Assembly (NCBI GenBank): GCA_903831575.1
Contig: CAIKYB010000017.1
Location: 1-64,000, forward strand
Direction of reading: 5' to 3'
Length of the DNA stretch: 64,000 nucleotides
DNA from: an uncultured Bacteroidota bacterium
Lineage (GTDB): Bacteria > Bacteroidota > Bacteroidia > Chitinophagales > Chitinophagaceae
Shown here: one piece after another, positions 1 through 64,000 of the stretch
Position numbering within the stretch: position 1 is the stretch's first letter
Layout of the letters: each line of letters opens with the position of its first letter
Position numbers and translations under genes: made by a program
The notes under the pieces: generated by a model
The model's database searches: none
What the model saw: only the letters and a program-made list of their open reading frames with translations
Told to the model about the DNA's origin: nothing

Positions 1-78
1 GCGTTGAAAGCTGGTGCATACTTTATTGAAGTGAGACAAGGTAAGGAAGTGAAGACAACGAGAGTAATGAAGTTTTAA
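1..78 (+). CDS. C-terminal end of a T9SS-sorted secreted protein (partial)
   Basis: Only the last 25 codons and the TAA stop are in the window. The tail contains GAYFIEVRQGKE followed by a basic RVMKF end. This is the usual form of a type IX secretion system type A sorting domain (a G-x-Y-x-[IV]-x-[IV] strand, a turn, then a basic last strand), which directs Bacteroidota proteins through the outer membrane and is then cleaved. The body of the protein, and so its activity, lies outside the window. The tail assignment is fairly safe; nothing can be said about the rest. Confidence 0.7.
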   Translation, partial: ALKAGAYFIEVRQGKEVKTTRVMKF

Positions 79-85
79 ACATAAC

Positions 86-111
86 TAGCCCACGGTTTAA
101 ACCGTGGGCTA
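86..111. terminator. 26-bp perfect palindrome after the T9SS-tail gene
   Basis: A perfect inverted repeat centred on TTTAAA with a GC-rich arm (AGCCCACGG) lies 7 bp after the stop codon. No long T-run follows, so it is not a classical intrinsic terminator in itself; it may stop or protect the 3' end of the transcript. A second hairpin with a T-run follows at 131-164. Confidence 0.5.
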
Positions 112-130
112 TGATAAAATCTTAAACAGT

Positions 131-164
131 AAAGGCCTGCTCCTTAATTGGAGTGGGCCTTTTT
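131..164 (+). terminator. Intrinsic terminator
   Basis: A stem AAAGGCC...GGCCTTT, extended by TGCTCC/GGAGTG across a short TTAATT loop, is followed by TTTTT. It is placed to end transcription from the left-edge gene before the oppositely oriented tmRNA. Confidence 0.7.
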
Positions 165-203
165 GTATGAAGTACATTTTTTGAGTAATGAAATAAATAA
201 ATT

Positions 204-229
204 AAAAAATCCCCGTAAGGGGATTTTTT
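204..229 (-). terminator. Terminator of the tmRNA gene
   Basis: A hairpin AATCCCC-GTAA-GGGGATT flanked by A and T runs on both sides sits directly beyond the 3' end of tmRNA on the minus strand. The T-run makes it an intrinsic terminator for ssrA, and the symmetry means it could work in both directions. Confidence 0.8.
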
Positions 230-230
230 G

Positions 231-599
231 TGGAGCTGCAGGGAATCGAACCCTGGTCCAAACATATTCGCTATAAGCTTTCTACATGTTTATTTATGCA
301 TTGGTTGTCGGAGAAAAAAAGGAGCATAACAAACCAACCTTTCTCTTAGAAGAATAATCTTAAGCAATCGTCACTTCATTCGATTGCAGCAACCTGTGTT
401 TGTTTTGAGTCGGCGGCGGAGCATGGAAACAGGTAAACCTGCCCGGCGGCCCTAATGGTTGCAAGTCTATCGACTAAGCAGCCATGGCATACGAAGTATT
501 GCCATTTAAAGTTTGAATATTCAGATTTAAGTGCTAATTATCCAACGCACTACATGCTTACACTTACAAAGATCTATGCTGTCAATACCGGTCAGCCCC
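231..599 (-). ncRNA. ssrA: Transfer-messenger RNA (tmRNA)
   Basis: On the minus strand the 5' end reads GGGGCTGACCGG, the hallmark start of tmRNA. The 3' end carries a T-arm (GGTTCGATTCC-like) and CAGCTCC-A. GGGGCTG pairs with CAGCTCC as the alanine-type acceptor stem; CCA is not encoded. The tag reading frame runs from 503 down to 474 and encodes G-N-T-S-Y-A-M-A-A then TAG, so the tag is (A)GNTSYAMAA, similar in its YAMAA/YALAA end to other Bacteroidota tags. Length is about 369 nt. The RNA rescues stalled ribosomes with SmpB and marks the nascent chain for proteolysis. An intrinsic terminator follows at 204-229. Confidence 0.95.
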
Positions 600-632
600 G
601 GGTTTTAAAATACAAATTTAATGATGTTTAAA

Positions 633-730
633 AGGTTTCAACTGTTTAATTTGTTTAAAAGCTGATGATTTTCATCATTTCTTACAACCTTTTCAACTTC
701 TGAAACCTTTGAAACCTCTATAACTTTTAC
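633..730. repeat. Degenerate GGTTTNAA-type intergenic repeat before prfC
   Basis: The gap between tmRNA and prfC contains several imperfect copies of an AAAGGTTTCAA / TTTGAAACC motif in both orientations, giving local inverted repeats. It resembles the clearer 8-bp-unit arrays elsewhere in the window (for example 59457-59528). No gene is seen here. Confidence 0.45.
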
Positions 731-731
731 C

Positions 732-739
732 TAACTTCG
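732..739 (+). promoter_or_regulatory. Putative -7 promoter element of prfC
   Basis: TAACTTCG followed by CACC matches the Bacteroidota TAnnTTTG box at 7 of 8 positions (C in place of T). It lies 11 nt before the prfC ATG, implying a very short leader. Confidence 0.45.
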
Positions 740-750
740 CACCCTGAATT

Positions 751-2337
751 ATGAAATACATCAACGAAATCAATAAGCGCAAGACCTTCGCCATCATTTC
801 TCACCCGGATGCCGGGAAAACTACATTGACTGAAAAATTCTTGTTATTCGGCGGAGCCATTCAAACAGCAGGTGCTGTAAAAAGTAATAAAATTAAAAAA
901 CACGCCACTTCCGATTTTATGGAAATCGAGCGTCAAAGAGGAATTAGTGTTGCTACTAGTGTGATGACATTTGAATACAATGGCTACTTGATTAATCTTT
1001 TAGATACTCCCGGCCATAAAGATTTCGCAGAAGATACTTATCGTACCTTGACAGCTGTTGATAGTGTTGTATTGGTGATCGATAGCGTAAATGGAGTTGA
1101 AGCCCAAACCCGTCGGCTAATGGAAGTTATCGCCATGCGGAATACACCTGTGATTGTTTTTGTAAATAAAATGGATCGCGATGGGAAAAACAGATTCGAT
1201 CTTTTGGAAGAAATAGAAAATGAATTGAAAATACAATTGCATCCAATGACTGTGCCCATTAATAGTGGTAAGGATTTTAAAGGGGTTTATGATTTGCATA
1301 AAAAAAGTTTAATATTATTTGCCGCAGGTACAAAGGCTAATGACGAAGATGTTTTGGAGATAAGTAACTTAAATGATTCTATTTTAAACGCAAAAATTGG
1401 TGAAAAAGATGCGAATACTTTAAGAGAGGATGTTGAATTGATTGATGGTGTTTATGGCGAGTTGAATATAGATGATTATTTGGCTGGTAAAACAGCGCCT
1501 GTATTTTTTGGAAGTGCAGTGAATAATTTTGGGGTAAAGGAAATGCTGGATACGTTTATCAGGATTGCCCCAACTCCAAGACCTCGCCATACAACCAAAA
1601 GAGATGTTAATCCCGAAGAAGATAAATTCAGTGGTTTTATTTTTAAGATACATGCTAATCTTGATCCTAAGCACAGGGATAGAATAGCCTTCTTGAGAGT
1701 TTGTAGCGGCAAGTTTGCAAGGAATACTTTTTATAACCATGTTAGGATGGAAAAGGAGGTTCGATTTAATAATCCTTATAGCTTTCTGGCACGACAAAAA
1801 GATGTAATCGAAGAGGCGTTTCCTGGTGATGTGGTTGGTCTTTTTGATACGGGAAATTTTAAAATTGGAGACACCTTAACAGAAGGGGAGAATTTTTATT
1901 TTACAGGAATTCCTAGTTTTTCACCTGAAATATTTAAAGAGGTAATCAATAAAGACCCATTGAAAACTAAGCAGTTAGAAAAAGGATTGATGCAGCTTAC
2001 CGATGAAGGTGTTGCTCAATTGTTTACCCAGTTTGGTGGAAACAAAAAAATAATTGGTTGTGTGGGTGAGTTGCAATTTGAGGTTATTCAATACCGCTTA
2101 CTTCAGGAATATGGGGCATCTGTTCAAATGAATAACTTGCCTTTTTACAAAGCATGTTGGCTAACAAGTAAAGATGCTAAAAAGCTAGATGATTTTACAA
2201 AATATAAGCAAGCTAATATTGCAGAAGACAAAGATGGACATCTTGTTTATCTAGCGCAAAGCGAATGGTTTTTAAATACGGAGATATCTAATAACCCCGA
2301 TATCGAATTTCATTTTACTTCGGAAATACACAAGTAA
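751..2337 (+). CDS. prfC: Peptide chain release factor 3
   Basis: This translational GTPase removes class I release factors (RF1/RF2) from the ribosome after termination. The 528-residue length is normal for RF3. G-domain motifs are complete: P-loop SHPDAGKTT (about residues 17-25), switch I QRGISV (62-67), DTPGHKDF (85-92) and NKMD (139-142). The order [13 protein letters not shown], rather than the EF-G pattern, and the later RF3-type domains ([15 protein letters not shown]) separate it from EF-G and TypA. The ATG at 751 sits just behind a promoter-like box at 732. The gene stands alone between tmRNA, also part of ribosome rescue but on the other strand, and purB, which converges on it. Confidence 0.95.
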
Positions 2338-2345
2338 GTTTCAAA

Positions 2346-2440
2346 TGTTTAAAAGGTTCAATGGGTTTAAAAAGTTGTCTTCAAGACTTAAACTCATTGA
2401 ACCTTTTGAACTTCCCAAACCTCTTAAACCTTTTAAACAC
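2346..2440. repeat. Inverted repeat between convergent prfC and purB
   Basis: A long imperfect hairpin (left arm 2351-2368, right arm 2389-2406) is built from AAAAGGTTCAATG and its complement CATTGAACCTTTT. Further TTAAACC-type copies continue to the end of purB. It can act as a bidirectional terminator for the two converging genes. It belongs to the same GGTTNAA-type intergenic repeat class as other gaps in this window. Confidence 0.55.
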
Positions 2441-3764
2441 CTGTATAATTATGCGGTGTAATCTTCTTCAACTCGTCCTTAATGACCTTTGAAACTTTAA
2501 GTTTAGCGATAAATTGATGAATGGCTTTCTTGTCGATCATAGCGCCTCTTGTAAGTTCTTTAAGTGCTTCGTAAGGCGCTGGATAATTTTCTCTTCTTAA
2601 TAAGGTTTGTATGGCTTCTGCAACAACAGCCCAATTGGCTTCCAAATCTGATTTAAGTTTCGATTCATTTAAGATCAATTTGCCTAAGCCTTTTTCCATA
2701 GATTTAATAGCTATGATGGTATGGGCCATTGGAACACCAATATTTCTTAATACGGTACTATCAGTTAAATCTCTCTGTAATCTGGATAGGGGAAGTTTTG
2801 CTGATAAATGCTCGAAAATTGTATTTGCCATTCCTAAATTGCCTTCAGCATTTTCGAAATCGATAGGATTTACTTTATGAGGCATTGCGCTACTGCCTAC
2901 TTCACCTTTTTTTGTTTTTTGTTTGAAATAATCCATGCTGACATAGCTCCAGATATCTCTTGAAAAATCAATAAGAATGTTGTTGATACGTTTGATATTG
3001 TCGAAATGTGAAGCTAATATATCATAATGTTCAATTTGAGTAGTGTATTGTTGGCGTTGTAAACCTAGTTTCTCTTCCAGGAATTCATCTGCAAATTTTA
3101 TCCAGTTATACTTCGGATAGGCTACATGGTGAGCATTAAAATTTCCTGTTGCTCCACCAAATTTTCCGGAGAAGGGGATGTAACTGAATAACTGAATTTG
3201 ATTCTCTATTCGTTCTACAAAAACCATTATTTCTTTTCCAAGTCTCGTAGGAGTAGCAGCTTGTCCATGGGTTCTTGCCAGCATGGGAATGTTCATCCAT
3301 TGTTGTGCAAGTTTGAATAAATGTTGTTGCAAATTCAAAATCGCTGGGAGGTATTCTAATTCCACCGCATCCTTCCACAACATAGGAACAGCTGTATTAT
3401 TGATGTCTTGTGATGTTAAACCAAAATGAACCCATTCTTTTTTTATTCCTAATCCCAATAAATCTGTTTTTTTCTTCAAAAAATATTCTACTGCCTTTAC
3501 ATCATGGTTCGTGATTTTTTCGATTTCTTTTATTTCCAGTGCATCTTCAATTGAAAAATTATGTGTAAGTTCTAGAAGCGCTTCTTTTTGTTTGCTTTCT
3601 AACTTGAAAAATTTCTTTTCCGCCAGAAATATAAAATAGGCGACTTCAACTTTTAACCTGTATTTCATCAAGGCGTATTCAGAAAAATAATCTTTCAAAT
3701 CCTTGGTTGCGTTTTCATAACGGCCATCAATTGGAGAGATGGAAAGTAGAGGAGAGTTATTCAT
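2433..3764 (-). CDS. purB: Adenylosuccinate lyase
   Basis: The enzyme splits fumarate from SAICAR and from adenylosuccinate in purine synthesis. The 443-residue protein begins with LLSISPIDGRY, the start typical of the E. coli-type (long) PurB subgroup. The fumarase/aspartase superfamily signature SSAMPHKVNP is at residues 291-300 with the catalytic serine loop. TSQD (117-120) and the RTHGQAATPT block (164-173) line the active site. The ATG is preceded only 4 nt upstream by a TAAATTTG promoter box, so the mRNA may be leaderless. No other purine genes are adjacent. Confidence 0.95.
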   Translation of the reverse strand: MNNSPLLSISPIDGRYENATKDLKDYFSEYALMKYRLKVEVAYFIFLAEKKFFKLESKQKEALLELTHNFSIEDALEIKEIEKITNHDVKAVEYFLKKKTDLLGLGIKKEWVHFGLTSQDINNTAVPMLWKDAVELEYLPAILNLQQHLFKLAQQWMNIPMLARTHGQAATPTRLGKEIMVFVERIENQIQLFSYIPFSGKFGGATGNFNAHHVAYPKYNWIKFADEFLEEKLGLQRQQYTTQIEHYDILASHFDNIKRINNILIDFSRDIWSYVSMDYFKQKTKKGEVGSSAMPHKVNPIDFENAEGNLGMANTIFEHLSAKLPLSRLQRDLTDSTVLRNIGVPMAHTIIAIKSMEKGLGKLILNESKLKSDLEANWAVVAEAIQTLLRRENYPAPYEALKELTRGAMIDKKAIHQFIAKLKVSKVIKDELKKITPHNYTGV

Positions 3765-3768
3765 GTTG

Positions 3769-3776
3769 CAAATTTA
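3769..3776 (-). promoter_or_regulatory. Putative -7 promoter element of purB
   Basis: On the minus strand TAAATTTG matches the TAnnTTTG consensus exactly. Only CAAC separates it from the purB ATG, which would put the transcription start at or beside the A of ATG. Confidence 0.5.
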
Positions 3777-3884
3777 AGGGGATAGGAGATAAGTTGAGTG
3801 GTTGGAAAGGGTTGAAGTGTGGTTGAATATGGTTAAAATTGGCTGACATGATTAAAATACTCAAGTATTAAAAGAATATTTAGG

Positions 3885-3892
3885 TAATTTTG
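3885..3892 (+). promoter_or_regulatory. Putative -7 promoter element of mqnA
   Basis: TAATTTTG followed by CG matches TAnnTTTG exactly and lies 20 nt before the GTG start of mqnA. Confidence 0.5.
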
Positions 3893-3912
3893 CGTCAGAA
3901 AAAATATTTGTA

Positions 3913-4662
3913 GTGAACAGGAAATTAAGGGTTGGGGCGGTTAGTTACTTAAATACTAAGCCTCTTGTTTATGGTTTTGAGCAGGGAATGATGCAAGATG
4001 AAATCGAATTAAATTTTGAATACCCATCAAAAGTGGCCGCTCAATTATTAAATGATGAGATCGATATTGGGTTGGTGCCTGTAGCAGTGATACCAAGTTT
4101 GAAAACACCTCATATCATATCGGATTATTGTATTGGAACGGAGGGGGAAGTGGCTAGTGTGTGTCTTTTTAGCGAAGTTCCTATTGATCAAATAGCCTCA
4201 ATCTGTTTAGATTATCAAAGCCGAACTTCAGTTGTATTATTGAAAATTTTACTAAAAAAATATTGGAAAATTTCACCACAGTTGATAGCTTCGACATCAG
4301 GCTATGAATCAGAAATCAAAGGTAATGTTGCTGGCCTGGTAATTGGAGATCGAGCCTTAATAAAGCGCGCTCATTCAACATATATTTATGATTTAGGTAC
4401 GGCATGGAAAGAAATGACAGGCTTGCCTTTTGTATTTGCAGTTTGGTTGTCTAACAAAGATATTCCTCAGCAATTTAAAAATGATTTCAATAATGCCACA
4501 GCCTCTGGGTTGAATCGGCTTAAAGAAGTTGCTTCAGCAATTCATTTTCCTGAATACGATTTGTATGAGTATTATACTATCAACATCAACTACGAATTCA
4601 ATAAGCAAAAAAAAGTAGCCCTGAAATTATTTTTAGAATTATTGGCCGAAAATAATTATTGA
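3913..4662 (+). CDS. mqnA: Chorismate dehydratase (futalosine pathway of menaquinone synthesis)
   Basis: MqnA removes water from chorismate to give 3-[(1-carboxyvinyl)oxy]benzoate, the first step of the futalosine route to menaquinone. The 249-residue protein has the family start LRVGAVSYLNTKPLVYGFE and the following ..DIGLVPVAVIPSL.., typical of this periplasmic-binding-protein-like fold. There is no signal peptide, so it acts in the cytoplasm. The start is GTG at 3913, just behind a TAATTTTG promoter box. No other mqn genes are in the window. Its stop is only 3 bp from the stop of the converging flippase gene. Confidence 0.9.
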   Translation: MNRKLRVGAVSYLNTKPLVYGFEQGMMQDEIELNFEYPSKVAAQLLNDEIDIGLVPVAVIPSLKTPHIISDYCIGTEGEVASVCLFSEVPIDQIASICLDYQSRTSVVLLKILLKKYWKISPQLIASTSGYESEIKGNVAGLVIGDRALIKRAHSTYIYDLGTAWKEMTGLPFVFAVWLSNKDIPQQFKNDFNNATASGLNRLKEVASAIHFPEYDLYEYYTININYEFNKQKKVALKLFLELLAENNY

Positions 4663-4665
4663 TTT

Positions 4666-6168
4666 TTATCTGCTACTTTTAAGTTTGACTCTTTTTAAAA
4701 TATTTTCCAGAATAGGTATGAAATCCGGAGAGATGCTGCGTTTATAGATTGCGGTTGCAAAGAGGATAGCAAATAATAAAGATCTTCCAATCATTCCTCC
4801 AATGCCATTTATGGAGTTAAAAGTAAAGTAGCTTATCCCATAAGCTATAACTGAAATCAAGATTACTTCAATCGTTTTAGAAGTAAATGGCTGCATCTTG
4901 AATTTTTTCCACAAGAACCAAAAACGAACAAAATTATAAATGGTAAATGATATCAAATTCGCAAACGCTGGGCCAATGATGCCATATTTTGTAGTAAGTG
5001 TATAACTTAATGGAATAATTAAAGCAGTCAACAAAAGGCTTGTCCATAGTTCAAATCTCCAGTAAGTGGAGGTCCCAATGATTTGTCCATTTACACCTGT
5101 CCCCATTTCTACAATGGTAACCATGCCTAATAAAAAAAACACTGACTTGCCCTGCAAATAATCTGGGTTTATTCCAAAATATAAAATAGCATCTGTAAAA
5201 TTAAGCCAGATACAAAAGAACATAAAGAGTGAAAAGCTGAGCAAATTGATGGATGATCTCTGATAAATCCGCTGTATTTCAGTAAGTTCTTTTTCTTTCC
5301 AAGCCCTGGAGATAATGGGAATGGTTATGGCTACGATGCTCCTAAATGGAGCCTGAAGTACAGAAACCATGTAAGCAGCTAATCCGAAAATACCCACTTT
5401 CCCAAGATTTTGTTTTGCTGCAAGGACTAGTCCATCAATACTTTGTCGAAGAACACCAACCACAATTACAATGAAGGTGAGCGACATTATGGCGAAAATC
5501 TTTTTTCTAAATTTCTTGGTAACATTACTGATTCTAAAACTAATCCACAATTGTTTGTGATGATGCAAATATAATGCGAGAATTAAAACGATGATGGCAT
5601 ATTGAAGGGAGAATAAAATAATGAAAGTTTTAAAACTGATGAAATCAAAAATCTTAAGAATAATTACGCAAGAGGTATAGAGTCTTAAAATCGTTTCTTT
5701 CAAAAGAGTGGTCATAATTCCCTTCCCGAATCCATAAGAATAGGCTTCTAATATATTATACAGCAAAACGAAAAACGCCATTGGCAAAATCCAGTAGAAA
5801 TATTGAACAAATAAAATAGAATTGGCGCTGAATTTTTTAATGATAATGGGTTCCATTAAAAAAAGTCCTAGGCAGGTTAAAATAAATCCTCCAATAGAAA
5901 CCATCAATGCTATTGAAAGTATATCATTTTTTTTAGAAGAAAGATTATCCTGATAGTAAGGGAAAAATTTAAATAAATAAGAAGTAGCACCTAAAGTAGA
6001 AAATGCAAAAATTAACTGACTTGTTTCAATCATAGCTCTGGTTAGTCCATTTTGATCAGTAGAAAACCAGTTCTTGTGTGTGAGAAAATAAGTGTTGATA
6101 GCTCCAATCAGAAAGCCAATATATATCCAACTTGTAGCTTTTAAGCTCTTTTTTCTGATTTGTGACAT
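4666..6168 (-). CDS. Polysaccharide/O-antigen flippase (MATE/Wzx-like)
   Basis: A membrane protein of about 500 residues with roughly 12-14 hydrophobic helices spread along its length. It fits the polysaccharide biosynthesis family that flips lipid-linked oligosaccharides across the inner membrane. An in-frame ATG exists at 6225, but a promoter-like box (6207-6214 on the minus strand) lies inside that extension, so the start is placed at MSQIRKKS (6168). It is divergent from the CDP-sugar gene cluster that begins at 6326 and probably exports the glycan made there. The substrate cannot be told from sequence. Confidence 0.8.
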   Translation of the reverse strand: MSQIRKKSLKATSWIYIGFLIGAINTYFLTHKNWFSTDQNGLTRAMIETSQLIFAFSTLGATSYLFKFFPYYQDNLSSKKNDILSIALMVSIGGFILTCLGLFLMEPIIIKKFSANSILFVQYFYWILPMAFFVLLYNILEAYSYGFGKGIMTTLLKETILRLYTSCVIILKIFDFISFKTFIILFSLQYAIIVLILALYLHHHKQLWISFRISNVTKKFRKKIFAIMSLTFIVIVVGVLRQSIDGLVLAAKQNLGKVGIFGLAAYMVSVLQAPFRSIVAITIPIISRAWKEKELTEIQRIYQRSSINLLSFSLFMFFCIWLNFTDAILYFGINPDYLQGKSVFFLLGMVTIVEMGTGVNGQIIGTSTYWRFELWTSLLLTALIIPLSYTLTTKYGIIGPAFANLISFTIYNFVRFWFLWKKFKMQPFTSKTIEVILISVIAYGISYFTFNSINGIGGMIGRSLLFAILFATAIYKRSISPDFIPILENILKRVKLKSSR

Positions 6169-6206
6169 GATAATGCTTGGTATAGTATGAATATCAACTA
6201 ATTTTG

Positions 6207-6214
6207 CGAAATTA
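6207..6214 (-). promoter_or_regulatory. Putative -7 promoter element of the flippase gene
   Basis: TAATTTCG on the minus strand matches TAnnTTTG at 7 of 8 positions and lies 38 nt before the ATG at 6168. It argues against translation from the upstream ATG at 6225, which it would overlap. Confidence 0.4.
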
Positions 6215-6325
6215 TTGATATTCATTTAAGTTACCGAATCCTTTCTGTATTTAGATTAATTTTATATATTTAAGCTGTTTAAAAAAAGTGTCATATTTTT
6301 AGTGATTTAAAACAATAATATACAA

Positions 6326-7102
6326 ATGAAAGTAGTCATTTTTGCTGGAGGATTAGGGACAAGAATTTCTGAGGAAACTGATATAAGGCCAAAGCCAATG
6401 GTTGAGATTGGAGGGAAACCTATTTTATGGCATATCATGAAAATGTATAGTCACTATGGGTTTAATGATTTTGTGATTTGTTTGGGATATAAAGGCTATG
6501 TAATTAAAGAGTATTTCATGAATTATTTTTTGCATAATTCAGATATATCAATTGATCTTGGGAACAACAAAATGGAAATACTAGGAACAAAGTCTGATAA
6601 TTTCAAAGTTACTTTGGTTGATACAGGGTTGAATACCAAAACAGCAGGTCGTCTTCAGCAAATAAAAAAATATGTTGGCACTGAAACTTTTATGCTTACT
6701 TATGGAGATGGAGTGTGTGATGTCGATATAAGTAAACTTTTAGAATTTCATAAATCTCATCAAAAAATCGCAACGGTAACAGCAATACAACTAGATGCTC
6801 GTTTTGGTGGAATGGATATGTCAAATACAGGACAAGTGTTATCATTTAAAGAAAAATCAAAAGACGAAGGGAAATGGATTAATGGAGGATTTTTTGTATT
6901 AAATGCGGAAGTATTTGATGTATTAGAGGGAGACATGAGTAATATGATGTGGGAAGATGAGCCATTAGAAAAACTTACAAAATCAGGAGAATTGGTGGCC
7001 TATCAATATGATGGATTCTGGAAATGTATGGATGCTTTGAGAGATAAAATTGAATTAGAAGAACTCTGGCAATCAGGTCAGGCAAAATGGAAAAAGTGGT
7101 AA
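6326..7102 (+). CDS. rfbF: Glucose-1-phosphate cytidylyltransferase
   Basis: The enzyme joins CTP and glucose-1-phosphate to give CDP-glucose, the entry to CDP-deoxysugars. The 258-residue protein has the nucleotidyltransferase start VVIFAGGLGTR, then RPKPMVEIGGKPILWHIMK, diagnostic for RfbF rather than the dTDP enzyme RfbA. Later blocks (LTYGDGVCDVDI, GGFFVLN, WEDEPLE) also agree. It is the first gene of a tight plus-strand run; its 3' end overlaps rfbG by 16 bp, implying coupled translation. Confidence 0.93.
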   Translation: MKVVIFAGGLGTRISEETDIRPKPMVEIGGKPILWHIMKMYSHYGFNDFVICLGYKGYVIKEYFMNYFLHNSDISIDLGNNKMEILGTKSDNFKVTLVDTGLNTKTAGRLQQIKKYVGTETFMLTYGDGVCDVDISKLLEFHKSHQKIATVTAIQLDARFGGMDMSNTGQVLSFKEKSKDEGKWINGGFFVLNAEVFDVLEGDMSNMMWEDEPLEKLTKSGELVAYQYDGFWKCMDALRDKIELEELWQSGQAKWKKW

Positions 7103-8169
7103 ATAAAGGTCAGCTCACATCTTACTATAAAGGAAAGAAAGTTTTCTTGACAGGTCATACTGGATTTAAGGGGGCATGGTTGGCCCTATGGCTTAAACAG
7201 CTAGGAGCTATCGTTAAGGGGTATTCGCTTGATCCTGAACAAGATGGTTGTCTTTTTAATTTGATCAAGGATGCTGTAGATATAGAAAATGTTATAGCTG
7301 ACATAAGAAATAAAGAAAAATTAACTCAGGAAGTTTCATCATTCAATCCTGATTTCATCTTTCATTTAGCTGCCCAGCCTTTGGTTAGGAGAAGTTATAA
7401 AATTCCATCCGAAACATTTGAAGTCAATGTTGTTGGCACCTCCAATTTATTAGAGGCTGCTTTATCTCTCCATAAAAAATGTACTGTTGTGGTGATTACA
7501 ACAGATAAGGTTTATGAAAATAAAGAGATTGATGTTTTGTATAATGAAAATGATATATTAGGAGGTTATGATCCTTATAGTGCTAGTAAAGCTTGTGCAG
7601 AAATAGTAGTTAATTCTTTCCGTAATTCGTTTTTTAATCTTGATAAAATCAAACAACATCAAAAAGGAATTGCTAGTGTTAGGGCAGGAAATGTAATCGG
7701 AGGAGGAGATTTTAGTGAAGACAGAATTATTCCAGATATTGTCAGGTCATTACAGAATAACATTTGCATTGATGTTAGAAATCCAATTGCTATTCGACCA
7801 TGGCAGCATGTTTTGGAGCCTTTAGGAGGATATTTATTGGTAGGAGGACTAATGAATGATAATCCATTAAAATATAGTGGGGCTTATAATTTTGGCCCTC
7901 ATCCTAATGATCACCTTACAGTAAAAGAATTAGTAGAACTTGCTATACATTCATGGGGAGAAGGAAGATGGAATGATACATCAGATTCTAGTCAACCACA
8001 TGAAGCTGGGTTACTTAAATTAGATATTAATAAAGCAAAAATGGTTTTGAACTGGGAGCCAAAACTTAATGCAGAACAAGCCATAAATTGGACAATTGAT
8101 TGGTATAAGCAGCAAAATGCAATCAGTGAATTTACAATTCAGCAAATAAATAATTATATGAATTTATGA
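7087..8169 (+). CDS. rfbG: CDP-glucose 4,6-dehydratase
   Basis: This extended short-chain dehydrogenase converts CDP-glucose to CDP-4-keto-6-deoxyglucose. The NAD-binding motif GHTGFKGAWLALWL near residue 22 is characteristic of RfbG. TTDKVYENKE and the catalytic YSASKACAE (YxxxK) follow. Length 360 residues is normal. It starts inside the end of rfbF and overlaps the next gene by 4 bp (ATGA), so the genes form one operon. With rfbF it fixes the sugar carrier as CDP; the later enzymes decide the final sugar. Confidence 0.93.
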   Translation: MEKVVNKGQLTSYYKGKKVFLTGHTGFKGAWLALWLKQLGAIVKGYSLDPEQDGCLFNLIKDAVDIENVIADIRNKEKLTQEVSSFNPDFIFHLAAQPLVRRSYKIPSETFEVNVVGTSNLLEAALSLHKKCTVVVITTDKVYENKEIDVLYNENDILGGYDPYSASKACAEIVVNSFRNSFFNLDKIKQHQKGIASVRAGNVIGGGDFSEDRIIPDIVRSLQNNICIDVRNPIAIRPWQHVLEPLGGYLLVGGLMNDNPLKYSGAYNFGPHPNDHLTVKELVELAIHSWGEGRWNDTSDSSQPHEAGLLKLDINKAKMVLNWEPKLNAEQAINWTIDWYKQQNAISEFTIQQINNYMNL

Positions 8170-8711
8170 CATTTGCAGAAACATCATTAAAAGGTAGTTA
8201 TTTGATCAATTTGAAGCCAATTGGAGATGAAAGGGGCTGGTTTGTCAGAACATTCTGTAAAAATGAATTTAAGAAAATTGGACATGTTAAAGAGTGGGTT
8301 CAAATGAATCATTCGTTTACTTCTATAGCTGGAACCGTAAGGGGAATGCATTTTCAAAAATCGCCACATCAAGAAATAAAAATGGTAAGGTGTATTTCAG
8401 GTGCGATTTTTGACATTATTGTTGATATCAGAAAAGGGTCTCCTAGTTTTTTACAATGTTTTGGAGTTGAACTTTCTGCAGCCAATAATAAAATGATATA
8501 CATACCGGAAGGTTTTGCTCATGGGTTTCAAACTTTGACTGAAAATTGTGAATTGATATATCATCATTCTGCATTTTATGAGCCAAGTGCGGAAGGGGGG
8601 TTGAATATTTACGATCCTAAGATAAATATTAAATGGCCTACAGAAATAGCTGTAGTATCCGAAAGAGATAAATCGCATGAATTTTTAACTGATAACTTTA
8701 AAGGAATATAA
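8166..8711 (+). CDS. dTDP-4-dehydrorhamnose 3,5-epimerase family protein
   Basis: A 181-residue RmlC-type cupin. It has the family blocks DERGWFVRTFC, the histidine-bearing GTVRGMHFQKSPHQEIKMVR, and PEGFAHGFQTL. RmlC enzymes invert C3 and/or C5 of 4-keto-6-deoxy sugars. Because it overlaps rfbG by 4 bp and the next gene by 1 bp, its substrate here is inferred to be the CDP-4-keto-6-deoxyhexose made by rfbFG, not a dTDP-sugar. No rmlA, rmlB or rmlD is present. Whether it epimerises one or two positions cannot be read from sequence. Confidence 0.85.
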   Translation: MTFAETSLKGSYLINLKPIGDERGWFVRTFCKNEFKKIGHVKEWVQMNHSFTSIAGTVRGMHFQKSPHQEIKMVRCISGAIFDIIVDIRKGSPSFLQCFGVELSAANNKMIYIPEGFAHGFQTLTENCELIYHHSAFYEPSAEGGLNIYDPKINIKWPTEIAVVSERDKSHEFLTDNFKGI

Positions 8712-9934
8712 TGAACTGTCGTCACTGCAAAAATCAACTCTCACATGTCTTTTGCGATTTGCAAACATGCCCTCCATCAAATGCAATGGTAAAGCCAGAA
8801 ATGATAAATCATCCTGAGACTTATTTCCCATTGAAAGTATTTGTTTGTGAAAAATGTTGGCTTGTTCAAGTCGACGAATTAGAAAAAGCAGACGCTATTT
8901 TTAATTCAGACTACACTTACTTTTCATCCTATTCAAAAAGCTGGTTACAACATGCCAAATCATATACTGATTACATGACAGAAAGATTTGGATTTAATAC
9001 AGATTCGCTTGTTGTTGAAATCGCTTCAAATGATGGATATCTTTTGCAGTATTTTAAAGAAAAACATATTCCGGTTTTAGGCGTTGAGCCCACAGCTAAT
9101 ACTGCTCAAGTGGCTATTGAGAAAGGAATTGATAATATTGTCGATTTTTTTGGAAGCAAACTGGCTAGTGATAAATTGTCAGCTAAAGCAGACTTGATTT
9201 TAGGGAATAATGTTCTTGCTCATGTTCCTGATATCAATGATTTTGTAAAAGGAGTAAAGATTGCATTAAAGCCTGAAGGCGTTAATACTTTTGAGTTTCC
9301 GCATTTATTGCAATTGGTTGCTCATAGTCAGTTTGATACTATCTATCACGAGCATTTTTCCTATTTGTCTTTGACTAATTTGATTTCTGTTTTTGCAAAG
9401 CAAGGACTTGAAATTTTTGATGTGCAGGAATTGCCAACTCATGGAGGATCTCTTAGGGTTTTTTCAAAGCATATTGAAGATAAATCTAAAAAAATTGAAC
9501 CTGCTGTTGAATTGATGTTGAAAAAAGAAGCTGCTGAAGGGTTGACTTCTCTAAGCTATTATCAAAATTTTCAAGAGAAAGTAAATAAAATAAAATATGA
9601 TTTTGTTGATTTTCTAATTCAAGAAAAAAGAAAAGGGAAAAAAATAATTGGATATGGAGCAGCAGCAAAAGGTAATACGCTATTAAATTATTGTGGAATA
9701 AAAGGGGATGATATCATTGAATTTGTTGTGGATGCATCTCCTTATAAGCAAAATAAATTATTGCCGGGTTCAAGAATTCCTGTTTATAATAGCGACATGA
9801 TTACAAAATTTAAGCCAGACTATATTATCATATTTCCATGGAATTTAAAACAGGAAATTATGAGTCAGCTTGAATATACTAAAGAATGGGGAGCGAAATT
9901 TATTATTGCAATACCGGAATTAACTGTTTTATAA
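8711..9934 (+). CDS. SAM-dependent sugar C-methyltransferase
   Basis: A 407-residue protein of the family that adds a methyl branch to 4-keto nucleotide sugars (TylCIII/NovU type). The N-terminal zinc-type segment shows CRHCKNQL and CEKCW; a SAM-binding domain follows (VVEIASNDGYLLQYFKEKHIPVLGVEP), with NVLAHVPD and the conserved TIYHEHFSYLS block. The C-terminal domain has a second Rossmann-like GYGAAAKGNTLLNYCGI segment. It overlaps the epimerase gene by 1 bp and is followed 1 bp later by a ketoreductase, so it very likely methylates the CDP-4-keto-6-deoxy sugar at C3 or C5. Confidence 0.88.
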   Translation: MNCRHCKNQLSHVFCDLQTCPPSNAMVKPEMINHPETYFPLKVFVCEKCWLVQVDELEKADAIFNSDYTYFSSYSKSWLQHAKSYTDYMTERFGFNTDSLVVEIASNDGYLLQYFKEKHIPVLGVEPTANTAQVAIEKGIDNIVDFFGSKLASDKLSAKADLILGNNVLAHVPDINDFVKGVKIALKPEGVNTFEFPHLLQLVAHSQFDTIYHEHFSYLSLTNLISVFAKQGLEIFDVQELPTHGGSLRVFSKHIEDKSKKIEPAVELMLKKEAAEGLTSLSYYQNFQEKVNKIKYDFVDFLIQEKRKGKKIIGYGAAAKGNTLLNYCGIKGDDIIEFVVDASPYKQNKLLPGSRIPVYNSDMITKFKPDYIIIFPWNLKQEIMSQLEYTKEWGAKFIIAIPELTVL

Positions 9935-9935
9935 A

Positions 9936-10787
9936 ATGAAAAAAGTATTGGTAACCGGAGCAACAGGTTTTATTGGTTCTTATGTGATTGATGATTTGTT
10001 GAGTAGAGGTTATCAGGTTATTGCAAGTTCTTCTAATAGAGAAACAGCAACTCAAAAAAAATGGTTTAATCAAGTAAAGTTTATTGAGATGGATTTAAAG
10101 CGGATAGATTCAACTTTAAATTATTTCAATTACTTTGACAGCCCTGATTTGATGATACATCTGGCCTGGGAAGGATTGCCCAACTATTTAGATGACTTTC
10201 ATATCGCGGATAATTTACCAAGGCATGAATTGTTTTTGAAAAACATGATACAAAATGGACTGAAAGATTTGACTGTTACAGGAACTTGTTTTGAATATGG
10301 GATGCAAAATGGTTGTTTAAACGAAGATTTGGAAGTAAATCCTTCTAACCCTTATGCAATCGCTAAAAATAAATTGAGAGAATATTTACAAACATTATCT
10401 TTAGAGTGGAGATTTTGTTTTAAATGGGTCAGATTGTTTTACATGTATGGAGAGGGTCAAAGTCCAAAATCATTGATATCACAATTGGATAAAGCCATTG
10501 AAGAGAAACTTGAGGTATTTAATATGAGCGGTGGGATGCAAATAAGAGATTTCATACCCGTAACTAAAATGGCTGAAAATATTGTAAGCATTGCCATTCA
10601 AAATAAAGTTACTGGAGTTATTAATTGTTGTAGTGGGGAGCCAGTAACAGTGAAAGATTTTGTGCTTAATTATTTGAAAGAAAAAAATAAAAGCATTCAA
10701 CTCAATTTAGGCTATTATAAGTATGCAGATTACGAGCCAATGGAGTTTTGGGGAGACAATAAAAAATTTAAATCAATCATAAAATAA
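9936..10787 (+). CDS. NAD-dependent epimerase/dehydratase family protein, probable sugar 4-ketoreductase
   Basis: A 283-residue extended SDR protein. The nucleotide-binding motif TGATGFIGS is at residues 7-15. TGTCFEYG and PYAIAKNKLRE supply the serine/threonine and YxxxK catalytic elements. Its place directly after the C-methyltransferase suggests that it reduces the C4 ketone to give the final CDP-sugar; this is inference from gene order. Its stop overlaps the start of the next gene by 1 bp. It could instead be an epimerase. Confidence 0.7.
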   Translation: MKKVLVTGATGFIGSYVIDDLLSRGYQVIASSSNRETATQKKWFNQVKFIEMDLKRIDSTLNYFNYFDSPDLMIHLAWEGLPNYLDDFHIADNLPRHELFLKNMIQNGLKDLTVTGTCFEYGMQNGCLNEDLEVNPSNPYAIAKNKLREYLQTLSLEWRFCFKWVRLFYMYGEGQSPKSLISQLDKAIEEKLEVFNMSGGMQIRDFIPVTKMAENIVSIAIQNKVTGVINCCSGEPVTVKDFVLNYLKEKNKSIQLNLGYYKYADYEPMEFWGDNKKFKSIIK

Positions 10788-11518
10788 TGAAAAATCCTAT
10801 TTTAGAATTTATTGAAGAAAGAAAGCAAAGAGTAAATTCCAATGCAACAAATCAAGATTTACAAAGTGCTGCAAAGGCTTTTAATGTCGCTTCTAATACA
10901 GCACAATATTCCTATAACTTTTCATGGATGGGCAGACCTATAATACAATATCCTCAGGATATGCTTGCTATGCAAGAAATTATTTGGGAAATAAAACCCG
11001 ATTTGATTATAGAAACAGGCATTGCTCATGGTGGATCTCTTATATATTATGCTTCATTGTTGGAGCTTATCGGTCATGGAGAGATATTGGGCGTAGATAT
11101 AGATATCAGAGAACATAACAGAATCGAAATTGAAAAGCATCCCATGTACAAAAGGATTAAAATGATTCAGGGCTCTTCGGTCTCAAGCGACACTATAAGT
11201 AAAGTGGCTGAAATTGCAAAAGGGAAACAAAGAGTCTTGGTTACGCTGGATTCTAATCACACTCATGAGCATGTTTTGCAAGAACTGAATTTATACGCTC
11301 CGTTTGTTACATCAGGATCATATATGGTTTGCTTTGACACTATAGTTGAAGATTTACCTAATGATTATCTGCCCGGAAGATCATGGAGTCAGGGAGATAA
11401 CCCAAAAACAGCAGTTTGGGAATTCTTAAAATCAAATGCTGATTTTGAAATAGATAAGCAAATTGATAATAAGTTACTTATCAGTGTAGCTCCTGATGGA
11501 TACTTGAAAAGAAAATAA
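10787..11518 (+). CDS. CmcI-like SAM-dependent O-methyltransferase
   Basis: A 243-residue member of the cephalosporin hydroxylase (CmcI)/rhamnosyl O-methyltransferase family. The key blocks are the substrate segment WMGRPIIQYPQDM, IIETGIAHGGSLIYYASLLEL (SAM-binding strand and glycine loop), GVDIDIREHN, and LVTLDSNHTHEHVLQEL, which carries the metal-binding acidic and histidine residues. Family members methylate sugar or small-molecule hydroxyls. Being last in the CDP-sugar run it may O-methylate the deoxysugar after transfer to the glycan, but the target is inferred. Confidence 0.78.
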   Translation: MKNPILEFIEERKQRVNSNATNQDLQSAAKAFNVASNTAQYSYNFSWMGRPIIQYPQDMLAMQEIIWEIKPDLIIETGIAHGGSLIYYASLLELIGHGEILGVDIDIREHNRIEIEKHPMYKRIKMIQGSSVSSDTISKVAEIAKGKQRVLVTLDSNHTHEHVLQELNLYAPFVTSGSYMVCFDTIVEDLPNDYLPGRSWSQGDNPKTAVWEFLKSNADFEIDKQIDNKLLISVAPDGYLKRK

Positions 11519-11548
11519 CTTTTTCATTATTGATAAGCAACTGTTTTA

Positions 11549-12505
11549 ATGAACACTGAACCTAAAAAACCATTTGTAAGCTTTTGTATGAGCACATACA
11601 AAAGGCCTGAGTTTCTTCAAAAGCAACTTAATAGTATTCTGAAGCAAACTAATTCGGATTTTGAAATTGTTATTTCTGATAATGATATTGATAGGAGTGC
11701 TAAAGCCGTTGTAAGTTCATTCAATGATGAAAGATTGAAATATTATAGCAATGATGCTAATATTGGAATGATTAAAAGTTTTAATCGCTCTATTGATAAT
11801 GCTAAAGGTGAGTTTGTGGTGATGATAACAGATGATGATCCTGTGGAAAATGACTTTATTGAAAGCGTTAAGCAATTGCAAGATGATTATCCCGGTTACT
11901 CAATTTATGCAGGATTCGAGAGAAGGAATCATTCAAAAAATCATATTGAAATTATTAATAAGGATAATTTTTTGATTGAAATTCTTGATTATAATAAAAC
12001 GAAAAGCTTTCTGTGGTCTTCATGTATAATTAAGAGAGAACATTTGCTGAGAGTAGGGAAACTGCCAGATTATAATTCTCCTCATCTTTTTGATCATGCA
12101 ATGTTAGTTATGGTTGGAAGTGTTAATGGAGCAGTCGTCATAAACAAAGTATTTAGTTATTATGCTCTTCATGAAACTAATTATTCAAAATCAAATTTTG
12201 AATCTTACTTTTTAGGTTGCGTTGGTTTTTATAATTTGATGAAAAACCAAAGTGGTCAAAATTTAAACAAAAAAAAATGCGAAGCGATTGTTCTCGCACA
12301 TATAAGTGATTGGTTTATTACAAATATCTTTAGTCTGAAAAAATATTATTTTCTTAATAAATCTAAATTTCCTTCGAAACAGTATGAAGTTGATGAAATG
12401 GCAAAAAAGATATTGTCTTTGGATTTTATGAGGCCTGTTAAACTTCGTTACTTATTGAAAAACAGTATGTTTCGGTTCAAGAAAATTCTTTACATCGTAA
12501 AATAA
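11549..12505 (+). CDS. Family 2 glycosyltransferase
   Basis: A 318-residue GT-A fold enzyme. The start VSFCMSTYKRPEFLQKQL, followed by FEIVISDND, is the usual GT2 N-terminus, and MITDDDP carries the metal-binding D-x-D. No membrane helix is apparent. It lies 30 bp after the O-methyltransferase and 15 bp before another GT2, consistent with one assembly operon. The donor sugar is unknown; the CDP-deoxysugar made by the upstream genes is one candidate. Confidence 0.82.
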   Translation: MNTEPKKPFVSFCMSTYKRPEFLQKQLNSILKQTNSDFEIVISDNDIDRSAKAVVSSFNDERLKYYSNDANIGMIKSFNRSIDNAKGEFVVMITDDDPVENDFIESVKQLQDDYPGYSIYAGFERRNHSKNHIEIINKDNFLIEILDYNKTKSFLWSSCIIKREHLLRVGKLPDYNSPHLFDHAMLVMVGSVNGAVVINKVFSYYALHETNYSKSNFESYFLGCVGFYNLMKNQSGQNLNKKKCEAIVLAHISDWFITNIFSLKKYYFLNKSKFPSKQYEVDEMAKKILSLDFMRPVKLRYLLKNSMFRFKKILYIVK

Positions 12506-12520
12506 TAATAAGACTTACCA

Positions 12521-13525
12521 TTGCAAAAATTTAGTATCATACTTCCGGTGAAAAATGGAGGCGATTACGTTAAGGAATGTGTTTATAGTATATTAAATCA
12601 AACATATAAAGATTTCAATGTTCTTGTTTTGGACAATAATAGTAATGATGGCACAAAGGAATGGTTATATACATTAATTGATGATAGAATTCAAATATTT
12701 ACATCTAATACTTCTCTATCAATTGAAGAGAACTGGAATAGAATTCTTGCGTTAAAAAAAAATGAATTCATTACATTAATTGGGCATGATGATATTTTGC
12801 ATTCTGATTATCTGCAAGAGATGGTTAATTTGATTAATCAATATCCTGACGCAAGTTTATATCAAACGCAATTTAATTATATCAATTCGTATGGAGAGTT
12901 AATCCGACCCTGTAAGCAAATTCCTCACAAACTTTCCTCATTGGAATTAATGTCTCTAATTTTAAAGAGAGAAATTGATATTAACGGCACAGGTTACATG
13001 ATGCGTTCTTTTCATTATGATGAGTTGAATGGAATACCGAGCTATCCCAATTTGCTTTTTGCTGATTTTGAATTATGGGTCAACATGACACAATTTTCTT
13101 ATATGGTTACCTCTCCTAAAGCCTGCTTTTCATATAGGATTCATCAGAGTATGACTACTGTATCTTCTGATCAGAAATTTCAAGATGCTTTTATTAGGTT
13201 GTTGAAATATTTGTTGGAAAAGAAAACAACTCATTTGGAATTTAAATCAGTTATTAATTTATATCTCCCTGATTTTATTATGGTTTATGCAAAGTCGATT
13301 TCTCACAGGATTTTAAGAACACCATTAAGTAAGAGGAATAAGGTTACTGTAGAGCATTGGGTAGAAAAATGTCAGAATATCACAAATGAATTATTTGAGA
13401 AAAAAAAGGCTCCAATTTTAAGAGATGACTGGAGTATAAAAATATCATTATGGATAGACGGTTCGGTTATCTTAAGAAATCTATTTTTATTGTATAAAAA
13501 GGTATTCCCCAAGCCATTGTTTTAA
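12521..13525 (+). CDS. Family 2 glycosyltransferase (TTG start)
   Basis: A 334-residue GT2 enzyme: FSIILPVKNGGDYVKECV at the start, VLVLDNNSNDGT, and the D-x-D region LIGHDDILHSDY. The only start codon in frame before the conserved first strand is TTG at 12521, because an in-frame TAA lies at 12509-12511. So this is a TTG-initiated gene. It follows the previous GT2 by 15 bp and ends near the convergent gmd gene. Acceptor and donor are unknown. Confidence 0.8.
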   Translation: MQKFSIILPVKNGGDYVKECVYSILNQTYKDFNVLVLDNNSNDGTKEWLYTLIDDRIQIFTSNTSLSIEENWNRILALKKNEFITLIGHDDILHSDYLQEMVNLINQYPDASLYQTQFNYINSYGELIRPCKQIPHKLSSLELMSLILKREIDINGTGYMMRSFHYDELNGIPSYPNLLFADFELWVNMTQFSYMVTSPKACFSYRIHQSMTTVSSDQKFQDAFIRLLKYLLEKKTTHLEFKSVINLYLPDFIMVYAKSISHRILRTPLSKRNKVTVEHWVEKCQNITNELFEKKKAPILRDDWSIKISLWIDGSVILRNLFLLYKKVFPKPLF

Positions 13526-13542
13526 TAGCAATCATATTGTTA

Positions 13543-14604
13543 TTAAATGAGCTCCTTTTTTAAGTCTTCATTCATCATTTCCGCAATCATCATTTTCAGA
13601 TCATATTTAGGAGTCCATCCCATTTTTTCTTTTGCTTTTGAAGCGTCTCCAATTAATAAATCAACTTCTGTTGGTCTGAAATAGCGAGGATTTATTTCAA
13701 TTACTTGCATTCCAGCTTGAAGTTGATACCTTGAATTATTGCAACATTTCACAAACCCTTTTTCATTAATTCCCTCTCCTTTAAATTCAATGTCTATCCC
13801 GACATGTTTAAAAGCAATAATAATAAAGTCTCTAACAGAAGTTGTAATGTTAGTAGACAAAACATAATCTTCAGGATTTTCTTGTTGAAGCATTAGCCAC
13901 ATCCCTTCTGCATAATCTTTTGCATGACCCCAATCCCTTTTTGCATCCAAATTGCCTAATGACAAAATTTTCTGCTTACCTGATAAGATTTTAGAAATTC
14001 CAATTGTAATTTTTCTTGTTACAAAAGTTTCACCTCTTCTAGGACTTTCATGGTTAAATAAAATACCATTCACTGCATACATATTATACGCCTCTCTGTA
14101 ATTAACAGTAATCCAATAACCATAAAGTTTAGCAACACCATAAGGTGATCTTGGATAAAATGGAGTGGTCTCTTTTTGAGGTACTTCCTGTACCAAGCCA
14201 TATAATTCTGATGTTGATGCTTGATAAAACTTAGTTTTTTGTTCTAATCCCAAAATTCTAATAGCTTCCAAAATTCTCAATACTCCTAAGCCATCTGAAT
14301 TAGCCGTGTATTCTGGTGTTTCGAAACTTACCTGAACATGACTTTGTGCTGCTAAATTATAAATTTCATCTGGTTGAGTTTGTTGAATTATCCTAATTAA
14401 ATTCGTAGAGTCTGTCAAATCACCATAGTGTAAATGAAATCGGTCGGAAATTGTCTTATCAAAAAGAAGGTGATCAATTCTTTCTGTATTAATTAATGAA
14501 CTTCTACGTTTTATTCCGTGAACATTATATCCCTTTTTTAATAAAAATTCAGCTAAATAAGAACCATCTTGCCCAGTAATACCCGTTATTAACGCTGTTT
14601 TCAT
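13543..14604 (-). CDS. gmd: GDP-mannose 4,6-dehydratase
   Basis: Converts GDP-mannose to GDP-4-keto-6-deoxymannose, precursor of GDP-fucose, GDP-rhamnose and related sugars. The 353-residue protein has [19 protein letters not shown] at the NAD(P)-binding site, GIKRRSS (a Gmd signature), the substrate loop [11 protein letters not shown], and the catalytic [10 protein letters not shown]. The usual next enzyme (fcl/GDP-fucose synthase or rmd) is not in the window. The gene runs against the neighbouring plus-strand glycosyltransferases. Confidence 0.95.
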
Positions 14605-14702
14605 TTGAAATTAAATTTATTATTCCGTAAAAGTAAGATTAAATGACTTTAATTTTATTGTTTTGTTTACAATTTATTTAGGTTTTAAAAAAAACATGTA
14701 AT

Positions 14703-15725
14703 TTGTTTGTCAAATTGAAAAAAGTGTTCACAAGTATAATATTGGTAAATTATAAGTCTTCTAATTTATTAATAGATTGTTTAAAATCCATTAATAAATA
14801 CCCGACTAACGAACTAGAAATTATTGTTGTTGATAATGCATCTAATGATAATATTGAAGCATTATTAGCTTCAAATTATCCATCTGTGAAATTTATTCAG
14901 ATGGATAATAATGCTGGATTTGCAAGGGCCAATAATGCAGGGATTAAAATTGCTAAAGGAGAGGTTGTATTATTATTAAATACAGATACAATTATCCTGA
15001 ATGATGCAATTAATAAATGCTCATCTGAATTTAAAATGTCTGATGCTGTTGCTTGTGGAATTCAATTATTGAATGCAGATTATTCTCCTCAAATTTCAGG
15101 AAATTTTGTTATGAGAGGAGGGTTGAATTATTTACTGCCTATTCCTTACGTTGGATCTCTTTTAAAGAGACTCTCAAGTATATTCAATGTAAAAAAAACA
15201 AACGTGCCAAATGCAAAAGGTACAGTGTTTGTTGATTGGATAAACGGAGCATTTTTAATGGTAAAAAAAGATATTATTGACAAAGTTGGATTAATGGATG
15301 AAGATTTTTTTCTTTATGCAGAAGAAGCTGAATGGTGCAGTAGATTAAAAAAACATGGCAGACTCTGTATCTTTGGTGATATTAATATTTTACATCTGCA
15401 AGGCGCTACAGCTAATGTTGCTTTTGTTTCTTCGGGTCAAGGGTATCAAAATTTATTTGATAAAAAAGGGTTTCAAATAATGCTTAGTAATTTCGTTAGA
15501 ATTAGAAAGGAATTTGGTGTTCACTGGTACATGCTAATGATAAGTTGCTATTTTCTTGCTATCCCATTTTTCTTTTTAGGCTTATTTTTCTCAAAAATTT
15601 TTTTATTTAAAAAGTCAGCAATCGGATTTTTAGATTGGGTTGGTTATACAAAGAATGTATTTAGATTATTGGTTTTCATGCCAACAATTATCTCAAACAA
15701 GCCCTATTTTTATAAGGTGCTTTGA
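14703..15725 (+). CDS. Family 2 glycosyltransferase, rhamnosyltransferase-like, with C-terminal membrane segment
   Basis: A GT2 enzyme of about 340 residues. The start region SIILVNYKSSNLLIDCL, then IIVVDNASND, GFARANNAGI, and VLLLNTDTII (metal site) is the wbbL/rhamnosyltransferase-like subgroup pattern. WINGAFLMVKKD and LYAEEAEWC follow. Near the end there is a hydrophobic stretch (about residues 275-300) that probably anchors it to the membrane. No ATG precedes the first strand; TTG at 14703, TTG at 14715 or GTG at 14724 are the possible starts, the last being closest to the family norm. It is divergent from gmd and its end overlaps the end of the convergent GT4 gene by 16 bp. Confidence 0.8.
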   Translation: MFVKLKKVFTSIILVNYKSSNLLIDCLKSINKYPTNELEIIVVDNASNDNIEALLASNYPSVKFIQMDNNAGFARANNAGIKIAKGEVVLLLNTDTIILNDAINKCSSEFKMSDAVACGIQLLNADYSPQISGNFVMRGGLNYLLPIPYVGSLLKRLSSIFNVKKTNVPNAKGTVFVDWINGAFLMVKKDIIDKVGLMDEDFFLYAEEAEWCSRLKKHGRLCIFGDINILHLQGATANVAFVSSGQGYQNLFDKKGFQIMLSNFVRIRKEFGVHWYMLMISCYFLAIPFFFLGLFFSKIFLFKKSAIGFLDWVGYTKNVFRLLVFMPTIISNKPYFYKVL

Positions 15726-16798
15726 CAATAATCATCATCTATAATCTTTTTCGCTTTTGCTGCAATATTACCCCAATAGAAATGGTTGAAGAAAGCATTT
15801 TCAATACTTCCTTTTCTGGTATCTGTTTTGATAATCGTTTGAGCAAAGGAGCTCCAGTCTTTTTCGCGCACCACTTTTAGTCTTCCATTTGTTATATTTT
15901 CAGGAACGCCAATAGCACCTTCTACTGTACTTATGCAACATAAATTATTTCCAAGCGCTTCTACTAATTTCGTTTTAATGCCACCACCATCGATGACAGG
16001 ATTGATAAAGATATCAGCTCCCATGAAGTATAAATTGATGTCATCCACAAATCCAGCATAGATGATGTTTTGATGAGACTTCAGTTCTTCATATTCACTC
16101 GGTAGATTTTTCCCGCAAATGATAATGGTATAATTGAAATCTATTTCATTTAATAAAATCGGGTTTATGTAATGAACGATATGTTCTACTGCATCAAGAT
16201 TGGGCTTATAATCCAATGTGCCATTGAATAATAAGATTTTGTGATGATGAGGAATATTATGTTTTACATAAAGCTTGGATTTTGCAATTGATTTTTCTTC
16301 ATCTGATGGAGGTTTGCTGAAATCAAAGCCGTAAGTAATTGTGTTGCACTTTTCTTTTTTTAGATTGAACTTTTTTACAGCATATTCATGGTCTTCATCG
16401 GTAATGAAAAAGTTAACATCCGCCATCCGGTGTACAAATTTTTCATATTGCCACAAGATGCGCCACCACCATTTTCCAGTACTCTTAAAACGCAGACTTT
16501 CTATATTATGAGAATGAACAACGAGTTTTATTTTAAAAAAAAGCTTCAACAAAATCCCCAACCAGCCATAATAAGGGTGTTCTAAAATAAGGTGGGTAGA
16601 TTTTCTCTCCTGAATAATTTTCTTTAATGTAACAAGCAAAAAGGGGTTATAATATCTATTAGTTGAGTTGCTTAATATTGGTAGGAACTCAAATTCAATA
16701 TTTCCCGGATTTGCATTGTTTTTTGTGGAAACAAGTGTAACAGGCAATAAGCTGGAAAATGCCCCATAAAAACAAGCAATACCTTTTTGACCACCCAT
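15710..16798 (-). CDS. Family 1/4 glycosyltransferase, N-terminus uncertain
   Basis: A GT-B fold enzyme. The C-terminal half shows the GT4 donor site: LLFNGTLDYKPNLDAV, GFVDDINLYFMGADIFINPVI, then GGGIKTKLVEALG. The first ATG in frame is 16798 (MGGQKG), but the frame stays open upstream to a TGA at 16892-16894. That upstream reading, KIHITAIASYPIYPAK, looks like the expected first strand of the fold. No ATG, GTG or TTG occurs there; ATT at 16856-16858 is the best candidate. So the gene may use a rare ATT start, or be translated from the internal ATG as a shortened protein. Confidence 0.78.
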   Translation of the reverse strand: MGGQKGIACFYGAFSSLLPVTLVSTKNNANPGNIEFEFLPILSNSTNRYYNPFLLVTLKKIIQERKSTHLILEHPYYGWLGILLKLFFKIKLVVHSHNIESLRFKSTGKWWWRILWQYEKFVHRMADVNFFITDEDHEYAVKKFNLKKEKCNTITYGFDFSKPPSDEEKSIAKSKLYVKHNIPHHHKILLFNGTLDYKPNLDAVEHIVHYINPILLNEIDFNYTIIICGKNLPSEYEELKSHQNIIYAGFVDDINLYFMGADIFINPVIDGGGIKTKLVEALGNNLCCISTVEGAIGVPENITNGRLKVVREKDWSSFAQTIIKTDTRKGSIENAFFNHFYWGNIAAKAKKIIDDDYCQSTL

Positions 16799-16886
16799 CT
16801 TTGCAGGATAGATAGGGTAAGAGGCGATGGCAGTAATATGAATTTTTGGAGTTGAAATACTATTTAGTGATTTATGGCTGATTGAA

Positions 16887-19505
16887 TTATTTCAAAGTTT
16901 CTTTTTTCTTTTTTACTTCAATGATGATCACGCCTATCAAAAGGATAAATAACAACCATGAAGAAACGCTGCTTATAGTTCTGCCTAAATAGTAAGTAGC
17001 TGGTTCAAACTTAAAGTCTATTTTATGCTTGCCAGCGGGGATAATCATTCCTCTTAACACATAATTGGTTTTGAAAAAAGAAGAAGGTTTCCCATCGATA
17101 TATACCTTCCAGTCTTTGTAAAAGATCTCGCTGAAAACTGCTACATGACTGTCGTGGGTATTCGATTCATAACTGATGGCATCATTATCAAAGGAAGTCA
17201 TTTTTATAGAATCGGTGCTATCTGGTTGTGTATAAGGCGTGATAATCTTTTTGAAAGATTCATCTACAATTGCAATATCTTTTGGGTTGAAATTATTCAA
17301 CGCTCGCATTTCATTAGCGGGTCCTTTTACAAATTGAATGTTATTAACAAACCAAACATTTCCCAATGCCCCAGGATTTAATTGCGCTACTTTATCATTG
17401 CCTTGTTGTTGTATAACGTATTTGGTATTCAACATATTTACAACAGGCATATTTATATTGCCCTTGAATTGATAAGCAATCAAATCGTCATAGATACCCA
17501 ATTTAGCAGGGTGATATCCTCCAATTGACTTGTGATAATAAGATGTTTTTGATTCGTCCATACTGCTGGGATTGAATACCCTGAAATTGGGATCTTTGTC
17601 TTCCAAAATCATTTTGTCAGCAGTGGTAAGCGGGAAATTATTCGTTTCTGAATTGTCTTTACTTTCAAAGCTTTTGTCGTTCAGATAATTCATACCAAAT
17701 TGAAGAAGGTCTGCAGTAGATACTAATGTTATACCAACAATCATTATCATGGCATTAATTTTCTTTTTAAGAAACAGTGCGATGATAGCTCCGGCAAGAA
17801 CAATAATAAATAGAGAACGAAAGATATCCTTCAATAACAAGGATGCTCTTTCTTTATGCAAAGCAGAAACAAAAGCCCTTGCAGTCTTTGCAGGATCGCT
17901 AATGTTGGGATCTCTGCTAATGTTACTTATCATGGCTTCGTAAATCTGGTTATCAATGGAAGCCTTGTATTTCTCATCTAATTGTTGAAGTGCATCAGCA
18001 TTCCCTTTTGAGTAGATGCTGTTAAACGCTGCAGTACGTTCTTTATTTTCTTTACTAAAATCTGATGAAAAATAGAATAAGGCAATCATTGTAAAAACTA
18101 CTAAAGTAGCGATCCCGGAAAGTTTAAATTTTTTCCAAGAATGCTCATCTTCAGTAGTAATTAATTTATTGACAACCATGGCTGCTATAATAGGAAATAA
18201 TAATTGGGGTACTACTAAAATCATAGTGGGTACTCTGAATTTATTATACAGTGGAAAGTGGTCAAACATAAAATAATTAAATTCAGAAAAATTATCACCC
18301 CAAGAAAGTAATATGGCAAATACACATGCCGTAAAAATCCACCACTTATGTTTATTGTCTAAATAAAACATTCCAAATAAAAATAAAAAACAAATTACTG
18401 CGCCAAGATAGACAGGTCCATTAGTGAAGGGTTGTCCTCCCCAATAAAGCGCTCCGTTCATTTGATTTAAAATCTGGTCGGCAGGAAATTGAGGCAAATT
18501 TTCATTCATGAATGTAACAAGTGGGCCATCATCCTTAATCTTCGGGAAAATATAAACATCTCCATCACGTTCTGCTTGGTGAGAGCCATAACCTAAAACG
18601 CCAGGAAACATTAAGCTCCATGTTTCAGCTTTTCCATAACTCCACATGAAAGCATAGTCTTTGCTTAGACCAGTTGTTTTACCTCCTTCAACTTTATCAT
18701 TAGTATTTGATTTTTGATCTATTACCAATTGCCCACCTCTTTTTGAATCTTTTGAATAATCAAATGTGGTCCATAAAGTCAGTGCATTTATTGCTACACC
18801 AATTATTCCCGCTATAAGTATTATTGAGATGCTTTTAACTAGATGATTTAATTGTTTTGTTCTGATAAAATGTATGAAGTAGGAAATAACCATTACGCCT
18901 AAAACGAGAAATAAATAATAACTTATCTGTTGATGCCCTTGTCCAATTTGTAAGGCAGTTAATAATGCGGCGAGTACAAATCCCATCAAATATTTTTTAT
19001 CGAAAATCAAAATGATGGCGCCAATTACTGCAGGGCTATAGGCAAGTGCAAGCATTTTAGTATTGTGACCGGCTGTTACAATAATGGGAGAGTAGCTGCA
19101 AAAAGCAAAAGCCAGTGCTCCGATGATAGCTGCGGCAGGCCTCATCCGAAGGCAAATGCATAGGAAATAAAAACAAAGGCATGCCAGAAAGAAAAAATTA
19201 AATGGCATGGGTAATCCGAATTGGAAAATTTTATCAAAGAAGGATAGTGGAGACCAATTGCCTTCCATTGCAATCTGATAATTGGGCATACCTCCAAACA
19301 TATTGGTATTCCATAGTGGCAGATGACCATTAATTTTTTTATATTCTAGAGATTGCTGGGCCATTCCTTGCCAACCTGTGGCATCACCTTGTTTTAAACC
19401 TACTCCGCTTTCAAGAGCAGGCTTGCAAAAAATGATGGTAACTAACAGAAAAATAGCGATTGCAATAATGTGAGGAACTACAGGTTTTAAATTAATAGGT
19501 TTCAT
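16887..19505 (-). CDS. YfhO-family multi-spanning membrane protein
   Basis: An 872-residue protein with a hydrophobic N-terminal two-thirds (about 12-14 helices), a soluble segment after roughly residue 600, and a last helix near residue 850 followed by a lysine-rich tail. This layout, with DATGWQGMAQQ, PLWNTNMFGGMPNY and TAGHNTKMLALAYSP in the first loops, is that of the YfhO family as found in Bacteroidota. YfhO proteins are GT-C-like and are linked to glycosylation of lipids or teichoic acids in Firmicutes; the role here is unknown. It lies directly upstream of the GT4 gene on the same strand. Confidence 0.8.
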   Translation of the reverse strand: MKPINLKPVVPHIIAIAIFLLVTIIFCKPALESGVGLKQGDATGWQGMAQQSLEYKKINGHLPLWNTNMFGGMPNYQIAMEGNWSPLSFFDKIFQFGLPMPFNFFFLACLCFYFLCICLRMRPAAAIIGALAFAFCSYSPIIVTAGHNTKMLALAYSPAVIGAIILIFDKKYLMGFVLAALLTALQIGQGHQQISYYLFLVLGVMVISYFIHFIRTKQLNHLVKSISIILIAGIIGVAINALTLWTTFDYSKDSKRGGQLVIDQKSNTNDKVEGGKTTGLSKDYAFMWSYGKAETWSLMFPGVLGYGSHQAERDGDVYIFPKIKDDGPLVTFMNENLPQFPADQILNQMNGALYWGGQPFTNGPVYLGAVICFLFLFGMFYLDNKHKWWIFTACVFAILLSWGDNFSEFNYFMFDHFPLYNKFRVPTMILVVPQLLFPIIAAMVVNKLITTEDEHSWKKFKLSGIATLVVFTMIALFYFSSDFSKENKERTAAFNSIYSKGNADALQQLDEKYKASIDNQIYEAMISNISRDPNISDPAKTARAFVSALHKERASLLLKDIFRSLFIIVLAGAIIALFLKKKINAMIMIVGITLVSTADLLQFGMNYLNDKSFESKDNSETNNFPLTTADKMILEDKDPNFRVFNPSSMDESKTSYYHKSIGGYHPAKLGIYDDLIAYQFKGNINMPVVNMLNTKYVIQQQGNDKVAQLNPGALGNVWFVNNIQFVKGPANEMRALNNFNPKDIAIVDESFKKIITPYTQPDSTDSIKMTSFDNDAISYESNTHDSHVAVFSEIFYKDWKVYIDGKPSSFFKTNYVLRGMIIPAGKHKIDFKFEPATYYLGRTISSVSSWLLFILLIGVIIIEVKKKKETLK

Positions 19506-19944
19506 CAGTTAAAATAGTTATGAAATTTAATTGGCTTAATTGAGATCTCAAAATAAAAATAATGTATATTTTCTATAAAGTGAGTATATTTACTGTGTTA
19601 ATAATAAATTGAACAATCAATTTTATTCTTTTCTAGAAACCTCAACAATTTCAGAAATTATAATTGGCGATTTTTTGCAATAAATTAGTTTTTGATAATC
19701 TAATTAAGGCATAAAAATTTCTACGCCATTTATGTTTGCTGATTATTTTCAAAAAAATCAGCAGGTATTATTTAGCCTTTTTTTACACGAAAATAAGACT
19801 TTTTAGCACGCTAATCAATTGCATGATTTATTGAAATTAGAATACCCTTGTTTTGCTAAGTACATTAACTATACTAACGAGATAGGGTATAAGTAATTTG
19901 CTTTAGAATTTGTTTTATTATTTAATCCTGAAATTGAAAATCAA
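19506..19944. other. Non-coding gap of about 440 bp upstream of two divergent genes
   Basis: AT-rich sequence between the YfhO gene (minus) and the LytTR regulator (plus). No coding region or RNA gene is recognisable. One small hairpin is visible (TGCTGATT at 19737-19744 with AATCAGCA at 19756-19763). The gap must hold the promoters of both genes, but no convincing TAnnTTTG box was identified. Confidence 0.4.
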
Positions 19945-20691
19945 ATGTATAGAACAATTATTGTTGGGAATGATACCAAAAGTGTGAAAGAACTTGAAAA
20001 GTTATTGTTGGAGTGCAACCCAATGGTTGAAATAATTGGCTCAGGTGTAGATCAAGTAAAAGTATTTAATTTAATTAGAGAGGTTAATCCGGCATTAGTT
20101 TTAATTGATATAAGTATGCCTAATTCAAATGCTTTTAAGCTTTTGGAAAAACTTATGCCATGCAAATTTGATATTATTTTCGTGTCTGATAATATTACAT
20201 CCTCTATTCAAGCAATAAATTTCACCCCCTTAGGCTTTCTACTAAAGCCAATAGATTTAAAGGATTTCCAAATAATTATTCAAAAAGCTATTGATAAGAT
20301 TTCAGAAAAAGATATTAATCGGCAATTGGAAATACTAATGTCAAGTATTAATTTTTCTCAAAAGATGGGTTCTCAAAAAATTGCGGTTCCAACATTACAA
20401 GGTTTTTTGTTTTTGGAAATGCAAGAAATAATCAGATTTGAAGCCAATGGCGCTTATACCATAATTCATACTTCAGACAAACAAAAAATCATTTCATCTA
20501 GACATATAAAAGAATATGAGTTAACCCTTCCTCATACTAATTTCTTCAGAGTGCATAATTCTCACATAGTTAATATTTCTAGATTGCTCAAATATAACAA
20601 AGGCAGAGGTGGTACTATTATAATGGAAGATGGTACTGAAATAGAAGTGGCAAGTAGGAGGAGGGCAGAATTTTTATCTATTTTTCAATAA
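19945..20691 (+). CDS. LytTR-type response regulator with atypical receiver domain
   Basis: A 248-residue protein with a receiver domain (about 1-120) and a LytTR DNA-binding domain (about 143-246: LFLEMQEIIRFEANGAYTII ... FFRVHNSHIVNISRL). The phospho-acceptor Asp55 (LIDISMP), Ser81 and Lys101 (LLKPID) are present. The acidic pair that normally binds magnesium after the first strand (VDDE) is replaced by V-G-N-D at residues 7-10, so phosphorylation may be weak or dispensable. No histidine kinase is next to it; it is an orphan regulator. Its targets are unknown. Confidence 0.85.
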   Translation: MYRTIIVGNDTKSVKELEKLLLECNPMVEIIGSGVDQVKVFNLIREVNPALVLIDISMPNSNAFKLLEKLMPCKFDIIFVSDNITSSIQAINFTPLGFLLKPIDLKDFQIIIQKAIDKISEKDINRQLEILMSSINFSQKMGSQKIAVPTLQGFLFLEMQEIIRFEANGAYTIIHTSDKQKIISSRHIKEYELTLPHTNFFRVHNSHIVNISRLLKYNKGRGGTIIMEDGTEIEVASRRRAEFLSIFQ

Positions 20692-20764
20692 AATACCTTC
20701 ATTTTTAATTTGGTCTAAATTTAGTACACTTAAAATTCTATTTTGTACTAGTTTAGTTTTTATT

Positions 20765-20772
20765 TACTTTTG
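20765..20772 (+). promoter_or_regulatory. Putative -7 promoter element of tRNA-His
   Basis: TACTTTTG followed by CC matches TAnnTTTG and lies about 18 nt before the tRNA 5' end. Confidence 0.45.
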
Positions 20773-20789
20773 CCTTCCAAATAACAAAT

Positions 20790-20864
20790 GGTGGTTGTAG
20801 CTCAGCTGGTTAGAGCACCAGATTGTGATTCTGGGGGTCGTGGGTTCGAGCCCCATCATCCACC
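20790..20864 (+). tRNA. tRNA-His (anticodon GTG)
   Basis: A complete cloverleaf can be drawn: acceptor GTGGTTG with CATCCAC (one T:T mismatch at pair 5:68), D-arm AGCTCAGCTGGTTAGAGC, anticodon stem CCAGA/TCTGG with loop TTGTGAT (anticodon GTG at 20825-20827), and T-arm GTGGGTTCGAGCCCC. The extra G at 20790 can pair with C at 20864, the G-1:C73 pair that marks tRNA-His. CCA is not encoded. An intrinsic terminator follows at once. Confidence 0.95.
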
Positions 20865-20865
20865 C

Positions 20866-20898
20866 AAAAAAGCCCCTTTTCATAAGGGGCTTTTCTTT
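20866..20898 (+). terminator. Terminator of tRNA-His
   Basis: AAGCCCCTT...AAGGGGCTT stem with a four-base loop region, A-run before and T-rich tail after. Confidence 0.8.
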
Positions 20899-20905
20899 TT
20901 AAATA

Positions 20906-20973
20906 AATCAATCAACTATCCTACCAATCAACCAATCAACCAACAAACCAATCAACTACTCAACTAACTACCT
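20906..20973. repeat. Array of 8-bp CAATCAAC-type units
   Basis: About eight tandem, partly degenerate copies of an 8-bp unit (CAATCAAC, complement of GTTGATTG) lie between the tRNA-His terminator and the Prc-type protease gene. The same unit in the opposite orientation appears near 29431, 36600 and 46770. Confidence 0.7.
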
Positions 20974-21047
20974 GTTTAACAAAAGATTATTTAGTATTAA
21001 AGACATTGTGAAATTAAAAAAGGACTTATTTCCTTTATTTTTACATT

Positions 21048-23216
21048 ATGCACAAAATTGCAAATTTTATGATGAGTAAGAAATTTATTCCAGTGATTAT
21101 CGCATTAACCTGTATTAGTTTGTTTTTCACTTTTCAGTCACAGGGAAAAAATGACACCAATGATGACCCAAAAGAAAGGCATGCTAAAATTTTAAAAAAT
21201 GTGTGTATTTTATTAGAAGAAGGGCATTTTAAACCCAAGATGATAGATGATGGATTCAGCAAGAATGTACTCAAAAAATTCATAGAAGAATTAGACGATG
21301 AAAAAGCTGTTTTTTTAAAGTCTGATGTAAATGATTTTAAAAAATACGAAAATAGTATTGATGATGAAATGCATGGAAAAGTCTTGGTTTCTTTTTACGA
21401 CATCAATACTGTTTACCAAAAGAGAGTTGCAGAAACCGCTTTACTATTTAAATCTTTACTTGAAAAGCCAATGGATTTTAGTGCTGACGAAAAAGTGCAA
21501 TTAGACGCAGAGAAAATTGATTATCCTAAAAATTTGACTGAAAGAAATGAAGCTTGGAGAAAGAGATTGAAATATGCTGTTTTAGGAAAGTTTGTAGATA
21601 TGCAGGATGATCGTGAAAAGAATAAAGACAAAAAAGATTTCATTGTAAAAGCAGATTCAACAATGGAAAGAGAAGCGCGTGACCAGGTAAGAAAGCAAAT
21701 GGAGCGTTATTTTTCTACCAAAAAAACCAGAGAGACTGAAGAGGAAAATTTCAGTACGTTCATTAATGTTATCACAGGGTTAATGGATCCTCACACCAAT
21801 TATTTTCCTCCAATAGATTTACGTTCTTTTAATGAATCAATGAGTGGTCATTTTTATGGTATTGGCGCTCAGCTGAAAGAAGGAGACGGTAAAATTATCA
21901 TTACAAGTTTAGTGGCTGGTGGACCTGCGTGGAAAGGCGGCGAATTGAAGGAAAATGATGAAATAATAAAAGTAGCCCAGGGAAATCAAGAGCCTGTTGA
22001 TGTTACAGGTTATGCGGTTTCTGATGCAGTGAAACTTATTCGTGGATCAGAGAAGGGTTCTGAAGTGAGATTAACTGTTAAGAAAGTAGATGGAAGTATA
22101 AAAGTAATTACGCTTTTAAGAGATGATATTAATACAGAAGATACTTTCGCGAAATCCGCTATTATCAATGGGACAAAAAAAATCGGCTATATTTATTTGC
22201 CTGAATTTTATGCTGATTTTGAAAGAGCCAGTGGCGCAAGATGTGCCGTGGATGTGGCTAAGGAAGTGGAGAAATTAAAAGAAGAAAAAGTTGACGGTAT
22301 TATTCTGGATTTAAGAGGAAATGGTGGTGGTTCGCTTTATGATGTGGTTCAGATGGCAGGATTATTTATAAAGAGTGGACCCATTTGCCAGGTAAAAGGA
22401 AGGGAGGAGTCTGCGAATATACTTCGCGATAAAGATGAAAGAGTTCAGTATGATGGACCATTGGCTGTAATGGTTGATGGTAACAGTGCTTCAGCTTCAG
22501 AAATATTTGCCGCAGCCATACAAGATTATAACAGAGGTTTGATCCTTGGAAGTTCTTCTACTTATGGGAAAGGGACGGTACAAAGAAATATCCCATTAAA
22601 TCCTGAGAATGATTTTGGTTCCATTTCAAGTAAGAAAGCAGAAGATCTTGGAGCCGTAAAATTGACGCTTCAAAAATTCTATCGTATCAGCGGAGGAGCT
22701 ACTCAATTAAAAGGAGTTGTTCCTGATGTCATCCTTCCTAACAGATATGATTATTTTAAATTCAGAGAGAAAGATAATCCCAGTGCACTTCAATGGGATG
22801 AAATAGGGAAAGCGGATTATCAAAAATGGACTCATGCATCCGATGTAAATAAAGTAATCCCATCAATAAACGATGATGTTAGCAAGAGTACTGTTTTTTC
22901 TGGGATAAGAAATAGTGTAAAATGGCTTGACAAATACAGCGACAAAGAATACTATTTGAATATCACTAAATATAAAGAAGATCAAAAGCAATTGAAAGCG
23001 GTTTATAAGCAACTGGATGATTTTAATAAGTTGGCTCAACCATTAGATTTTCAAATTCCTTCCGCTGATACAGCTGCTATAAATAGTGCTGAAGATAAAA
23101 TTGAAAAGAATAAACAATGGGTTAAATTAAGAAATACAGATGTATATATTGATGAAGCAGTACAAGCTTTGAATAAAATTATCCAGCAAAATAATTTGGT
23201 AAAGTCGGAGAGGTAA
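21048..23216 (+). CDS. prc: Carboxy-terminal processing (tail-specific) protease, S41 family
   Basis: A 722-residue Prc/Tsp-type serine protease that trims or degrades envelope proteins from unstructured C-termini. There is an N-terminal membrane/signal segment (residues 9-30). The N-terminal helical domain is followed by MDPHTNYFPP (about 246), a PDZ domain (about 262-350), and the S41 core. The core contains DLRGNGGGS, SASASEIFAAAIQDY with catalytic Ser482, and TYGKGTVQ with the catalytic lysine 508. The long C-terminal extension matches the large Tsp subgroup rather than the short CtpA forms. It acts in the periplasm. A strong terminator shared with the next, convergent gene follows. Confidence 0.92.
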   Translation: MHKIANFMMSKKFIPVIIALTCISLFFTFQSQGKNDTNDDPKERHAKILKNVCILLEEGHFKPKMIDDGFSKNVLKKFIEELDDEKAVFLKSDVNDFKKYENSIDDEMHGKVLVSFYDINTVYQKRVAETALLFKSLLEKPMDFSADEKVQLDAEKIDYPKNLTERNEAWRKRLKYAVLGKFVDMQDDREKNKDKKDFIVKADSTMEREARDQVRKQMERYFSTKKTRETEEENFSTFINVITGLMDPHTNYFPPIDLRSFNESMSGHFYGIGAQLKEGDGKIIITSLVAGGPAWKGGELKENDEIIKVAQGNQEPVDVTGYAVSDAVKLIRGSEKGSEVRLTVKKVDGSIKVITLLRDDINTEDTFAKSAIINGTKKIGYIYLPEFYADFERASGARCAVDVAKEVEKLKEEKVDGIILDLRGNGGGSLYDVVQMAGLFIKSGPICQVKGREESANILRDKDERVQYDGPLAVMVDGNSASASEIFAAAIQDYNRGLILGSSSTYGKGTVQRNIPLNPENDFGSISSKKAEDLGAVKLTLQKFYRISGGATQLKGVVPDVILPNRYDYFKFREKDNPSALQWDEIGKADYQKWTHASDVNKVIPSINDDVSKSTVFSGIRNSVKWLDKYSDKEYYLNITKYKEDQKQLKAVYKQLDDFNKLAQPLDFQIPSADTAAINSAEDKIEKNKQWVKLRNTDVYIDEAVQALNKIIQQNNLVKSER

Positions 23217-23241
23217 AAAGTATTGAACTTAAAATGATAAA

Positions 23242-23280
23242 AGAAAAAGCCTGGTCTAATTTATAGACCAGGCTTTTTCT
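23242..23280. terminator. Bidirectional terminator between convergent protease genes
   Basis: A 17-bp perfect stem (arms 23242-23258 and 23264-23280; core AGCCTGGTCTA/TAGACCAGGCT) with A-run on one side and T-run on the other. It serves both the S41 protease (plus) and the subtilase (minus). Confidence 0.85.
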
Positions 23281-23303
23281 TAATGCCAATGAGTAATTAT
23301 AAG

Positions 23304-24962
23304 CTACTTTGCTTTCTTTTTTTGTAGGGTCGTTTTTGGAGTAGTTATAGTCATTGCCGCAGCCATTTTAATGGCTTCATAAGCATTTGCTACAGCGCCC
23401 GTTCTGGATAATTCAGCTAAATTAATTTTATCAGAAGTGCCAGGGATATTAACATCCGTTTTTGCAACTATTGCAGACTTTTCAATTATCGATTTTAATT
23501 GTTGTGCTGTTAGAGTAGGATAGTATTCCAATACTAATGCTGCAATTCCTGCAACAACAGGACAAGCCATACTTGTGCCACTTGCATTCCCATAAGTTGT
23601 GCCTCCTGGGATAGTGGAATAAATACTTACCCCTGGAGCAAATACATCAACTTCTTTCTTTCCATAATTACTAAAAGCCGCAGTTAGTCCGCCATTTGTT
23701 TCATCGCCACTAGCCCCAACCGTTATAACATTACCAGCGCGGCCTTTTCCATCTTCAAAAACGGGGTTAGGAAAATTGTCTGCTGAGTCTATATTTTTTG
23801 CATCGTTTCCTGCAGCATGAACCAATAAGACACCTTTTTTCTCTGCATATCTGAACGCATCATCTACCCATCTTTTTTCAGGGGAGAAATCTTTTCCAAA
23901 ACTCATGCTGATAATTCTTGCGCCATTATCAACTGCATATCGAATAGCATTTGCGATATCTTTATCATGTTCATCTCCATCAGGAACGGCTCTAACCATC
24001 ATGATTCTTACATTATCTGCAATGCCATCAACACCTTTTTCATTGTTTCTGGCTGCACCAATAATTCCAGAGCAATGGGTGCCATGGAATGGGGTAGAAG
24101 CCATGATGTCGTTGTTGCCATAAAAGCGATCATTGATATTGCTTTCGTCGTCTTTGACAATATCTTTACGGTATTCGGTTGGTGGAGTGGTTGCAGATTC
24201 TCCTTTTCTTAATTGACCTTCCATCTCATCCAGCAATTGCTTGTTGGAAATTTCGTAGCTGTTATTGGCTTTACTGATGCTTAAAATAAATCCTTTTGTT
24301 TTCTTAGCATTAGGATCTGTCGTTACGAAATCTTTCAGGTCATTACCATTGTATTCTTCTTTGCCTAATTCTTTCACAAGAACAGAATCTCCTTTTTTTA
24401 ATCCCGGCATCATGTTTTTCAAGAAGCCTATTTCAGCTTCATTAACTTCTCCTACAATTTTCTCTTTTGCTTTTTCATAAGTGGAATAGGATTTTTTATC
24501 AGCAGGTTTCAAAGAATCTGCATTGACTTCTTTCCCTTCCCAAACTAATTTCAATTTGTGATAAACCCTTGCACCTTCATAGCTGTCTTCTTTTACATTT
24601 CTTCCGTCTTTACCTCCAATAAAATTCCATCCATGAACATCATCAATATACCCGTTCTTGTCATCGTCTTTTCCATTCCCAGGGATTTCTTTTGAATTAA
24701 CCCATAATACAGGTTTTAAATCCTCATGCAGGGTATCGATGCCGCTATCAATAACAGCAACAGTAATTCTTTTGCTTTTTAAATTTTTCGTTTTGATGAA
24801 ATCATAAGCTTTATTTAAACTGATGCCATTGAATCCACTTTCCGTTTTGTCCATTTGATGCCAGCTGTTTGGCGCTTTCTTTTCAGATTTTTCTGATGTT
24901 TGAGCAAAACTGCTTGCGCAACAAATAATTCCCGATAAGACTAATGTGTAAGTTTTCTTCAT
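23304..24962 (-). CDS. Secreted subtilisin-like serine protease (S8 family)
   Basis: A protein of about 552 residues, started at MKKTYTLVLSG (24962); an upstream in-frame ATG at 24983 would only lengthen the signal peptide. The signal peptide ends near CCASSFAQ. The catalytic triad (from M at 24962) is Asp72 (VAVIDSGID), His293 (FHGTHCSGIIGA) and Ser464 (GTSMACPVVAG), with the oxyanion Asn386 in AAGND. The 221 residues between Asp and His are far more than in classical subtilisin and form a lysine-rich inserted region. No T9SS tail is seen; the protein ends in KKKAK. Likely periplasmic or exported; substrate unknown. Confidence 0.9.
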   Translation of the reverse strand: MKKTYTLVLSGIICCASSFAQTSEKSEKKAPNSWHQMDKTESGFNGISLNKAYDFIKTKNLKSKRITVAVIDSGIDTLHEDLKPVLWVNSKEIPGNGKDDDKNGYIDDVHGWNFIGGKDGRNVKEDSYEGARVYHKLKLVWEGKEVNADSLKPADKKSYSTYEKAKEKIVGEVNEAEIGFLKNMMPGLKKGDSVLVKELGKEEYNGNDLKDFVTTDPNAKKTKGFILSISKANNSYEISNKQLLDEMEGQLRKGESATTPPTEYRKDIVKDDESNINDRFYGNNDIMASTPFHGTHCSGIIGAARNNEKGVDGIADNVRIMMVRAVPDGDEHDKDIANAIRYAVDNGARIISMSFGKDFSPEKRWVDDAFRYAEKKGVLLVHAAGNDAKNIDSADNFPNPVFEDGKGRAGNVITVGASGDETNGGLTAAFSNYGKKEVDVFAPGVSIYSTIPGGTTYGNASGTSMACPVVAGIAALVLEYYPTLTAQQLKSIIEKSAIVAKTDVNIPGTSDKINLAELSRTGAVANAYEAIKMAAAMTITTPKTTLQKKKAK

Positions 24963-25040
24963 TATTTTATTTTTTTGAATCATGAAATTAAATTGAATTG
25001 TTGGGTCAATATTATTATTAAATCATTTTTGGGAAATAAT

Positions 25041-26564
25041 TTACAAATCAAATCTTATTCCTTGTGCCAAAGGAAGTTTGTCTGTGTAATTAATCGTGTT
25101 GGTTTGTCTGCGCATATAAACTTTCCATGCATCGCTTCCGCTTTCACGACCACCACCTGTTTCTTTTTCGCCTCCAAATGCTCCACCGATTTCTGCGCCT
25201 GATGTGCCGATATTGACATTTGCAATGCCGCAATCACTTCCAGCCTGGGATAAGAATTTTTCTGCTTCAAGTAAATTTGTGGTAATGATTGCAGAAGATA
25301 ATCCCTGTGGAACGCCATTCTGCAGTGCAATAGCTTCATCAAGTGTTTTGTATTTCATGATGTAAAGAATAGGAGCGAAGGTTTCATGCTGAACAATTTC
25401 GAAACTGTTTTTAGCTTCTGCTACACATGGTTTTACATAACAGCCACTTTCAAATCCTTTACCTTTCAATACGCCACCATCTACAATGAATTTGCCACCT
25501 TCCGCTTTGCATTTTTCTATAGCACTTAAATACATAGCTACCGCATCCTTGTCGATTAGTGGTCCTACATGATTTTTTTCAAGAAGAGGGTTGCCGATTT
25601 TTAATTGTTTGTAAGCATGAACTAATTTCTCTTTGAATTTATTGTAAATTTTTTCATGAATAATTAATCTGCGTGTAGTGGTACAACGTTGTCCTGCGGT
25701 TCCTACTGCACCAAATGTAGCGGCTGTTAAAGCAATATTTAAATCAGCTTCTTTAGAAATGATAATCGCATTGTTGCCACCAAGTTCCAATAAACTTCTA
25801 CCCAATCTTTCTCCAACTGCTTTAGCCACCTCTTTGCCCATACGGGTACTTCCGGTAGCAGAAACCAAAGGAACTCTTTTGTCATTACTCATCCATTCGC
25901 CAACTTCTCTGCCTCCACTTATTAAACAACTAACGCCTTCGGGTACATTATTTTTCTTGAAAACAGTCTGTATTATTTTTTGGCAAGCAATACCGCATAA
26001 AGGTGTTTTTTCACTTGGCTTCCAAATGGAGACATCTCCACAAACCAAAGCCAGCATGCTATTCCAGCTCCATACGGCCACAGGGAAATTGAAGGCCGAA
26101 ATAATGCCGACAATTCCTAATGGGTGATATTGTTCATACATTCTGTGTCCGGGACGTTCGCTGTGCATGGTTAATCCATGTAATTGTCTGGATAAGCCAA
26201 CTGCAAAATCGCAGATATCAATCATTTCCTGAACTTCACCTAGCCCTTCCTGTAAGCTTTTGCCCATTTCATAGCTAACCAGTTTTCCAAGTGGGTCTTT
26301 AAATTTTCTAAGTTCATCTCCAATTTGTCTGACAATCTCACCTCTTTTTGGTGCTGGCCACAATTTCCATATTTCGAATGCTTTTTGAGCAGTTTTGATT
26401 GCAGCGTCATAAGATTTTTTGTCGGCCGACATTACAGAGCCGATAAGTTTTCCATCAACAGGAGAATAAGAATCTAATTTTCCCACATTTGTTTTAATCC
26501 AATTAGATCCGGTTGAGACTCCAGCATTTTGAGACTGGATTTGTAAAGATTTTAAAAAGTCCAT
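25041..26564 (-). CDS. Aldehyde dehydrogenase, ALDH7 (alpha-aminoadipic semialdehyde dehydrogenase) type
   Basis: A 507-residue NAD(P)-dependent aldehyde dehydrogenase. Catalytic Cys294 lies in TAGQRCTTTRRL and the general base Glu260 in LLELGGNNA. ISAFNFPVAVWSWN at 156-169 and the GQRCTTTRR variant are typical of the ALDH7/antiquitin branch, which oxidises alpha-aminoadipate semialdehyde in lysine breakdown. No other lysine-catabolism genes are nearby, so the substrate is inferred from family resemblance only. Its upstream neighbour is a TonB receptor on the same strand with a short gap. Confidence 0.85.
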   Translation of the reverse strand: MDFLKSLQIQSQNAGVSTGSNWIKTNVGKLDSYSPVDGKLIGSVMSADKKSYDAAIKTAQKAFEIWKLWPAPKRGEIVRQIGDELRKFKDPLGKLVSYEMGKSLQEGLGEVQEMIDICDFAVGLSRQLHGLTMHSERPGHRMYEQYHPLGIVGIISAFNFPVAVWSWNSMLALVCGDVSIWKPSEKTPLCGIACQKIIQTVFKKNNVPEGVSCLISGGREVGEWMSNDKRVPLVSATGSTRMGKEVAKAVGERLGRSLLELGGNNAIIISKEADLNIALTAATFGAVGTAGQRCTTTRRLIIHEKIYNKFKEKLVHAYKQLKIGNPLLEKNHVGPLIDKDAVAMYLSAIEKCKAEGGKFIVDGGVLKGKGFESGCYVKPCVAEAKNSFEIVQHETFAPILYIMKYKTLDEAIALQNGVPQGLSSAIITTNLLEAEKFLSQAGSDCGIANVNIGTSGAEIGGAFGGEKETGGGRESGSDAWKVYMRRQTNTINYTDKLPLAQGIRFDL

Positions 26565-26622
26565 AGTTTTTATTTTAGTATAATAAAGTTAAAAGGATAA
26601 TGTGAAATACTTGGGTTGAATT

Positions 26623-28524
26623 TTAATTAATATTAACTGAAAACCCGCCACTTAACCATCTTCCTGGCATCCAGCTTCCCAATAAGTCACTATATCTAAT
26701 ATTTCCGATGTTATTTAGAGAAAGGAATACATTAGCATTATTGATGCCGTATTGCAATTTCATATTACAAAGCCAGTAGCTTTTTCCATTGATGGCATTT
26801 ATTGCAGCGGCCTGCTGAATGGATCTTTCTTTATAAATGCTGTTAAATGAGGCCTGAATTTTTTTATAATGCAATAGAATAGTTTGTTGTAACAATTTAT
26901 TTGCATGAGAAAGTATGTAATAAGAAGGAATAGAGTCGCTGGTTTTAGAGTCCAGGAATGATGCTGATGCCAGCACTGTAATATCGAAATTTTTACTGAT
27001 TTTTTTGGAATAATTTGCTTCGATTTCAATTCCCGTGGTGTTTACCGTTTTGATATTTTTGGCAAAAGCATATTTGCCATTTAGATCAAGATTTTGATTT
27101 CTAGGGATGTCATTATAACCGGCATTTACAAAGTCAATTAAAGAAGTTTGATTTCTATAAAATCCTGTTGCGCTTAATTTGAAATCAGCTAAAAGATAAT
27201 CTCCACCTATTTCATAGCTCCAAGATTTTTCTGCTACAAGATCTGGGTTTCCGATGCTGCCACTTTTTACATAAACTTTATTGTAATTGTTATAACGTTC
27301 TGTGAAGTCGGCGGCTCTTATAGATTTCCCTGCGCCACCTCTAAATGTAATTTTATTCCATTGGTAGGAGAGGTTAAGCTGGGGAAGAACTTCAGTGCCA
27401 TAGTTTTGATCATTTACTAATCTTAAGCCTCCATTTATATTTAATTTATTTAAATGATAAACAGCGCTTCCAAAGACAGCTGCATGATTATTGGAATGGT
27501 TCCCTCTGTCGTTTGAAATGATTTTTTTATTTTCTAGCAGTAAGCCGTAAATGTAATCTAATTTCTTTTGAGTGCTCTTACTATGAATGAATTGTGCTCT
27601 GGTGAGATTCGATTCATTTTCGTTGGCTATACTTATTGGATTGTAGAGATAGTAATCCGTTGTTTTTTTGTAGATGAAATCTATTTGATCAGACGTATTG
27701 TTTTTGGAGTGTTTTATTTTAAGATGATTCCACCAGGTGTTTACCTTTTCATTAGCAGTATCACTTTTGTAGGTGGTATAAAAGTTCTCTGCTGCAAAAC
27801 CTCTTTTGTCATAAGAACTTTGAATGCCTGCGTACCAGCTGCTGTTCAATGGAATATTTACACTCCCTGAAAATGTCTGGTTATGATAATAACCTCTTTT
27901 GTTAGAACGTAAAATTTGTCCGTCGGCATCGTTAGAAAATGCACCAACGGAGAAATTGATTTTTTTATTCGTTTTATAAAATCCAGCGTTTGCAGACATT
28001 AATCCATATTCACCTGAAGAAATACCTGCGGTAATTTTCTTTGACTTTTCATTATTGAATTTGAAAAATGTTTTGCTGATAATATTGATTACACCTCCAA
28101 CTGCTTCAGAGCCATACATCGCAGCCGCAGGGCCTTTGATGATTTCAATTCTTTCTATTTCTGAGGGAGTGATGGGCATATATCCCGAGAAGTGTCCTGT
28201 GATGGGGTCGTTCAATTTTACGCCATCAATTAATACCAAAACTTGCTGAAAAGTGCCACCACGAATGATGATATCAGCCTGAGATCCTGCAGGTCCTCTT
28301 TGTTGTATTTCAATTCCTGGAGTATATTTAAGTAAATCGTCTATGGAGCTGATGGCGAGTTTTTCGAATATTTTTCCATCAACTATGGTGATGTTTTTTC
28401 CTGTAGTATTATTGTTTTGAATGCTTTGTGAATTGGTAATGTTTACGTTTTCGAGTTCTTTAATTTCCTGAGAAAATCCTTTTTTTGACGTGAATAGGAT
28501 TAACAAAAAGAATATTTTTTTCAT
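26623..28524 (-). CDS. TonB-dependent outer-membrane receptor (BtuB-like)
   Basis: About 633 residues from MKKIFFLLILF (28524); upstream in-frame starts are less likely because the signal peptide begins here and ends near GFSQ. The plug domain is clear: SIDDLLKYTPGIEIQQRGP, QADIIIRGGTFQQVLVLIDG, and IERIEIIKGPAAAMYGSEAVGGVINI. The rest is a beta-barrel ending in an aromatic-rich strand region. There is no N-terminal carboxypeptidase-like domain as in SusC, so this is a cofactor/siderophore-type receptor resembling BtuB. No vitamin B12 riboswitch was recognised upstream, and the ligand is unknown. Confidence 0.85.
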   Translation of the reverse strand: MKKIFFLLILFTSKKGFSQEIKELENVNITNSQSIQNNNTTGKNITIVDGKIFEKLAISSIDDLLKYTPGIEIQQRGPAGSQADIIIRGGTFQQVLVLIDGVKLNDPITGHFSGYMPITPSEIERIEIIKGPAAAMYGSEAVGGVINIISKTFFKFNNEKSKKITAGISSGEYGLMSANAGFYKTNKKINFSVGAFSNDADGQILRSNKRGYYHNQTFSGSVNIPLNSSWYAGIQSSYDKRGFAAENFYTTYKSDTANEKVNTWWNHLKIKHSKNNTSDQIDFIYKKTTDYYLYNPISIANENESNLTRAQFIHSKSTQKKLDYIYGLLLENKKIISNDRGNHSNNHAAVFGSAVYHLNKLNINGGLRLVNDQNYGTEVLPQLNLSYQWNKITFRGGAGKSIRAADFTERYNNYNKVYVKSGSIGNPDLVAEKSWSYEIGGDYLLADFKLSATGFYRNQTSLIDFVNAGYNDIPRNQNLDLNGKYAFAKNIKTVNTTGIEIEANYSKKISKNFDITVLASASFLDSKTSDSIPSYYILSHANKLLQQTILLHYKKIQASFNSIYKERSIQQAAAINAINGKSYWLCNMKLQYGINNANVFLSLNNIGNIRYSDLLGSWMPGRWLSGGFSVNIN

Positions 28525-28611
28525 GTATAAAGATGAGTGTTTAAAATTTGGATAAATATTGCTTGGCATGTTTCGAAACATGTAGGTAAAAAAAGCAAGG
28601 GGAGTATCGCA

Positions 28612-29427
28612 TCAATATTGCTCCTTTTCGTTGGGAAAATCGCCTGACTTTATATCTGAGATATAGTGTTTTACGGCGGTATTTATTTGCTCACTCAAAT
28701 TCAGATATTGTCTTAGAAATCTTGGCTTGAAAGCGGTGTTTATTCCAAGCATATCATGCATAACGAGAACTTGTCCATCACAACGTCCTCCAGCACCAAT
28801 GCCGATTGTTGGGATATGTAAACTTTCTGAAACTTCTTTTGCTAATGCTGCAGGAATTTTTTCTAATACAATGGCAAAACATCCTGCTTCTTGTAAAAGG
28901 AGGGCATCTCTTTTTAATTTCTGTGCTTCTTGTTCTTCTTTTGCACGAACAGTATAAGTGCCAAACTTATAGATGCTTTGTGGAGTTAATCCTAAGTGTC
29001 CCATAACGGGGATGCCTGTACTAACAATTCTTTTTATAGATTCTACCACTTCTTCACCACCTTCTAATTTAACGGAATGTCCTCCTGTTTCTTTCATAAT
29101 GCGGATGGCAGAGTTCAGCGCTTCTTTCGAATTGCCCTGGTAAGAACCAAAAGGCATATCAACAACTACCAGACATCTTTCGATTCCACGTACAACACTT
29201 TGTGCATGGTAAATCATCTGGTCCAATGTTATCGGCAAAGTTGTCTCGTGCCCCGCCATTACATTACTGGCGCTGTCTCCAACTAATATGATATCAATTG
29301 CAGCTTGGTCAAATAATTTTGCAAATGAAAAATCATAGGCGGTTATCATGGAGATTTTTTCGCCGGTTTCTTTCATTTTTTGTAAAGTGTGTGTAGTGAT
29401 TTTTTTTACTTCTTTATTTACTGACAT
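28612..29427 (-). CDS. panB: 3-methyl-2-oxobutanoate hydroxymethyltransferase
   Basis: PanB transfers a hydroxymethyl group from methylene-tetrahydrofolate to alpha-ketoisovalerate, the first committed step of pantothenate synthesis. The 271-residue protein shows [37 protein letters not shown] (metal-binding Asp), [14 protein letters not shown] and GHLGLTPQS, followed by [21 protein letters not shown]. panC lies 1.6 kb upstream on the same strand. An 8-bp repeat array begins immediately before its start codon. Confidence 0.95.
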
Positions 29428-29430
29428 GGG

Positions 29431-29476
29431 GATTAGTTGATTGGTTGATTAGTTGATTAGTTGCTTGGTTGATTAC
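29431..29476. repeat. Array of 8-bp GGTTGATT-type units before panB
   Basis: Five or so tandem copies of GGTTGATT/AGTTGATT occupy the gap between the heptose adenylyltransferase gene and panB. They are the reverse orientation of the array at 20906-20973. Confidence 0.7.
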
Positions 29477-29489
29477 TTTTATAGGAGAA

Positions 29490-29978
29490 CTAGCCTTTCA
29501 TTTTTTCAATGGTTTTAGTAGTAGATAATCCATCCAACATATCTGCTAAAATTACTTTTCCACCATTTTCAATAACTTCTTTTGCACCGGCGATTTGTTC
29601 AATGGTATAATCGCCGCCTTTCACCAAAACGTCTGGCATAATGGTCTTTATTACATGTAAAGGCGTATCTTCTTCAAAAATAACAACTGCATCTGTAATC
29701 ATCATTTGCGCCAAAAGTAATGCTCTGGTTGCTTCATCCTGAATAGGTCTTGAAGGGCCTTTTAATCGCTTGACTGAGTTGTCGCTGTTGATGCCTATGA
29801 TTAATATATCTCCGTTGCTTGCAGCTTGATTCAGAGAAGCGACATGTCCTTTGTGAAGTAAATCAAATACGCCATTGGTGAAAACAATAGTTTTACTTTT
29901 TAATTTCCATCTCAACACTTGTTTAGCTAATTCTTCAAGAGTATAAATCTTCTCAGTTATGTGCTGTATCGCTTTCAT
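29490..29978 (-). CDS. rfaE2: D-glycero-beta-D-manno-heptose 1-phosphate adenylyltransferase
   Basis: A 162-residue nucleotidyltransferase corresponding to the C-terminal half of HldE. TNGVFDLLHKGHVASLNQA holds the HxGH adenylyl-transfer motif (HKGH), and RPIQDEATRALLLAQM plus VLVKGGDY complete the family pattern. It makes ADP-heptose for the LPS core. It has no kinase domain, so the heptose kinase must be a separate protein not seen here. Its first 26 bp overlap the end of the upstream membrane-protein gene. Confidence 0.9.
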   Translation of the reverse strand: MKAIQHITEKIYTLEELAKQVLRWKLKSKTIVFTNGVFDLLHKGHVASLNQAASNGDILIIGINSDNSVKRLKGPSRPIQDEATRALLLAQMMITDAVVIFEEDTPLHVIKTIMPDVLVKGGDYTIEQIAGAKEVIENGGKVILADMLDGLSTTKTIEKMKG

Positions 29979-30972
29979 TTTTTAATTTATTTAAATAGGG
30001 TATTAATACTAAGCAACTCAATCCAATTACAATAACTAAGATTGTGGATACGCCCCACATAATCCATCCGAATGCTTTTCCAAGTGGGGCGGCTATCCCA
30101 TAAATAAGTAGTGTTTGCATTACAAAAATGGGGAAAGAGCCAATACCTCCGGGTGTAACAATCATTGATAAAGTAGCCAAAGTAAGTACGGAAAATGCTG
30201 CTTTCATACTTAGATCAGCTGTTCCTTCCATTCCCCAGAATCCCAAATAGATTTGCCCAAGATACATGGCCCAGATAAATACAGTATGAAGTAAAAAAAC
30301 TTTACGGTTTTCCAGTTTTTTTATGGACCGAAATCCTTCCCAAATGCCATGAATAAAATGATTGATTTTTGCGAAGATTTTGTTTTCTGGATATTTTTTC
30401 AGCAGCCATTTTAATCCCATCCAAATAAAAATAAGGGAAGAAAAGAGGATTGTAAATTTCAACCAAATAGGCATACTTGTAGACGAGGAGATAAGATTCA
30501 GTTTAGTTTTAACGAATTCGCTAATCGTGTCGATTTGAATTAATACAGTAATGCCGATGAAAATCAGATAGCAAATAAAATCAAAACTCCTTTCTACGAT
30601 AATAGTCCCTACGAGTTTGTCTACTTTTAAGTTTTCATATTTAGCCAAAAAAGTACATTTTAAAATTTCGCCTAATCTTGGAATAGCTGAATTGGCAAGG
30701 TATCCAATCATGGTCACAGAAAATACATTTCGCAATTTTGGGCGATAACCTAGGGGTGCCATTAATAATTTCCATCTCATGGATCTACTTATATGACTTA
30801 GTATGCTCATGATGGCTATGGGAAATACGATCCAATAATTTGCATTTTTTACGGATGCGTAAAACTCTTCTTTTTCAGTTGTTGTCATTGATTTCAACTG
30901 CCACCATACTAAAAATAAACCTCCACCAAGGAAGATTACATATTGCAATATTGCGAATAAGCGTTTACGCAT
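29953..30972 (-). CDS. Flippase-like/lysylphosphatidylglycerol synthase-type membrane protein
   Basis: A 339-residue protein with about eight hydrophobic helices. It has the family motif region SHISRSMRWKLLMAPLGYRPKLRNVF, then YLANSAIPRLGEILKCTFLAKYE, and VTPGGIGSFPIFV near the end. These match the UPF0104/flippase-like membrane domain also found at the N-terminus of MprF. There is no aminoacyl-transferase domain, so it is not a lipid lysinylating enzyme. It overlaps the heptose adenylyltransferase gene by 26 bp and follows panC. Substrate unknown; a lipid or lipid-linked compound is likely. Confidence 0.8.
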   Translation of the reverse strand: MRKRLFAILQYVIFLGGGLFLVWWQLKSMTTTEKEEFYASVKNANYWIVFPIAIMSILSHISRSMRWKLLMAPLGYRPKLRNVFSVTMIGYLANSAIPRLGEILKCTFLAKYENLKVDKLVGTIIVERSFDFICYLIFIGITVLIQIDTISEFVKTKLNLISSSTSMPIWLKFTILFSSLIFIWMGLKWLLKKYPENKIFAKINHFIHGIWEGFRSIKKLENRKVFLLHTVFIWAMYLGQIYLGFWGMEGTADLSMKAAFSVLTLATLSMIVTPGGIGSFPIFVMQTLLIYGIAAPLGKAFGWIMWGVSTILVIVIGLSCLVLIPYLNKLKNESDTAHN

Positions 30973-31030
30973 AATAGGTTACAAGTTACAATTGCTTTTT
31001 TAAAAATGAACTTATTTATGAATTTTGCTT

Positions 31031-31873
31031 TTAGGAAGTAATCATCATATTGTCGATAAGTCTGACCTGATTGGTTGATGCTGCTACTAATCCTATCAGA
31101 TTGATTTGTCCATCCCAATTGTGGATGGGGTTCAGGTTGATATCTGTGATGTCTAGATAATCAATCACGAAACCAGCATCAGAGATAATATTTATAGCTT
31201 TTTCTTTAAGTTCAGTAAGATCGCCTGGTTGAATATTTTTTTTGAGTGATTCTAATGATTGATAAATACAAAGCGCTTGTTTTTTTTCTTGGTCGCTTAA
31301 TCTGCTATTTCTACTGCTCATGGCGAGGCCGTTTTTTTCTCTAACAGTAGCTGCGATTGTTATTGTAACACCTAATTTCTCCAATTCAATCATTTTTTTT
31401 AACACCAAACATTGCTGGTAATCCTTCTGGCCGAGATATAAAATGTCGCAAGAAACGATAGCTAATAATCTGTCCACAACCATACATACTCCTTGGAAAT
31501 GCCCTGGTCTGTGTTTGCCCTCCAAAATGGTATCTAATTTACCGAGTTCATATCTTTTATTATTGAAATTCGCCGGGTATATTTCTTCAAGAGAGGGAAG
31601 GAAAAGAACATCACATCCTGCGGCTTCTAGCAATTCAATGTCATGGTCAATGGTTATTGGATATTTTTCAAAATCTTCGGGGTTATTAAATTGGGTGGGG
31701 TTCACGAATATGCTACAAATAGTATCATCATTTTCATTTTTACTTAAATTAATAAGTGAAATATGCCCTTGATGTAAGGCCCCCATCGTAGGGACAAATC
31801 CAATTTTCCGCCCTTTTTCTCTTTGATTATCAATATATGCTGATAAATCGCTTGTTTTTTTTAATATCATCAT
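31031..31873 (-). CDS. panC: Pantothenate synthetase (pantoate-beta-alanine ligase)
   Basis: PanC joins pantoate and beta-alanine through a pantoyl-adenylate. The 280-residue protein has FVPTMGALHQGHISLI (HxGH motif), SIFVNPTQFNNPEDF, LYLGQKDYQQCLVLK and the KMSKS-like AMSSRNSRL. It is divergent from the starch-synthase-like gene at 31966, with about 90 bp between start codons. panB is downstream on the same strand; panD is not present. Confidence 0.95.
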   Translation of the reverse strand: MMILKKTSDLSAYIDNQREKGRKIGFVPTMGALHQGHISLINLSKNENDDTICSIFVNPTQFNNPEDFEKYPITIDHDIELLEAAGCDVLFLPSLEEIYPANFNNKRYELGKLDTILEGKHRPGHFQGVCMVVDRLLAIVSCDILYLGQKDYQQCLVLKKMIELEKLGVTITIAATVREKNGLAMSSRNSRLSDQEKKQALCIYQSLESLKKNIQPGDLTELKEKAINIISDAGFVIDYLDITDINLNPIHNWDGQINLIGLVAASTNQVRLIDNMMITS

Positions 31874-31937
31874 AAGGAATACATCTGTGGTTCATTAACC
31901 AATTAAATAAAATATCAGTACTTTTGCACCCTGCAAT

Positions 31938-31945
31938 TAATTTTG
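31938..31945 (+). promoter_or_regulatory. Putative -7 promoter element(s) of the starch-synthase-like gene
   Basis: TAATTTTG plus CG lies 20 nt before the ATG at 31966. A second exact box, TACTTTTG plus CACC, is at 31919-31926. Either or both could drive the gene. Confidence 0.45.
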
Positions 31946-31965
31946 CGTCATCAATTCATTTCAAA

Positions 31966-32778
31966 ATGTCTACAAAGAAAAGAATATTATTTATTGCAAA
32001 TGAGATTTCTCCTTATTTAGAATTAACAGAATTTGCAGAAATTGTTAACAAATTAGCCGTTTTGTCAAATGACAATAATTACGAAGTAAGGTGTATTATG
32101 CCAAAATTTGGTGTAATTAATGAAAGAAGACACAGACTTCATGAAGTTGTTAGGCTATCTGGTATCAATGTTACTATTAATAATGATGATTATCCTTTGG
32201 TAATAAAGGTAGCTTCCCTTCCCAACGCAAGACTTCAAATTTACTTTTTGGATAATGAAGACTACTTTAAAAGAAAGGCGATTTTTACAGATGAAAAAGA
32301 CAAATGGTTTGATGATAATGGCTTAAGGACAGTGCTATTTTGTAAAGGGGCATTAGAAACAGTAAAAAAGTTTGGATGGCCTCCTGATCTAATTCATTGC
32401 AGTGGCTGGATGACTGGACTTATTCCTATGTTTATCAAAGCAGCGTATAAAAAAGAGCCTATTTTCAGTAACAGTAAAGTTATTTTCACTATTGGGAACA
32501 ATACTTTCAAAGAAAAAATAGGAGCTGACTTTTTGAAATTGGCTACTATAAATGATTATGTAACTAAAAAAGAGTTAGATATTTTTAAAGATAACAACAA
32601 CGTTGCGATGTTTAGAGGTGGAGCTCACTTTGCAGATGCCATCACTTTTGGTGCTGAAAAGGTTGACAAAAAATTGGTGGAAGAATTCTCTAAAGTCAAA
32701 GGTAAAAAAATATTGAAGTTTAATCCTGAAAGTGATTTAACAGACTATTTACAATTATACAGCGATCTTGTAAAATAA
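31966..32778 (+). CDS. Glycogen/starch synthase-like protein, N-terminal GT5 domain only
   Basis: About 270 residues from MSTKKRILFIANEISPYLE (31966); TTG-type starts further upstream overlap promoter boxes and are rejected. It matches only the first domain of GlgA: VRCIMPKFGVINER, LQIYFLDNEDYFKRK, and PPDLIHCSGWMTGLIPMFIK (the HCHDW-type segment). The second GT-B domain is absent. The K-T/G-G-L motif that binds ADP-glucose in GlgA is replaced by ELTEFAEIV. It is therefore probably not a glycogen synthase. It is followed 23 bp later by a DUF4270 lipoprotein gene, a pairing common in Bacteroidota. Confidence 0.75.
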   Translation: MSTKKRILFIANEISPYLELTEFAEIVNKLAVLSNDNNYEVRCIMPKFGVINERRHRLHEVVRLSGINVTINNDDYPLVIKVASLPNARLQIYFLDNEDYFKRKAIFTDEKDKWFDDNGLRTVLFCKGALETVKKFGWPPDLIHCSGWMTGLIPMFIKAAYKKEPIFSNSKVIFTIGNNTFKEKIGADFLKLATINDYVTKKELDIFKDNNNVAMFRGGAHFADAITFGAEKVDKKLVEEFSKVKGKKILKFNPESDLTDYLQLYSDLVK

Positions 32779-32801
32779 TCCCGCATTTTAAAATTTTATT
32801 T

Positions 32802-34382
32802 GTGCAAAAAAGAACACCATACATTTCTGCCTCAGTTATTATTTTGTCTATTCTTTTCATTATTGGAAGTTGTACTAAATTAGATACTACAACTATTGGC
32901 GGTGATCTTATTCCAGCCATAGATAATGTAAATACATTCGCTGATACATTAGATATCCAAACTACACAAGGCGTATTTGATCAGGATAGCACGAAGCTGG
33001 GGCTTTCTGAAAATTATGTAATTGGACATATTCAAGATGACCATCACGATTCTGCTGGAATTAGTGCTACTGATGCTAGTTTGTATTTACAGATGCGTCC
33101 TTCTTTTTACCCTTTTTATATTGGGGGGCAGCCAAAGGATACCATCATAAAAGCAGATTCTGTCGTGTTGTGTTTGAGTTATAAGGGATTCTGGGGAGAC
33201 AGCACACAGCCGATACATTTACAGGTATTTGAAATTGGAGATCAAAGCACTAGAATTCCAAACTTTTGGGATTCGGTCTACAGATATAATACCATAAGAG
33301 AAGATAATGCTCCTACAAAGGGACAGTCATTAAGTGTTAGCAAAGCGATAGATATCAGATCATTAGGAAATTATACAAAGGTAGGAATACATGATTCTGT
33401 AAATTATCAAATCAGGATAAAACTCAATGATGCCTTTCGCGATAGGCTTTTTTCCAGAGACTCTTTAACCAATAGTTTTAATAATGCATTTCATAGTGAT
33501 TCCTTGTTCAGACTCTTCAATAATGGGTTTGCCATAGAAGCGAGTTCAAGCGACAATGCGCTTGTATACACAGATTTGTTTAATGACGGAAAAACAAGAT
33601 TAGAGCTTCATTACAGCAAAAGAAGCAGAACGGATAATGATACTGGTTATGCTGCTACTATTGATACGGTGTATTCTAATTTTTATTTCAATTCAGGGTA
33701 TACTGGAGGATCAGTACGAAAGTCTGCTGTGGCTAATAAAATAATTAGAAATCCAAGAGCATTGCCTTCAGGAGTTCAAGAATTATATTTACAAACCACT
33801 CCAGGTACGTTTGCAAATTTGAGAATCCCTCAATTGGAGGATACTTCGTCTAAGTTTTATAAGGACACTTTGATGAATAGTGTAATCAATAGAGCCGAAA
33901 TTGAAATACAACAAATTCCGGATCCGAATTATGACAATGTATTTAACGCTCCCAATTATATGTATCTTGATTTGGTAGATTCAGTTGCAAATAAATGGAA
34001 ACCGATTTATTACGATTTGAATCCTAGTTCTTCATATGACCCTGATTTTAAAACCGGCGGGATTCCTTATTTCCCTTCATATGGGGCGGTTGATTTTACT
34101 TACTTTGGAGGGTACATTCGGAAGAGAGTTGATATTGCGGGAACACAGTCTTATTATAACATCAACATTACCAGATATGTTCAGAAATTGATTACTCAAC
34201 CTGGTAAAAATTATGAGTTGAGGCTTTTCCCAGCTCACAGTTTCAGTTATCCTCAATATGGTTCAGTGTTGATTCCTTATCCGAATACCATTGCTTATGG
34301 GTCAGTAAAAGTTGGGGGAGGTAATAATCCCAATGCTAAATATAGAATGAGAATGAGGATTATCTATACCAAAATCAAATAA
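32802..34382 (+). CDS. DUF4270 family lipoprotein (GTG start)
   Basis: A 526-residue exported protein. The start is GTG at 32802; the signal peptide ends in a lipobox LFIIGSC, with the lipidated cysteine near residue 24, followed by TKLDTTTIGGDLIPAIDNVNT, which is typical of the DUF4270 family. The remainder is a beta-rich surface-type sequence with no catalytic motif that I recognise. The molecular function of the family is unknown. It is probably co-transcribed with the upstream starch-synthase-like gene and ends at a terminator before metK. Confidence 0.82.
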   Translation: MQKRTPYISASVIILSILFIIGSCTKLDTTTIGGDLIPAIDNVNTFADTLDIQTTQGVFDQDSTKLGLSENYVIGHIQDDHHDSAGISATDASLYLQMRPSFYPFYIGGQPKDTIIKADSVVLCLSYKGFWGDSTQPIHLQVFEIGDQSTRIPNFWDSVYRYNTIREDNAPTKGQSLSVSKAIDIRSLGNYTKVGIHDSVNYQIRIKLNDAFRDRLFSRDSLTNSFNNAFHSDSLFRLFNNGFAIEASSSDNALVYTDLFNDGKTRLELHYSKRSRTDNDTGYAATIDTVYSNFYFNSGYTGGSVRKSAVANKIIRNPRALPSGVQELYLQTTPGTFANLRIPQLEDTSSKFYKDTLMNSVINRAEIEIQQIPDPNYDNVFNAPNYMYLDLVDSVANKWKPIYYDLNPSSSYDPDFKTGGIPYFPSYGAVDFTYFGGYIRKRVDIAGTQSYYNINITRYVQKLITQPGKNYELRLFPAHSFSYPQYGSVLIPYPNTIAYGSVKVGGGNNPNAKYRMRMRIIYTKIK

Positions 34383-34390
34383 TAAAAATT

Positions 34391-34418
34391 TACAAGGCCC
34401 CTTAAAAGGGCTTTGTTG
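34391..34418 (+). terminator. Terminator after the DUF4270 gene
   Basis: Stem AAGGCCC (34394-34400) / GGGCTTT (34408-34414) with one G:T pair and a T-rich tail, 12 bp after the stop codon. Its right arm overlaps the -33-like TTTG of the metK promoter. Confidence 0.6.
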
Positions 34419-34443
34419 TTTTATGTACCATCCCTTATCTTTG
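34412..34443 (+). promoter_or_regulatory. Putative metK promoter
   Basis: TTTG at 34412-34415, 20 bp, then TATCTTTG at 34436-34443. Both elements match the Bacteroidota -33/-7 consensus. The box ends 21 bp before the metK ATG. The gap is too short to hold a SAM riboswitch. Confidence 0.6.
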
Positions 34444-34464
34444 CAATCTTAAAACAAAAAAAAC

Positions 34465-35724
34465 ATGCCATATTTATTTACTTCAGAATCAGTTAGTGAA
34501 GGTCACCCAGACAAAGTAGCGGACCAAATTAGTGATGCGCTTATTGATAATTTTTTAGCTTTTGACCCTTCGAGTAAAGTTGCTTGTGAAACATTGGTAA
34601 CTACAGGTCAGGTGATACTTGCCGGAGAGGTAAAAAGTAAAGCTTATTTGGATGTGCAGGAAATTGCAAGAGGAGTTATTCGTAAAATCGGGTATACCAA
34701 AAGCGAATACATGTTTGAAGCAAATTCTTGTGGTATATTATCAGCTATTCATGAGCAGTCAAGTGATATTAACCAAGGTGTAGATAGAAAGAAAAAAGAA
34801 GAGCAAGGCGCTGGCGATCAAGGTATGATGTTTGGTTATGCAAGCAATGAAACAGATGATTATATGCCATTGGCGTTAAATCTTGCTCATAAATTATTAG
34901 AGGAATTGGCGGCATTGAGAAGAGAGCATAAGCAAATTAAATATTTGCGCCCTGATGCAAAAAGCCAGGTCACTTTGGAGTATGATGATCATAACAGACC
35001 TGTTCGTATAGACGCTATCGTTATATCAACACAGCATGATGATTTTGGAAAAGATGACAGTATGCTTGCTAAAATTAAAAAGGATATTATTGCAATTCTT
35101 ATTCCAAGAGTAAAGGCAAAATATCCTAAGTATGCTCATTTGTTCAATAATAAAATCAAGTATCATGTAAATCCAACTGGTAAGTTTGTAATTGGCGGTC
35201 CACATGGAGATACAGGCTTAACAGGTCGTAAGATTATTGTTGATACTTATGGAGGAAAAGGGGCTCATGGTGGCGGTGCTTTTAGTGGTAAAGATCCAAG
35301 TAAAGTAGATCGTTCTGCTGCCTATGCAACAAGACATATCGCTAAGAATATCGTAGCTGCAGGATTGTGTGATGAAGTTTTGGTGCAGGTGTCTTACGCG
35401 ATTGGAGTAGCGCAACCTACAAGTATTAACGTGGTAACATATGGCACAGCAAAAGTAAAAATGACTGATGGGCAAATAGCAGAGAAAATCATGAAGATGT
35501 CATGCTTTGATATGCGTCCTTATTTTATTGAACAACGCTTGAAATTACGTAATCCAATTTATAGCGAAACTGCTGCGTATGGACATATGGGACGTAAGAA
35601 TGAAGTGGTTGAAAAAACATTTACTTCTCCTGATGGGAAAAAAGTGACTAAGAAAGTTGAATTGTTTACTTGGGAAAAACTGGATGCAGTAAAAGAAGTT
35701 AAAAAAGTATTTGGATTAAAATAA
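34465..35724 (+). CDS. metK: S-adenosylmethionine synthetase
   Basis: Makes SAM from methionine and ATP. The 419-residue protein contains [20 protein letters not shown] (ATP-binding start), the [12 protein letters not shown] hexapeptide motif, and [20 protein letters not shown] with GGGAFSGKD (P-loop-like). It is slightly longer than the usual ~385 residues because of extra segments in the middle and C-terminal part, as in several Bacteroidota. It is a single-gene unit between a DUF4270 terminator and its own terminator at 35747. Confidence 0.97.
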
Positions 35725-35746
35725 ATTGTTTTAAACATCTAATATT

Positions 35747-35778
35747 AAAACCATCCCGAATACTCTGGATGGTTTTTT
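35747..35778 (+). terminator. Terminator of metK
   Basis: 10-bp perfect stem AAAACCATCC / GGATGGTTTT with a 10-nt loop and T-run. Confidence 0.85.
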
Positions 35779-35808
35779 GCAATTTGGACAAAAGATTAAA
35801 TTAGAAAA

Positions 35809-36579
35809 GTGAAAAATTTTAGACATCAACACCAACGCCCCAAAAAGAATACGCTTGTTATTGGAAGAGAGGCTATCATCCAAGCGTTGAAAGAGCGTAA
35901 ACAGTTGGAACGTATTTATTTACAATCCACTGTTCATGGGCCACTTATAGATGAAATTAAATTGCTTGCGGCTCAGGAATTAGTTCCGATTAATAAAGTT
36001 CCAGTAGAGAAATTAAATAGCTTTAACATTAGTAATCACGAAGGTTGCATTGCTCAGATATCGAAAATTCAATACCAGGATTTACAACAGATTATTTCCT
36101 TTGTAGTTGAAAATGGACAAACGCCCTTATTTCTAATGTTAGATGGAATAACTGATATCAGGAATATTGGAGCTATTGCCAGAAGTGCTTTTAGCTTTGG
36201 TGTAAATGCCATTATTATTCCCGAAAAAGGGGTGGGCGCATTGAATGAAGATGCTATTCTTACTTCTGCAGGAGCGTTGGAAAAAATTGCAGTATGCAGA
36301 GTAGGAAGTTTGATGAAAGCCATCGATGATTTACATCTCAATGGCATTAAGGTTTTTGCCAGTGAAATGACTGCGGAAAAAAATATTCAAGCTATGGATT
36401 TTACAGAACCATCTGCGATTGTAATGGGAGGAGAGGAGAAGGGAATTTATCCTGCAGTAATGAAAATCTGCGATGAGAAATTTAAAATACCTATGCCAGG
36501 TGATTTTGAATCTTTGAATGTGTCGGTCGCTACGGGAGTGATTTTGTATGAAGTATCGAGGCAGAGAGGAGGGCAGTAA
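35809..36579 (+). CDS. rlmB: 23S rRNA 2'-O-ribose methyltransferase, TrmH/RlmB family (GTG start)
   Basis: A 256-residue SpoU-class methyltransferase. The N-terminal substrate-binding domain begins NTLVIGREAIIQALKERKQLERIYL. The knotted catalytic domain has the three SpoU motifs: MLDGITDIRNIGAIARSAFSFG (motif 1), AIVMGGEEKGIYP (motif 2) and IPMPGDFESLNVSVATGVILYE (motif 3). RlmB methylates G2251 of 23S rRNA; assignment to this exact target rests on overall resemblance. Start codon is GTG. An 8-bp-type repeat array starts right after its stop. Confidence 0.88.
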   Translation: MKNFRHQHQRPKKNTLVIGREAIIQALKERKQLERIYLQSTVHGPLIDEIKLLAAQELVPINKVPVEKLNSFNISNHEGCIAQISKIQYQDLQQIISFVVENGQTPLFLMLDGITDIRNIGAIARSAFSFGVNAIIIPEKGVGALNEDAILTSAGALEKIAVCRVGSLMKAIDDLHLNGIKVFASEMTAEKNIQAMDFTEPSAIVMGGEEKGIYPAVMKICDEKFKIPMPGDFESLNVSVATGVILYEVSRQRGGQ

Positions 36580-36645
36580 GTTTAAAAGGTTTAAGATTAA
36601 GAGGTTTAAAAAGTTGAAGAGGTTGGTTGATTGGTTGATTGGTTG
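36578..36645. repeat. Mixed 8-bp repeat array after rlmB
   Basis: Starts at the rlmB stop codon with GTTTAAAAGG/AGTTGAAG-type units and changes to three tandem GGTTGATT units. It joins both unit types of the intergenic repeat family in one place. Confidence 0.65.
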
Positions 36646-36721
36646 ACAAAATTAGCGAAACTTTGTGCCTGTGGCAATACTTAAGTTTTATTTTTTTACT
36701 TTTTACTTTTGAATTTTAAAA

Positions 36722-37585
36722 ATGAACACTCAGCATAAAATAAAATTAATAGAATGCCCTCGTGATGCGATGCAGGGCTGGCAAGACTTTATTCCAACTG
36801 AAAAAAAGGTTGACTATATCAATGCGCTACTACAAGTGGGATTTGATACGCTTGACTTTGGAAGTTTTGTTTCTCCAAAAGCCATTCCTCAAATGGCTGA
36901 TACTAGAGAGGTGCTGAAAAAAATCACTACGAATAATACCAAAACAAAATTACTGGCCATTATAGCCAATACAAGAGGGGCTGAAGAAGCGTTGCTTTTT
37001 GATCAAATCAACTATTTAGGATTTCCTTTTTCTGTTTCCGAAACTTTTCAACAACGCAACGCTAATTCATCCATTGAACAGTCATTTGATCAGCTGAAAA
37101 GTATTCAGGAATTATGTGTTAAAAATAACAAGCAGCTTGTGGTATATCTTTCCATGGCATTTGGAAATCCTTATGGAGACAAGTATGACGAAGGATTGGT
37201 TTTTTCCTGGGCTGAAAAATTATCAGCATTAGGGATTACTATTTTGTCAATTGCAGATACCGTCGGACTTGCAACGAGCCATCAGGTTGGAAGGGTTACA
37301 AAACATTTAATTGAATCTTTGCCTCAAGTGGAAATTGGGGTTCATCTGCATTCTACAGTTCGCTATTGGAAAGAGAAAGTGGATGCCGCATTACATGCGG
37401 GTTGTATTAGATTCGATGGTGCATTAAAAGGCATTGGTGGTTGTCCAATGGCAGGAAATGATTTGGTAGGAAATATGAATACAGAGTTGATGCTTTCTTA
37501 TTTTCAGGAATTAGGCCGCATGAATAATATCAATGAAGACGCCTTGGAAAATTCATTAATAATGGCAAGCGAGATATTTGCCTAA
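36722..37585 (+). CDS. Hydroxymethylglutaryl-CoA lyase-like protein
   Basis: A 287-residue DRE-TIM-like barrel enzyme. It keeps the metal-binding Asp in IECPRDAMQGW, SFVSPKAIPQMADT, the histidine pair in IGVHLHST, and the Cys loop GIGGCPMAGNDLVGNMNTE. HMG-CoA lyase splits HMG-CoA into acetoacetate and acetyl-CoA in leucine breakdown. The first motif (canonical GPRDGLQNE) and the Cys loop (canonical GGCPYAPGATGN) are both changed, so the exact substrate may differ from HMG-CoA. The next gene begins 10 bp later. Confidence 0.75.
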   Translation: MNTQHKIKLIECPRDAMQGWQDFIPTEKKVDYINALLQVGFDTLDFGSFVSPKAIPQMADTREVLKKITTNNTKTKLLAIIANTRGAEEALLFDQINYLGFPFSVSETFQQRNANSSIEQSFDQLKSIQELCVKNNKQLVVYLSMAFGNPYGDKYDEGLVFSWAEKLSALGITILSIADTVGLATSHQVGRVTKHLIESLPQVEIGVHLHSTVRYWKEKVDAALHAGCIRFDGALKGIGGCPMAGNDLVGNMNTELMLSYFQELGRMNNINEDALENSLIMASEIFA

Positions 37586-37595
37586 TGTATTAATT

Positions 37596-38573
37596 ATGGA
37601 ATTCAGATTAGAATTTACACCAAAAGCAATCGAAGAAAAAATTAATCATAAACATAAATTGTTTCTGGCTGGTTCTTGCTTTACAGAGCAAATCGGAGCA
37701 AAGTTGAGTCATTATAAATTTCAAACCATTGATAACCCTCATGGTATTTTATTCAATCCTATTAGTATTGCAAATGCTATTTCTTCATACATTGAAAATA
37801 AAAAATACACCGAATCGGATTTGTTTTTACATCATGAATTATGGGGAAGCTGGGACCATCACACTAAATTCTCCAATATACAAAAAGAAGATTGTTTACA
37901 TAAAATCAATGCCTCACAAGAAACGGCGCATCAGTTTTTAAAAGAAACGGATTGGCTGTTGCTTACGATTGGTTCTGCATTTGTTTATGAATTGCACGAC
38001 AAAAAAGTAGTAGCGAATTGTCATAAAGTGCCAACGGATAAATTCAATAAAAGGTTGCTTTCGGCTGAGGAGATAAAATCCACACTTTCAAATTTGGTGG
38101 ACCAGTTACTCCATTTTAATCCTCGAATAAAAATAATTTTTACGATTAGTCCGGTTAGACATTTAAGAGATGGATTTATAGAAAACAACAGGAGTAAGGC
38201 TCAGCTCATTAGTGCTGTTCATGAATTAATAGCTGAACAGTCTTCTGCTTTTTATTTCCCTGCATATGAATTAGTTATTGATGATTTGCGTGATTATCGT
38301 TTTTATGCGGAGGATATGGTGCATCCAAATTATAGTGCAACAAATTATGTTTGGGAGAAATTCATGGCAACTTGTATTGATGATTCCTCTCAATTGTTGA
38401 TGAAAGAAATAGGGGTAATAAGAGCTGCTAAAAATCATAAGCCTTTTAATCCGCTATCCTTTCAACACCAAAAGTTCCTGGAAGTTAATCTGGATAAGGC
38501 TCTTAAAATAAAAAGCCAAAATCCTTATATTGATTTTAGTGAAGAAATAGACTTTTTTAAGGCCACCCTTTAG
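37596..38573 (+). CDS. GSCFA domain-containing protein
   Basis: About 325 residues from MEFRLEFTPKAIEEKI (37596); the frame is open slightly upstream only through a TTG. The name-giving motif appears as LAGSCFTEQIGAKL, with NPHGILFNPISI, LLLTIGSAFVYEL, FTISPVRHLRDGF and the late MVHPNYSATNYVWEKF. These features resemble SGNH-type hydrolases (Gly-Ser near the start, Asp/His-type pair near the end), but the biochemical role of the family is not established. It is probably co-transcribed with the HMG-CoA-lyase-like gene. Confidence 0.82.
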   Translation: MEFRLEFTPKAIEEKINHKHKLFLAGSCFTEQIGAKLSHYKFQTIDNPHGILFNPISIANAISSYIENKKYTESDLFLHHELWGSWDHHTKFSNIQKEDCLHKINASQETAHQFLKETDWLLLTIGSAFVYELHDKKVVANCHKVPTDKFNKRLLSAEEIKSTLSNLVDQLLHFNPRIKIIFTISPVRHLRDGFIENNRSKAQLISAVHELIAEQSSAFYFPAYELVIDDLRDYRFYAEDMVHPNYSATNYVWEKFMATCIDDSSQLLMKEIGVIRAAKNHKPFNPLSFQHQKFLEVNLDKALKIKSQNPYIDFSEEIDFFKATL

Positions 38574-38647
38574 AAAAGCGACATTGAAAATTTCTAATTC
38601 CTAATAAAAAATGTAACTTTATTTCTAACAACATTAAAATCACATTT

Positions 38648-39340
38648 ATGAAACATTTTCAGTTATTAATCGTGATTGCATTTATTAGTTTGAATGTATC
38701 TGCACAAAGAGTCAATAAAATTTCTATTGGTGGGAATGGGAGTTCTGTAACATATGGTTTTTTGTTGAGTGAAAATGTAATTGTAAATGTATCACAAGAA
38801 GGTAGTTTAGCAGAGTGGGGCGTAGATAAATATGCAGGTCGACCTACAGATTATATTCAACGGGGATTAGAATCTTATGGAGGGCGAGTAGAGTACTACA
38901 CAGATAAAGACGACTCTGCTTTTCGCGGGAAATTAAAGTTTATTGGAGCTACACAAATAAAATATTATGCATCTTTTGATAACCAATTTTATGTAGGCAA
39001 GATCAAAAGTGTTGGTCCTGTGAACTTTGATTATTATACTAATTATGATGACCCTATGCTGGTTGGCAAAATAAAATTATTAGGATCTGCTAACGTTGGC
39101 TATTATACGTCATTTGATAATGAAGCGTATAAAGGCAAATTGAAATCATTTGGTTCTGTTGCGCTTAGTTATTATTCTTCCATGGAGGATAAATCCTATG
39201 CTGGTAAAATCAAGAGTATAAATGGATCTTCTTTTAGTTATTACGGTTCACAAGAGCATACTTATCAGAAAGGTTCTGTAAAATCGGGAAGCCAGATACA
39301 GGTGTTTAACGGTATTACTTTTTACATCAAAAATTATTAA
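38648..39340 (+). CDS. Secreted protein of unknown function with five 23-residue repeats
   Basis: I do not recognise this 230-residue protein. It has a signal peptide (MKHFQLLIVIAFISLNVSAQ). Residues 94-208 consist of five repeats of exactly 23 residues, starting at 94, 117, 140, 163 and 186. The pattern is GK[IL]K-x-[hydrophobic]-G, four variable residues, a position before YY, then S/N-x-[DE] and an aromatic. Partial copies flank both ends (GRVEYY at 79-84; GSVKS at 209). The lengths are equal, with no insertions, which suggests a regular beta-solenoid or stacked beta-hairpins. There is no T9SS tail or lipobox. It is probably periplasmic or exported. Confidence 0.7.
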   Translation: MKHFQLLIVIAFISLNVSAQRVNKISIGGNGSSVTYGFLLSENVIVNVSQEGSLAEWGVDKYAGRPTDYIQRGLESYGGRVEYYTDKDDSAFRGKLKFIGATQIKYYASFDNQFYVGKIKSVGPVNFDYYTNYDDPMLVGKIKLLGSANVGYYTSFDNEAYKGKLKSFGSVALSYYSSMEDKSYAGKIKSINGSSFSYYGSQEHTYQKGSVKSGSQIQVFNGITFYIKNY

Positions 39341-39951
39341 TGAATTCTGTCGCCTCTTACTTCTGCGCTATTCATTAATTCTTTTTCATAAACAAGCCAT
39401 TCTGCCCAGCGTTGTCTGACAATTTTTTTGTCAATATAATGTTCAGCTAATGTGATGAAAAGGGTATAATGCCCGGCTTCGCTTTCCATGAATTTCCTGT
39501 AAAACTTACGCATATAGTCATCATCGAGCCCTTCGCTTAATCTTTTGAATCTTTCACAACTTCGGGCTTCTATAAGCGCCATAGTCAGCATTTGATCAAG
39601 GAAACGTTCCTCGTGACTGCCGCCTTTTTTTTGAAAATCAATTAATTTATTTACATAAACATCTTTTCGTTGTCTTCCCAATTGTAAATCTCTTTTATTC
39701 AATTCTGCCAGTACCATTCTGAAATGACCCCATTCTTCCGTCACTAGTGGACTTAGTTCTTGAACCAATAATGATTTTTCAGGATTTTTCTGAATTAGAG
39801 AAATACAAGTTGTTGCTGCTTTTTGCTCACAATAAGCATGGTCAGTAAGTATTTCTTCCAATTGTATTTCTGCAAGATTTACCCATCTTGGATCTGTGGG
39901 TAGTTTTAGTCCAAGTATATTTCTGGTGTGCTCGCTTAGATTATTTTCCAT
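39337..39951 (-). CDS. miaE: tRNA-(ms2io6A)-hydroxylase-like diiron protein
   Basis: About 204 residues from MENNLSEHTRNILGLKLPTD (39951); the frame stays open for 61 more codons upstream but that part reads through a repeat and is not family-like. The ferritin-like diiron ligands appear as EEILTDHAYCEQKAA, EEWGHFRMV and ESEAGHYTLF (two ExxH motifs). MiaE hydroxylates the modified A37 of tRNAs reading U-starting codons. Its 3' end overlaps the end of the convergent repeat-protein gene by 4 bp. Confidence 0.88.
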   Translation of the reverse strand: MENNLSEHTRNILGLKLPTDPRWVNLAEIQLEEILTDHAYCEQKAATTCISLIQKNPEKSLLVQELSPLVTEEWGHFRMVLAELNKRDLQLGRQRKDVYVNKLIDFQKKGGSHEERFLDQMLTMALIEARSCERFKRLSEGLDDDYMRKFYRKFMESEAGHYTLFITLAEHYIDKKIVRQRWAEWLVYEKELMNSAEVRGDRIH

Positions 39952-40372
39952 CGTCAAATTTAAAAAAGATTTTGTGGATTGGTTGGAATTATATTCAACT
40001 TGCCATGGTACGAACCAGGTACGAACCACAAAATCTTTAAAAACGAGTCGAATTGCTGTATTAGATGAGATGAATGATGAATTGGGATGTAGTCGCTTGC
40101 TATGGTACGAATCAGGTACGAACCATAAAATCATAAAATCTGTCCCCCACTACTAAAACTGCAATCTAAATAACACTAGCATTAAATATTGTTTCTAAAA
40201 AGGATGTCTAAAATTAAAAACGACTTTTTATGGTTGACTATTTATTGTTTCTGTATTTTTACCACATATTAAATAGCTAACTGAAATAGCCGTAATTATC
40301 GGCTCAATTACAACCAAGCATGATAATTATAACTCTAACATGTAATCCAACTTTAAAGGCAATTATATACAA
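39952..40372. other. Non-coding gap with duplicated 35-bp element upstream of miaE
   Basis: About 420 bp between miaE (minus) and aroQ (plus). It contains a 13-bp inverted repeat (39965-39977 and 40026-40038) and two 35-bp direct copies at 40001-40035 and 40098-40132. The copies match at 32 of 35 positions and each contains two GGTACGAAYCA units. The remainder up to aroQ is AT-rich with nothing recognisable. Confidence 0.6.
40001..40132. repeat. Two 35-bp direct repeats built from GGTACGAAYCA units
   Basis: Copies start at 40001 and 40098 (period 97 bp). All three differences are C in the first copy and T in the second. Each copy itself holds GGTACGAACCA (or its AATCA variant) twice in tandem, followed by an AAAATC tail. 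Confidence 0.75.
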
Positions 40373-40789
40373 ATGAAAATAGCAATTATTAATGGCCCTA
40401 ACTTAAATCTCTTAGGAAATCGTGAAACGGATATTTACGGATTTCAATCTTTTGATGATTATTTTAAGTTATTGAAAAATAAATATACTGGCATTGAGTT
40501 CAGTTATTTTCAAAGTAATGTGGAAGGTGAAATAATTAATGAATTGCAAAGGGTAGGATTTGAATTCCATGGGATTATTTTAAATCCTGGAGGATATACA
40601 CATACTTCAGTGGCGATTGGCGATACAATTGCAGCAATATCCGCAAAGGTTGTAGAAGTTCACATTTCCAACATTTTTGGCCGAGAAGATTTTAGGAAAA
40701 TATCACATGTTTCTGCAAAGGCAAAAGCTGTCATCAGTGGGTTAGGCTTGAGAGGGTATGAATTAGCACTTCAGTACTTTATTGAATAA
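40373..40789 (+). CDS. aroQ: 3-dehydroquinate dehydratase, type II
   Basis: Converts 3-dehydroquinate to 3-dehydroshikimate in the shikimate pathway. The 138-residue length is right for the small dodecameric type II enzyme. INGPNLNLLGNRE at the start, the catalytic-tyrosine loop after it (IYGF), FQSNVEGEIINELQ, ILNPGGYTHTSVAI and VEVHISNIFGREDFR are all conserved. The product feeds chorismate, which mqnA uses. It converges on the DUF4954 gene with a gap of about 10 bp. Confidence 0.96.
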   Translation: MKIAIINGPNLNLLGNRETDIYGFQSFDDYFKLLKNKYTGIEFSYFQSNVEGEIINELQRVGFEFHGIILNPGGYTHTSVAIGDTIAAISAKVVEVHISNIFGREDFRKISHVSAKAKAVISGLGLRGYELALQYFIE

Positions 40790-40799
40790 CAACATAAAG

Positions 40800-42923
40800 T
40801 TATCTCAACTTCCATTTTCGAATTAATAAATTCGTTTTCTTTTCTAGTTTTTCAAATGCTACTATCTGCTCTTTAATAAAGCTATTGTCTTCCAACTTGC
40901 CAATTACATTTTCCATTTCAGCTTTGTTTTCATATACCATAGATCTGAAAGGATTTGTATAATCTTTTGCACGATTCTGGTAAATACCTTCGGTCATCCA
41001 TTTTTTTGTTGCAATCATATTTGTCAACAATTCTTTGAATAGCGCAGGAGTGAAGTCTTTGTTTTTTATTTGCAAGAGTTCTAAGAGGCAGGTATATGCG
41101 TGAATCAATTTGTTCTTATTGTAATTACTACTTTGTTCTTGGTAAAATTCATGTACTTCATCCCAGCTTTTTATTTTATTGGCTTTAATCTGTACTTTAA
41201 GTTTTTCTATTTCAGTTAAGGGCATTAATTGACCGCCTACATTAATCCATTTATTTCGTTCAGCTATCGGCTTTAATATTTTTTTTAAGCTGTCAAAATC
41301 TTGTATTTTATTTTCATTAATAGACCTCAGTATTTCTGTACAAGCATGAAATTGAATTATTTCCTTAAATATCTTTTTTGATTGATTAACTTTAATGATG
41401 CTAGTTTTTCGTTTGCTATTTTCCAAGCCTTTAATAATGGCTTCATCATTTTTATCTACTTCTAGTTTCCCCAAAATAATAAGTGAATCAAATATTTCAT
41501 TTATTGTATCTGGGGCCAAATAGTCAAACTCTATATTTTGAATTTTATGAATTCTTTTATCTCTATTCTGATATTTTGAAGCATTTCTCGCCAATGCATA
41601 CATGTTATACATAAACCAATATGCGGGCATGATCATTAAACGATCATTAGCGAAATCGTTATTGATCAGACTAAAGGGAATAGGGATATTCAATTCAGAA
41701 GGGTAGTCGCCTTTTGCAATCATTGTAAAAGAGGCAAACTTCGAATTATGTTTCAGACTTACGCACAAGCCAGGCCAGAAGCCTCTTCCGGCGACAATTT
41801 CGCCATCTGCGCTTCTGCTATTGTGGTTGCTTCCAATCGTAGCTCCTGCAGCAATATTACTTTGTCCCATAATTAATGAAGCACAAAGAAAGGAGTTGTT
41901 ATGGTGTTGTTCGTGCGATGGAAATATTAAAGTATTTAAAACTTCACAACAAGAAATAGTGGAGTTATTTCCTAAATAAGAATTAATTAATCTTGCGCCA
42001 TATTTAAGTTGAGAATGAGATGCTGTTATAAATCGTACTGCTTTTACGCCATAAAAAATTCTGCATCCATAACCAATAATTCCATTTACTAATTCACATC
42101 CTTCACCAATCTGAGATTTCCTGTTTGCATCACTATTGATGGTCAGATTTTTAAGTTTATTAGCACCTTTGATATAAGCATCTTCGCCAATAATCGTATC
42201 TTTTATAATCCTACAATTTTTTAGTACAGTCCTCTTGCCTATTTTTCCATAGTAACCTCTTTGTTTATCGAATTTCTTCTCGGTTAATTGTTTGAATTTC
42301 TCTAAAAGTTTTTTATCGTCTCTAAATTTGCTCCACATGAATGCATCTCCGGACAACATTCCGTCATAAGGAATAATAAAGCGTCCTCCATTTTCATTAC
42401 ACACTTCAATGATCATTCTTTGCGTTTCTTCTGTTTCCCCATCTTTTAAAATACCATTACCAAACTTTGCTTTATCTGTTGTAGCTAATTCATTCACATT
42501 AGCGATAATTACTTCATCATCTATAATGTAATGGCTCATATAGTCGACATGATCAATACAAACATGGTTGCCAATGTCGCTACTTATTATCGTGCTATTA
42601 TAAATACCTTCTGGAATATTGAAGTCGTGAAACTCATGAAAAACGGCAGATAAATTTCCAATGCGTACTAATCCGAAAAACTTAGAGTTCTTTATGAAAT
42701 TAGGATTGAATTTATCGGAGACGAAAATATTCGCCCAATTGTCTGATGTATTTTGATTCTTTATTAGTATCGCAATCTGTGCTGTAGTTAAGGGCTTATA
42801 TGATGAGCAATTAGGATTCTGTTTGTTCCTTAGATGGTATTCATTTTTCCCTTTCGGAATATATTGCGGATCTATAAAATTATATCCGATTTGTGCAACA
42901 GATTTTTTATTGATAATATTCAT
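40800..42923 (-). CDS. DUF4954 family protein with left-handed beta-helix
   Basis: A 707-residue cytoplasmic-type protein without a signal peptide. Residues about 230-410 carry irregular hexapeptide-like repeats (GKIGKRTVLKNCRIIKDTIIGEDAYI, GEGCELVNGIIGYGCRI, LINSYLGNNSTISCCEVL, IAAGATIGSNHNSR), which indicate a left-handed parallel beta-helix as in sugar nucleotidyl/acyltransferases. The C-terminal third is helical. The length and the segments HNNSFLCASLIMGQSNIAAG and GRGFWPGLCVSLKHNSKFAS fit DUF4954, a Bacteroidota family without assigned function. It is directly downstream of glmS on the same strand, which hints at amino-sugar metabolism. Confidence 0.78.
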   Translation of the reverse strand: MNIINKKSVAQIGYNFIDPQYIPKGKNEYHLRNKQNPNCSSYKPLTTAQIAILIKNQNTSDNWANIFVSDKFNPNFIKNSKFFGLVRIGNLSAVFHEFHDFNIPEGIYNSTIISSDIGNHVCIDHVDYMSHYIIDDEVIIANVNELATTDKAKFGNGILKDGETEETQRMIIEVCNENGGRFIIPYDGMLSGDAFMWSKFRDDKKLLEKFKQLTEKKFDKQRGYYGKIGKRTVLKNCRIIKDTIIGEDAYIKGANKLKNLTINSDANRKSQIGEGCELVNGIIGYGCRIFYGVKAVRFITASHSQLKYGARLINSYLGNNSTISCCEVLNTLIFPSHEQHHNNSFLCASLIMGQSNIAAGATIGSNHNSRSADGEIVAGRGFWPGLCVSLKHNSKFASFTMIAKGDYPSELNIPIPFSLINNDFANDRLMIMPAYWFMYNMYALARNASKYQNRDKRIHKIQNIEFDYLAPDTINEIFDSLIILGKLEVDKNDEAIIKGLENSKRKTSIIKVNQSKKIFKEIIQFHACTEILRSINENKIQDFDSLKKILKPIAERNKWINVGGQLMPLTEIEKLKVQIKANKIKSWDEVHEFYQEQSSNYNKNKLIHAYTCLLELLQIKNKDFTPALFKELLTNMIATKKWMTEGIYQNRAKDYTNPFRSMVYENKAEMENVIGKLEDNSFIKEQIVAFEKLEKKTNLLIRKWKLR

Positions 42924-42981
42924 TATAATCTAAATTAGATTCTCAATAGTTATTTTCTAGTAGTATAATAGTAATTTAAAT

Positions 42982-44823
42982 CTATTCTACCGTAACTGAT
43001 TTTGCTAAATTCCGAGGTTTGTCAACATCAATTCCTTTAGCTGTACCAACATAATAAGATAAAAGTTGAAGAGGCACTACAGTCAATAGCGGAGCAATAA
43101 GTTCATCAGCCATTGGTATTTCAAAATAGTCATTACTAAGTGATTTGCTAAAGAGGTCTCCTTCAGTAATTATGGAAATGACTTTTCCTTTTCTTGCCTT
43201 AATTTCTTGCATATTACTCATAATCTTTTCGTGGTAGGGATCATGAGTCGCAATAAATACCACCGGCAAGTTTTCATCAACCAAAGCTATGGGGCCATGT
43301 TTCATCTCTGCTGCAGGGTAGCCTTCTGCATGTATGTAAGATATTTCTTTTAGTTTCAACGCACCTTCAAGCGCAATAGGGAAATTATATCCTCTACCAA
43401 GAAAAAGAAAGTCGGATGCATCCTTGTATTTTTCAGCAATCGATTTTATGTCTGCTGCATTTTTCAAGATGCTATTTACTTTTTCTGGAACTTGTTCCAA
43501 TTCAAGTAAAAGTTTGAGATAACGTTCGGTAGTAATTGTTCCTTTGTGTTTTGCAATATCCAAAGCTACCATCATTAATACGGCAAGCTGTCCTGTAAAG
43601 GCCTTGGTTGATGCAACTCCTATTTCTGGGCCAGCATGAGTATAAGCCCCAGCATTTGAAATTCTTGCAATCGAAGATCCTACTGCATTAACAACACCGA
43701 AAATAAAAGCACCATTTTCTTTAGCTTTCTCCAATGCAACCAATGTATCTGCAGTTTCACCACTTTGAGAAATAGCGATAATGACATCGCCTTTATTTAC
43801 AATAGGATTTCTATATCGGAATTCAGATGCATATTCAACTTCAACCGGAATTCGGCATAATTCTTCTATGATGTATTCCGCTACTAATCCGGCATGCCAG
43901 CTTGTGCCACAAGCCACAATCATTATGCGTTGGGCATTTAGCAATTGATCAATATTATCATCAACCCCACTCATTTTTATATTCCCTTCTTTAGCGTATA
44001 GTCTTCCACGTAAGCAATCAAAAATTGTATTCGGTTGTTCAAATATTTCTTTTATCATGAAATGGTCATAGCCGCCTTTTTCAATTGCAGCAAGTTCCAT
44101 ATCCAATTTGGTGATGTAAGGGGTGATTTTTTCATTGCCTAAATTCTTCAAGATTAATTCGTCAGGTTTTACAATGGCAAGTTCATAGTCGTTAACATAA
44201 ACTACTTCTTTGGTATATTCAATAATAGGAGAGGCATCACTGGCAAGAAAATGCTCTCCTTTACCAATGCCTATTACTAATGGGCTTCCTTTTCTTGCAG
44301 CAATGATCGTATCTGGGTTGTCCTGTTCTATCAATAAGATGCAGTAAGCTCCACTTACTCTTTTTAAAGCGATTCTTAATGCTTCTTCGAGTTTACAGTC
44401 GTCATTGTTTTTTTGAATGTCTTCAATAAAATTCAACAACACTTCGGTATCTGTGTCACTTGTAAAATGATATCCTTTGTTTACAAGGTCTTGTTTTATT
44501 AAAGCGTAGTTCTCAATGATGCCATTATGGATCATACTTAATTTTCCGTTTGCAGATAAATGTGGGTGAGCATTTCTATCACTAGGTTCTCCATGAGTAG
44601 CCCAACGAGTATGACCAATGCCTATATGCGCATCTGTATTTTTCCCAATCATCGCTTCTTCCAATTCTGCGACTTTGCCTTTTTTCTTATAAACATTTAG
44701 CTTCCCATCATTTAATAAAGCAACGCCACTACTATCATAACCTCTGTATTCTAATCGCTTCAATCCTTTTAAAATGATCGGGTAAGCTTGTCTTGTTCCT
44801 GTATAGCCAACGATTCCACACAT
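42982..44823 (-). CDS. glmS: Glucosamine-fructose-6-phosphate aminotransferase (isomerizing)
   Basis: Makes glucosamine-6-phosphate from fructose-6-phosphate and glutamine, the entry to UDP-GlcNAc. The 613-residue protein starts MCGIVGYTG with the catalytic Cys2 of the glutaminase domain; RGYDSSG, GHTRWATHG and SDTDTE follow. Two SIS domains contain IMIVACGTSWHAG, AISQSGETADT and FLGRGYNFPIALEGALKLKE. The C-terminus ends in the usual PRNLAKSVTVE. Upstream is a TAAATTGC promoter-like box; no glmS ribozyme could be recognised. mgtE lies upstream on the same strand. Confidence 0.97.
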   Translation of the reverse strand: MCGIVGYTGTRQAYPIILKGLKRLEYRGYDSSGVALLNDGKLNVYKKKGKVAELEEAMIGKNTDAHIGIGHTRWATHGEPSDRNAHPHLSANGKLSMIHNGIIENYALIKQDLVNKGYHFTSDTDTEVLLNFIEDIQKNNDDCKLEEALRIALKRVSGAYCILLIEQDNPDTIIAARKGSPLVIGIGKGEHFLASDASPIIEYTKEVVYVNDYELAIVKPDELILKNLGNEKITPYITKLDMELAAIEKGGYDHFMIKEIFEQPNTIFDCLRGRLYAKEGNIKMSGVDDNIDQLLNAQRIMIVACGTSWHAGLVAEYIIEELCRIPVEVEYASEFRYRNPIVNKGDVIIAISQSGETADTLVALEKAKENGAFIFGVVNAVGSSIARISNAGAYTHAGPEIGVASTKAFTGQLAVLMMVALDIAKHKGTITTERYLKLLLELEQVPEKVNSILKNAADIKSIAEKYKDASDFLFLGRGYNFPIALEGALKLKEISYIHAEGYPAAEMKHGPIALVDENLPVVFIATHDPYHEKIMSNMQEIKARKGKVISIITEGDLFSKSLSNDYFEIPMADELIAPLLTVVPLQLLSYYVGTAKGIDVDKPRNLAKSVTVE

Positions 44824-44849
44824 GTTCTATAAGTTTAGTTATTTGTGTT

Positions 44850-44857
44850 GCAATTTA
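44850..44857 (-). promoter_or_regulatory. Putative TAAATTGC promoter element of glmS
   Basis: On the minus strand TAAATTGC followed by AACAC lies 26 nt before the glmS ATG. The same octamer followed by AAC occurs before mgtE (46360-46367) and the third barrel gene (53272-53279), so it looks like a recurring variant of the TAnnTTTG box. Confidence 0.35.
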
Positions 44858-44906
44858 ATGATTTTATGCTCAATGATGGCATATCTAATAGTATCTGCAA
44901 GTATGA

Positions 44907-46298
44907 TTAAAGTAATATGCCTTTTAAGAAAAAGTAAGCAACAGAGAAGTAGATTACTATACCTGTAACATCTACCAAAGTAGCTACGAATGGTGCTGAT
45001 GAAGCGGCAGGATCCAGTTTTAATCTCTTTAAAATAATAGGAAGCATCGATCCCATCAAGCTGCCCCATAAAACAATGCCCATCAATGAAAAGAAAATAG
45101 TTATTGCCAAAAGATTCCAATGTATTCCATAATCAAAAATATGGAGGTTTTGCCAGATGAAGATTCTTAGCAAACCAATGCTTCCTAAAATAACGCCTAG
45201 TAAAAAACCTGTAATCAATTCTCTTCTCATCACTCTCCACCAATCAGCGATGGTTAGTTCTCCCAAAGCCATTGCCTGGATGATTAATGTAGAGGCCTGA
45301 GATCCACTATTCCCACCGCTACTCATGATTAAGGGGATGAATAATGCTAGAACTGTTGCCGTTTCTATTTCATGTTGAAAAAACTGCATGGCAGAGGCGG
45401 TTAACATCTCTCCAAGAAAAAGCAATACGAGCCAACCTGCTCTTTTCTTTAATAATTTCAGAATCCCAATTTCTAAATAAGGTTCATCAAATGCTTCTGT
45501 ACCACCAATTTTCTGAATATCTTCACTGAATTCCTCATTCGCTACCCAAAGAACGTCATCAATTGTTATGATCCCCAGTAGGACGTTTTGATTATCTGTA
45601 ACAGGAAGGGCTACACGATTATTCATTTTAAAAGCTTCATTAGCCAATTCCTGGTCGTCATTGGCATTCAAAGAAATAAAACGATCATCCATCAATTCGT
45701 TTACTTTCATTTCTGGGGAAGCGAGTATGATATCTCTGATTCGAATATCATCAAGAAGTTCACCTTTGTAATTGATTACATAAATCACATCAATGGTTTC
45801 GCTATTGGTTCCAAATCTGCGAATCGTATCGATAACTTCTTTTACGGTATTGTATTCATAAACATAAACGTAATCGGGGTTCATCAATCGCCCAACACTG
45901 TTCTCCGGATAGCCTAAAAGTTCCAGCGTTATTTTTCGTTCGTCTGGATCAAGTGTTTTAATTAATTCTCTTACAACGCTGTTAGGAAGTACTTCAAGGA
46001 AAGCAACACGATCATCGGCAGGAAGTTCATTCAGTAATTCGGCAGACTTAAATGCAGGCAAATCTTCTATAATTCTTTTTTGTTCACCTGGATCGAGAAT
46101 TTTAAAAACACCTGCAGCACGATGTATGGAAAGGTGAGAGATAATCTGAGATTCGTAATCGGTATTGTCGTAAATCAACTCGGCAACATCACTAATATTC
46201 TGATCATTCAGGAATTCCTGAATAGCCAATTTGTTTTCAGAAGCAATAATCTCCTCAAACTGTTGTTGTAACGATATGTCATCCATTTCTAAAGCCAT
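44907..46298 (-). CDS. mgtE: Magnesium transporter MgtE
   Basis: A 463-residue inner-membrane Mg2+ channel. The N-terminal helical domain (about 1-135, with LLNELPADDRVAFLEVLP and LLGYPENSVGRLMNPDYV) is followed by a CBS pair (about 140-255). The five-helix membrane domain follows, with GWLVLLFLGEMLTASAMQFF, the pore-lining PLIMSSGGNSGSQASTLIIQ, and DPAASSAPFVATLVDVTG. The cytosolic domains sense Mg2+ and gate the pore. A second ATG at codon 5 is an alternative start. It faces a divergent SET-domain gene across 90 bp. Confidence 0.95.
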   Translation of the reverse strand: MALEMDDISLQQQFEEIIASENKLAIQEFLNDQNISDVAELIYDNTDYESQIISHLSIHRAAGVFKILDPGEQKRIIEDLPAFKSAELLNELPADDRVAFLEVLPNSVVRELIKTLDPDERKITLELLGYPENSVGRLMNPDYVYVYEYNTVKEVIDTIRRFGTNSETIDVIYVINYKGELLDDIRIRDIILASPEMKVNELMDDRFISLNANDDQELANEAFKMNNRVALPVTDNQNVLLGIITIDDVLWVANEEFSEDIQKIGGTEAFDEPYLEIGILKLLKKRAGWLVLLFLGEMLTASAMQFFQHEIETATVLALFIPLIMSSGGNSGSQASTLIIQAMALGELTIADWWRVMRRELITGFLLGVILGSIGLLRIFIWQNLHIFDYGIHWNLLAITIFFSLMGIVLWGSLMGSMLPIILKRLKLDPAASSAPFVATLVDVTGIVIYFSVAYFFLKGILL

Positions 46299-46342
46299 TG
46301 CTATAAGAGGTCTAAAATGGTTTATTTGATTGGCAATTTCAC

Positions 46343-46367
46343 TAATTTCGTTTCGCGTTGCAATTTA
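46343..46367. promoter_or_regulatory. Divergent promoter region of mgtE and the SET-domain gene
   Basis: TAATTTCG at 46343-46350 on the plus strand could serve the SET gene (ATG 46389). TAAATTGC at 46360-46367 on the minus strand could serve mgtE (ATG 46298). The two boxes point away from each other within 25 bp. Confidence 0.35.
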
Positions 46368-46388
46368 CTTTATTATTATCAGTAAATC

Positions 46389-46775
46389 ATGATTCACTCT
46401 TCTTTATATATTGATATCACAGAAAAAAAAGGTAAAGCTGTTTTTACAAATGAAGGTATTGCAGCAGGAGAAATTATTGAAGTGTCTCCAGTGATTGTTA
46501 TGAGAAAAGAAGACCGCTTACATCTTGATCAAACCTTGTTGCATGATTATATTTTCGAATGGGGAGAAAAGAAGGAGCAATGTGCTATGGCATTAGGGTT
46601 TATTCCAATTTACAACCATAGCTATTACAGTAATTGTGAATATTTCATGGACTTTGAAGACGAAACTATTTTTGTAAAAACGGTTAGGGCAATTGAAAAA
46701 GGGGAGGAGTTAACGATTAATTATAACGGTGATTGGGATGACCAAAAGAGGGTTTGGTTTGATGTGGTGGGTTAG
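46389..46775 (+). CDS. Small SET-domain protein, possible protein-lysine methyltransferase
   Basis: A 128-residue protein made of little more than a SET domain. The start KGKAVFTNEGIAAGEIIEVSP is the usual first SET block. ALGFIPIYNHSYYSNC corresponds to the NHS-containing SAM-binding motif, and IEKGEELTINYNGDWDD to the EEL-x-x-x-Y catalytic motif. Eukaryotic SET enzymes methylate histones; bacterial ones act on ribosomal or other proteins, often unknown. It has no neighbours of related function. Its stop codon already lies within a GTTGGTTG repeat. Confidence 0.82.
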   Translation: MIHSSLYIDITEKKGKAVFTNEGIAAGEIIEVSPVIVMRKEDRLHLDQTLLHDYIFEWGEKKEQCAMALGFIPIYNHSYYSNCEYFMDFEDETIFVKTVRAIEKGEELTINYNGDWDDQKRVWFDVVG

Positions 46776-46887
46776 TTGGTTGGTTGGTAATAAATACAAA
46801 TGATCAAAGATAAACTACAACCAATATGTCGAAAAAATAAAAGGTTGACTAGTAGAACTAATCAACCTTTTAACTAATCAACTAATT
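46769..46887. repeat. GGTTGGTT-type repeats and hairpin after the SET gene
   Basis: GTTAGTTGGTTGGTTGGT begins at the SET gene's last codons. Further on, ACTAATCAACC-type units run up to the aconitase gene and form the arm of the terminator hairpin at 46839-46871. So the repeat units supply the terminator here. Confidence 0.6.
46839..46871. terminator. Bidirectional terminator between SET gene and aconitase
   Basis: AAAAGGTTGA-CTAGT pairs with ACTAATCAACCTTTT (14 of 15 pairs) around a 3-nt loop. A-rich and T-rich flanks suit both converging genes. Confidence 0.65.
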
Positions 46888-46890
46888 TAT

Positions 46891-49161
46891 TTATTTCTTA
46901 GCGAAATCTCTTCTAATAATATTCAACGCAGCGCCTTCTTTAAACCATTCAATTTGCTGCTCATTGTAAGAATGGTTTACCTGAATAGTTTCGTTTGTGC
47001 CATCTGAATGCTGTAAGGCCAATGTTAGTTTTTTATTCGGTGCAAACGAAGTCAATCCAACGATGTCGATATTGTCATCTTCTCTGAATTTTTCATAATC
47101 TGCTTTGTTGTCGAATGTTAATGCCAGCATGCCTTGTTTTTTCAAATTGGTTTCATGAATACGGGCAAATGATTTCACCAATACAGCACGCACACCTAAG
47201 TGACGAGGCTCCATTGCAGCATGCTCACGAGAAGAACCTTCTCCATAATTTTCATCACCAACAACGATAGTCCCTATTCCTGCAGCTTTGTAAGCTCTTT
47301 GTGTAGAAGGCACTGTCCCATATTCTCCGGTTAATTGATTTTTTACGTTGTCTGTTTTTTCGTTGAAGAAATTGACAGCACCAATCAATAAGTTATTACT
47401 GATATTATCTAAATGACCTCTGAATTTCAACCATGGACCTGCCATTGAAATATGATCTGTTGTACATTTTCCTTTTGCTTTGATGAGCAGTTTTAATGCT
47501 TTTAAATCTGTCCCTTCCCAAGCGGCAAATGGTTCTAATAATTGCAATCTTTTGCTGTCAGGAGCTACTTTTACTTGTACGCCACTGCCATCTGCTGCAG
47601 GAGCCTGGTAGCCAGGATCTTCCGCATCGAATCCTTTTAAGGGTAATTCAACTCCTGTTGGCGGATCTAATTTTACTTGCTCACCTTTGTCGTTGGTAAG
47701 CGTGTCCGTTAGTGGGTTGAAATTTAAATCTCCTGCTATAGCCATCGCCGTTACAATCTCTGGTGATCCAACAAATGCAAAAGTGTTAGGATTGCCATCA
47801 GCCCTTTTTGCAAAGTTTCTGTTGAAACTGTGAACGATGGTATTTCTTTCTGCTTTTTCTGCACCTACTCTTGCCCACATGCCAATACATGGTCCGCAGG
47901 CATTAGCAAAAACTGTTGCGCCAATTTTATCGAATATACCTAAGAATCCGTCTCTTTCTATAGTGTATCTTACTAATTCAGATCCTGGTGTTATAGTAAA
48001 TTCCGCGTTTAATTTTAATCCTTTTTCAGAAACTTGCTTGGCTAAACTTACCGCACGACTAATATCTTCATAAGAAGAATTGGTACAACTTCCTATCAAA
48101 CCTACTTCGATTTTTGTAGGCCAGTTATTTTTCGCAGCTTCTTCTTTCATTTTTGAAATAGGCGTTGCTAAATCTGGAGTGAAGGGGCCATTTAAATGTG
48201 GTTCTAATTCACTTAAATTAATTTCAATCACTTGATCAAAGTAGGCAGAAGGATTCGCATATACATCAGCGTCACCTGTTAAGTATTCTTTTATTTCATC
48301 TGCAGCTGCTGCAATTTCTTCGCGACCTGTAGCTTTTAAATAACGGCTCATGCTTTCGTCATAACCAAAAGTAGATGTGGTAGCACCAATTTCTGCTCCC
48401 ATATTGCAAATGGTTCCTTTTCCTGTACAACTCATACTCAAAGCGCCTTCTCCAAAGTATTCCACTACAGCGCCAGTTCCGCCTTTTACGGTAAGGATAC
48501 CTGCAACTTTTAGGATAACGTCTTTTGGAGAAGCCCATCCACTAAGCTTTCCCGTTAGTTTAATGCCAATTAGTTTCGGCATTTTTAATTCCCATGGTAA
48601 GCCAGCCATTACATCGCATGCATCTGCACCACCTACACCAATAGCAATCATTCCTAAACCGCCTGCATTTACAGTATGGCTATCTGTACCAATCATCATC
48701 CCGCCGGGGAATGCATAATTTTCTAACACAACCTGGTGAATAATTCCAGCTCCTGGTTTCCAGAATCCAATGCCGTATTTGTTTGAAACAGAGGCCAAAA
48801 AATCATACACTTCACTGCTTTCAGAAACGGCTCTGTTTAAATCTGTTTTACTGTCTATTTTTGCTTCAATCAAATGGTCGCAATGCACTGTACTTGGAAC
48901 AGCTACTACCGCACGGCCAGATTGCATAAATTGTAACAAGGCCATTTGCGCTGTTGCATCTTGCATAGCTACTCTGTCCGGAGCAAAATCTACATAAGAC
49001 ATTCCTCTTTCCTGAACCTCAGTGGCATTGCCTTGCCATAGATGGGCGTATAATATTTTTTCTGTTAAGGTTAGGGGTTTGCTAACTGTTTTACGAGCCG
49101 CCTCAACTCTTTCAGGGAAGTTTGCGTAAACCTTCTTGATCATTTCAATGTCAAAAGCCAT
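46891..49161 (-). CDS. acnA: Aconitate hydratase
   Basis: Interconverts citrate and isocitrate in the TCA cycle. The 756-residue protein resembles the mitochondrial/AcnA-like branch. The 4Fe-4S ligands are in [11 protein letters not shown] and [45 protein letters not shown] near residue 160 and, in the swivelling C-terminal domain, [21 protein letters not shown] are fully conserved. A TAATTTCG box lies upstream at 49225-49232. It stands as a single gene between the SET gene and kdsA. Confidence 0.96.
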
Positions 49162-49224
49162 GTTTTTTTGTTTATGTTTTTTTATTTATGGTTTGTTGTT
49201 TGTTGTTTAAAACGAAGTCGGGCG

Positions 49225-49232
49225 CGAAATTA
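49225..49232 (-). promoter_or_regulatory. Putative -7 promoter element of the aconitase gene
   Basis: TAATTTCG followed by CG on the minus strand, 7 of 8 matches to TAnnTTTG, 63 nt before the ATG. Confidence 0.4.
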
Positions 49233-49335
49233 CAAAAATGATGGTAGCTTTTTCTTGATTTTTTACTGATGTATAATGTAGTATATGCTATTGCCTAAAT
49301 AAATTGGCCTCTCTTCAACCATCATTCAACCCTCC

Positions 49336-50154
49336 TCAAATCGATTTCCTCAACGCCACCAATTTCTCCAGCAACGTTTCCAATAAATCCAGTTGCAGCA
49401 TATTCGCGCCATCACTTTTTGCTACTGCAGGATTCGGATGAGTTTCGATAAACAATCCATCTGCCCCAGTTGCAATAGCTGCTTTGGCAATGGTTTCTAT
49501 TAATTGAGGATTGCCACCTGTGATGCCTGATGTTTGATTGGGTTGTTGTAAAGAATGGGTGCAGTCCATAATTACAGGGACGCCATGTTCTTTCATCCAG
49601 GGTATATTACGATAGTCTACGATTAAATCCTGGTAGCCAAAACTATTCCCTCTTTCCGTGAGCCATACTTTATCGTTGCCGGCTTGTTTGATTTTGTCCA
49701 CTGCAAATTTCATGGATGGGCCACTCACAAACTGACCTTTCTTTACGTTTACAATCTTACCTGTTGCTGCAGCTGCCAATAATAAATCTGTTTGGCGACA
49801 TAAGAATGCCGGTATTTGCAATACATCTACATATTGAGCGGCTATATGAGCTTCTTCCGCGGTATGAATATCTGTGGTAGTGGGTAAATTGTATTTCTTT
49901 CCTGCTGCATGTATGAGTTGTAATGCGGCTTCATCACCGATACCAGTAAATGAAGAGCCGCTGGTTCGGTTTGCTTTTTTATATGAAGCTTTAAATAGAT
50001 AGGGAATGCCTAATTTCTTGGAAATAGTAGACACGCGTTCAGCAATTTCATCAACCATTTCTTCATTTTCTACTACACAAGGGCCTGCGATAAGAAAGAA
50101 GTTATTTTTATGATAAGATTGATGCTGAAATAGATTCGTTAAATGGTTATTCAT
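49336..50154 (-). CDS. kdsA: 3-deoxy-8-phosphooctulonate synthase (Kdo-8-P synthase)
   Basis: Condenses phosphoenolpyruvate and arabinose-5-phosphate to Kdo-8-phosphate for LPS. The 272-residue protein contains FFLIAGPCVVENEEMV, YLFKASYKKANRTS, DVLQIPAFLCRQTDLL, NVKKGQFVSGPSM and the late ADGLFIETHPNP. The NxxC/metal-type details were not resolved by eye. A promoter-like TACTTTCG ends 4 nt before the ATG, so the message may be leaderless. It is divergent from the threonine dehydrogenase gene. Confidence 0.96.
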   Translation of the reverse strand: MNNHLTNLFQHQSYHKNNFFLIAGPCVVENEEMVDEIAERVSTISKKLGIPYLFKASYKKANRTSGSSFTGIGDEAALQLIHAAGKKYNLPTTTDIHTAEEAHIAAQYVDVLQIPAFLCRQTDLLLAAAATGKIVNVKKGQFVSGPSMKFAVDKIKQAGNDKVWLTERGNSFGYQDLIVDYRNIPWMKEHGVPVIMDCTHSLQQPNQTSGITGGNPQLIETIAKAAIATGADGLFIETHPNPAVAKSDGANMLQLDLLETLLEKLVALRKSI

Positions 50155-50158
50155 TGAG

Positions 50159-50166
50159 CGAAAGTA
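50159..50166 (-). promoter_or_regulatory. Putative -7 promoter element of kdsA
   Basis: TACTTTCG on the minus strand (7 of 8 to TAnnTTTG), separated from the kdsA ATG by only CTCA. Confidence 0.4.
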
Positions 50167-50241
50167 AAATGTAAAATGTAAAAAGTAAAATTTAAAATAG
50201 AAAAGTATCTAAATTTACTTTTTATCACAGAAGAAATAAAA

Positions 50242-51189
50242 ATGAAAAAAGAAAGAATATTGGTCATTGGTGCAAGCGGACAAATAGGTGTGGAGCTTAC
50301 CCTTGCTTTAAGAAAAATACACGGCAACAATAATGTGATAGCCTCTGATTTGCGCGAAGAGAATGATTTACTAAAAGGTACAGGCCCTTATGTTAGTTTG
50401 GATGTGATGAATAAAGAGATGTTGCATGTGCAGGTCATTCGTCAGGGGATTACACAGATTTATTTGTTAGCGGCAATTTTATCCGCCACAGGGGAGAAGA
50501 ATCCCAATCTGGCCTGGAGTTTGAATATGCAAAGTTTGTTGAATGTGCTTGATATTGCCCGGGAAGAACAATTACATAAAGTGTATTGGCCAAGTAGTAT
50601 AGCGGTATTTGGCCCTACTTCCCCTAAAGTGAATTGCCCTCAGCAAACGGTGATAGAACCTATTACCGTTTATGGTATTAGTAAATATGCGGGCGAATTT
50701 TGGTGCAATTATTACCACCATCGTTATGGTGTAGATGTGCGGAGTTTGCGGTATCCGGGTTTGATTAGTTATAAAAGTGCACCGGGTGGGGGTACTACCG
50801 ATTATGCAATTGAAATTTTTCATCAGGCGCTGGAAAATAAAAAGTACGAATGTTTTTTGAAGGACGATACCTATTTGCCTATGATGTACATGCCCGATGC
50901 TATTAGAGCTACTATTGAATTGATGGAAGCGCCTGCTTCAAAAATTAGCATACGTACTTCTTATAATATAAGTGGAATGAGTTTTTCTCCTGCAGCAATT
51001 GCAATAGCCATCAAAAAACATATTCCTGATTTTGAAATCACTTACAATACGGATTACAGACAAGCCATTGCAGAAAGTTGGCCTCAAAGTATTGACGATA
51101 CAGTGGCAAGGGAGGATTGGGGTTGGAAGGAGGAGTATCTTTTGCCTGCTATGGTGAAGGAAATGTTGCAAAATCTCTCTATGGTTTAA
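50242..51189 (+). CDS. Short-chain (epimerase-type) L-threonine 3-dehydrogenase
   Basis: A 315-residue extended SDR protein. The NAD motif is IGASGQIGVEL. LAAILSATGEKNPNLAW, the Ser-containing WPSSIAVFGP, the catalytic YGISKYAGE and RYPGLISYKSAPGGGTTDYA match the UDP-galactose-epimerase-like L-threonine dehydrogenases found in Bacteroidota. These oxidise threonine to 2-amino-3-ketobutyrate. The partner ligase (kbl) is not in the window. The specific LRYPGLIS...GGGTTDYA block makes this assignment better than a generic epimerase. Confidence 0.87.
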   Translation: MKKERILVIGASGQIGVELTLALRKIHGNNNVIASDLREENDLLKGTGPYVSLDVMNKEMLHVQVIRQGITQIYLLAAILSATGEKNPNLAWSLNMQSLLNVLDIAREEQLHKVYWPSSIAVFGPTSPKVNCPQQTVIEPITVYGISKYAGEFWCNYYHHRYGVDVRSLRYPGLISYKSAPGGGTTDYAIEIFHQALENKKYECFLKDDTYLPMMYMPDAIRATIELMEAPASKISIRTSYNISGMSFSPAAIAIAIKKHIPDFEITYNTDYRQAIAESWPQSIDDTVAREDWGWKEEYLLPAMVKEMLQNLSMV

Positions 51190-51411
51190 TCTCAAATTGT
51201 CATTTGTGCTAATTTTGCCTCAGTATGTAGGAATTGGGGCTGTATGTAGAGTCTGTTTTTTATTATATGCTAATAATTTCTTACTAATTTTCTTACAAAT
51301 ACTTAATGCGTATTTATTTGTTAATCAAATAATTATAAATTTTTTACTATAAAAAAGTGTAACATATTCAAAACTTTTATCTTGAATTGTGCTTTTATTT
51401 AAAAAATCCTT

Positions 51412-51419
51412 TAGCTTTG
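51412..51419 (+). promoter_or_regulatory. Putative -7 promoter element of the first barrel gene
   Basis: TAGCTTTG followed by CCC is an exact TAnnTTTG match, 32 nt before the ATG at 51452. Confidence 0.5.
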
Positions 51420-51451
51420 CCCTAAATTAATTAACCAAAAAATTAACAAAA

Positions 51452-52180
51452 ATGAAGAAAATTATTACATTATCGTTAGCAGTTGCATCTTTTACATTTG
51501 CAAGTGCACAGATTAAAAATGACAGAGGAACTTTTACTAAACCAGCAGCAAAAGAAGTAGCTATCGAAACTAAGATGGCTGTAGATTTTAATGGTGGTGG
51601 TTGGTTTTCTTTGAGTGATGGTATTTTAGGAACATTAAGTAGCACAGTTAATGGTTCTTTAGCAGCTCCATCTGTTTCAGGTGCTGCAGTAAAAGTAAGA
51701 AGATTCAAATCTGATAAAGTTGCTGAAAGATTCTCAGCTAATCTTTCTTTCGCAAACAACAAAACTAACAACGAAAATAATGCTGAAGCAAATGATCATA
51801 GCAAAACAAGTTTTGGATTGTCTTTGAGTTATGGTAAAGAGAAGCATTTTGCTGGTGCAGAAAGATTATCAACTTATATCGGATGGGATGTAACTGCAGG
51901 TGTATTTTCAGCTTCAAGAAAAGATCAAAACGGATCAGCTTCAGCTATGACAAAATCATCTCAAACTTGTTTCGGTTTTGGTGTTCAAGGTGTAACTGGG
52001 ATGGATTATTATGTAATTCCTAAAGTTTACCTAGGGGTGGAACTTAACTACGGTTTGAATTATGCACATACTGGTAAATTAAATACAACAGGTGATGCTG
52101 GTTCAACTCCTGAAACAAAGTCATCAATTAACTTCACTCCAAAAATGGGTGGTTCATTCAGAATGGGTTACAGATTCTAA
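51452..52180 (+). CDS. Outer-membrane beta-barrel protein (first of a related pair)
   Basis: A 242-residue exported protein with signal peptide MKKIITLSLAVASFTFASAQ. The mature part alternates polar and hydrophobic residues and ends in an aromatic C-terminus (MGGSFRMGYRF), as expected for an outer-membrane barrel. The segment CFGFGVQGVTGMDYYVIPKV aligns with GFGIGVQGFIGAEYFIVPKI in the next gene, so the two are diverged tandem duplicates. No ligand or enzyme motif is seen. A perfect palindromic terminator follows. Confidence 0.78.
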   Translation: MKKIITLSLAVASFTFASAQIKNDRGTFTKPAAKEVAIETKMAVDFNGGGWFSLSDGILGTLSSTVNGSLAAPSVSGAAVKVRRFKSDKVAERFSANLSFANNKTNNENNAEANDHSKTSFGLSLSYGKEKHFAGAERLSTYIGWDVTAGVFSASRKDQNGSASAMTKSSQTCFGFGVQGVTGMDYYVIPKVYLGVELNYGLNYAHTGKLNTTGDAGSTPETKSSINFTPKMGGSFRMGYRF

Positions 52181-52212
52181 ATTGAACATGTAATTGATTT
52201 AATCAACTTACG

Positions 52213-52254
52213 TATATAAGAAAAGAGCCTCAATTGAGGCTCTTTTCTTATATA
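52213..52254 (+). terminator. 42-bp perfect palindromic terminator
   Basis: Perfectly self-complementary around CAATTG, with core AAAAGAGCCT/AGGCTCTTTT, 32 bp after the first barrel gene. Confidence 0.85.
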
Positions 52255-52301
52255 TTTTCTATTTATTTTGGCTTTTTGAATGTTATATTAAAAAAAAGCC
52301 C

Positions 52302-52309
52302 TAAATTGC
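52302..52309 (+). promoter_or_regulatory. Putative TAAATTGC promoter element of the second barrel gene
   Basis: CCCTAAATTGCGG lies 32 nt before the ATG at 52342. The third barrel gene has an equivalent CCTAAATTGCAA at 53271. Confidence 0.35.
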
Positions 52310-52341
52310 GGTCTATTATTACTAACTAAAATTAACTAAAA

Positions 52342-53160
52342 ATGAAAAAATTATCTACATTGTTACTTGCTTTTGCAGTAGTAGCTACTAGCGCAAATGC
52401 ACAAGAATTGAAGTCAAAAAAAGGAGAAAATTATTTACCTGAAAAAGGAGATTGGGCAATTGGCGTTAATGCTAATGGTCTTTTTGAGTATGTTGGAAAT
52501 CTTTTCAATACTGCTCACAACAGTGCTCCTACAGTTACTTTTCAAAAAGGTGGATCTTTTGTAGGAAAAATGTTTACATCTGATAAGCAAGCATACAGAG
52601 TAGTTGCAAATTTGGCAGTTACTTCAAACAAAGTTGCGACGCAATTCCCAGCACCAGCATTTGGAATTTCAGATGATTTTATTAACACTACAGAAAATGT
52701 AAAAAATACAGGTTTTGATTTATCAGTTGGTTTAGGAAAAGAGTGGAGAAGAGGAAAAACACGTTTACAAGGATTTTATGGTGCAGATGCGATGTTATAT
52801 GTAAATTCTTCTAAAACTGTAACTGATAGAAATAATTATAATACAACAGGTACTGGAGAAAGAGGTTCATTAGCTTCTACCGAAAATACTACACAAAAGA
52901 ACGGTATGGGTTTCGGTATTGGTGTTCAAGGTTTTATCGGAGCTGAATACTTTATTGTACCTAAGATTTCAATGGGTTGCCAATACACTTGGGGTCTTGC
53001 TCTTGGTATAACTGGAAAAGCTACTGGAACTCAAACTTTTACAGATGTTGCTACACCAGCTAATAACTATTCTGTATCTGCTGAAACAAGCGGATCATCT
53101 ACTAACTTCGGTTTAGGTGGAGTTGGTATTGCTTCAATGAATGTTACACTTCATTTCTAA
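52342..53160 (+). CDS. Outer-membrane beta-barrel protein (second of a related pair)
   Basis: A 272-residue exported protein with signal peptide MKKLSTLLLAFAVVATSANAQ. It is glycine- and aromatic-rich with alternating strands and ends in a strand finishing MNVTLHF. It shares the FGIGVQG...EYFIVPK segment and general layout with the preceding gene and is a diverged paralogue. It has its own leader (TAAATTGC box) and its own palindromic terminator, so it is a separate transcription unit. Function unknown. Confidence 0.78.
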   Translation: MKKLSTLLLAFAVVATSANAQELKSKKGENYLPEKGDWAIGVNANGLFEYVGNLFNTAHNSAPTVTFQKGGSFVGKMFTSDKQAYRVVANLAVTSNKVATQFPAPAFGISDDFINTTENVKNTGFDLSVGLGKEWRRGKTRLQGFYGADAMLYVNSSKTVTDRNNYNTTGTGERGSLASTENTTQKNGMGFGIGVQGFIGAEYFIVPKISMGCQYTWGLALGITGKATGTQTFTDVATPANNYSVSAETSGSSTNFGLGGVGIASMNVTLHF

Positions 53161-53185
53161 GAAATACCACACATACATTTTTTTT

Positions 53186-53215
53186 AGAAAAGCACCTCAA
53201 TTGAGGTGCTTTTCT
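53186..53215 (+). terminator. 30-bp perfect palindromic terminator
   Basis: Perfect inverted repeat around CAATTG, core AAAAGCACCT/AGGTGCTTTT, after the second barrel gene. Confidence 0.85.
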
Positions 53216-53271
53216 TGTTAATAATATGTATATTTTATTTTTTTATTTAAAATATCATTCCTAAATTGCAA

Positions 53272-53279
53272 CCTATTAC
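53272..53279 (+). promoter_or_regulatory. Putative TAAATTGC promoter element of the third barrel gene
   Basis: TAAATTGC followed by AACC lies 18 nt before the ATG at 53298, in a context like that of the second barrel gene. Confidence 0.35.
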
Positions 53280-53297
53280 TAACCTAAAAATTTTATT

Positions 53298-53915
53298 ATG
53301 AAAAAAGTATTATTAATTGCAGCATTGGCTGTATCGAGCGTTTCTTTTGCTCAAATTAATTTCGGAGCTCAAATCGGTGGCAATATTGCTAACATGAAAT
53401 TTGATCCAAGTTTTTCTACATCTTCTAAGTTTGGTTTAACTCTAGGTGCAGTAGCTGAAATCCCTGTTTCAGGTAATTTTTCTTTCAGACCAGAGTTAAA
53501 TTTCGTTCAAAAAGGGTGTACTTACTCTGAATCTAGCATTTCAGTAAAAACCACTTTGAATTATTTGGAATTGCCGTTGAATTTTACTTATAAAGTTGAA
53601 GCAGGATCAGGTAATTTATTTTTTGGTGCAGGTCCTTCAATAGGTTTCGGAATGTCAGGTAAAATAAGTGCGGAAGGAATTTCACAATCGATTAAATTTG
53701 ATGGAAATGCCTCTGCAACAGATGATGCAAGTCATTTAAAATCAATTGATTTTGGATTTGGATTATTAGCAGGGTATAAAATGTCAAACAATTTGTCTTT
53801 TAGCTTAGGTTACAGCACTAGTTTATCTGATATAGATCCATATGATGGATCAACAACTAAAAATAATGGAATTGCTATTAAAGTAGGGTATATGTTTGGT
53901 GGGGCAAAAAAATAA
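53298..53915 (+). CDS. PorT-like outer-membrane beta-barrel protein
   Basis: A 205-residue exported protein, signal peptide MKKVLLIAALAVSSVSFAQ. The mature part INFGAQIGGNIANMKFD, FSFRPELNFVQKG and YLELPLNFTYK follows the pattern of the PorT/outer-membrane beta-barrel family: the conserved strand with RPELN and LELPL before TYK. It ends with VGYMFGGAKK. It is not a close paralogue of the two barrel genes before it, but shares their leader style and palindromic terminator type. Confidence 0.82.
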   Translation: MKKVLLIAALAVSSVSFAQINFGAQIGGNIANMKFDPSFSTSSKFGLTLGAVAEIPVSGNFSFRPELNFVQKGCTYSESSISVKTTLNYLELPLNFTYKVEAGSGNLFFGAGPSIGFGMSGKISAEGISQSIKFDGNASATDDASHLKSIDFGFGLLAGYKMSNNLSFSLGYSTSLSDIDPYDGSTTKNNGIAIKVGYMFGGAKK

Positions 53916-53943
53916 TATTTTAGTCTAGTCATTCAAAACTTAT

Positions 53944-53976
53944 AAAAGAGGTCCCAATTGGGGCCTCTTTTGTTTT
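53944..53976 (+). terminator. Terminator of the third barrel gene
   Basis: 14-bp stem around CAATTG (one G:T pair), core AAAAGAGGTCCC/GGGGCCTCTTTT, then a T-run. Confidence 0.85.
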
Positions 53977-54023
53977 TAGTACTATCCGCTAAGAAGTTGC
54001 CTAAAAAAGTAAGAATTGTTTTT

Positions 54024-54066
54024 TTTACCTCACCCCCAACCCCTCTCCCAAGTGAGAGGGGAGTGT
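54024..54066. repeat. Left 43-bp flanking repeat of the DUF6934 module
   Basis: Contains the hairpin CCCCTCTC (54040-54047) / GAGAGGGG (54054-54061) after a CTCACCCCCAA segment. The copy at 54856-54898 is identical except for one A/G difference, in the same orientation. It looks like a REP-type element and is GC-rich against its surroundings. Confidence 0.85.
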
Positions 54067-54164
54067 GAAAAATAAAATTAAGCAAGGGTTAATATTCATT
54101 AGTGTTAATGGGAAGGGAGTTTTTTATTTATCTATATTTTTATTTAATCATAAAATTATAGATA

Positions 54165-54605
54165 ATGCATTTGGCACATTATGAAATTAAATCAGAAGGA
54201 ACTTATACAGTTTTTGAATTTACTAGCACTGGCATAAAGGGAGAGATAACTAAATTGATAATTTTCAGTAAAACAAATAAAAGAGGCGTATACAACTTAG
54301 CATTTGGGGATAAAATTAAAAAATCAGATGAAATCGATGATCTTATTATTTCAAATAATGGCGATGGTCTAAAAGTGTTGGCGACAGTAGTTTTCGCACT
54401 TTACATTTTTACGGAGAAGCATAAAAATTGTTGGATATATATAGAAGGAAGTACAAAGGCAAGAACCAGGCTTTACAGAATGGGGATTTCAAAATATTTT
54501 GCACTTGTCAAACTTGATTTTTTTATTATGGGACTTTATGGAGAAGATTGGTCCGAATTTGAAAAATATATAAATTACGATGCTTTTATTGTAAGAAGAA
54601 AATAG
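54165..54605 (+). CDS. DUF6934 family protein
   Basis: A 146-residue soluble protein that fits the DUF6934 family of Bacteroidota. The start YEIKSEGTYTVFEFTSTGIKG and the block GLKVLATVVFALYIFTEK, followed by IYIEGSTKARTRLYRMGISKYF, are the recognisable parts. The family has no established function. A 53-codon gene follows at 54673. Both sit between two 43-bp repeats, at a place where the neighbouring genes (barrel genes and dapB) are unrelated. The gene pair could be a toxin-antitoxin-like or other mobile accessory module; that is inference. Confidence 0.68.
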   Translation: MHLAHYEIKSEGTYTVFEFTSTGIKGEITKLIIFSKTNKRGVYNLAFGDKIKKSDEIDDLIISNNGDGLKVLATVVFALYIFTEKHKNCWIYIEGSTKARTRLYRMGISKYFALVKLDFFIMGLYGEDWSEFEKYINYDAFIVRRK

Positions 54606-54672
54606 CTTATTTTCGAATGATAATAATGGCTATAGTTAAATATCTAAGAAGCTTTAAAAATTATAATGGTTT

Positions 54673-54834
54673 ATGAAATCGACTACAAATTTTTCAAAAA
54701 ATAATAAGGCTATTGTTATTGACAATTCATTGGAGCAGTATAAGTCACTACCTGTTTTGAAGCAAAAATTGGAAAGGGCAAATAAAGTCTTAAAGGTTGT
54801 AGGTGTTCCTAAATTGTCAAAGAAAAAAGTATAG
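54673..54834 (+). CDS. Small protein downstream of the DUF6934 gene
   Basis: A 53-residue reading frame starting MKSTTNFSKNNKAIVIDN and ending in a lysine-rich KLSKKKV. The middle (SLEQYKSLPVLKQKLERANK) is predicted helical and charged. Many DUF6934 genes appear to have a short basic partner downstream, so it is probably a real gene of a two-gene unit. I recognise no domain. The ATG is 67 bp after the DUF6934 stop. Confidence 0.55.
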   Translation: MKSTTNFSKNNKAIVIDNSLEQYKSLPVLKQKLERANKVLKVVGVPKLSKKKV

Positions 54835-54855
54835 TTGAGCGTTATGGAATAAATG

Positions 54856-54898
54856 TTTACCTCACCCCCAACCCCTCTCCCGAGTGAGAGGGGAGTGT
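54856..54898. repeat. Right 43-bp flanking repeat of the DUF6934 module
   Basis: Same orientation as the copy at 54024-54066, 42 of 43 positions identical. It ends 10 bp before the dapB stop codon. Its hairpin (CCCCTCTC/GAGAGGGG) may also end the transcripts of dapB or the module. Confidence 0.85.
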
Positions 54899-54908
54899 AA
54901 AATCAGCA

Positions 54909-55628
54909 TCAACAAATATTCAACACATCTTTCATTCCAAAGATTCCTTTTTTGTCTTTTAAGAATTCAGCGGCAAGAATGGCTCCGTTGGCAAATCCCA
55001 TACGATTATGTGCAGTGTGTTTTATTTCTATGCTGTCAACAGGAGAAGCGTAAGTTACAATATGGGTTCCGGGAGCAGGATCTATCCTTTTGCTGTGAAT
55101 GCTTAATGCTGTTGTATTCTCTGTAGGTCCCAATATCCATTTTTCTTTTCCAGTTGTATTTTCAATGATGTCTTCTGCAATAGTAATGGCAGTTCCGCTT
55201 GGTGCATCTTTCTTTTGGGTATGGTGAATTTCCTCTATGGCAACATTGTATTGAGGTCGGTTGTTCATCAATCTCGCCAATTGTTTATTGAGCTCAAAAA
55301 AGAGATTAACGCCGATACTGAAATTACTCGCGTATAAAAAACTGCCATTATTAACGTTGCAATATTGGATGATGTCATCCCACTGTTCAAGCCAGCCGGT
55401 GCTGCCGCTTACAACAGGCAGCCCTGCATCGATGCAAGTTTTGATATTGGCAATTGCACTATGAGGGTTTGTAAATTCAATAGCAACATCAGCCAATTTT
55501 AACTTTTGTAAATTAAAATCATTTAGGTTTTGAGAAGTGATTTTTAATATTATTTCATGACCATTTTGTAAGGCAAGTTCCTCAATAGCTTTCCCCATTT
55601 TGCCGTATCCTATTAGTGCGAGTTTCAT
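54909..55628 (-). CDS. dapB: 4-hydroxy-tetrahydrodipicolinate reductase
   Basis: Reduces 4-hydroxy-tetrahydrodipicolinate to tetrahydrodipicolinate in lysine/diaminopimelate synthesis. The 239-residue protein has the nucleotide motif LALIGYGKMGKAIEEL, VSGSTGWLEQW, ASNFSIGVNLFFEL, and the catalytic EEIHHTQKKDAPSGTAITIAE. dapD, which uses the product, starts at 63384. In many Bacteroidota dapB follows parA-parB-DUF5683 directly; here a lipoprotein and a barrel gene are inserted between. Confidence 0.95.
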   Translation of the reverse strand: MKLALIGYGKMGKAIEELALQNGHEIILKITSQNLNDFNLQKLKLADVAIEFTNPHSAIANIKTCIDAGLPVVSGSTGWLEQWDDIIQYCNVNNGSFLYASNFSIGVNLFFELNKQLARLMNNRPQYNVAIEEIHHTQKKDAPSGTAITIAEDIIENTTGKEKWILGPTENTTALSIHSKRIDPAPGTHIVTYASPVDSIEIKHTAHNRMGFANGAILAAEFLKDKKGIFGMKDVLNIC

Positions 55629-55726
55629 TCGATTGATTTATTTTTAACTGTTGTTAATATTCGCATAACAATGTTCACAAATTTATAGGATTAAATAATG
55701 CTGGGAGCACATTAAATGAAGGAAAA

Positions 55727-55758
55727 CAAAAAAGCTGTCCATATGGACAGCTTTTTTG
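55727..55758 (-). terminator. 32-bp perfect palindromic terminator of the barrel gene at 55777
   Basis: Perfect inverted repeat around CCATATGG with an AAAAAGCTGTCC arm and a T-run, 19 bp beyond the stop of the minus-strand barrel gene. Confidence 0.85.
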
Positions 55759-55776
55759 AACAAATTTAGTGTTGTG

Positions 55777-56385
55777 TTAGAATAATTTATATCCGAAATA
55801 GAAAGATGCATTGACTGTTTTATAACTTTCAATTTGTTCCATCTTTGGGTTTAATAGTCTAAATCCAAACATGCTTTTACCTTTTGTATAAGAAGCATCT
55901 AAGAAGAACCCATTATTTTTTATTCCTTGTGATTCAGATTTAGATTCATTTGAATACCCTGCTGGGCCACTATTTTTTATTTTTTCATTTAACTTAGATT
56001 CCATTAATATGCCAAGTGAAAATTGATAACCTAAACCAACTGCGAATTCATCTGTAATTCTATATTTAGCCATGATTGGTAAATTAAGGTTACTTGTTGT
56101 GCGAGTGGTTTTAGAAGAAAATTCTCCTTCTTTTAAATTTTGAACAAAAGTTGTCTTATTAATTAATATTTCTGCTTGTAAATTCACTTTATTAGTCAAT
56201 TCCAATACTTCAAAATAACCGATATTGAATCCAATACCAGTTTTCCATTGATCAGTTACCTTATCTGTAATAATTGAAAAATTTGGGGCTACTTTAAAGC
56301 CTCCGTAAATTTTGTCTTCTTGTGCTTTTGCAGAAAAGCTGTTTAATAAGCTAATTGCTGCAATTATGTATAAAATCTTTTTCAT
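55777..56385 (-). CDS. PorT-like outer-membrane beta-barrel protein
   Basis: A 202-residue exported protein with signal peptide ending NSFSAKAQ. The mature part IYGGFKVAPNFSII, NLQAEILINKTTFVQ, NLPIMAKYRI and FAVGLGYQFSLGI is typical of the small OMP_b-brl/PorT group, and it ends YFGYKLF. It is co-oriented with the lipoprotein gene 42 bp upstream. Function unknown. Confidence 0.8.
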   Translation of the reverse strand: MKKILYIIAAISLLNSFSAKAQEDKIYGGFKVAPNFSIITDKVTDQWKTGIGFNIGYFEVLELTNKVNLQAEILINKTTFVQNLKEGEFSSKTTRTTSNLNLPIMAKYRITDEFAVGLGYQFSLGILMESKLNEKIKNSGPAGYSNESKSESQGIKNNGFFLDASYTKGKSMFGFRLLNPKMEQIESYKTVNASFYFGYKLF

Positions 56386-56426
56386 AATTATATAATTATT
56401 AAGTAGTTAATTTTTTTAGAATCTGT

Positions 56427-56954
56427 TTAGTTATACTTCGCTGGAGTAAGTTTCTCTTTAAAAAGGTTTATCCAATTATCCTCGCTTTCATCACTTGTAT
56501 GGTGTGTTTTGTTTTCATTATAAGGTTCTTGGTAGAACTTTTTAAAATAGCCGGCATATCCAAATACTTTAATTTTTGCAGTTTTAAAGAAAATATAATT
56601 GTGAATATCAATTACATAATTTGGATGAACAATGATATCGGCTTTAGTATCTAATACCGCTTTGTAAGCTGCAGCAGCTTTGAGATTGCTTAATTTATGT
56701 TGCCATTTTGATTTTCTTTCACCTGAAAATTCCATTCCTTCAGCAAATTTACTGTCTCCTGAAACTTGAAAGCATAGAAAATAAGATCCTTGAGATGAGC
56801 CAGATAATTTTTTGTTCATGTCGACATCAACATCTGCTCTTATAGGGTTGATTTCAGCCTTTGGCGCATACATCGGAGTTGCTAAGGTGTTTGTGTAAGT
56901 AGATTTGCAACTAAACAATGTTGCAATTAAAGGGATGAGCATTAATTTTTTCAT
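56427..56954 (-). CDS. Putative lipoprotein of unknown function
   Basis: A 175-residue protein with a short hydrophobic leader and lipobox-like LFSCKS, so the lipidated cysteine would be residue 16. The mature part includes an alpha/beta-looking stretch, LKAAAAYKAVLDTKADIIVHPNY, followed by KVFGYAGYFKKF. I do not recognise the family. It is likely outer-membrane attached and transcribed with the barrel gene downstream. Confidence 0.6.
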   Translation of the reverse strand: MKKLMLIPLIATLFSCKSTYTNTLATPMYAPKAEINPIRADVDVDMNKKLSGSSQGSYFLCFQVSGDSKFAEGMEFSGERKSKWQHKLSNLKAAAAYKAVLDTKADIIVHPNYVIDIHNYIFFKTAKIKVFGYAGYFKKFYQEPYNENKTHHTSDESEDNWINLFKEKLTPAKYN

Positions 56955-57042
56955 ATAGTTTTTTTTTGAATGTGCAATATAAACAAAACAGTTTGTTAAT
57001 TCAAAAAAAAAGATATATAAATCATCGTTTAATTGAGAGGTA

Positions 57043-57624
57043 TTACCTGATCCTCAACACTAAACTCAGTCCATTTGTATTAGCTAAGGGGGAGTAACCG
57101 GGTTTAATATGTAAACTTAAATTATCATTTACATCAAACATTTTCAGATGTGCATCTACGGCAGCATCAACAACATTAAGTCCCCAGAAAAAAATAAAAA
57201 ACAGCACACTGTAATCTACATTTTGTCTTACTTCATTTCTGAATGTCTTGATTCTGTCGGGCTGGCTGATTACACTATAATAGGGTTGTGGTATTTGGTT
57301 GTCATTAGAAGGGTCCGTATCTGTAGCCAAAATGTATGCATTTTTAGCATCATTAAATTGCTTCAGGTTTCTAAAAAAAAGATAAGTCGTTGTGCCAAGA
57401 GCACCATATACTAAAGGAAGTTTCCAATATTTTTTATTGGTCATTTGTCCCCAACCTGGAATAATGGCAGATCGGATGATGGCTGTCCTGGGTTTGTAAA
57501 TTTTAGCAGGGACTTTTTCAACTAGTAATGAAGAGGTAATAATTGTTTCCTTTTGGGCTAATAAATTATTGCTCAACAAGAATAACGAAACGGAAAAAAT
57601 AACATATTTGAACAAGCAAGACAT
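57043..57624 (-). CDS. DUF5683 family membrane protein
   Basis: A 193-residue protein with signal peptide ending NNLLAQ. Core motif: PRTAIIRSAIIPGWGQMTNKKYWKLPLVYGALG, followed by two hydrophobic helices (about 70-85 and 145-160). This fits DUF5683, whose gene usually follows parAB in Bacteroidota. It overlaps the end of parB by 1 bp. Its function is not established. Confidence 0.82.
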   Translation of the reverse strand: MSCLFKYVIFSVSLFLLSNNLLAQKETIITSSLLVEKVPAKIYKPRTAIIRSAIIPGWGQMTNKKYWKLPLVYGALGTTTYLFFRNLKQFNDAKNAYILATDTDPSNDNQIPQPYYSVISQPDRIKTFRNEVRQNVDYSVLFFIFFWGLNVVDAAVDAHLKMFDVNDNLSLHIKPGYSPLANTNGLSLVLRIR

Positions 57625-58535
57625 TAGCTAACGTTGATGTTTAGTTTTTCCAATAAAGCATTCAATTCTTCAAGTGAGTAGTATTCAAAAAGGATACTGC
57701 CATGACCTTTTTTATTGTGAGTTAATTTCACTTTGGTTCCAAATTGAGAGGCAATATTGTCTTCTATTTTTTTGTAAGCATCAGGCATCGTTGATTTCAC
57801 AGATGGCTTATTTGCAGTAGCTCCGCCAGTGTATAATTTTCTAACCAACTCTTCTGTTTGTCTTACTGATAATCCTTTTTTCTTTATTTCTGAAAAAATA
57901 AACAATTGTTTGTCTACCACATCAACATTAATAATAGCTCGGGCATGTCCCATACTAATCGTTCCATTTCTAACAGCTACCTGAATATCTGGAGGGAGTT
58001 TTAGCAGGCGAACATAATTGGTAACGGTGCTTCTGTCTTTCCCCATGCGCTCAGCCAATTGGTCCTGGGTATAATCCAAGTCGTCCATCAGTCTTTTATA
58101 GCTTAATGCAATTTCTATAGCATTAAGATTTTCGCGTTGAAGATTTTCTAACAGTGCCAATTCTAAAACATCGCTATCATTAGCTTCTCTGATATAAACG
58201 GGAACATCTTTCAATCCGGCGATTCTTGATGCTCTGAATCTTCTTTCTCCTGCTATTAATCTGAATCTTCCATTTGCTGTAACCGAAACCGTTAGTGGTT
58301 GTATGATGCCATGCATTTTTATAGAAGCGGCTAATTCGCTAAGCGCTATCTCATCAAAATCTTTACGGGGTTGATTGGGGTTAACATCAATTTTGTCTAA
58401 TGCAACATTTGCTGTACTTGTAGATTTTTCAAGCAATTCAGTCTTTAATGTTCCTGCAGTGCTTTTTAAATCAGCATCAATATTTTGAAGTAAACTTCTG
58501 ATTCCTTTTCCTAAAGCGTCTTTTTTTGGTTGCAT
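57624..58535 (-). CDS. parB: Chromosome partitioning protein ParB
   Basis: A 303-residue ParB/Spo0J-type CTPase that binds parS sites and spreads. LDKIDVNPNQPRKDFDE, then HGIIQPLTV, RLIAGERRFRASRIAGL (CTP-binding GERRFRAS) and LENLQRENLNAIEIALSYK are present. The helix-turn-helix is TQDQLAERMGKDRSTVTNYVRLLKLP. The C-terminal segment, ending LNALLEKLNINVS, would dimerise. It follows parA by about 50 bp. No parS site was recognised in the window. Confidence 0.96.
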   Translation of the reverse strand: MQPKKDALGKGIRSLLQNIDADLKSTAGTLKTELLEKSTSTANVALDKIDVNPNQPRKDFDEIALSELAASIKMHGIIQPLTVSVTANGRFRLIAGERRFRASRIAGLKDVPVYIREANDSDVLELALLENLQRENLNAIEIALSYKRLMDDLDYTQDQLAERMGKDRSTVTNYVRLLKLPPDIQVAVRNGTISMGHARAIINVDVVDKQLFIFSEIKKKGLSVRQTEELVRKLYTGGATANKPSVKSTMPDAYKKIEDNIASQFGTKVKLTHNKKGHGSILFEYYSLEELNALLEKLNINVS

Positions 58536-58586
58536 TACTTTTCTAAGGTTTAATAGATTTTGGATAAAATGTTCAAATGGACTTTT

Positions 58587-59387
58587 TTACTCTATCACTT
58601 TATCTTCTTGTCTGATTTTAGTCATATTATTTTTCTGCAAAATTTCTTTTGCAAGGTTCAAATAATTTACTGCTCCTTTGCTTTCTGCATCGTATAATAT
58701 TACGGGTTTACCAAAACTTGGAGCTTCACTTAATCTGGTGTTTCTATGTATAATGCTGCTGAATACCATGTCTTCAAAATGTCGTCTCACTTCACTTACC
58801 ACTTGATTGCACAAACGCAATCTGCCATCATACATGGTCATTAATATGCCTTCAATTTTTAAATCAGTATTTAATCGGTTTTGAACAATCTTAACCGTGT
58901 TCAATAATTTCCCTAATCCTTCTAAGGCAAAGAATTCGGTTTGAACTGGAATAACAACACTATCGGCAGCGGTTAGTGCATTTACTGTTATCAATCCAAG
59001 TGATGGAGAGCAATCAATAATAATGAAATCATAATTATCGGAGATAGCTTCTAATATTTTTTTTAAAACCAATTCGCGATTGGGGTAACTAATCATTTCT
59101 ATTTCCGCTCCTACAAGATCAATATGAGAAGGGATAAGATCAAGGTGAGGGATGGCTGTTTTTAACACAACATCCTTTGCCTCGGCCTCATTAACCATGC
59201 AATCGTAAAGACTTTTTGTGATATTTTGCAAATCAAATCCCACACCGGTGGTACTATTTGCCTGCGGATCTGCATCTACTAAAAGCGTTCTATATTCAAG
59301 TATAGCAAGACTCGCAGCCAAATTAATAGCTGTAGTTGTTTTTCCTACTCCTCCTTTTTGATTTGCTACTCCAATTATTCTAGCCAT
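58587..59387 (-). CDS. parA: Chromosome partitioning ATPase ParA
   Basis: A 266-residue deviant Walker-type ATPase. MARIIGVANQKGGVGKTTTAINLAASLA contains the KGGVGKTT P-loop; LLVDADPQANST and IIDCSPSLGLITVNAL are Walker A' and B. The correct start is ATG 59387. The frame is open for 52 more codons upstream, but that part reads through an 8-bp repeat array and gives eight-residue peptide repeats, so it is not taken as coding. parB follows directly. Confidence 0.95.
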   Translation of the reverse strand: MARIIGVANQKGGVGKTTTAINLAASLAILEYRTLLVDADPQANSTTGVGFDLQNITKSLYDCMVNEAEAKDVVLKTAIPHLDLIPSHIDLVGAEIEMISYPNRELVLKKILEAISDNYDFIIIDCSPSLGLITVNALTAADSVVIPVQTEFFALEGLGKLLNTVKIVQNRLNTDLKIEGILMTMYDGRLRLCNQVVSEVRRHFEDMVFSSIIHRNTRLSEAPSFGKPVILYDAESKGAVNYLNLAKEILQKNNMTKIRQEDKVIE

Positions 59388-59456
59388 GTTTAAAGTAATC
59401 GTTGCTTTATTTAATACGAAAATCGGTGAAATTTTGATGTAATTTAAGGAATTTGA

Positions 59457-59528
59457 TTGAAAGGTTGAAAGGTTGAAGGGTTGAAAGGTTAAAGGGTTGA
59501 AGGGTTGAAAAGTTGAAAGGTTAAAGGG
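59457..59528. repeat. Nine tandem 8-bp units (TTGAAAGG type) upstream of parA
   Basis: Nine consecutive 8-bp units with the consensus TTGAAAGG (variants TTGAAGGG, TTAAAGGG, TTGAAAAG). Three units make 24 bp, so on the opposite strand the open frame encodes an eight-residue repeat. This is the clearest example of the intergenic repeat family in the window. Confidence 0.9.
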
Positions 59529-59542
59529 TAATTTTCCTATCA

Positions 59543-59682
59543 ACCCAACTAACTAATCACCTAACCAACTAATCACCTAACCAACTAATCATCTAACCAC
59601 TATTCAACTAATCACCCACCTAACCACCTAACCAACTAATCATCCAATCACTATTCAACTAATCACCTAACCAACTAATCAC
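59543..59682. repeat. Array of AACTAATC/ACCTAACC 8-bp units between parA and the helicase
   Basis: About seventeen 8-bp units alternating mainly AACTAATC and ACCTAACC, some degenerate (for example ACTATTCA). They run from beside the TTGAAAGG array to the helicase stop codon at 59683. The whole 59457-59682 stretch is repeat, with only a short unique part in between. Confidence 0.85.
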
Positions 59683-61404
59683 CTATCGTCTTTCTCTTGA
59701 AGCAGGAGCATAAGTTCTTTTTCTACCTTCGTCAGTTGGTCTTTTAAATCCGCCATCAGCTTCATTCATTCTTACGGTACGATTATTATAACGTTTTCCG
59801 TCAATGGCTTTAATCATTTTTCCAGCATTGGCTTTATCTACTTCTACCCAGCTGTTCATATCTCTCATATCAATTTTGCCCAATACTTCTTTTTTCAAAT
59901 TGCTTTCATCCAGAATGAATTGTAAGAAACTAGCTTTATAAAAACCATCTTTTATTCCTAGGTTGATGAATAATCTTGTATAGCCATTGTCTCTTCTGCT
60001 GAAGGTACGTTCGCTTCTGCTTCCAGTGCTATTGATGGCTTCTTTTGAAAACTCCTGACTTCTGCCTCTTTCATTTAGTTTCGTATTAAGGTCATCAGCA
60101 TTTTCATAGTATTTCAAGAAGTGATCAAATTCAAGTGCTGCCACTCTTTGTAATACTTCTTCTTTAGATACATTTTCAAATTTCTGCATTAAGTCTGGAA
60201 GGTAAGTTTCATAATCGCCATGAGAAATATCAGTTTGAATTAGTTTGTCCATAAAATGAAAAAACTGTCTGCGACAAACTTCTTTACCACTTGGGATATC
60301 TACTTTATGGAAAGTAGCGTTTACCATTTTTTCTAGTTGTCTTATTTTGAATGTTTCTCTAGTATGTATGATAGAAATACAAATGCCGCTCTTCCCAGCT
60401 CTCGCTGTACGTCCGCTTCTATGAGTATATACTTCAATGTCATCTGGTAATTCATAATTGATTACATGTGTAATGCCATCTACGTCAATTCCTCTTGCTG
60501 CCACGTCTGTTGCGATGAGTAATTGTAAAGCCTTGCTTCTGAAACGACCCATTACTTTATCACGTTGTTGTTGTGTTAAATCGCCATGAAGTGCTTCTAT
60601 ATCATAACCATTTTTTGATAATCTTTCAGAGATTTCTTGTGCATCAGCTTTGGTACGTGTGAATATGATGCCGTACATGCCTGGATTGAAATCGATTAAT
60701 CTTTTTAATGTTTCATAGCGGTGATGAGCAGCCGTAATATAAAATTGGTGATCAATATTTACATTGCCGCTATTCTTTTTCCCTACAGTGATTTCCTTAG
60801 GTGAAGTCATGAAGTTTTTAGAAATCGCTCTTACTTCCGGTGGCATTGTTGCACTGAACAACCAAATGCTTTCTCTGTTGATGGTATTTTTTAATACAAA
60901 GTCAATATCATCTCTGAAGCCCATGTTAAGCATTTCATCAGCTTCATCCAATACGACGTATTTTACTTTTTGAAGATCGATTGCTTTTCTTTCGATAAGA
61001 TCGATTAACCTTCCTGGAGTAGCTACAACAATCTGAACCCCTTGACGAAGGTTACGAATTTGCATAGTAATGGAAGCGCCACCATAAACGGCTTCAGTTT
61101 GAACTCCTTTTAAATGTTTTTTATAATCTAGCAAATCATTAGTTATTTGCAAACACAATTCACGTGTCGGGCAAACGATCAGTGCCTGAGGAAATCTATC
61201 AGCTGAGTTAATCAACTGAAGCAAGGGTAATCCAAAAGCGGCAGTTTTTCCGGTACCTGTTTGTGCCAATCCTACAAAATCAGTTGTTCCTGATAATAGA
61301 ACAGGGATAGCTTGTTCTTGAATGGGTGTTGGGCTGGTAAATCCCAAGTCTGTAATAGCTTGTAAGATCTCGGTTTTGAGGCCTAATGCTTCAAATGTAG
61401 TCAT
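59683..61404 (-). CDS. deaD: DEAD-box ATP-dependent RNA helicase
   Basis: A 573-residue helicase. Q-motif region FTSPTPIQEQAIPVLL, motif I AQTGTGKT, PTRELC, DEAD in VLDEADEMLNMGF, SATMP, IIFTRTKADAQ, and HRSGRTARAGKSG are all present. The C-terminal part (about 470-545, FINLGIKDGFYKASFLQFILD ... IKAIDGKRYNNRTVRMNEA) is a DbpA-type RNA-binding domain, so it resembles DeaD/CsdA, which acts in ribosome assembly and cold adaptation. The basic tail follows. A promoter box at 61599 implies a leader of about 190 nt. Confidence 0.93.
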   Translation of the reverse strand: MTTFEALGLKTEILQAITDLGFTSPTPIQEQAIPVLLSGTTDFVGLAQTGTGKTAAFGLPLLQLINSADRFPQALIVCPTRELCLQITNDLLDYKKHLKGVQTEAVYGGASITMQIRNLRQGVQIVVATPGRLIDLIERKAIDLQKVKYVVLDEADEMLNMGFRDDIDFVLKNTINRESIWLFSATMPPEVRAISKNFMTSPKEITVGKKNSGNVNIDHQFYITAAHHRYETLKRLIDFNPGMYGIIFTRTKADAQEISERLSKNGYDIEALHGDLTQQQRDKVMGRFRSKALQLLIATDVAARGIDVDGITHVINYELPDDIEVYTHRSGRTARAGKSGICISIIHTRETFKIRQLEKMVNATFHKVDIPSGKEVCRRQFFHFMDKLIQTDISHGDYETYLPDLMQKFENVSKEEVLQRVAALEFDHFLKYYENADDLNTKLNERGRSQEFSKEAINSTGSRSERTFSRRDNGYTRLFINLGIKDGFYKASFLQFILDESNLKKEVLGKIDMRDMNSWVEVDKANAGKMIKAIDGKRYNNRTVRMNEADGGFKRPTDEGRKRTYAPASRERR

Positions 61405-61606
61405 TGTTTATTTTTTTAATGTAAAGACCCCTAATTGCAATAGCAATAAGCATGTGGTCAAAAAATGATTTTGATGGTCACATGTAATGCTTCGGGCCGT
61501 TGGGAAAGAAAAAATCTTAGTCAGAAAGATTCGCTTAAAACCTGTGTTCAACAGCAACTGAGCATGTCATGTAATTCTCAGTTAATATAAATTCGGTGCA
61601 AAGCTA
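61405..61606 (-). promoter_or_regulatory. Promoter and long leader of the helicase gene
   Basis: On the minus strand an exact TAGCTTTG box with CACC lies at 61599-61606. Transcription would start near 61593, giving a 5' untranslated region of about 190 nt with no coding sequence. Inside it a small hairpin AATCTT/AAGATT followed by a T-run lies at 61509-61531, like a weak attenuator. Confidence 0.5.
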
Positions 61607-61700
61607 CGGTATTTTTTCCGTTATTCATAGTCTTTGCTGAGAAATTCAACTGTGATGGTTGCGTTTTAATAGCTAAAATAGAAAATAAAAGTGCACATCA

Positions 61701-62270
61701 TTACGTCCGTATGGTAGTATAAGACCCATCATCATTTATTTTTATGATGGCACTGGGTTGTGCTGGCGCTGTTTCTTCTTGTCGGTATTGTACGATATAG
61801 TCCACACCTTCCTTAATCAATAGGTCTATGTCGGAAAAAAGTAAGGGTGTTGGAAATCCTGAAAGGTTTGCAGAAGTAGCTACAATGGGTTTGCCAAATT
61901 CCTGAAGGAGTGTTTTGCAGAATTTTTCATTCACCACTCGAATGCCTATACTACCATCTTCGTTGATGATATTTTTGGAAAGATTAAATGCGTGTTGGTA
62001 TATTACTGTTACTGGTTTGTGAAGTCCTTTAATATAGTCGTATACTTTTATGGAAGGTTGTTGAGTGTACTTTGAAATATCCTGATCTTCTCCCACTAAT
62101 ACAATCATGCTTTTAGATTCCTGTCGTTTTTTAAGTGCATATATTTTGGCAACTGCTTCATCATTTGTAGCGTCACATCCAATGCCCCATACGGTGTCGG
62201 TCGGATAAAGAATCAGTCCTCCTTCCTGGAGTACTTTCAGACAATAAGTTATGTCATTTTCAAATTGCAT
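61701..62270 (-). CDS. tsaC: L-threonylcarbamoyladenylate synthase (Sua5/YciO/YrdC family)
   Basis: About 190 residues from ATG 62270. The YrdC domain is shown by GLILYPTDTVWGIGCDATN, AKIYALKKRQESKSMIVLV, and SIGIRVVNEKFCKTLLQEFGKPIVATSANLSGFPTP. It makes threonylcarbamoyl-AMP for the t6A37 modification of tRNAs that read ANN codons. Its ATG overlaps the TGA stop of the upstream glycosyltransferase by 1 nt (TGATG), which supports this start over the in-frame TTG at 62276 and suggests translational coupling. Confidence 0.93.
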   Translation of the reverse strand: MQFENDITYCLKVLQEGGLILYPTDTVWGIGCDATNDEAVAKIYALKKRQESKSMIVLVGEDQDISKYTQQPSIKVYDYIKGLHKPVTVIYQHAFNLSKNIINEDGSIGIRVVNEKFCKTLLQEFGKPIVATSANLSGFPTPLLFSDIDLLIKEGVDYIVQYRQEETAPAQPSAIIKINDDGSYTTIRT

Positions 62271-63268
62271 CAACAATTGTTTAGTATTTGAATTAATGAT
62301 GATGTTTCAATCAGATTGCCGCATTTAAAATGTTTTTCAGGGCAGGCTTTTTTTCCATGAAATCCACAGGGTCTACAGGATAAAATTTCTTTCGTTTCAA
62401 CAATAAATGATTGGTCAGATAATGGCGTATAACCCAGCTCCGGAACGGTAGAACAAAATATTGCAGTTACAGGGGCGTTTACGGCAGATGCAAAGTGAAG
62501 TGGCGCACTGTCATTCGTGAAATTCATTGTAGCTAATTTCATGAGTGCTGCGGATTGTAAGAAACTTAATTGGCCTGCCAGTATTTGAATGTTAGGATGA
62601 GTAGCTGTCTGTTTAATTATATCACACTCTTTTTGATTGTCTTTACCTCCGAGTAAAAAAATGTTATACTGCTGATCAACTTGGTTAATAAACTCCATCC
62701 ATTTATTGGAGGGAAATTCTTTTGTAAACCAAACGCTGGTTGGGGCAATGGTAAGGAATGGTTGTAAATTATATTGTTGAATACTTGCAAAATCTGCTTC
62801 GGAAGGGTATAAGCGGGGCTTGGTGAAATTGTTGTCGGTAAAATGTTTAATAAGATCATTATTTCTTTCTACTTCATGTCTGACTTGTTTGATATTTAAT
62901 TCATGTTTTATTTTTTTTGAAAATAAAAAACTTAGCGGATTGCTATCAAAGCCAATCGTTTCTTTTGCTCCTGAAAAAGCAGTTAAAAATCCTGTCGCAA
63001 AATAGCGTTGAGCGTTGACTATTTTGTCATATTTTTTTGAGCGGATTTTTTTTAAAAGTTGGAATAGATTTTTGTATTTATCCTGTTTTTTATTCCAGAT
63101 TAAAACCTCGTTGAGATGAGGGTTGTTGTCTAGCAAACTTTCATTGCCTTTACGAACTAAGAAATCAATTTTGCCATTCGGAAAATGAGTATGTAATTTT
63201 TCTATAAGTGCAGTGGCTAAAACGACATCTCCAATAAAAGCGGTTTGTATGATTAAGATTTTTTGCAT
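62270..63268 (-). CDS. Family 9 glycosyltransferase (heptosyltransferase type)
   Basis: About 332 residues from MQKILIIQTAFIGDVVLAT (63268). Residues DVVLATALIEKLHTHFPNGKIDFLV, IAPTSVWFTKEFPSNKW and FTNDSAPLHFASAVNAPVTAIFCSTVPELGY are typical of the GT9 LPS heptosyltransferase family. A promoter box at 63275-63282 overlaps an in-frame TTG at 63277 that would give MLYMQK, so 63268 is chosen. It likely adds heptose or a related sugar to the LPS core and fits with the ADP-heptose enzyme at 29490. Confidence 0.88.
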   Translation of the reverse strand: MQKILIIQTAFIGDVVLATALIEKLHTHFPNGKIDFLVRKGNESLLDNNPHLNEVLIWNKKQDKYKNLFQLLKKIRSKKYDKIVNAQRYFATGFLTAFSGAKETIGFDSNPLSFLFSKKIKHELNIKQVRHEVERNNDLIKHFTDNNFTKPRLYPSEADFASIQQYNLQPFLTIAPTSVWFTKEFPSNKWMEFINQVDQQYNIFLLGGKDNQKECDIIKQTATHPNIQILAGQLSFLQSAALMKLATMNFTNDSAPLHFASAVNAPVTAIFCSTVPELGYTPLSDQSFIVETKEILSCRPCGFHGKKACPEKHFKCGNLIETSSLIQILNNC

Positions 63269-63274
63269 GTATAG

Positions 63275-63282
63275 CAAAGTTA
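63275..63282 (-). promoter_or_regulatory. Putative -7 promoter element of the GT9-tsaC operon
   Basis: TAACTTTG on the minus strand matches TAnnTTTG exactly, 6 nt before the ATG at 63268. Confidence 0.5.
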
Positions 63283-63363
63283 TTATTCAAATATCATTTA
63301 TTGATGTTTACTTATATAAACTTTAGTTCTTTAATATTTTAAGTTCGTTTAATCCCTATTTAG

Positions 63364-63371
63364 TAAATTTG
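63364..63371 (+). promoter_or_regulatory. Putative -7 promoter element of dapD
   Basis: TAAATTTG matches TAnnTTTG exactly and lies 12 nt before the dapD ATG. Confidence 0.5.
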
Positions 63372-63383
63372 TTCAAAAAAAAT

Positions 63384-64000
63384 ATGGACTTGAAAGCTAA
63401 AATTGTTGCGGCATTTGCTGATAGAGTACTTTTAAAAGATTCCACTTATTCAGATGCCGTAAGAGCTGTGATTGAAGAAGTGGATAATGGCAGGTTAAGA
63501 ACGGCTGAGCCCATAGGTGATAGCTGGCAAGTAAATGAATGGGTGAAACAGGCCATTCTGATGTATTTTGCCATTCAGCCCATGGAGACGCATTCCTTAC
63601 CTCCATTTGAATTTTATGATAAAATGAAATTGAAATCCAATTATAAAGAATTGGGTGTTCGTGCTGTTCCTCATGCGGTAGCCAGATATGGAGCTTATTT
63701 AGCCAAGAATGTGGTGCTGATGCCCTCTTATGTAAACATAGGGGCTTTTGTGGATGAAGGTACAATGGTGGACACTTGGGCAACGGTAGGAAGTTGTGCT
63801 CAAATTGGCAAGCATGTACACCTTAGCGGTGGTGTAGGTATTGGCGGTGTATTGGAGCCCTTGCAGGCAAGTCCTGTAATTATTGAAGATGGTTGTTTTA
63901 TAGGAAGTCGTTGTATTGTAGTAGAAGGAGTAAGGGTGGGTAAGGAAGCTGTACTAGGAGCTAATGTAGTACTTACGCAGTCTACAAAAATAATTGATGT
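63384..64000 (+). CDS. dapD: 2,3,4,5-tetrahydropyridine-2,6-dicarboxylate N-succinyltransferase (5' part)
   Basis: Open from ATG 63384 through the right edge of the window without a stop; about 205 of the usual ~270 codons are visible. [58 protein letters not shown], then the left-handed beta-helix repeats with [37 protein letters not shown] are typical of DapD. It uses succinyl-CoA to acylate tetrahydrodipicolinate, the product of DapB (gene at 54909). A reading frame on the opposite strand at 63397-63783 is only a shadow of it. Confidence 0.93.

Follow-up and report, generated by a model that had tools for sequence, protein, structure and literature searches.

Strand-polarized tandem repeat arrays at gene boundaries of an uncultured Chitinophagaceae bacterium

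Two facing arrays between parA and a helicase gene

Why should the gap between two bacterial genes be occupied by two arrays of short repeats that face each other, and is this arrangement peculiar to one locus or part of something wider? The question arose from a 64,000-nt stretch of DNA (hereafter the window) belonging to an uncultured Chitinophagaceae bacterium with a 2.44-Mb assembly in 46 contigs, in which no 16S rRNA gene was found. The gap (positions 59388–59682, 295 bp) lies between two minus-strand genes identified with Pfam. Upstream of it is a gene for a DEAD-box RNA helicase with a DbpA RNA-binding domain (59683–61404), and on its other side is parA (58587–59387), with an ATG start at 59387, where alignments with homologues begin. 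A longer ParA frame with a TTG start remains open through the first array because that strand lacks stop codons there.

The initial annotation had described two neighboring arrays of 8-bp units, and both are present. The first (59457–59528), G-rich and without C on the plus strand, consists of nine units in the order TTGAAAGG, TTGAAAGG, TTGAAGGG, TTGAAAGG, TTAAAGGG, TTGAAGGG, TTGAAAAG, TTGAAAGG, TTAAAGGG, scored as 9.0 copies by Tandem Repeats Finder; read in the sense of parA, it is C-rich and stop-free. A spacer (59529–59542) separates it from the second array (59543–59685), composed of AACTAATC/ACCTAACC with a period of 8 or 16, which is C-rich on the plus strand and contains 0 G across 143 nt. 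For this array, Tandem Repeats Finder reported 16.6 copies with period 8 (59551–59685) or 9.3 copies with period 16 (59543–59685), indels of 7–9% and a 51-bp higher-order repeat at 59565–59675. The pair, C-less and then G-less on the plus strand, resembles a loose palindrome with its arms turned toward each other. Rfam at gathering thresholds gave no match at either array.

Some features of the initial description needed adjustment. The gap had been called almost entirely repetitive; the arrays cover 72% of it, while the 69 bp beside parA (59388–59456, minus strand) form a non-repetitive leader. A segment of this leader, ACCGATTTT, is common to several relatives; the array region is thus bounded by a conserved leader on one side and by the end of the helicase gene on the other. 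The second array had been said to run to the helicase stop codon. It does reach that point but also contains the stop, as the helicase TAG (59683–59685, minus strand) is the first TAG of the array. In the sense of the helicase, the array is G-rich, C-less and rich in stops, which occur in all frames, so the statement that slippage would alter the distance between genes but not a frame misses the helicase stop inside the array.

A genome-wide family and its strand rule

The regular period had also been considered unusual, which does not hold for this genome. A genome-wide repeat search, proposed at the outset as a check, found further arrays of the same vocabulary: a pattern of three consecutive GATTRGTT units with up to three mismatches gave 134 matches (51 forward, 83 reverse; overlaps counted), and GGTTRAARGGTTRAARGG with up to two mismatches gave 40. 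Examples from the window include plus-strand arrays of ACCAATCA (20902–20975) and GATTAGTT/GATTGGTT (29416–29486), an array that follows a stop codon and has the end GGTTGATTGGTTGATTGG (36580–36646, plus strand) and a gap with the facing arms GGTTAGTTGGTTGG ... AACTAATCAACC (46765–46886).

For quantification, we used an unbiased sample of 384 kb, comprising the window and sixteen 20-kb stretches, and defined a cluster as three or more GTTGA/TCAAC words with starts no more than 14 nt apart. This sample contained 14 clusters, 0 of them in genes, as compared to none in nine and one in the tenth of ten first-order Markov shuffles, which excludes chance. Of the arrays detected by Tandem Repeats Finder with a score of at least 40, 46 are non-coding and 28 coding; the GTTGA/TCAAC core was present in 20 of the former and in none of the latter. 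A larger, array-enriched sample provided 37 clusters, one of them inside a gene, with core spacings of 8 (81 cases), 10 (35), 11 (35), 12 (14), 9 (6) and 13 nt (2). Array periods of 8, 9, 10, 11, 12, 16, 19–21 and 24 were seen, with imperfect units. The two arrays beside parA are, thus, one instance among dozens in this bacterium, neither isolated nor randomly oriented.

Other features of the window were recorded alongside this survey. It contains a tmRNA (228–599) and a tRNA (20791–20864), the latter followed by the array at 20902–20975 with almost no G. In addition, the 22-mer CCTCACCCCCAACCCCTCTCCC occurs twice (54028–54049 and 54860–54881), downstream of neighboring genes.

Nearly all arms obey a strand rule: read from either end of a gap toward its middle, the repeats are G-rich and lack C, hence GTTGA precedes TCAAC. 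Arms were placed relative to gene ends using a purpose-made codon-model gene caller. In a set of 47 arms from a sample enriched for arrays, all 18 arms in convergent gaps were G-rich in the sense of the gene with the nearest stop. The same orientation was seen for 15 of the 16 arms nearest a stop in tandem gaps, while eight of the nine tandem-gap arms nearest a start were C-rich in sense; among the four arms in divergent gaps, three kept the inward-G rule. The polarity is imperfect: under a looser two-word rule applied to the unbiased sample (175 gaps examined), 30 of 35 word-bearing gaps conformed and five were exceptions. Conforming gaps amounted to 60 of 66 in all fetched stretches of this genome, 24 of 27 in G154, a member of a different genus in the same family, 7 of 7 in G009, 14 of 16 in G006 and 2 of 2 in G022. 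A composition test in four other genomes found 30 of 32 arms following the rule.

Word order gave the same picture, with all GTTGA ahead of all TCAAC in 31 of 33 gaps that contained at least four words and both kinds. The pattern GTTGA-N3-GTTGA followed by TCAAC-N3-TCAAC was detected in three of 12 whole genomes (36 matches in G154, four in G006 and two in G000; overlaps counted), and its reverse order in none of the 12. In relatives with other words, a first composition-based test covering ten other genus members and twelve members of the order recovered 10 arms, seven inward-G and three not; this test missed some visible arrays, perhaps covered by the gene caller, and later tests used genomes with the GTTGA vocabulary. 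The control genome G023, which has no array-pattern matches, leaned the same way in 14 of 18 gaps, with 10 of 10 convergent and tandem gaps but 4 of 8 divergent ones.

Generic hairpins were considered as a source of polarity and rejected. Stems of 5-mers in gaps had no G-before-C bias (ratio 0.94–1.12 across six sets of samples), and at short range the sample from this genome had two GTTGA..TCAAC stems versus two in reversed order. As ordinary stems lack such a bias, ordinary terminators are not the source of the polarity.

Arrays begin at stop codons and often supply the gene's own stop signal. The array-enriched sample of this genome has 210 3′ ends with gaps of 60 nt or more, and a sense array is present at 35 of them. 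The stop statistics, partly circular because the array-calling words contain TGA/TAG and the region counted includes part of the gene end, gave TAG 19, TGA 10 and TAA 6 at these 35 ends versus TAA 122, TAG 30 and TGA 23 at the other 175 (Fisher P = 1.2 × 10−8) and, in G154, TAG 13, TGA 9 and TAA 1 at array ends versus TAA 22, TAG 13 and TGA 11 elsewhere (P = 2.8 × 10−4). A freer and less circular check came from the orthologous rbfA–permease gap, which is repetitive or palindromic in eight of 27 genomes (judged by eye); rbfA ends there in TGA (3), TAG (3) or TAA (2), as compared to TAA (17), TAG (1) and TGA (1) in the other 19 genomes. The final ten codons at array ends of this genome were poor in C (7.5% versus 13.4%) and rich in G (33.9% versus 20.5%), with no C difference and a G content of 25.4% versus 20.1% in the ten codons further up. 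The last ten codons at G154 array ends were likewise C-poor and G-rich. Stops in all frames were reached within a mean of 34 nt, as compared to 74 nt in shuffled arrays.

The mirrored arm appears at 5′ ends, where in G154 at least two TCAAC were located upstream in 17 of 63 cases and at least two GTTGA in one of 63. More generally, G was less abundant than C in the 60 nt upstream of starts in most Bacteroidota samples, while 3′ flanks mostly did not have this bias. Bacteroidetes are described as being without Shine–Dalgarno sequences in a passage of PMC6847099. Within the unbiased sample, arrays occupied four of 24 convergent, 13 of 113 tandem and one of 43 divergent gaps (P = 0.05 and 0.11 versus divergent), values that do no more than suggest that gene 3′ ends are favored over divergent gaps.

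Turnover and patchiness among relatives

The initial annotation had reasoned that strict conservation among relatives would point to a selected function rather than slippage. The nearest named relatives of ParA are Chitinophagaceae MAGs, and a helicase–parA junction with an array was seen in none of 30 ParA loci and none of 26 helicase loci of relatives, so strict conservation was not observed. Instead, a convergent metallophosphoesterase gene (Pfam PF00149) follows the helicase in at least 13 of the 26 loci, among them the nine with the highest helicase identity; this count is a lower bound, as 1.5 kb past the helicase was viewed and some contigs end early. The gene is absent from this site in the present genome, nor was it seen elsewhere in the stretches of the genome that were fetched. 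At this locus, the array occupies the place of the metallophosphoesterase gene of the closest relatives and of an intrinsic terminator in several. Gene loss at an array gap was evident at this locus only. For the idea that array gaps may mark deletions more generally, a comparison with G023, restricted to gaps with both flanks found (16 with one flank found were set aside), showed adjacent flanks there for two of four array gaps versus eight of 11 plain gaps.

The rbfA–permease gap illustrates how the words change within the genus. G006 has GTTGA arrays there, the words in G021, G013, G014, G010 and G002 are quite different, and G004 and G039 have a single repetitive arm; in the other 19 genomes, the gap is plain and at most 59 nt long, with 17 nt in the present genome. 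Six of the 30 genomes of the genus and 18 of the 198 of the class contained the GATTRGTT pattern (up to two mismatches), with the present genome counted in both.

G154 carries a more compact form. We read 21 compact elements in 27 stretches retrieved for the pattern, none of them inside a gene, each built as (GTTGANNN)2–5, a loop that differs each time and (NNNTCAAC)2–6. Loop variation of this kind speaks against an origin by copying entire units. The triplets agree better between arms of the same gap than across gaps (0.67 versus 0.57, permutation P = 4 × 10−4). The elements were distributed over four convergent, 14 tandem and three divergent gaps, with 13, 43 and 10 such gaps available in those stretches, so gene 3′ ends as such are not preferred in G154. 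Gap-specific pairing of arms was tried as a separate candidate and not found by RNAduplex in either this genome or G154; in the latter, it was seen on triplets alone.

Further repeats were observed elsewhere. One locus of G021 (L220, 12804–12886 and 13058–13087) contains 7-bp arrays of a different dialect, GGTTGGT, GTGAGTG and then ACTAACA, once more G-rich followed by C-rich. Contig C13 of G000 (around 18223–18430; loci L010 and L058) has ~50-bp repeats with the hairpin CCCCTAACGGGG, adjoining a long TTTCAACC array, and G025 (L234, 2392–3569) has five near-identical copies of a AGTGATCATGCTGAATTCAGCAGCGAAATGTCATCAGG-type repeat at 279-bp spacing.

Origin and possible roles

Short tandem repeats have been described between bacterial genes before; the distinguishing features here are the word, the mainly 3′ position in the present genome, the face-to-face polarity and the takeover of stop codons. 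Prokaryotic long simple sequence repeats with 5–11-nt units are longer than expected by chance and patchy between species (Mrazek et al. 2007, as cited in a passage of PMC4679880). Our arrays resemble them in the period of 8 shared by both arrays, the core spacings of 8–13 nt in 37 clusters and the excess of clusters (14 versus 0–1 after shuffling), but, unlike the repeats as that passage describes them, they are polarized, have facing arms and begin at stop codons. TAACTGA heptamer repeats, reported from marine Beggiatoaceae, cyanobacteria and some Bacteroidetes, are likewise intergenic, short, tandem and patchy, with longer arrays in some Bacteroidetes, and stop codons in one orientation have already been named as a limit on their placement (MacGregor 2015, PMC4679880). 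They differ from ours in word and unit length (TTGAAAGG and AACTAATC/ACCTAACC here) and in lying mostly just upstream of starts in the Beggiatoaceae genome, whereas the present arrays are found chiefly at 3′ ends and have their mirrored counterpart on the 5′ side. For lake bacterioplankton MAGs, a passage of PMC9426551 describes intergenic tandem repeats with deletions and slippage-type length variants and goes on to Planctomycetes; no polarity or word is given there. Titles and abstract openings of the literature searched did not mention strand polarity.

The explanation we favor, to which we assign an even chance, is that the arrays grew locally by slippage and that their polarity was fixed by selection at gene ends. 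Each arm would have grown where it stands, as 8–12-nt words were added again and again by slippage or duplication. We infer slippage itself from the imperfect tandem units, the different words of relatives and the differing loops; the matched spacers of G154 suggest that template switching from one facing arm to the other may contribute there as well. Two filters would then act on the products. At 3′ ends, stop codons would be needed in sense, and beside a stop codon the mRNA-sense strand is the G-rich, C-less one full of TGA/TAG, so that an array can overrun the gene end and supply a stop in any frame. At 5′ ends, G-poor leaders would be favored, and beside a start the sense strand is the G-less complement. 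The predicted net effect is at most a two-way, all-frame translation stop combined with a spacer, and a function of the arrays is unproven. The patchy presence in six of 30 genus genomes, including the present one, argues against an important function. A purely local origin also does not explain why GTTGA dominates one genome and recurs in scattered ones. The slippage proposed in the initial annotation is accordingly retained in part: imperfect units and varied periods agree with it, while strand polarity is not expected of free, unconstrained slippage.

Neutral slippage alone, with polarity arising from the loss of protein-extending cases, is an unlikely alternative account. It would suit arrays that are patchy, unconserved and variable in period, and the stop-free orientation at a 3′ end would indeed lengthen the protein. 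However, it leaves unexplained the reverse polarity at starts (eight of nine arms; 17 versus one of 63 in G154) and the near absence of repeat-encoded protein ends, with one of 37 clusters in a gene.

We consider it similarly unlikely that the arrays serve as bidirectional transcription terminators or 3′-end stabilizers, with facing arms forming a hairpin in either transcript. Like intrinsic terminators, they follow stop codons and have inverted arms, which together form a quasi-palindrome, and the same-gap triplet match in G154 would fit such a role. Canonical terminators were fewer at array ends of this genome than at other ends (2/35 versus 34/175, P = 0.051), and several relatives have a T-tract terminator after the TAA stop at the helicase end (by eye). 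Against this stands the parA–helicase gap itself, in which, unlike in intrinsic terminators, no compact GC stem with T-tract was found on either strand of 59388–59682 and folding gave z = −0.99. Moreover, many gaps have a single arm only, and arms paired with their own partners no better than with those of other gaps (RNAduplex mean rank 0.52 in this genome, 0.53 in G154). A hairpin terminator is possible for the compact G154 form and poorly supported for the parA–helicase gap.

A trans-acting factor specific for GTTGA could maintain the words, either as an RNA-binding or DNA-binding protein or as an enzyme writing G/T-rich units inward from gene ends. We give this a slim chance. It would account for a single core word in 20 of 46 non-coding but 0 of 28 coding arrays, for the recurrence of this core, with free triplets (GTTGANNN), in another genus and for a polarity independent of gene direction, and a GTTGA-recognizing factor, although hypothetical, would best explain the genome-wide dialect. 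Against it, other relatives use other words. Comparably slim is the chance of a bolder version, in which a lineage-specific GTTGA factor would write or maintain inward G/T-rich repeats from gene ends, giving genomes a dialect of boundary marks that stands in for stop codons and terminators and changes from one species to the next.

Rho-dependent terminators, with the C-rich, G-less strand as a string of rut sites, are very improbable: Rho is encoded and the second array has no G on the plus strand, yet a transcript leaving a gene meets the G-rich arm first and the C-rich arm last on both strands, the opposite of a rut site right after the stop. Least probable of all is a mobile palindrome of the REP or MITE-like kind, since, although the arrays are dispersed, palindromic and intergenic in the manner of REP/ERIC/MITE-type palindromes, which are intergenic, palindromic and repeated, they have no constant sequence or length, the loops of the 21 G154 elements differ (by eye) and no constant sequence beyond the 5-mers was seen.

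These arrays call for caution with gene callers, as one array strand is stop-free and can generate false N-terminal extensions, such as that of ParA here. Repeats of this short tandem kind in bacterial intergenic DNA are commonly put down to random slippage. A near one-way strand rule that is found in two genera and tied to stop codons indicates that something orders the arrays, be it selection at gene ends or a dedicated factor, and makes them a simple, testable system for the rewriting of gene boundaries and the turnover of intergenic DNA.
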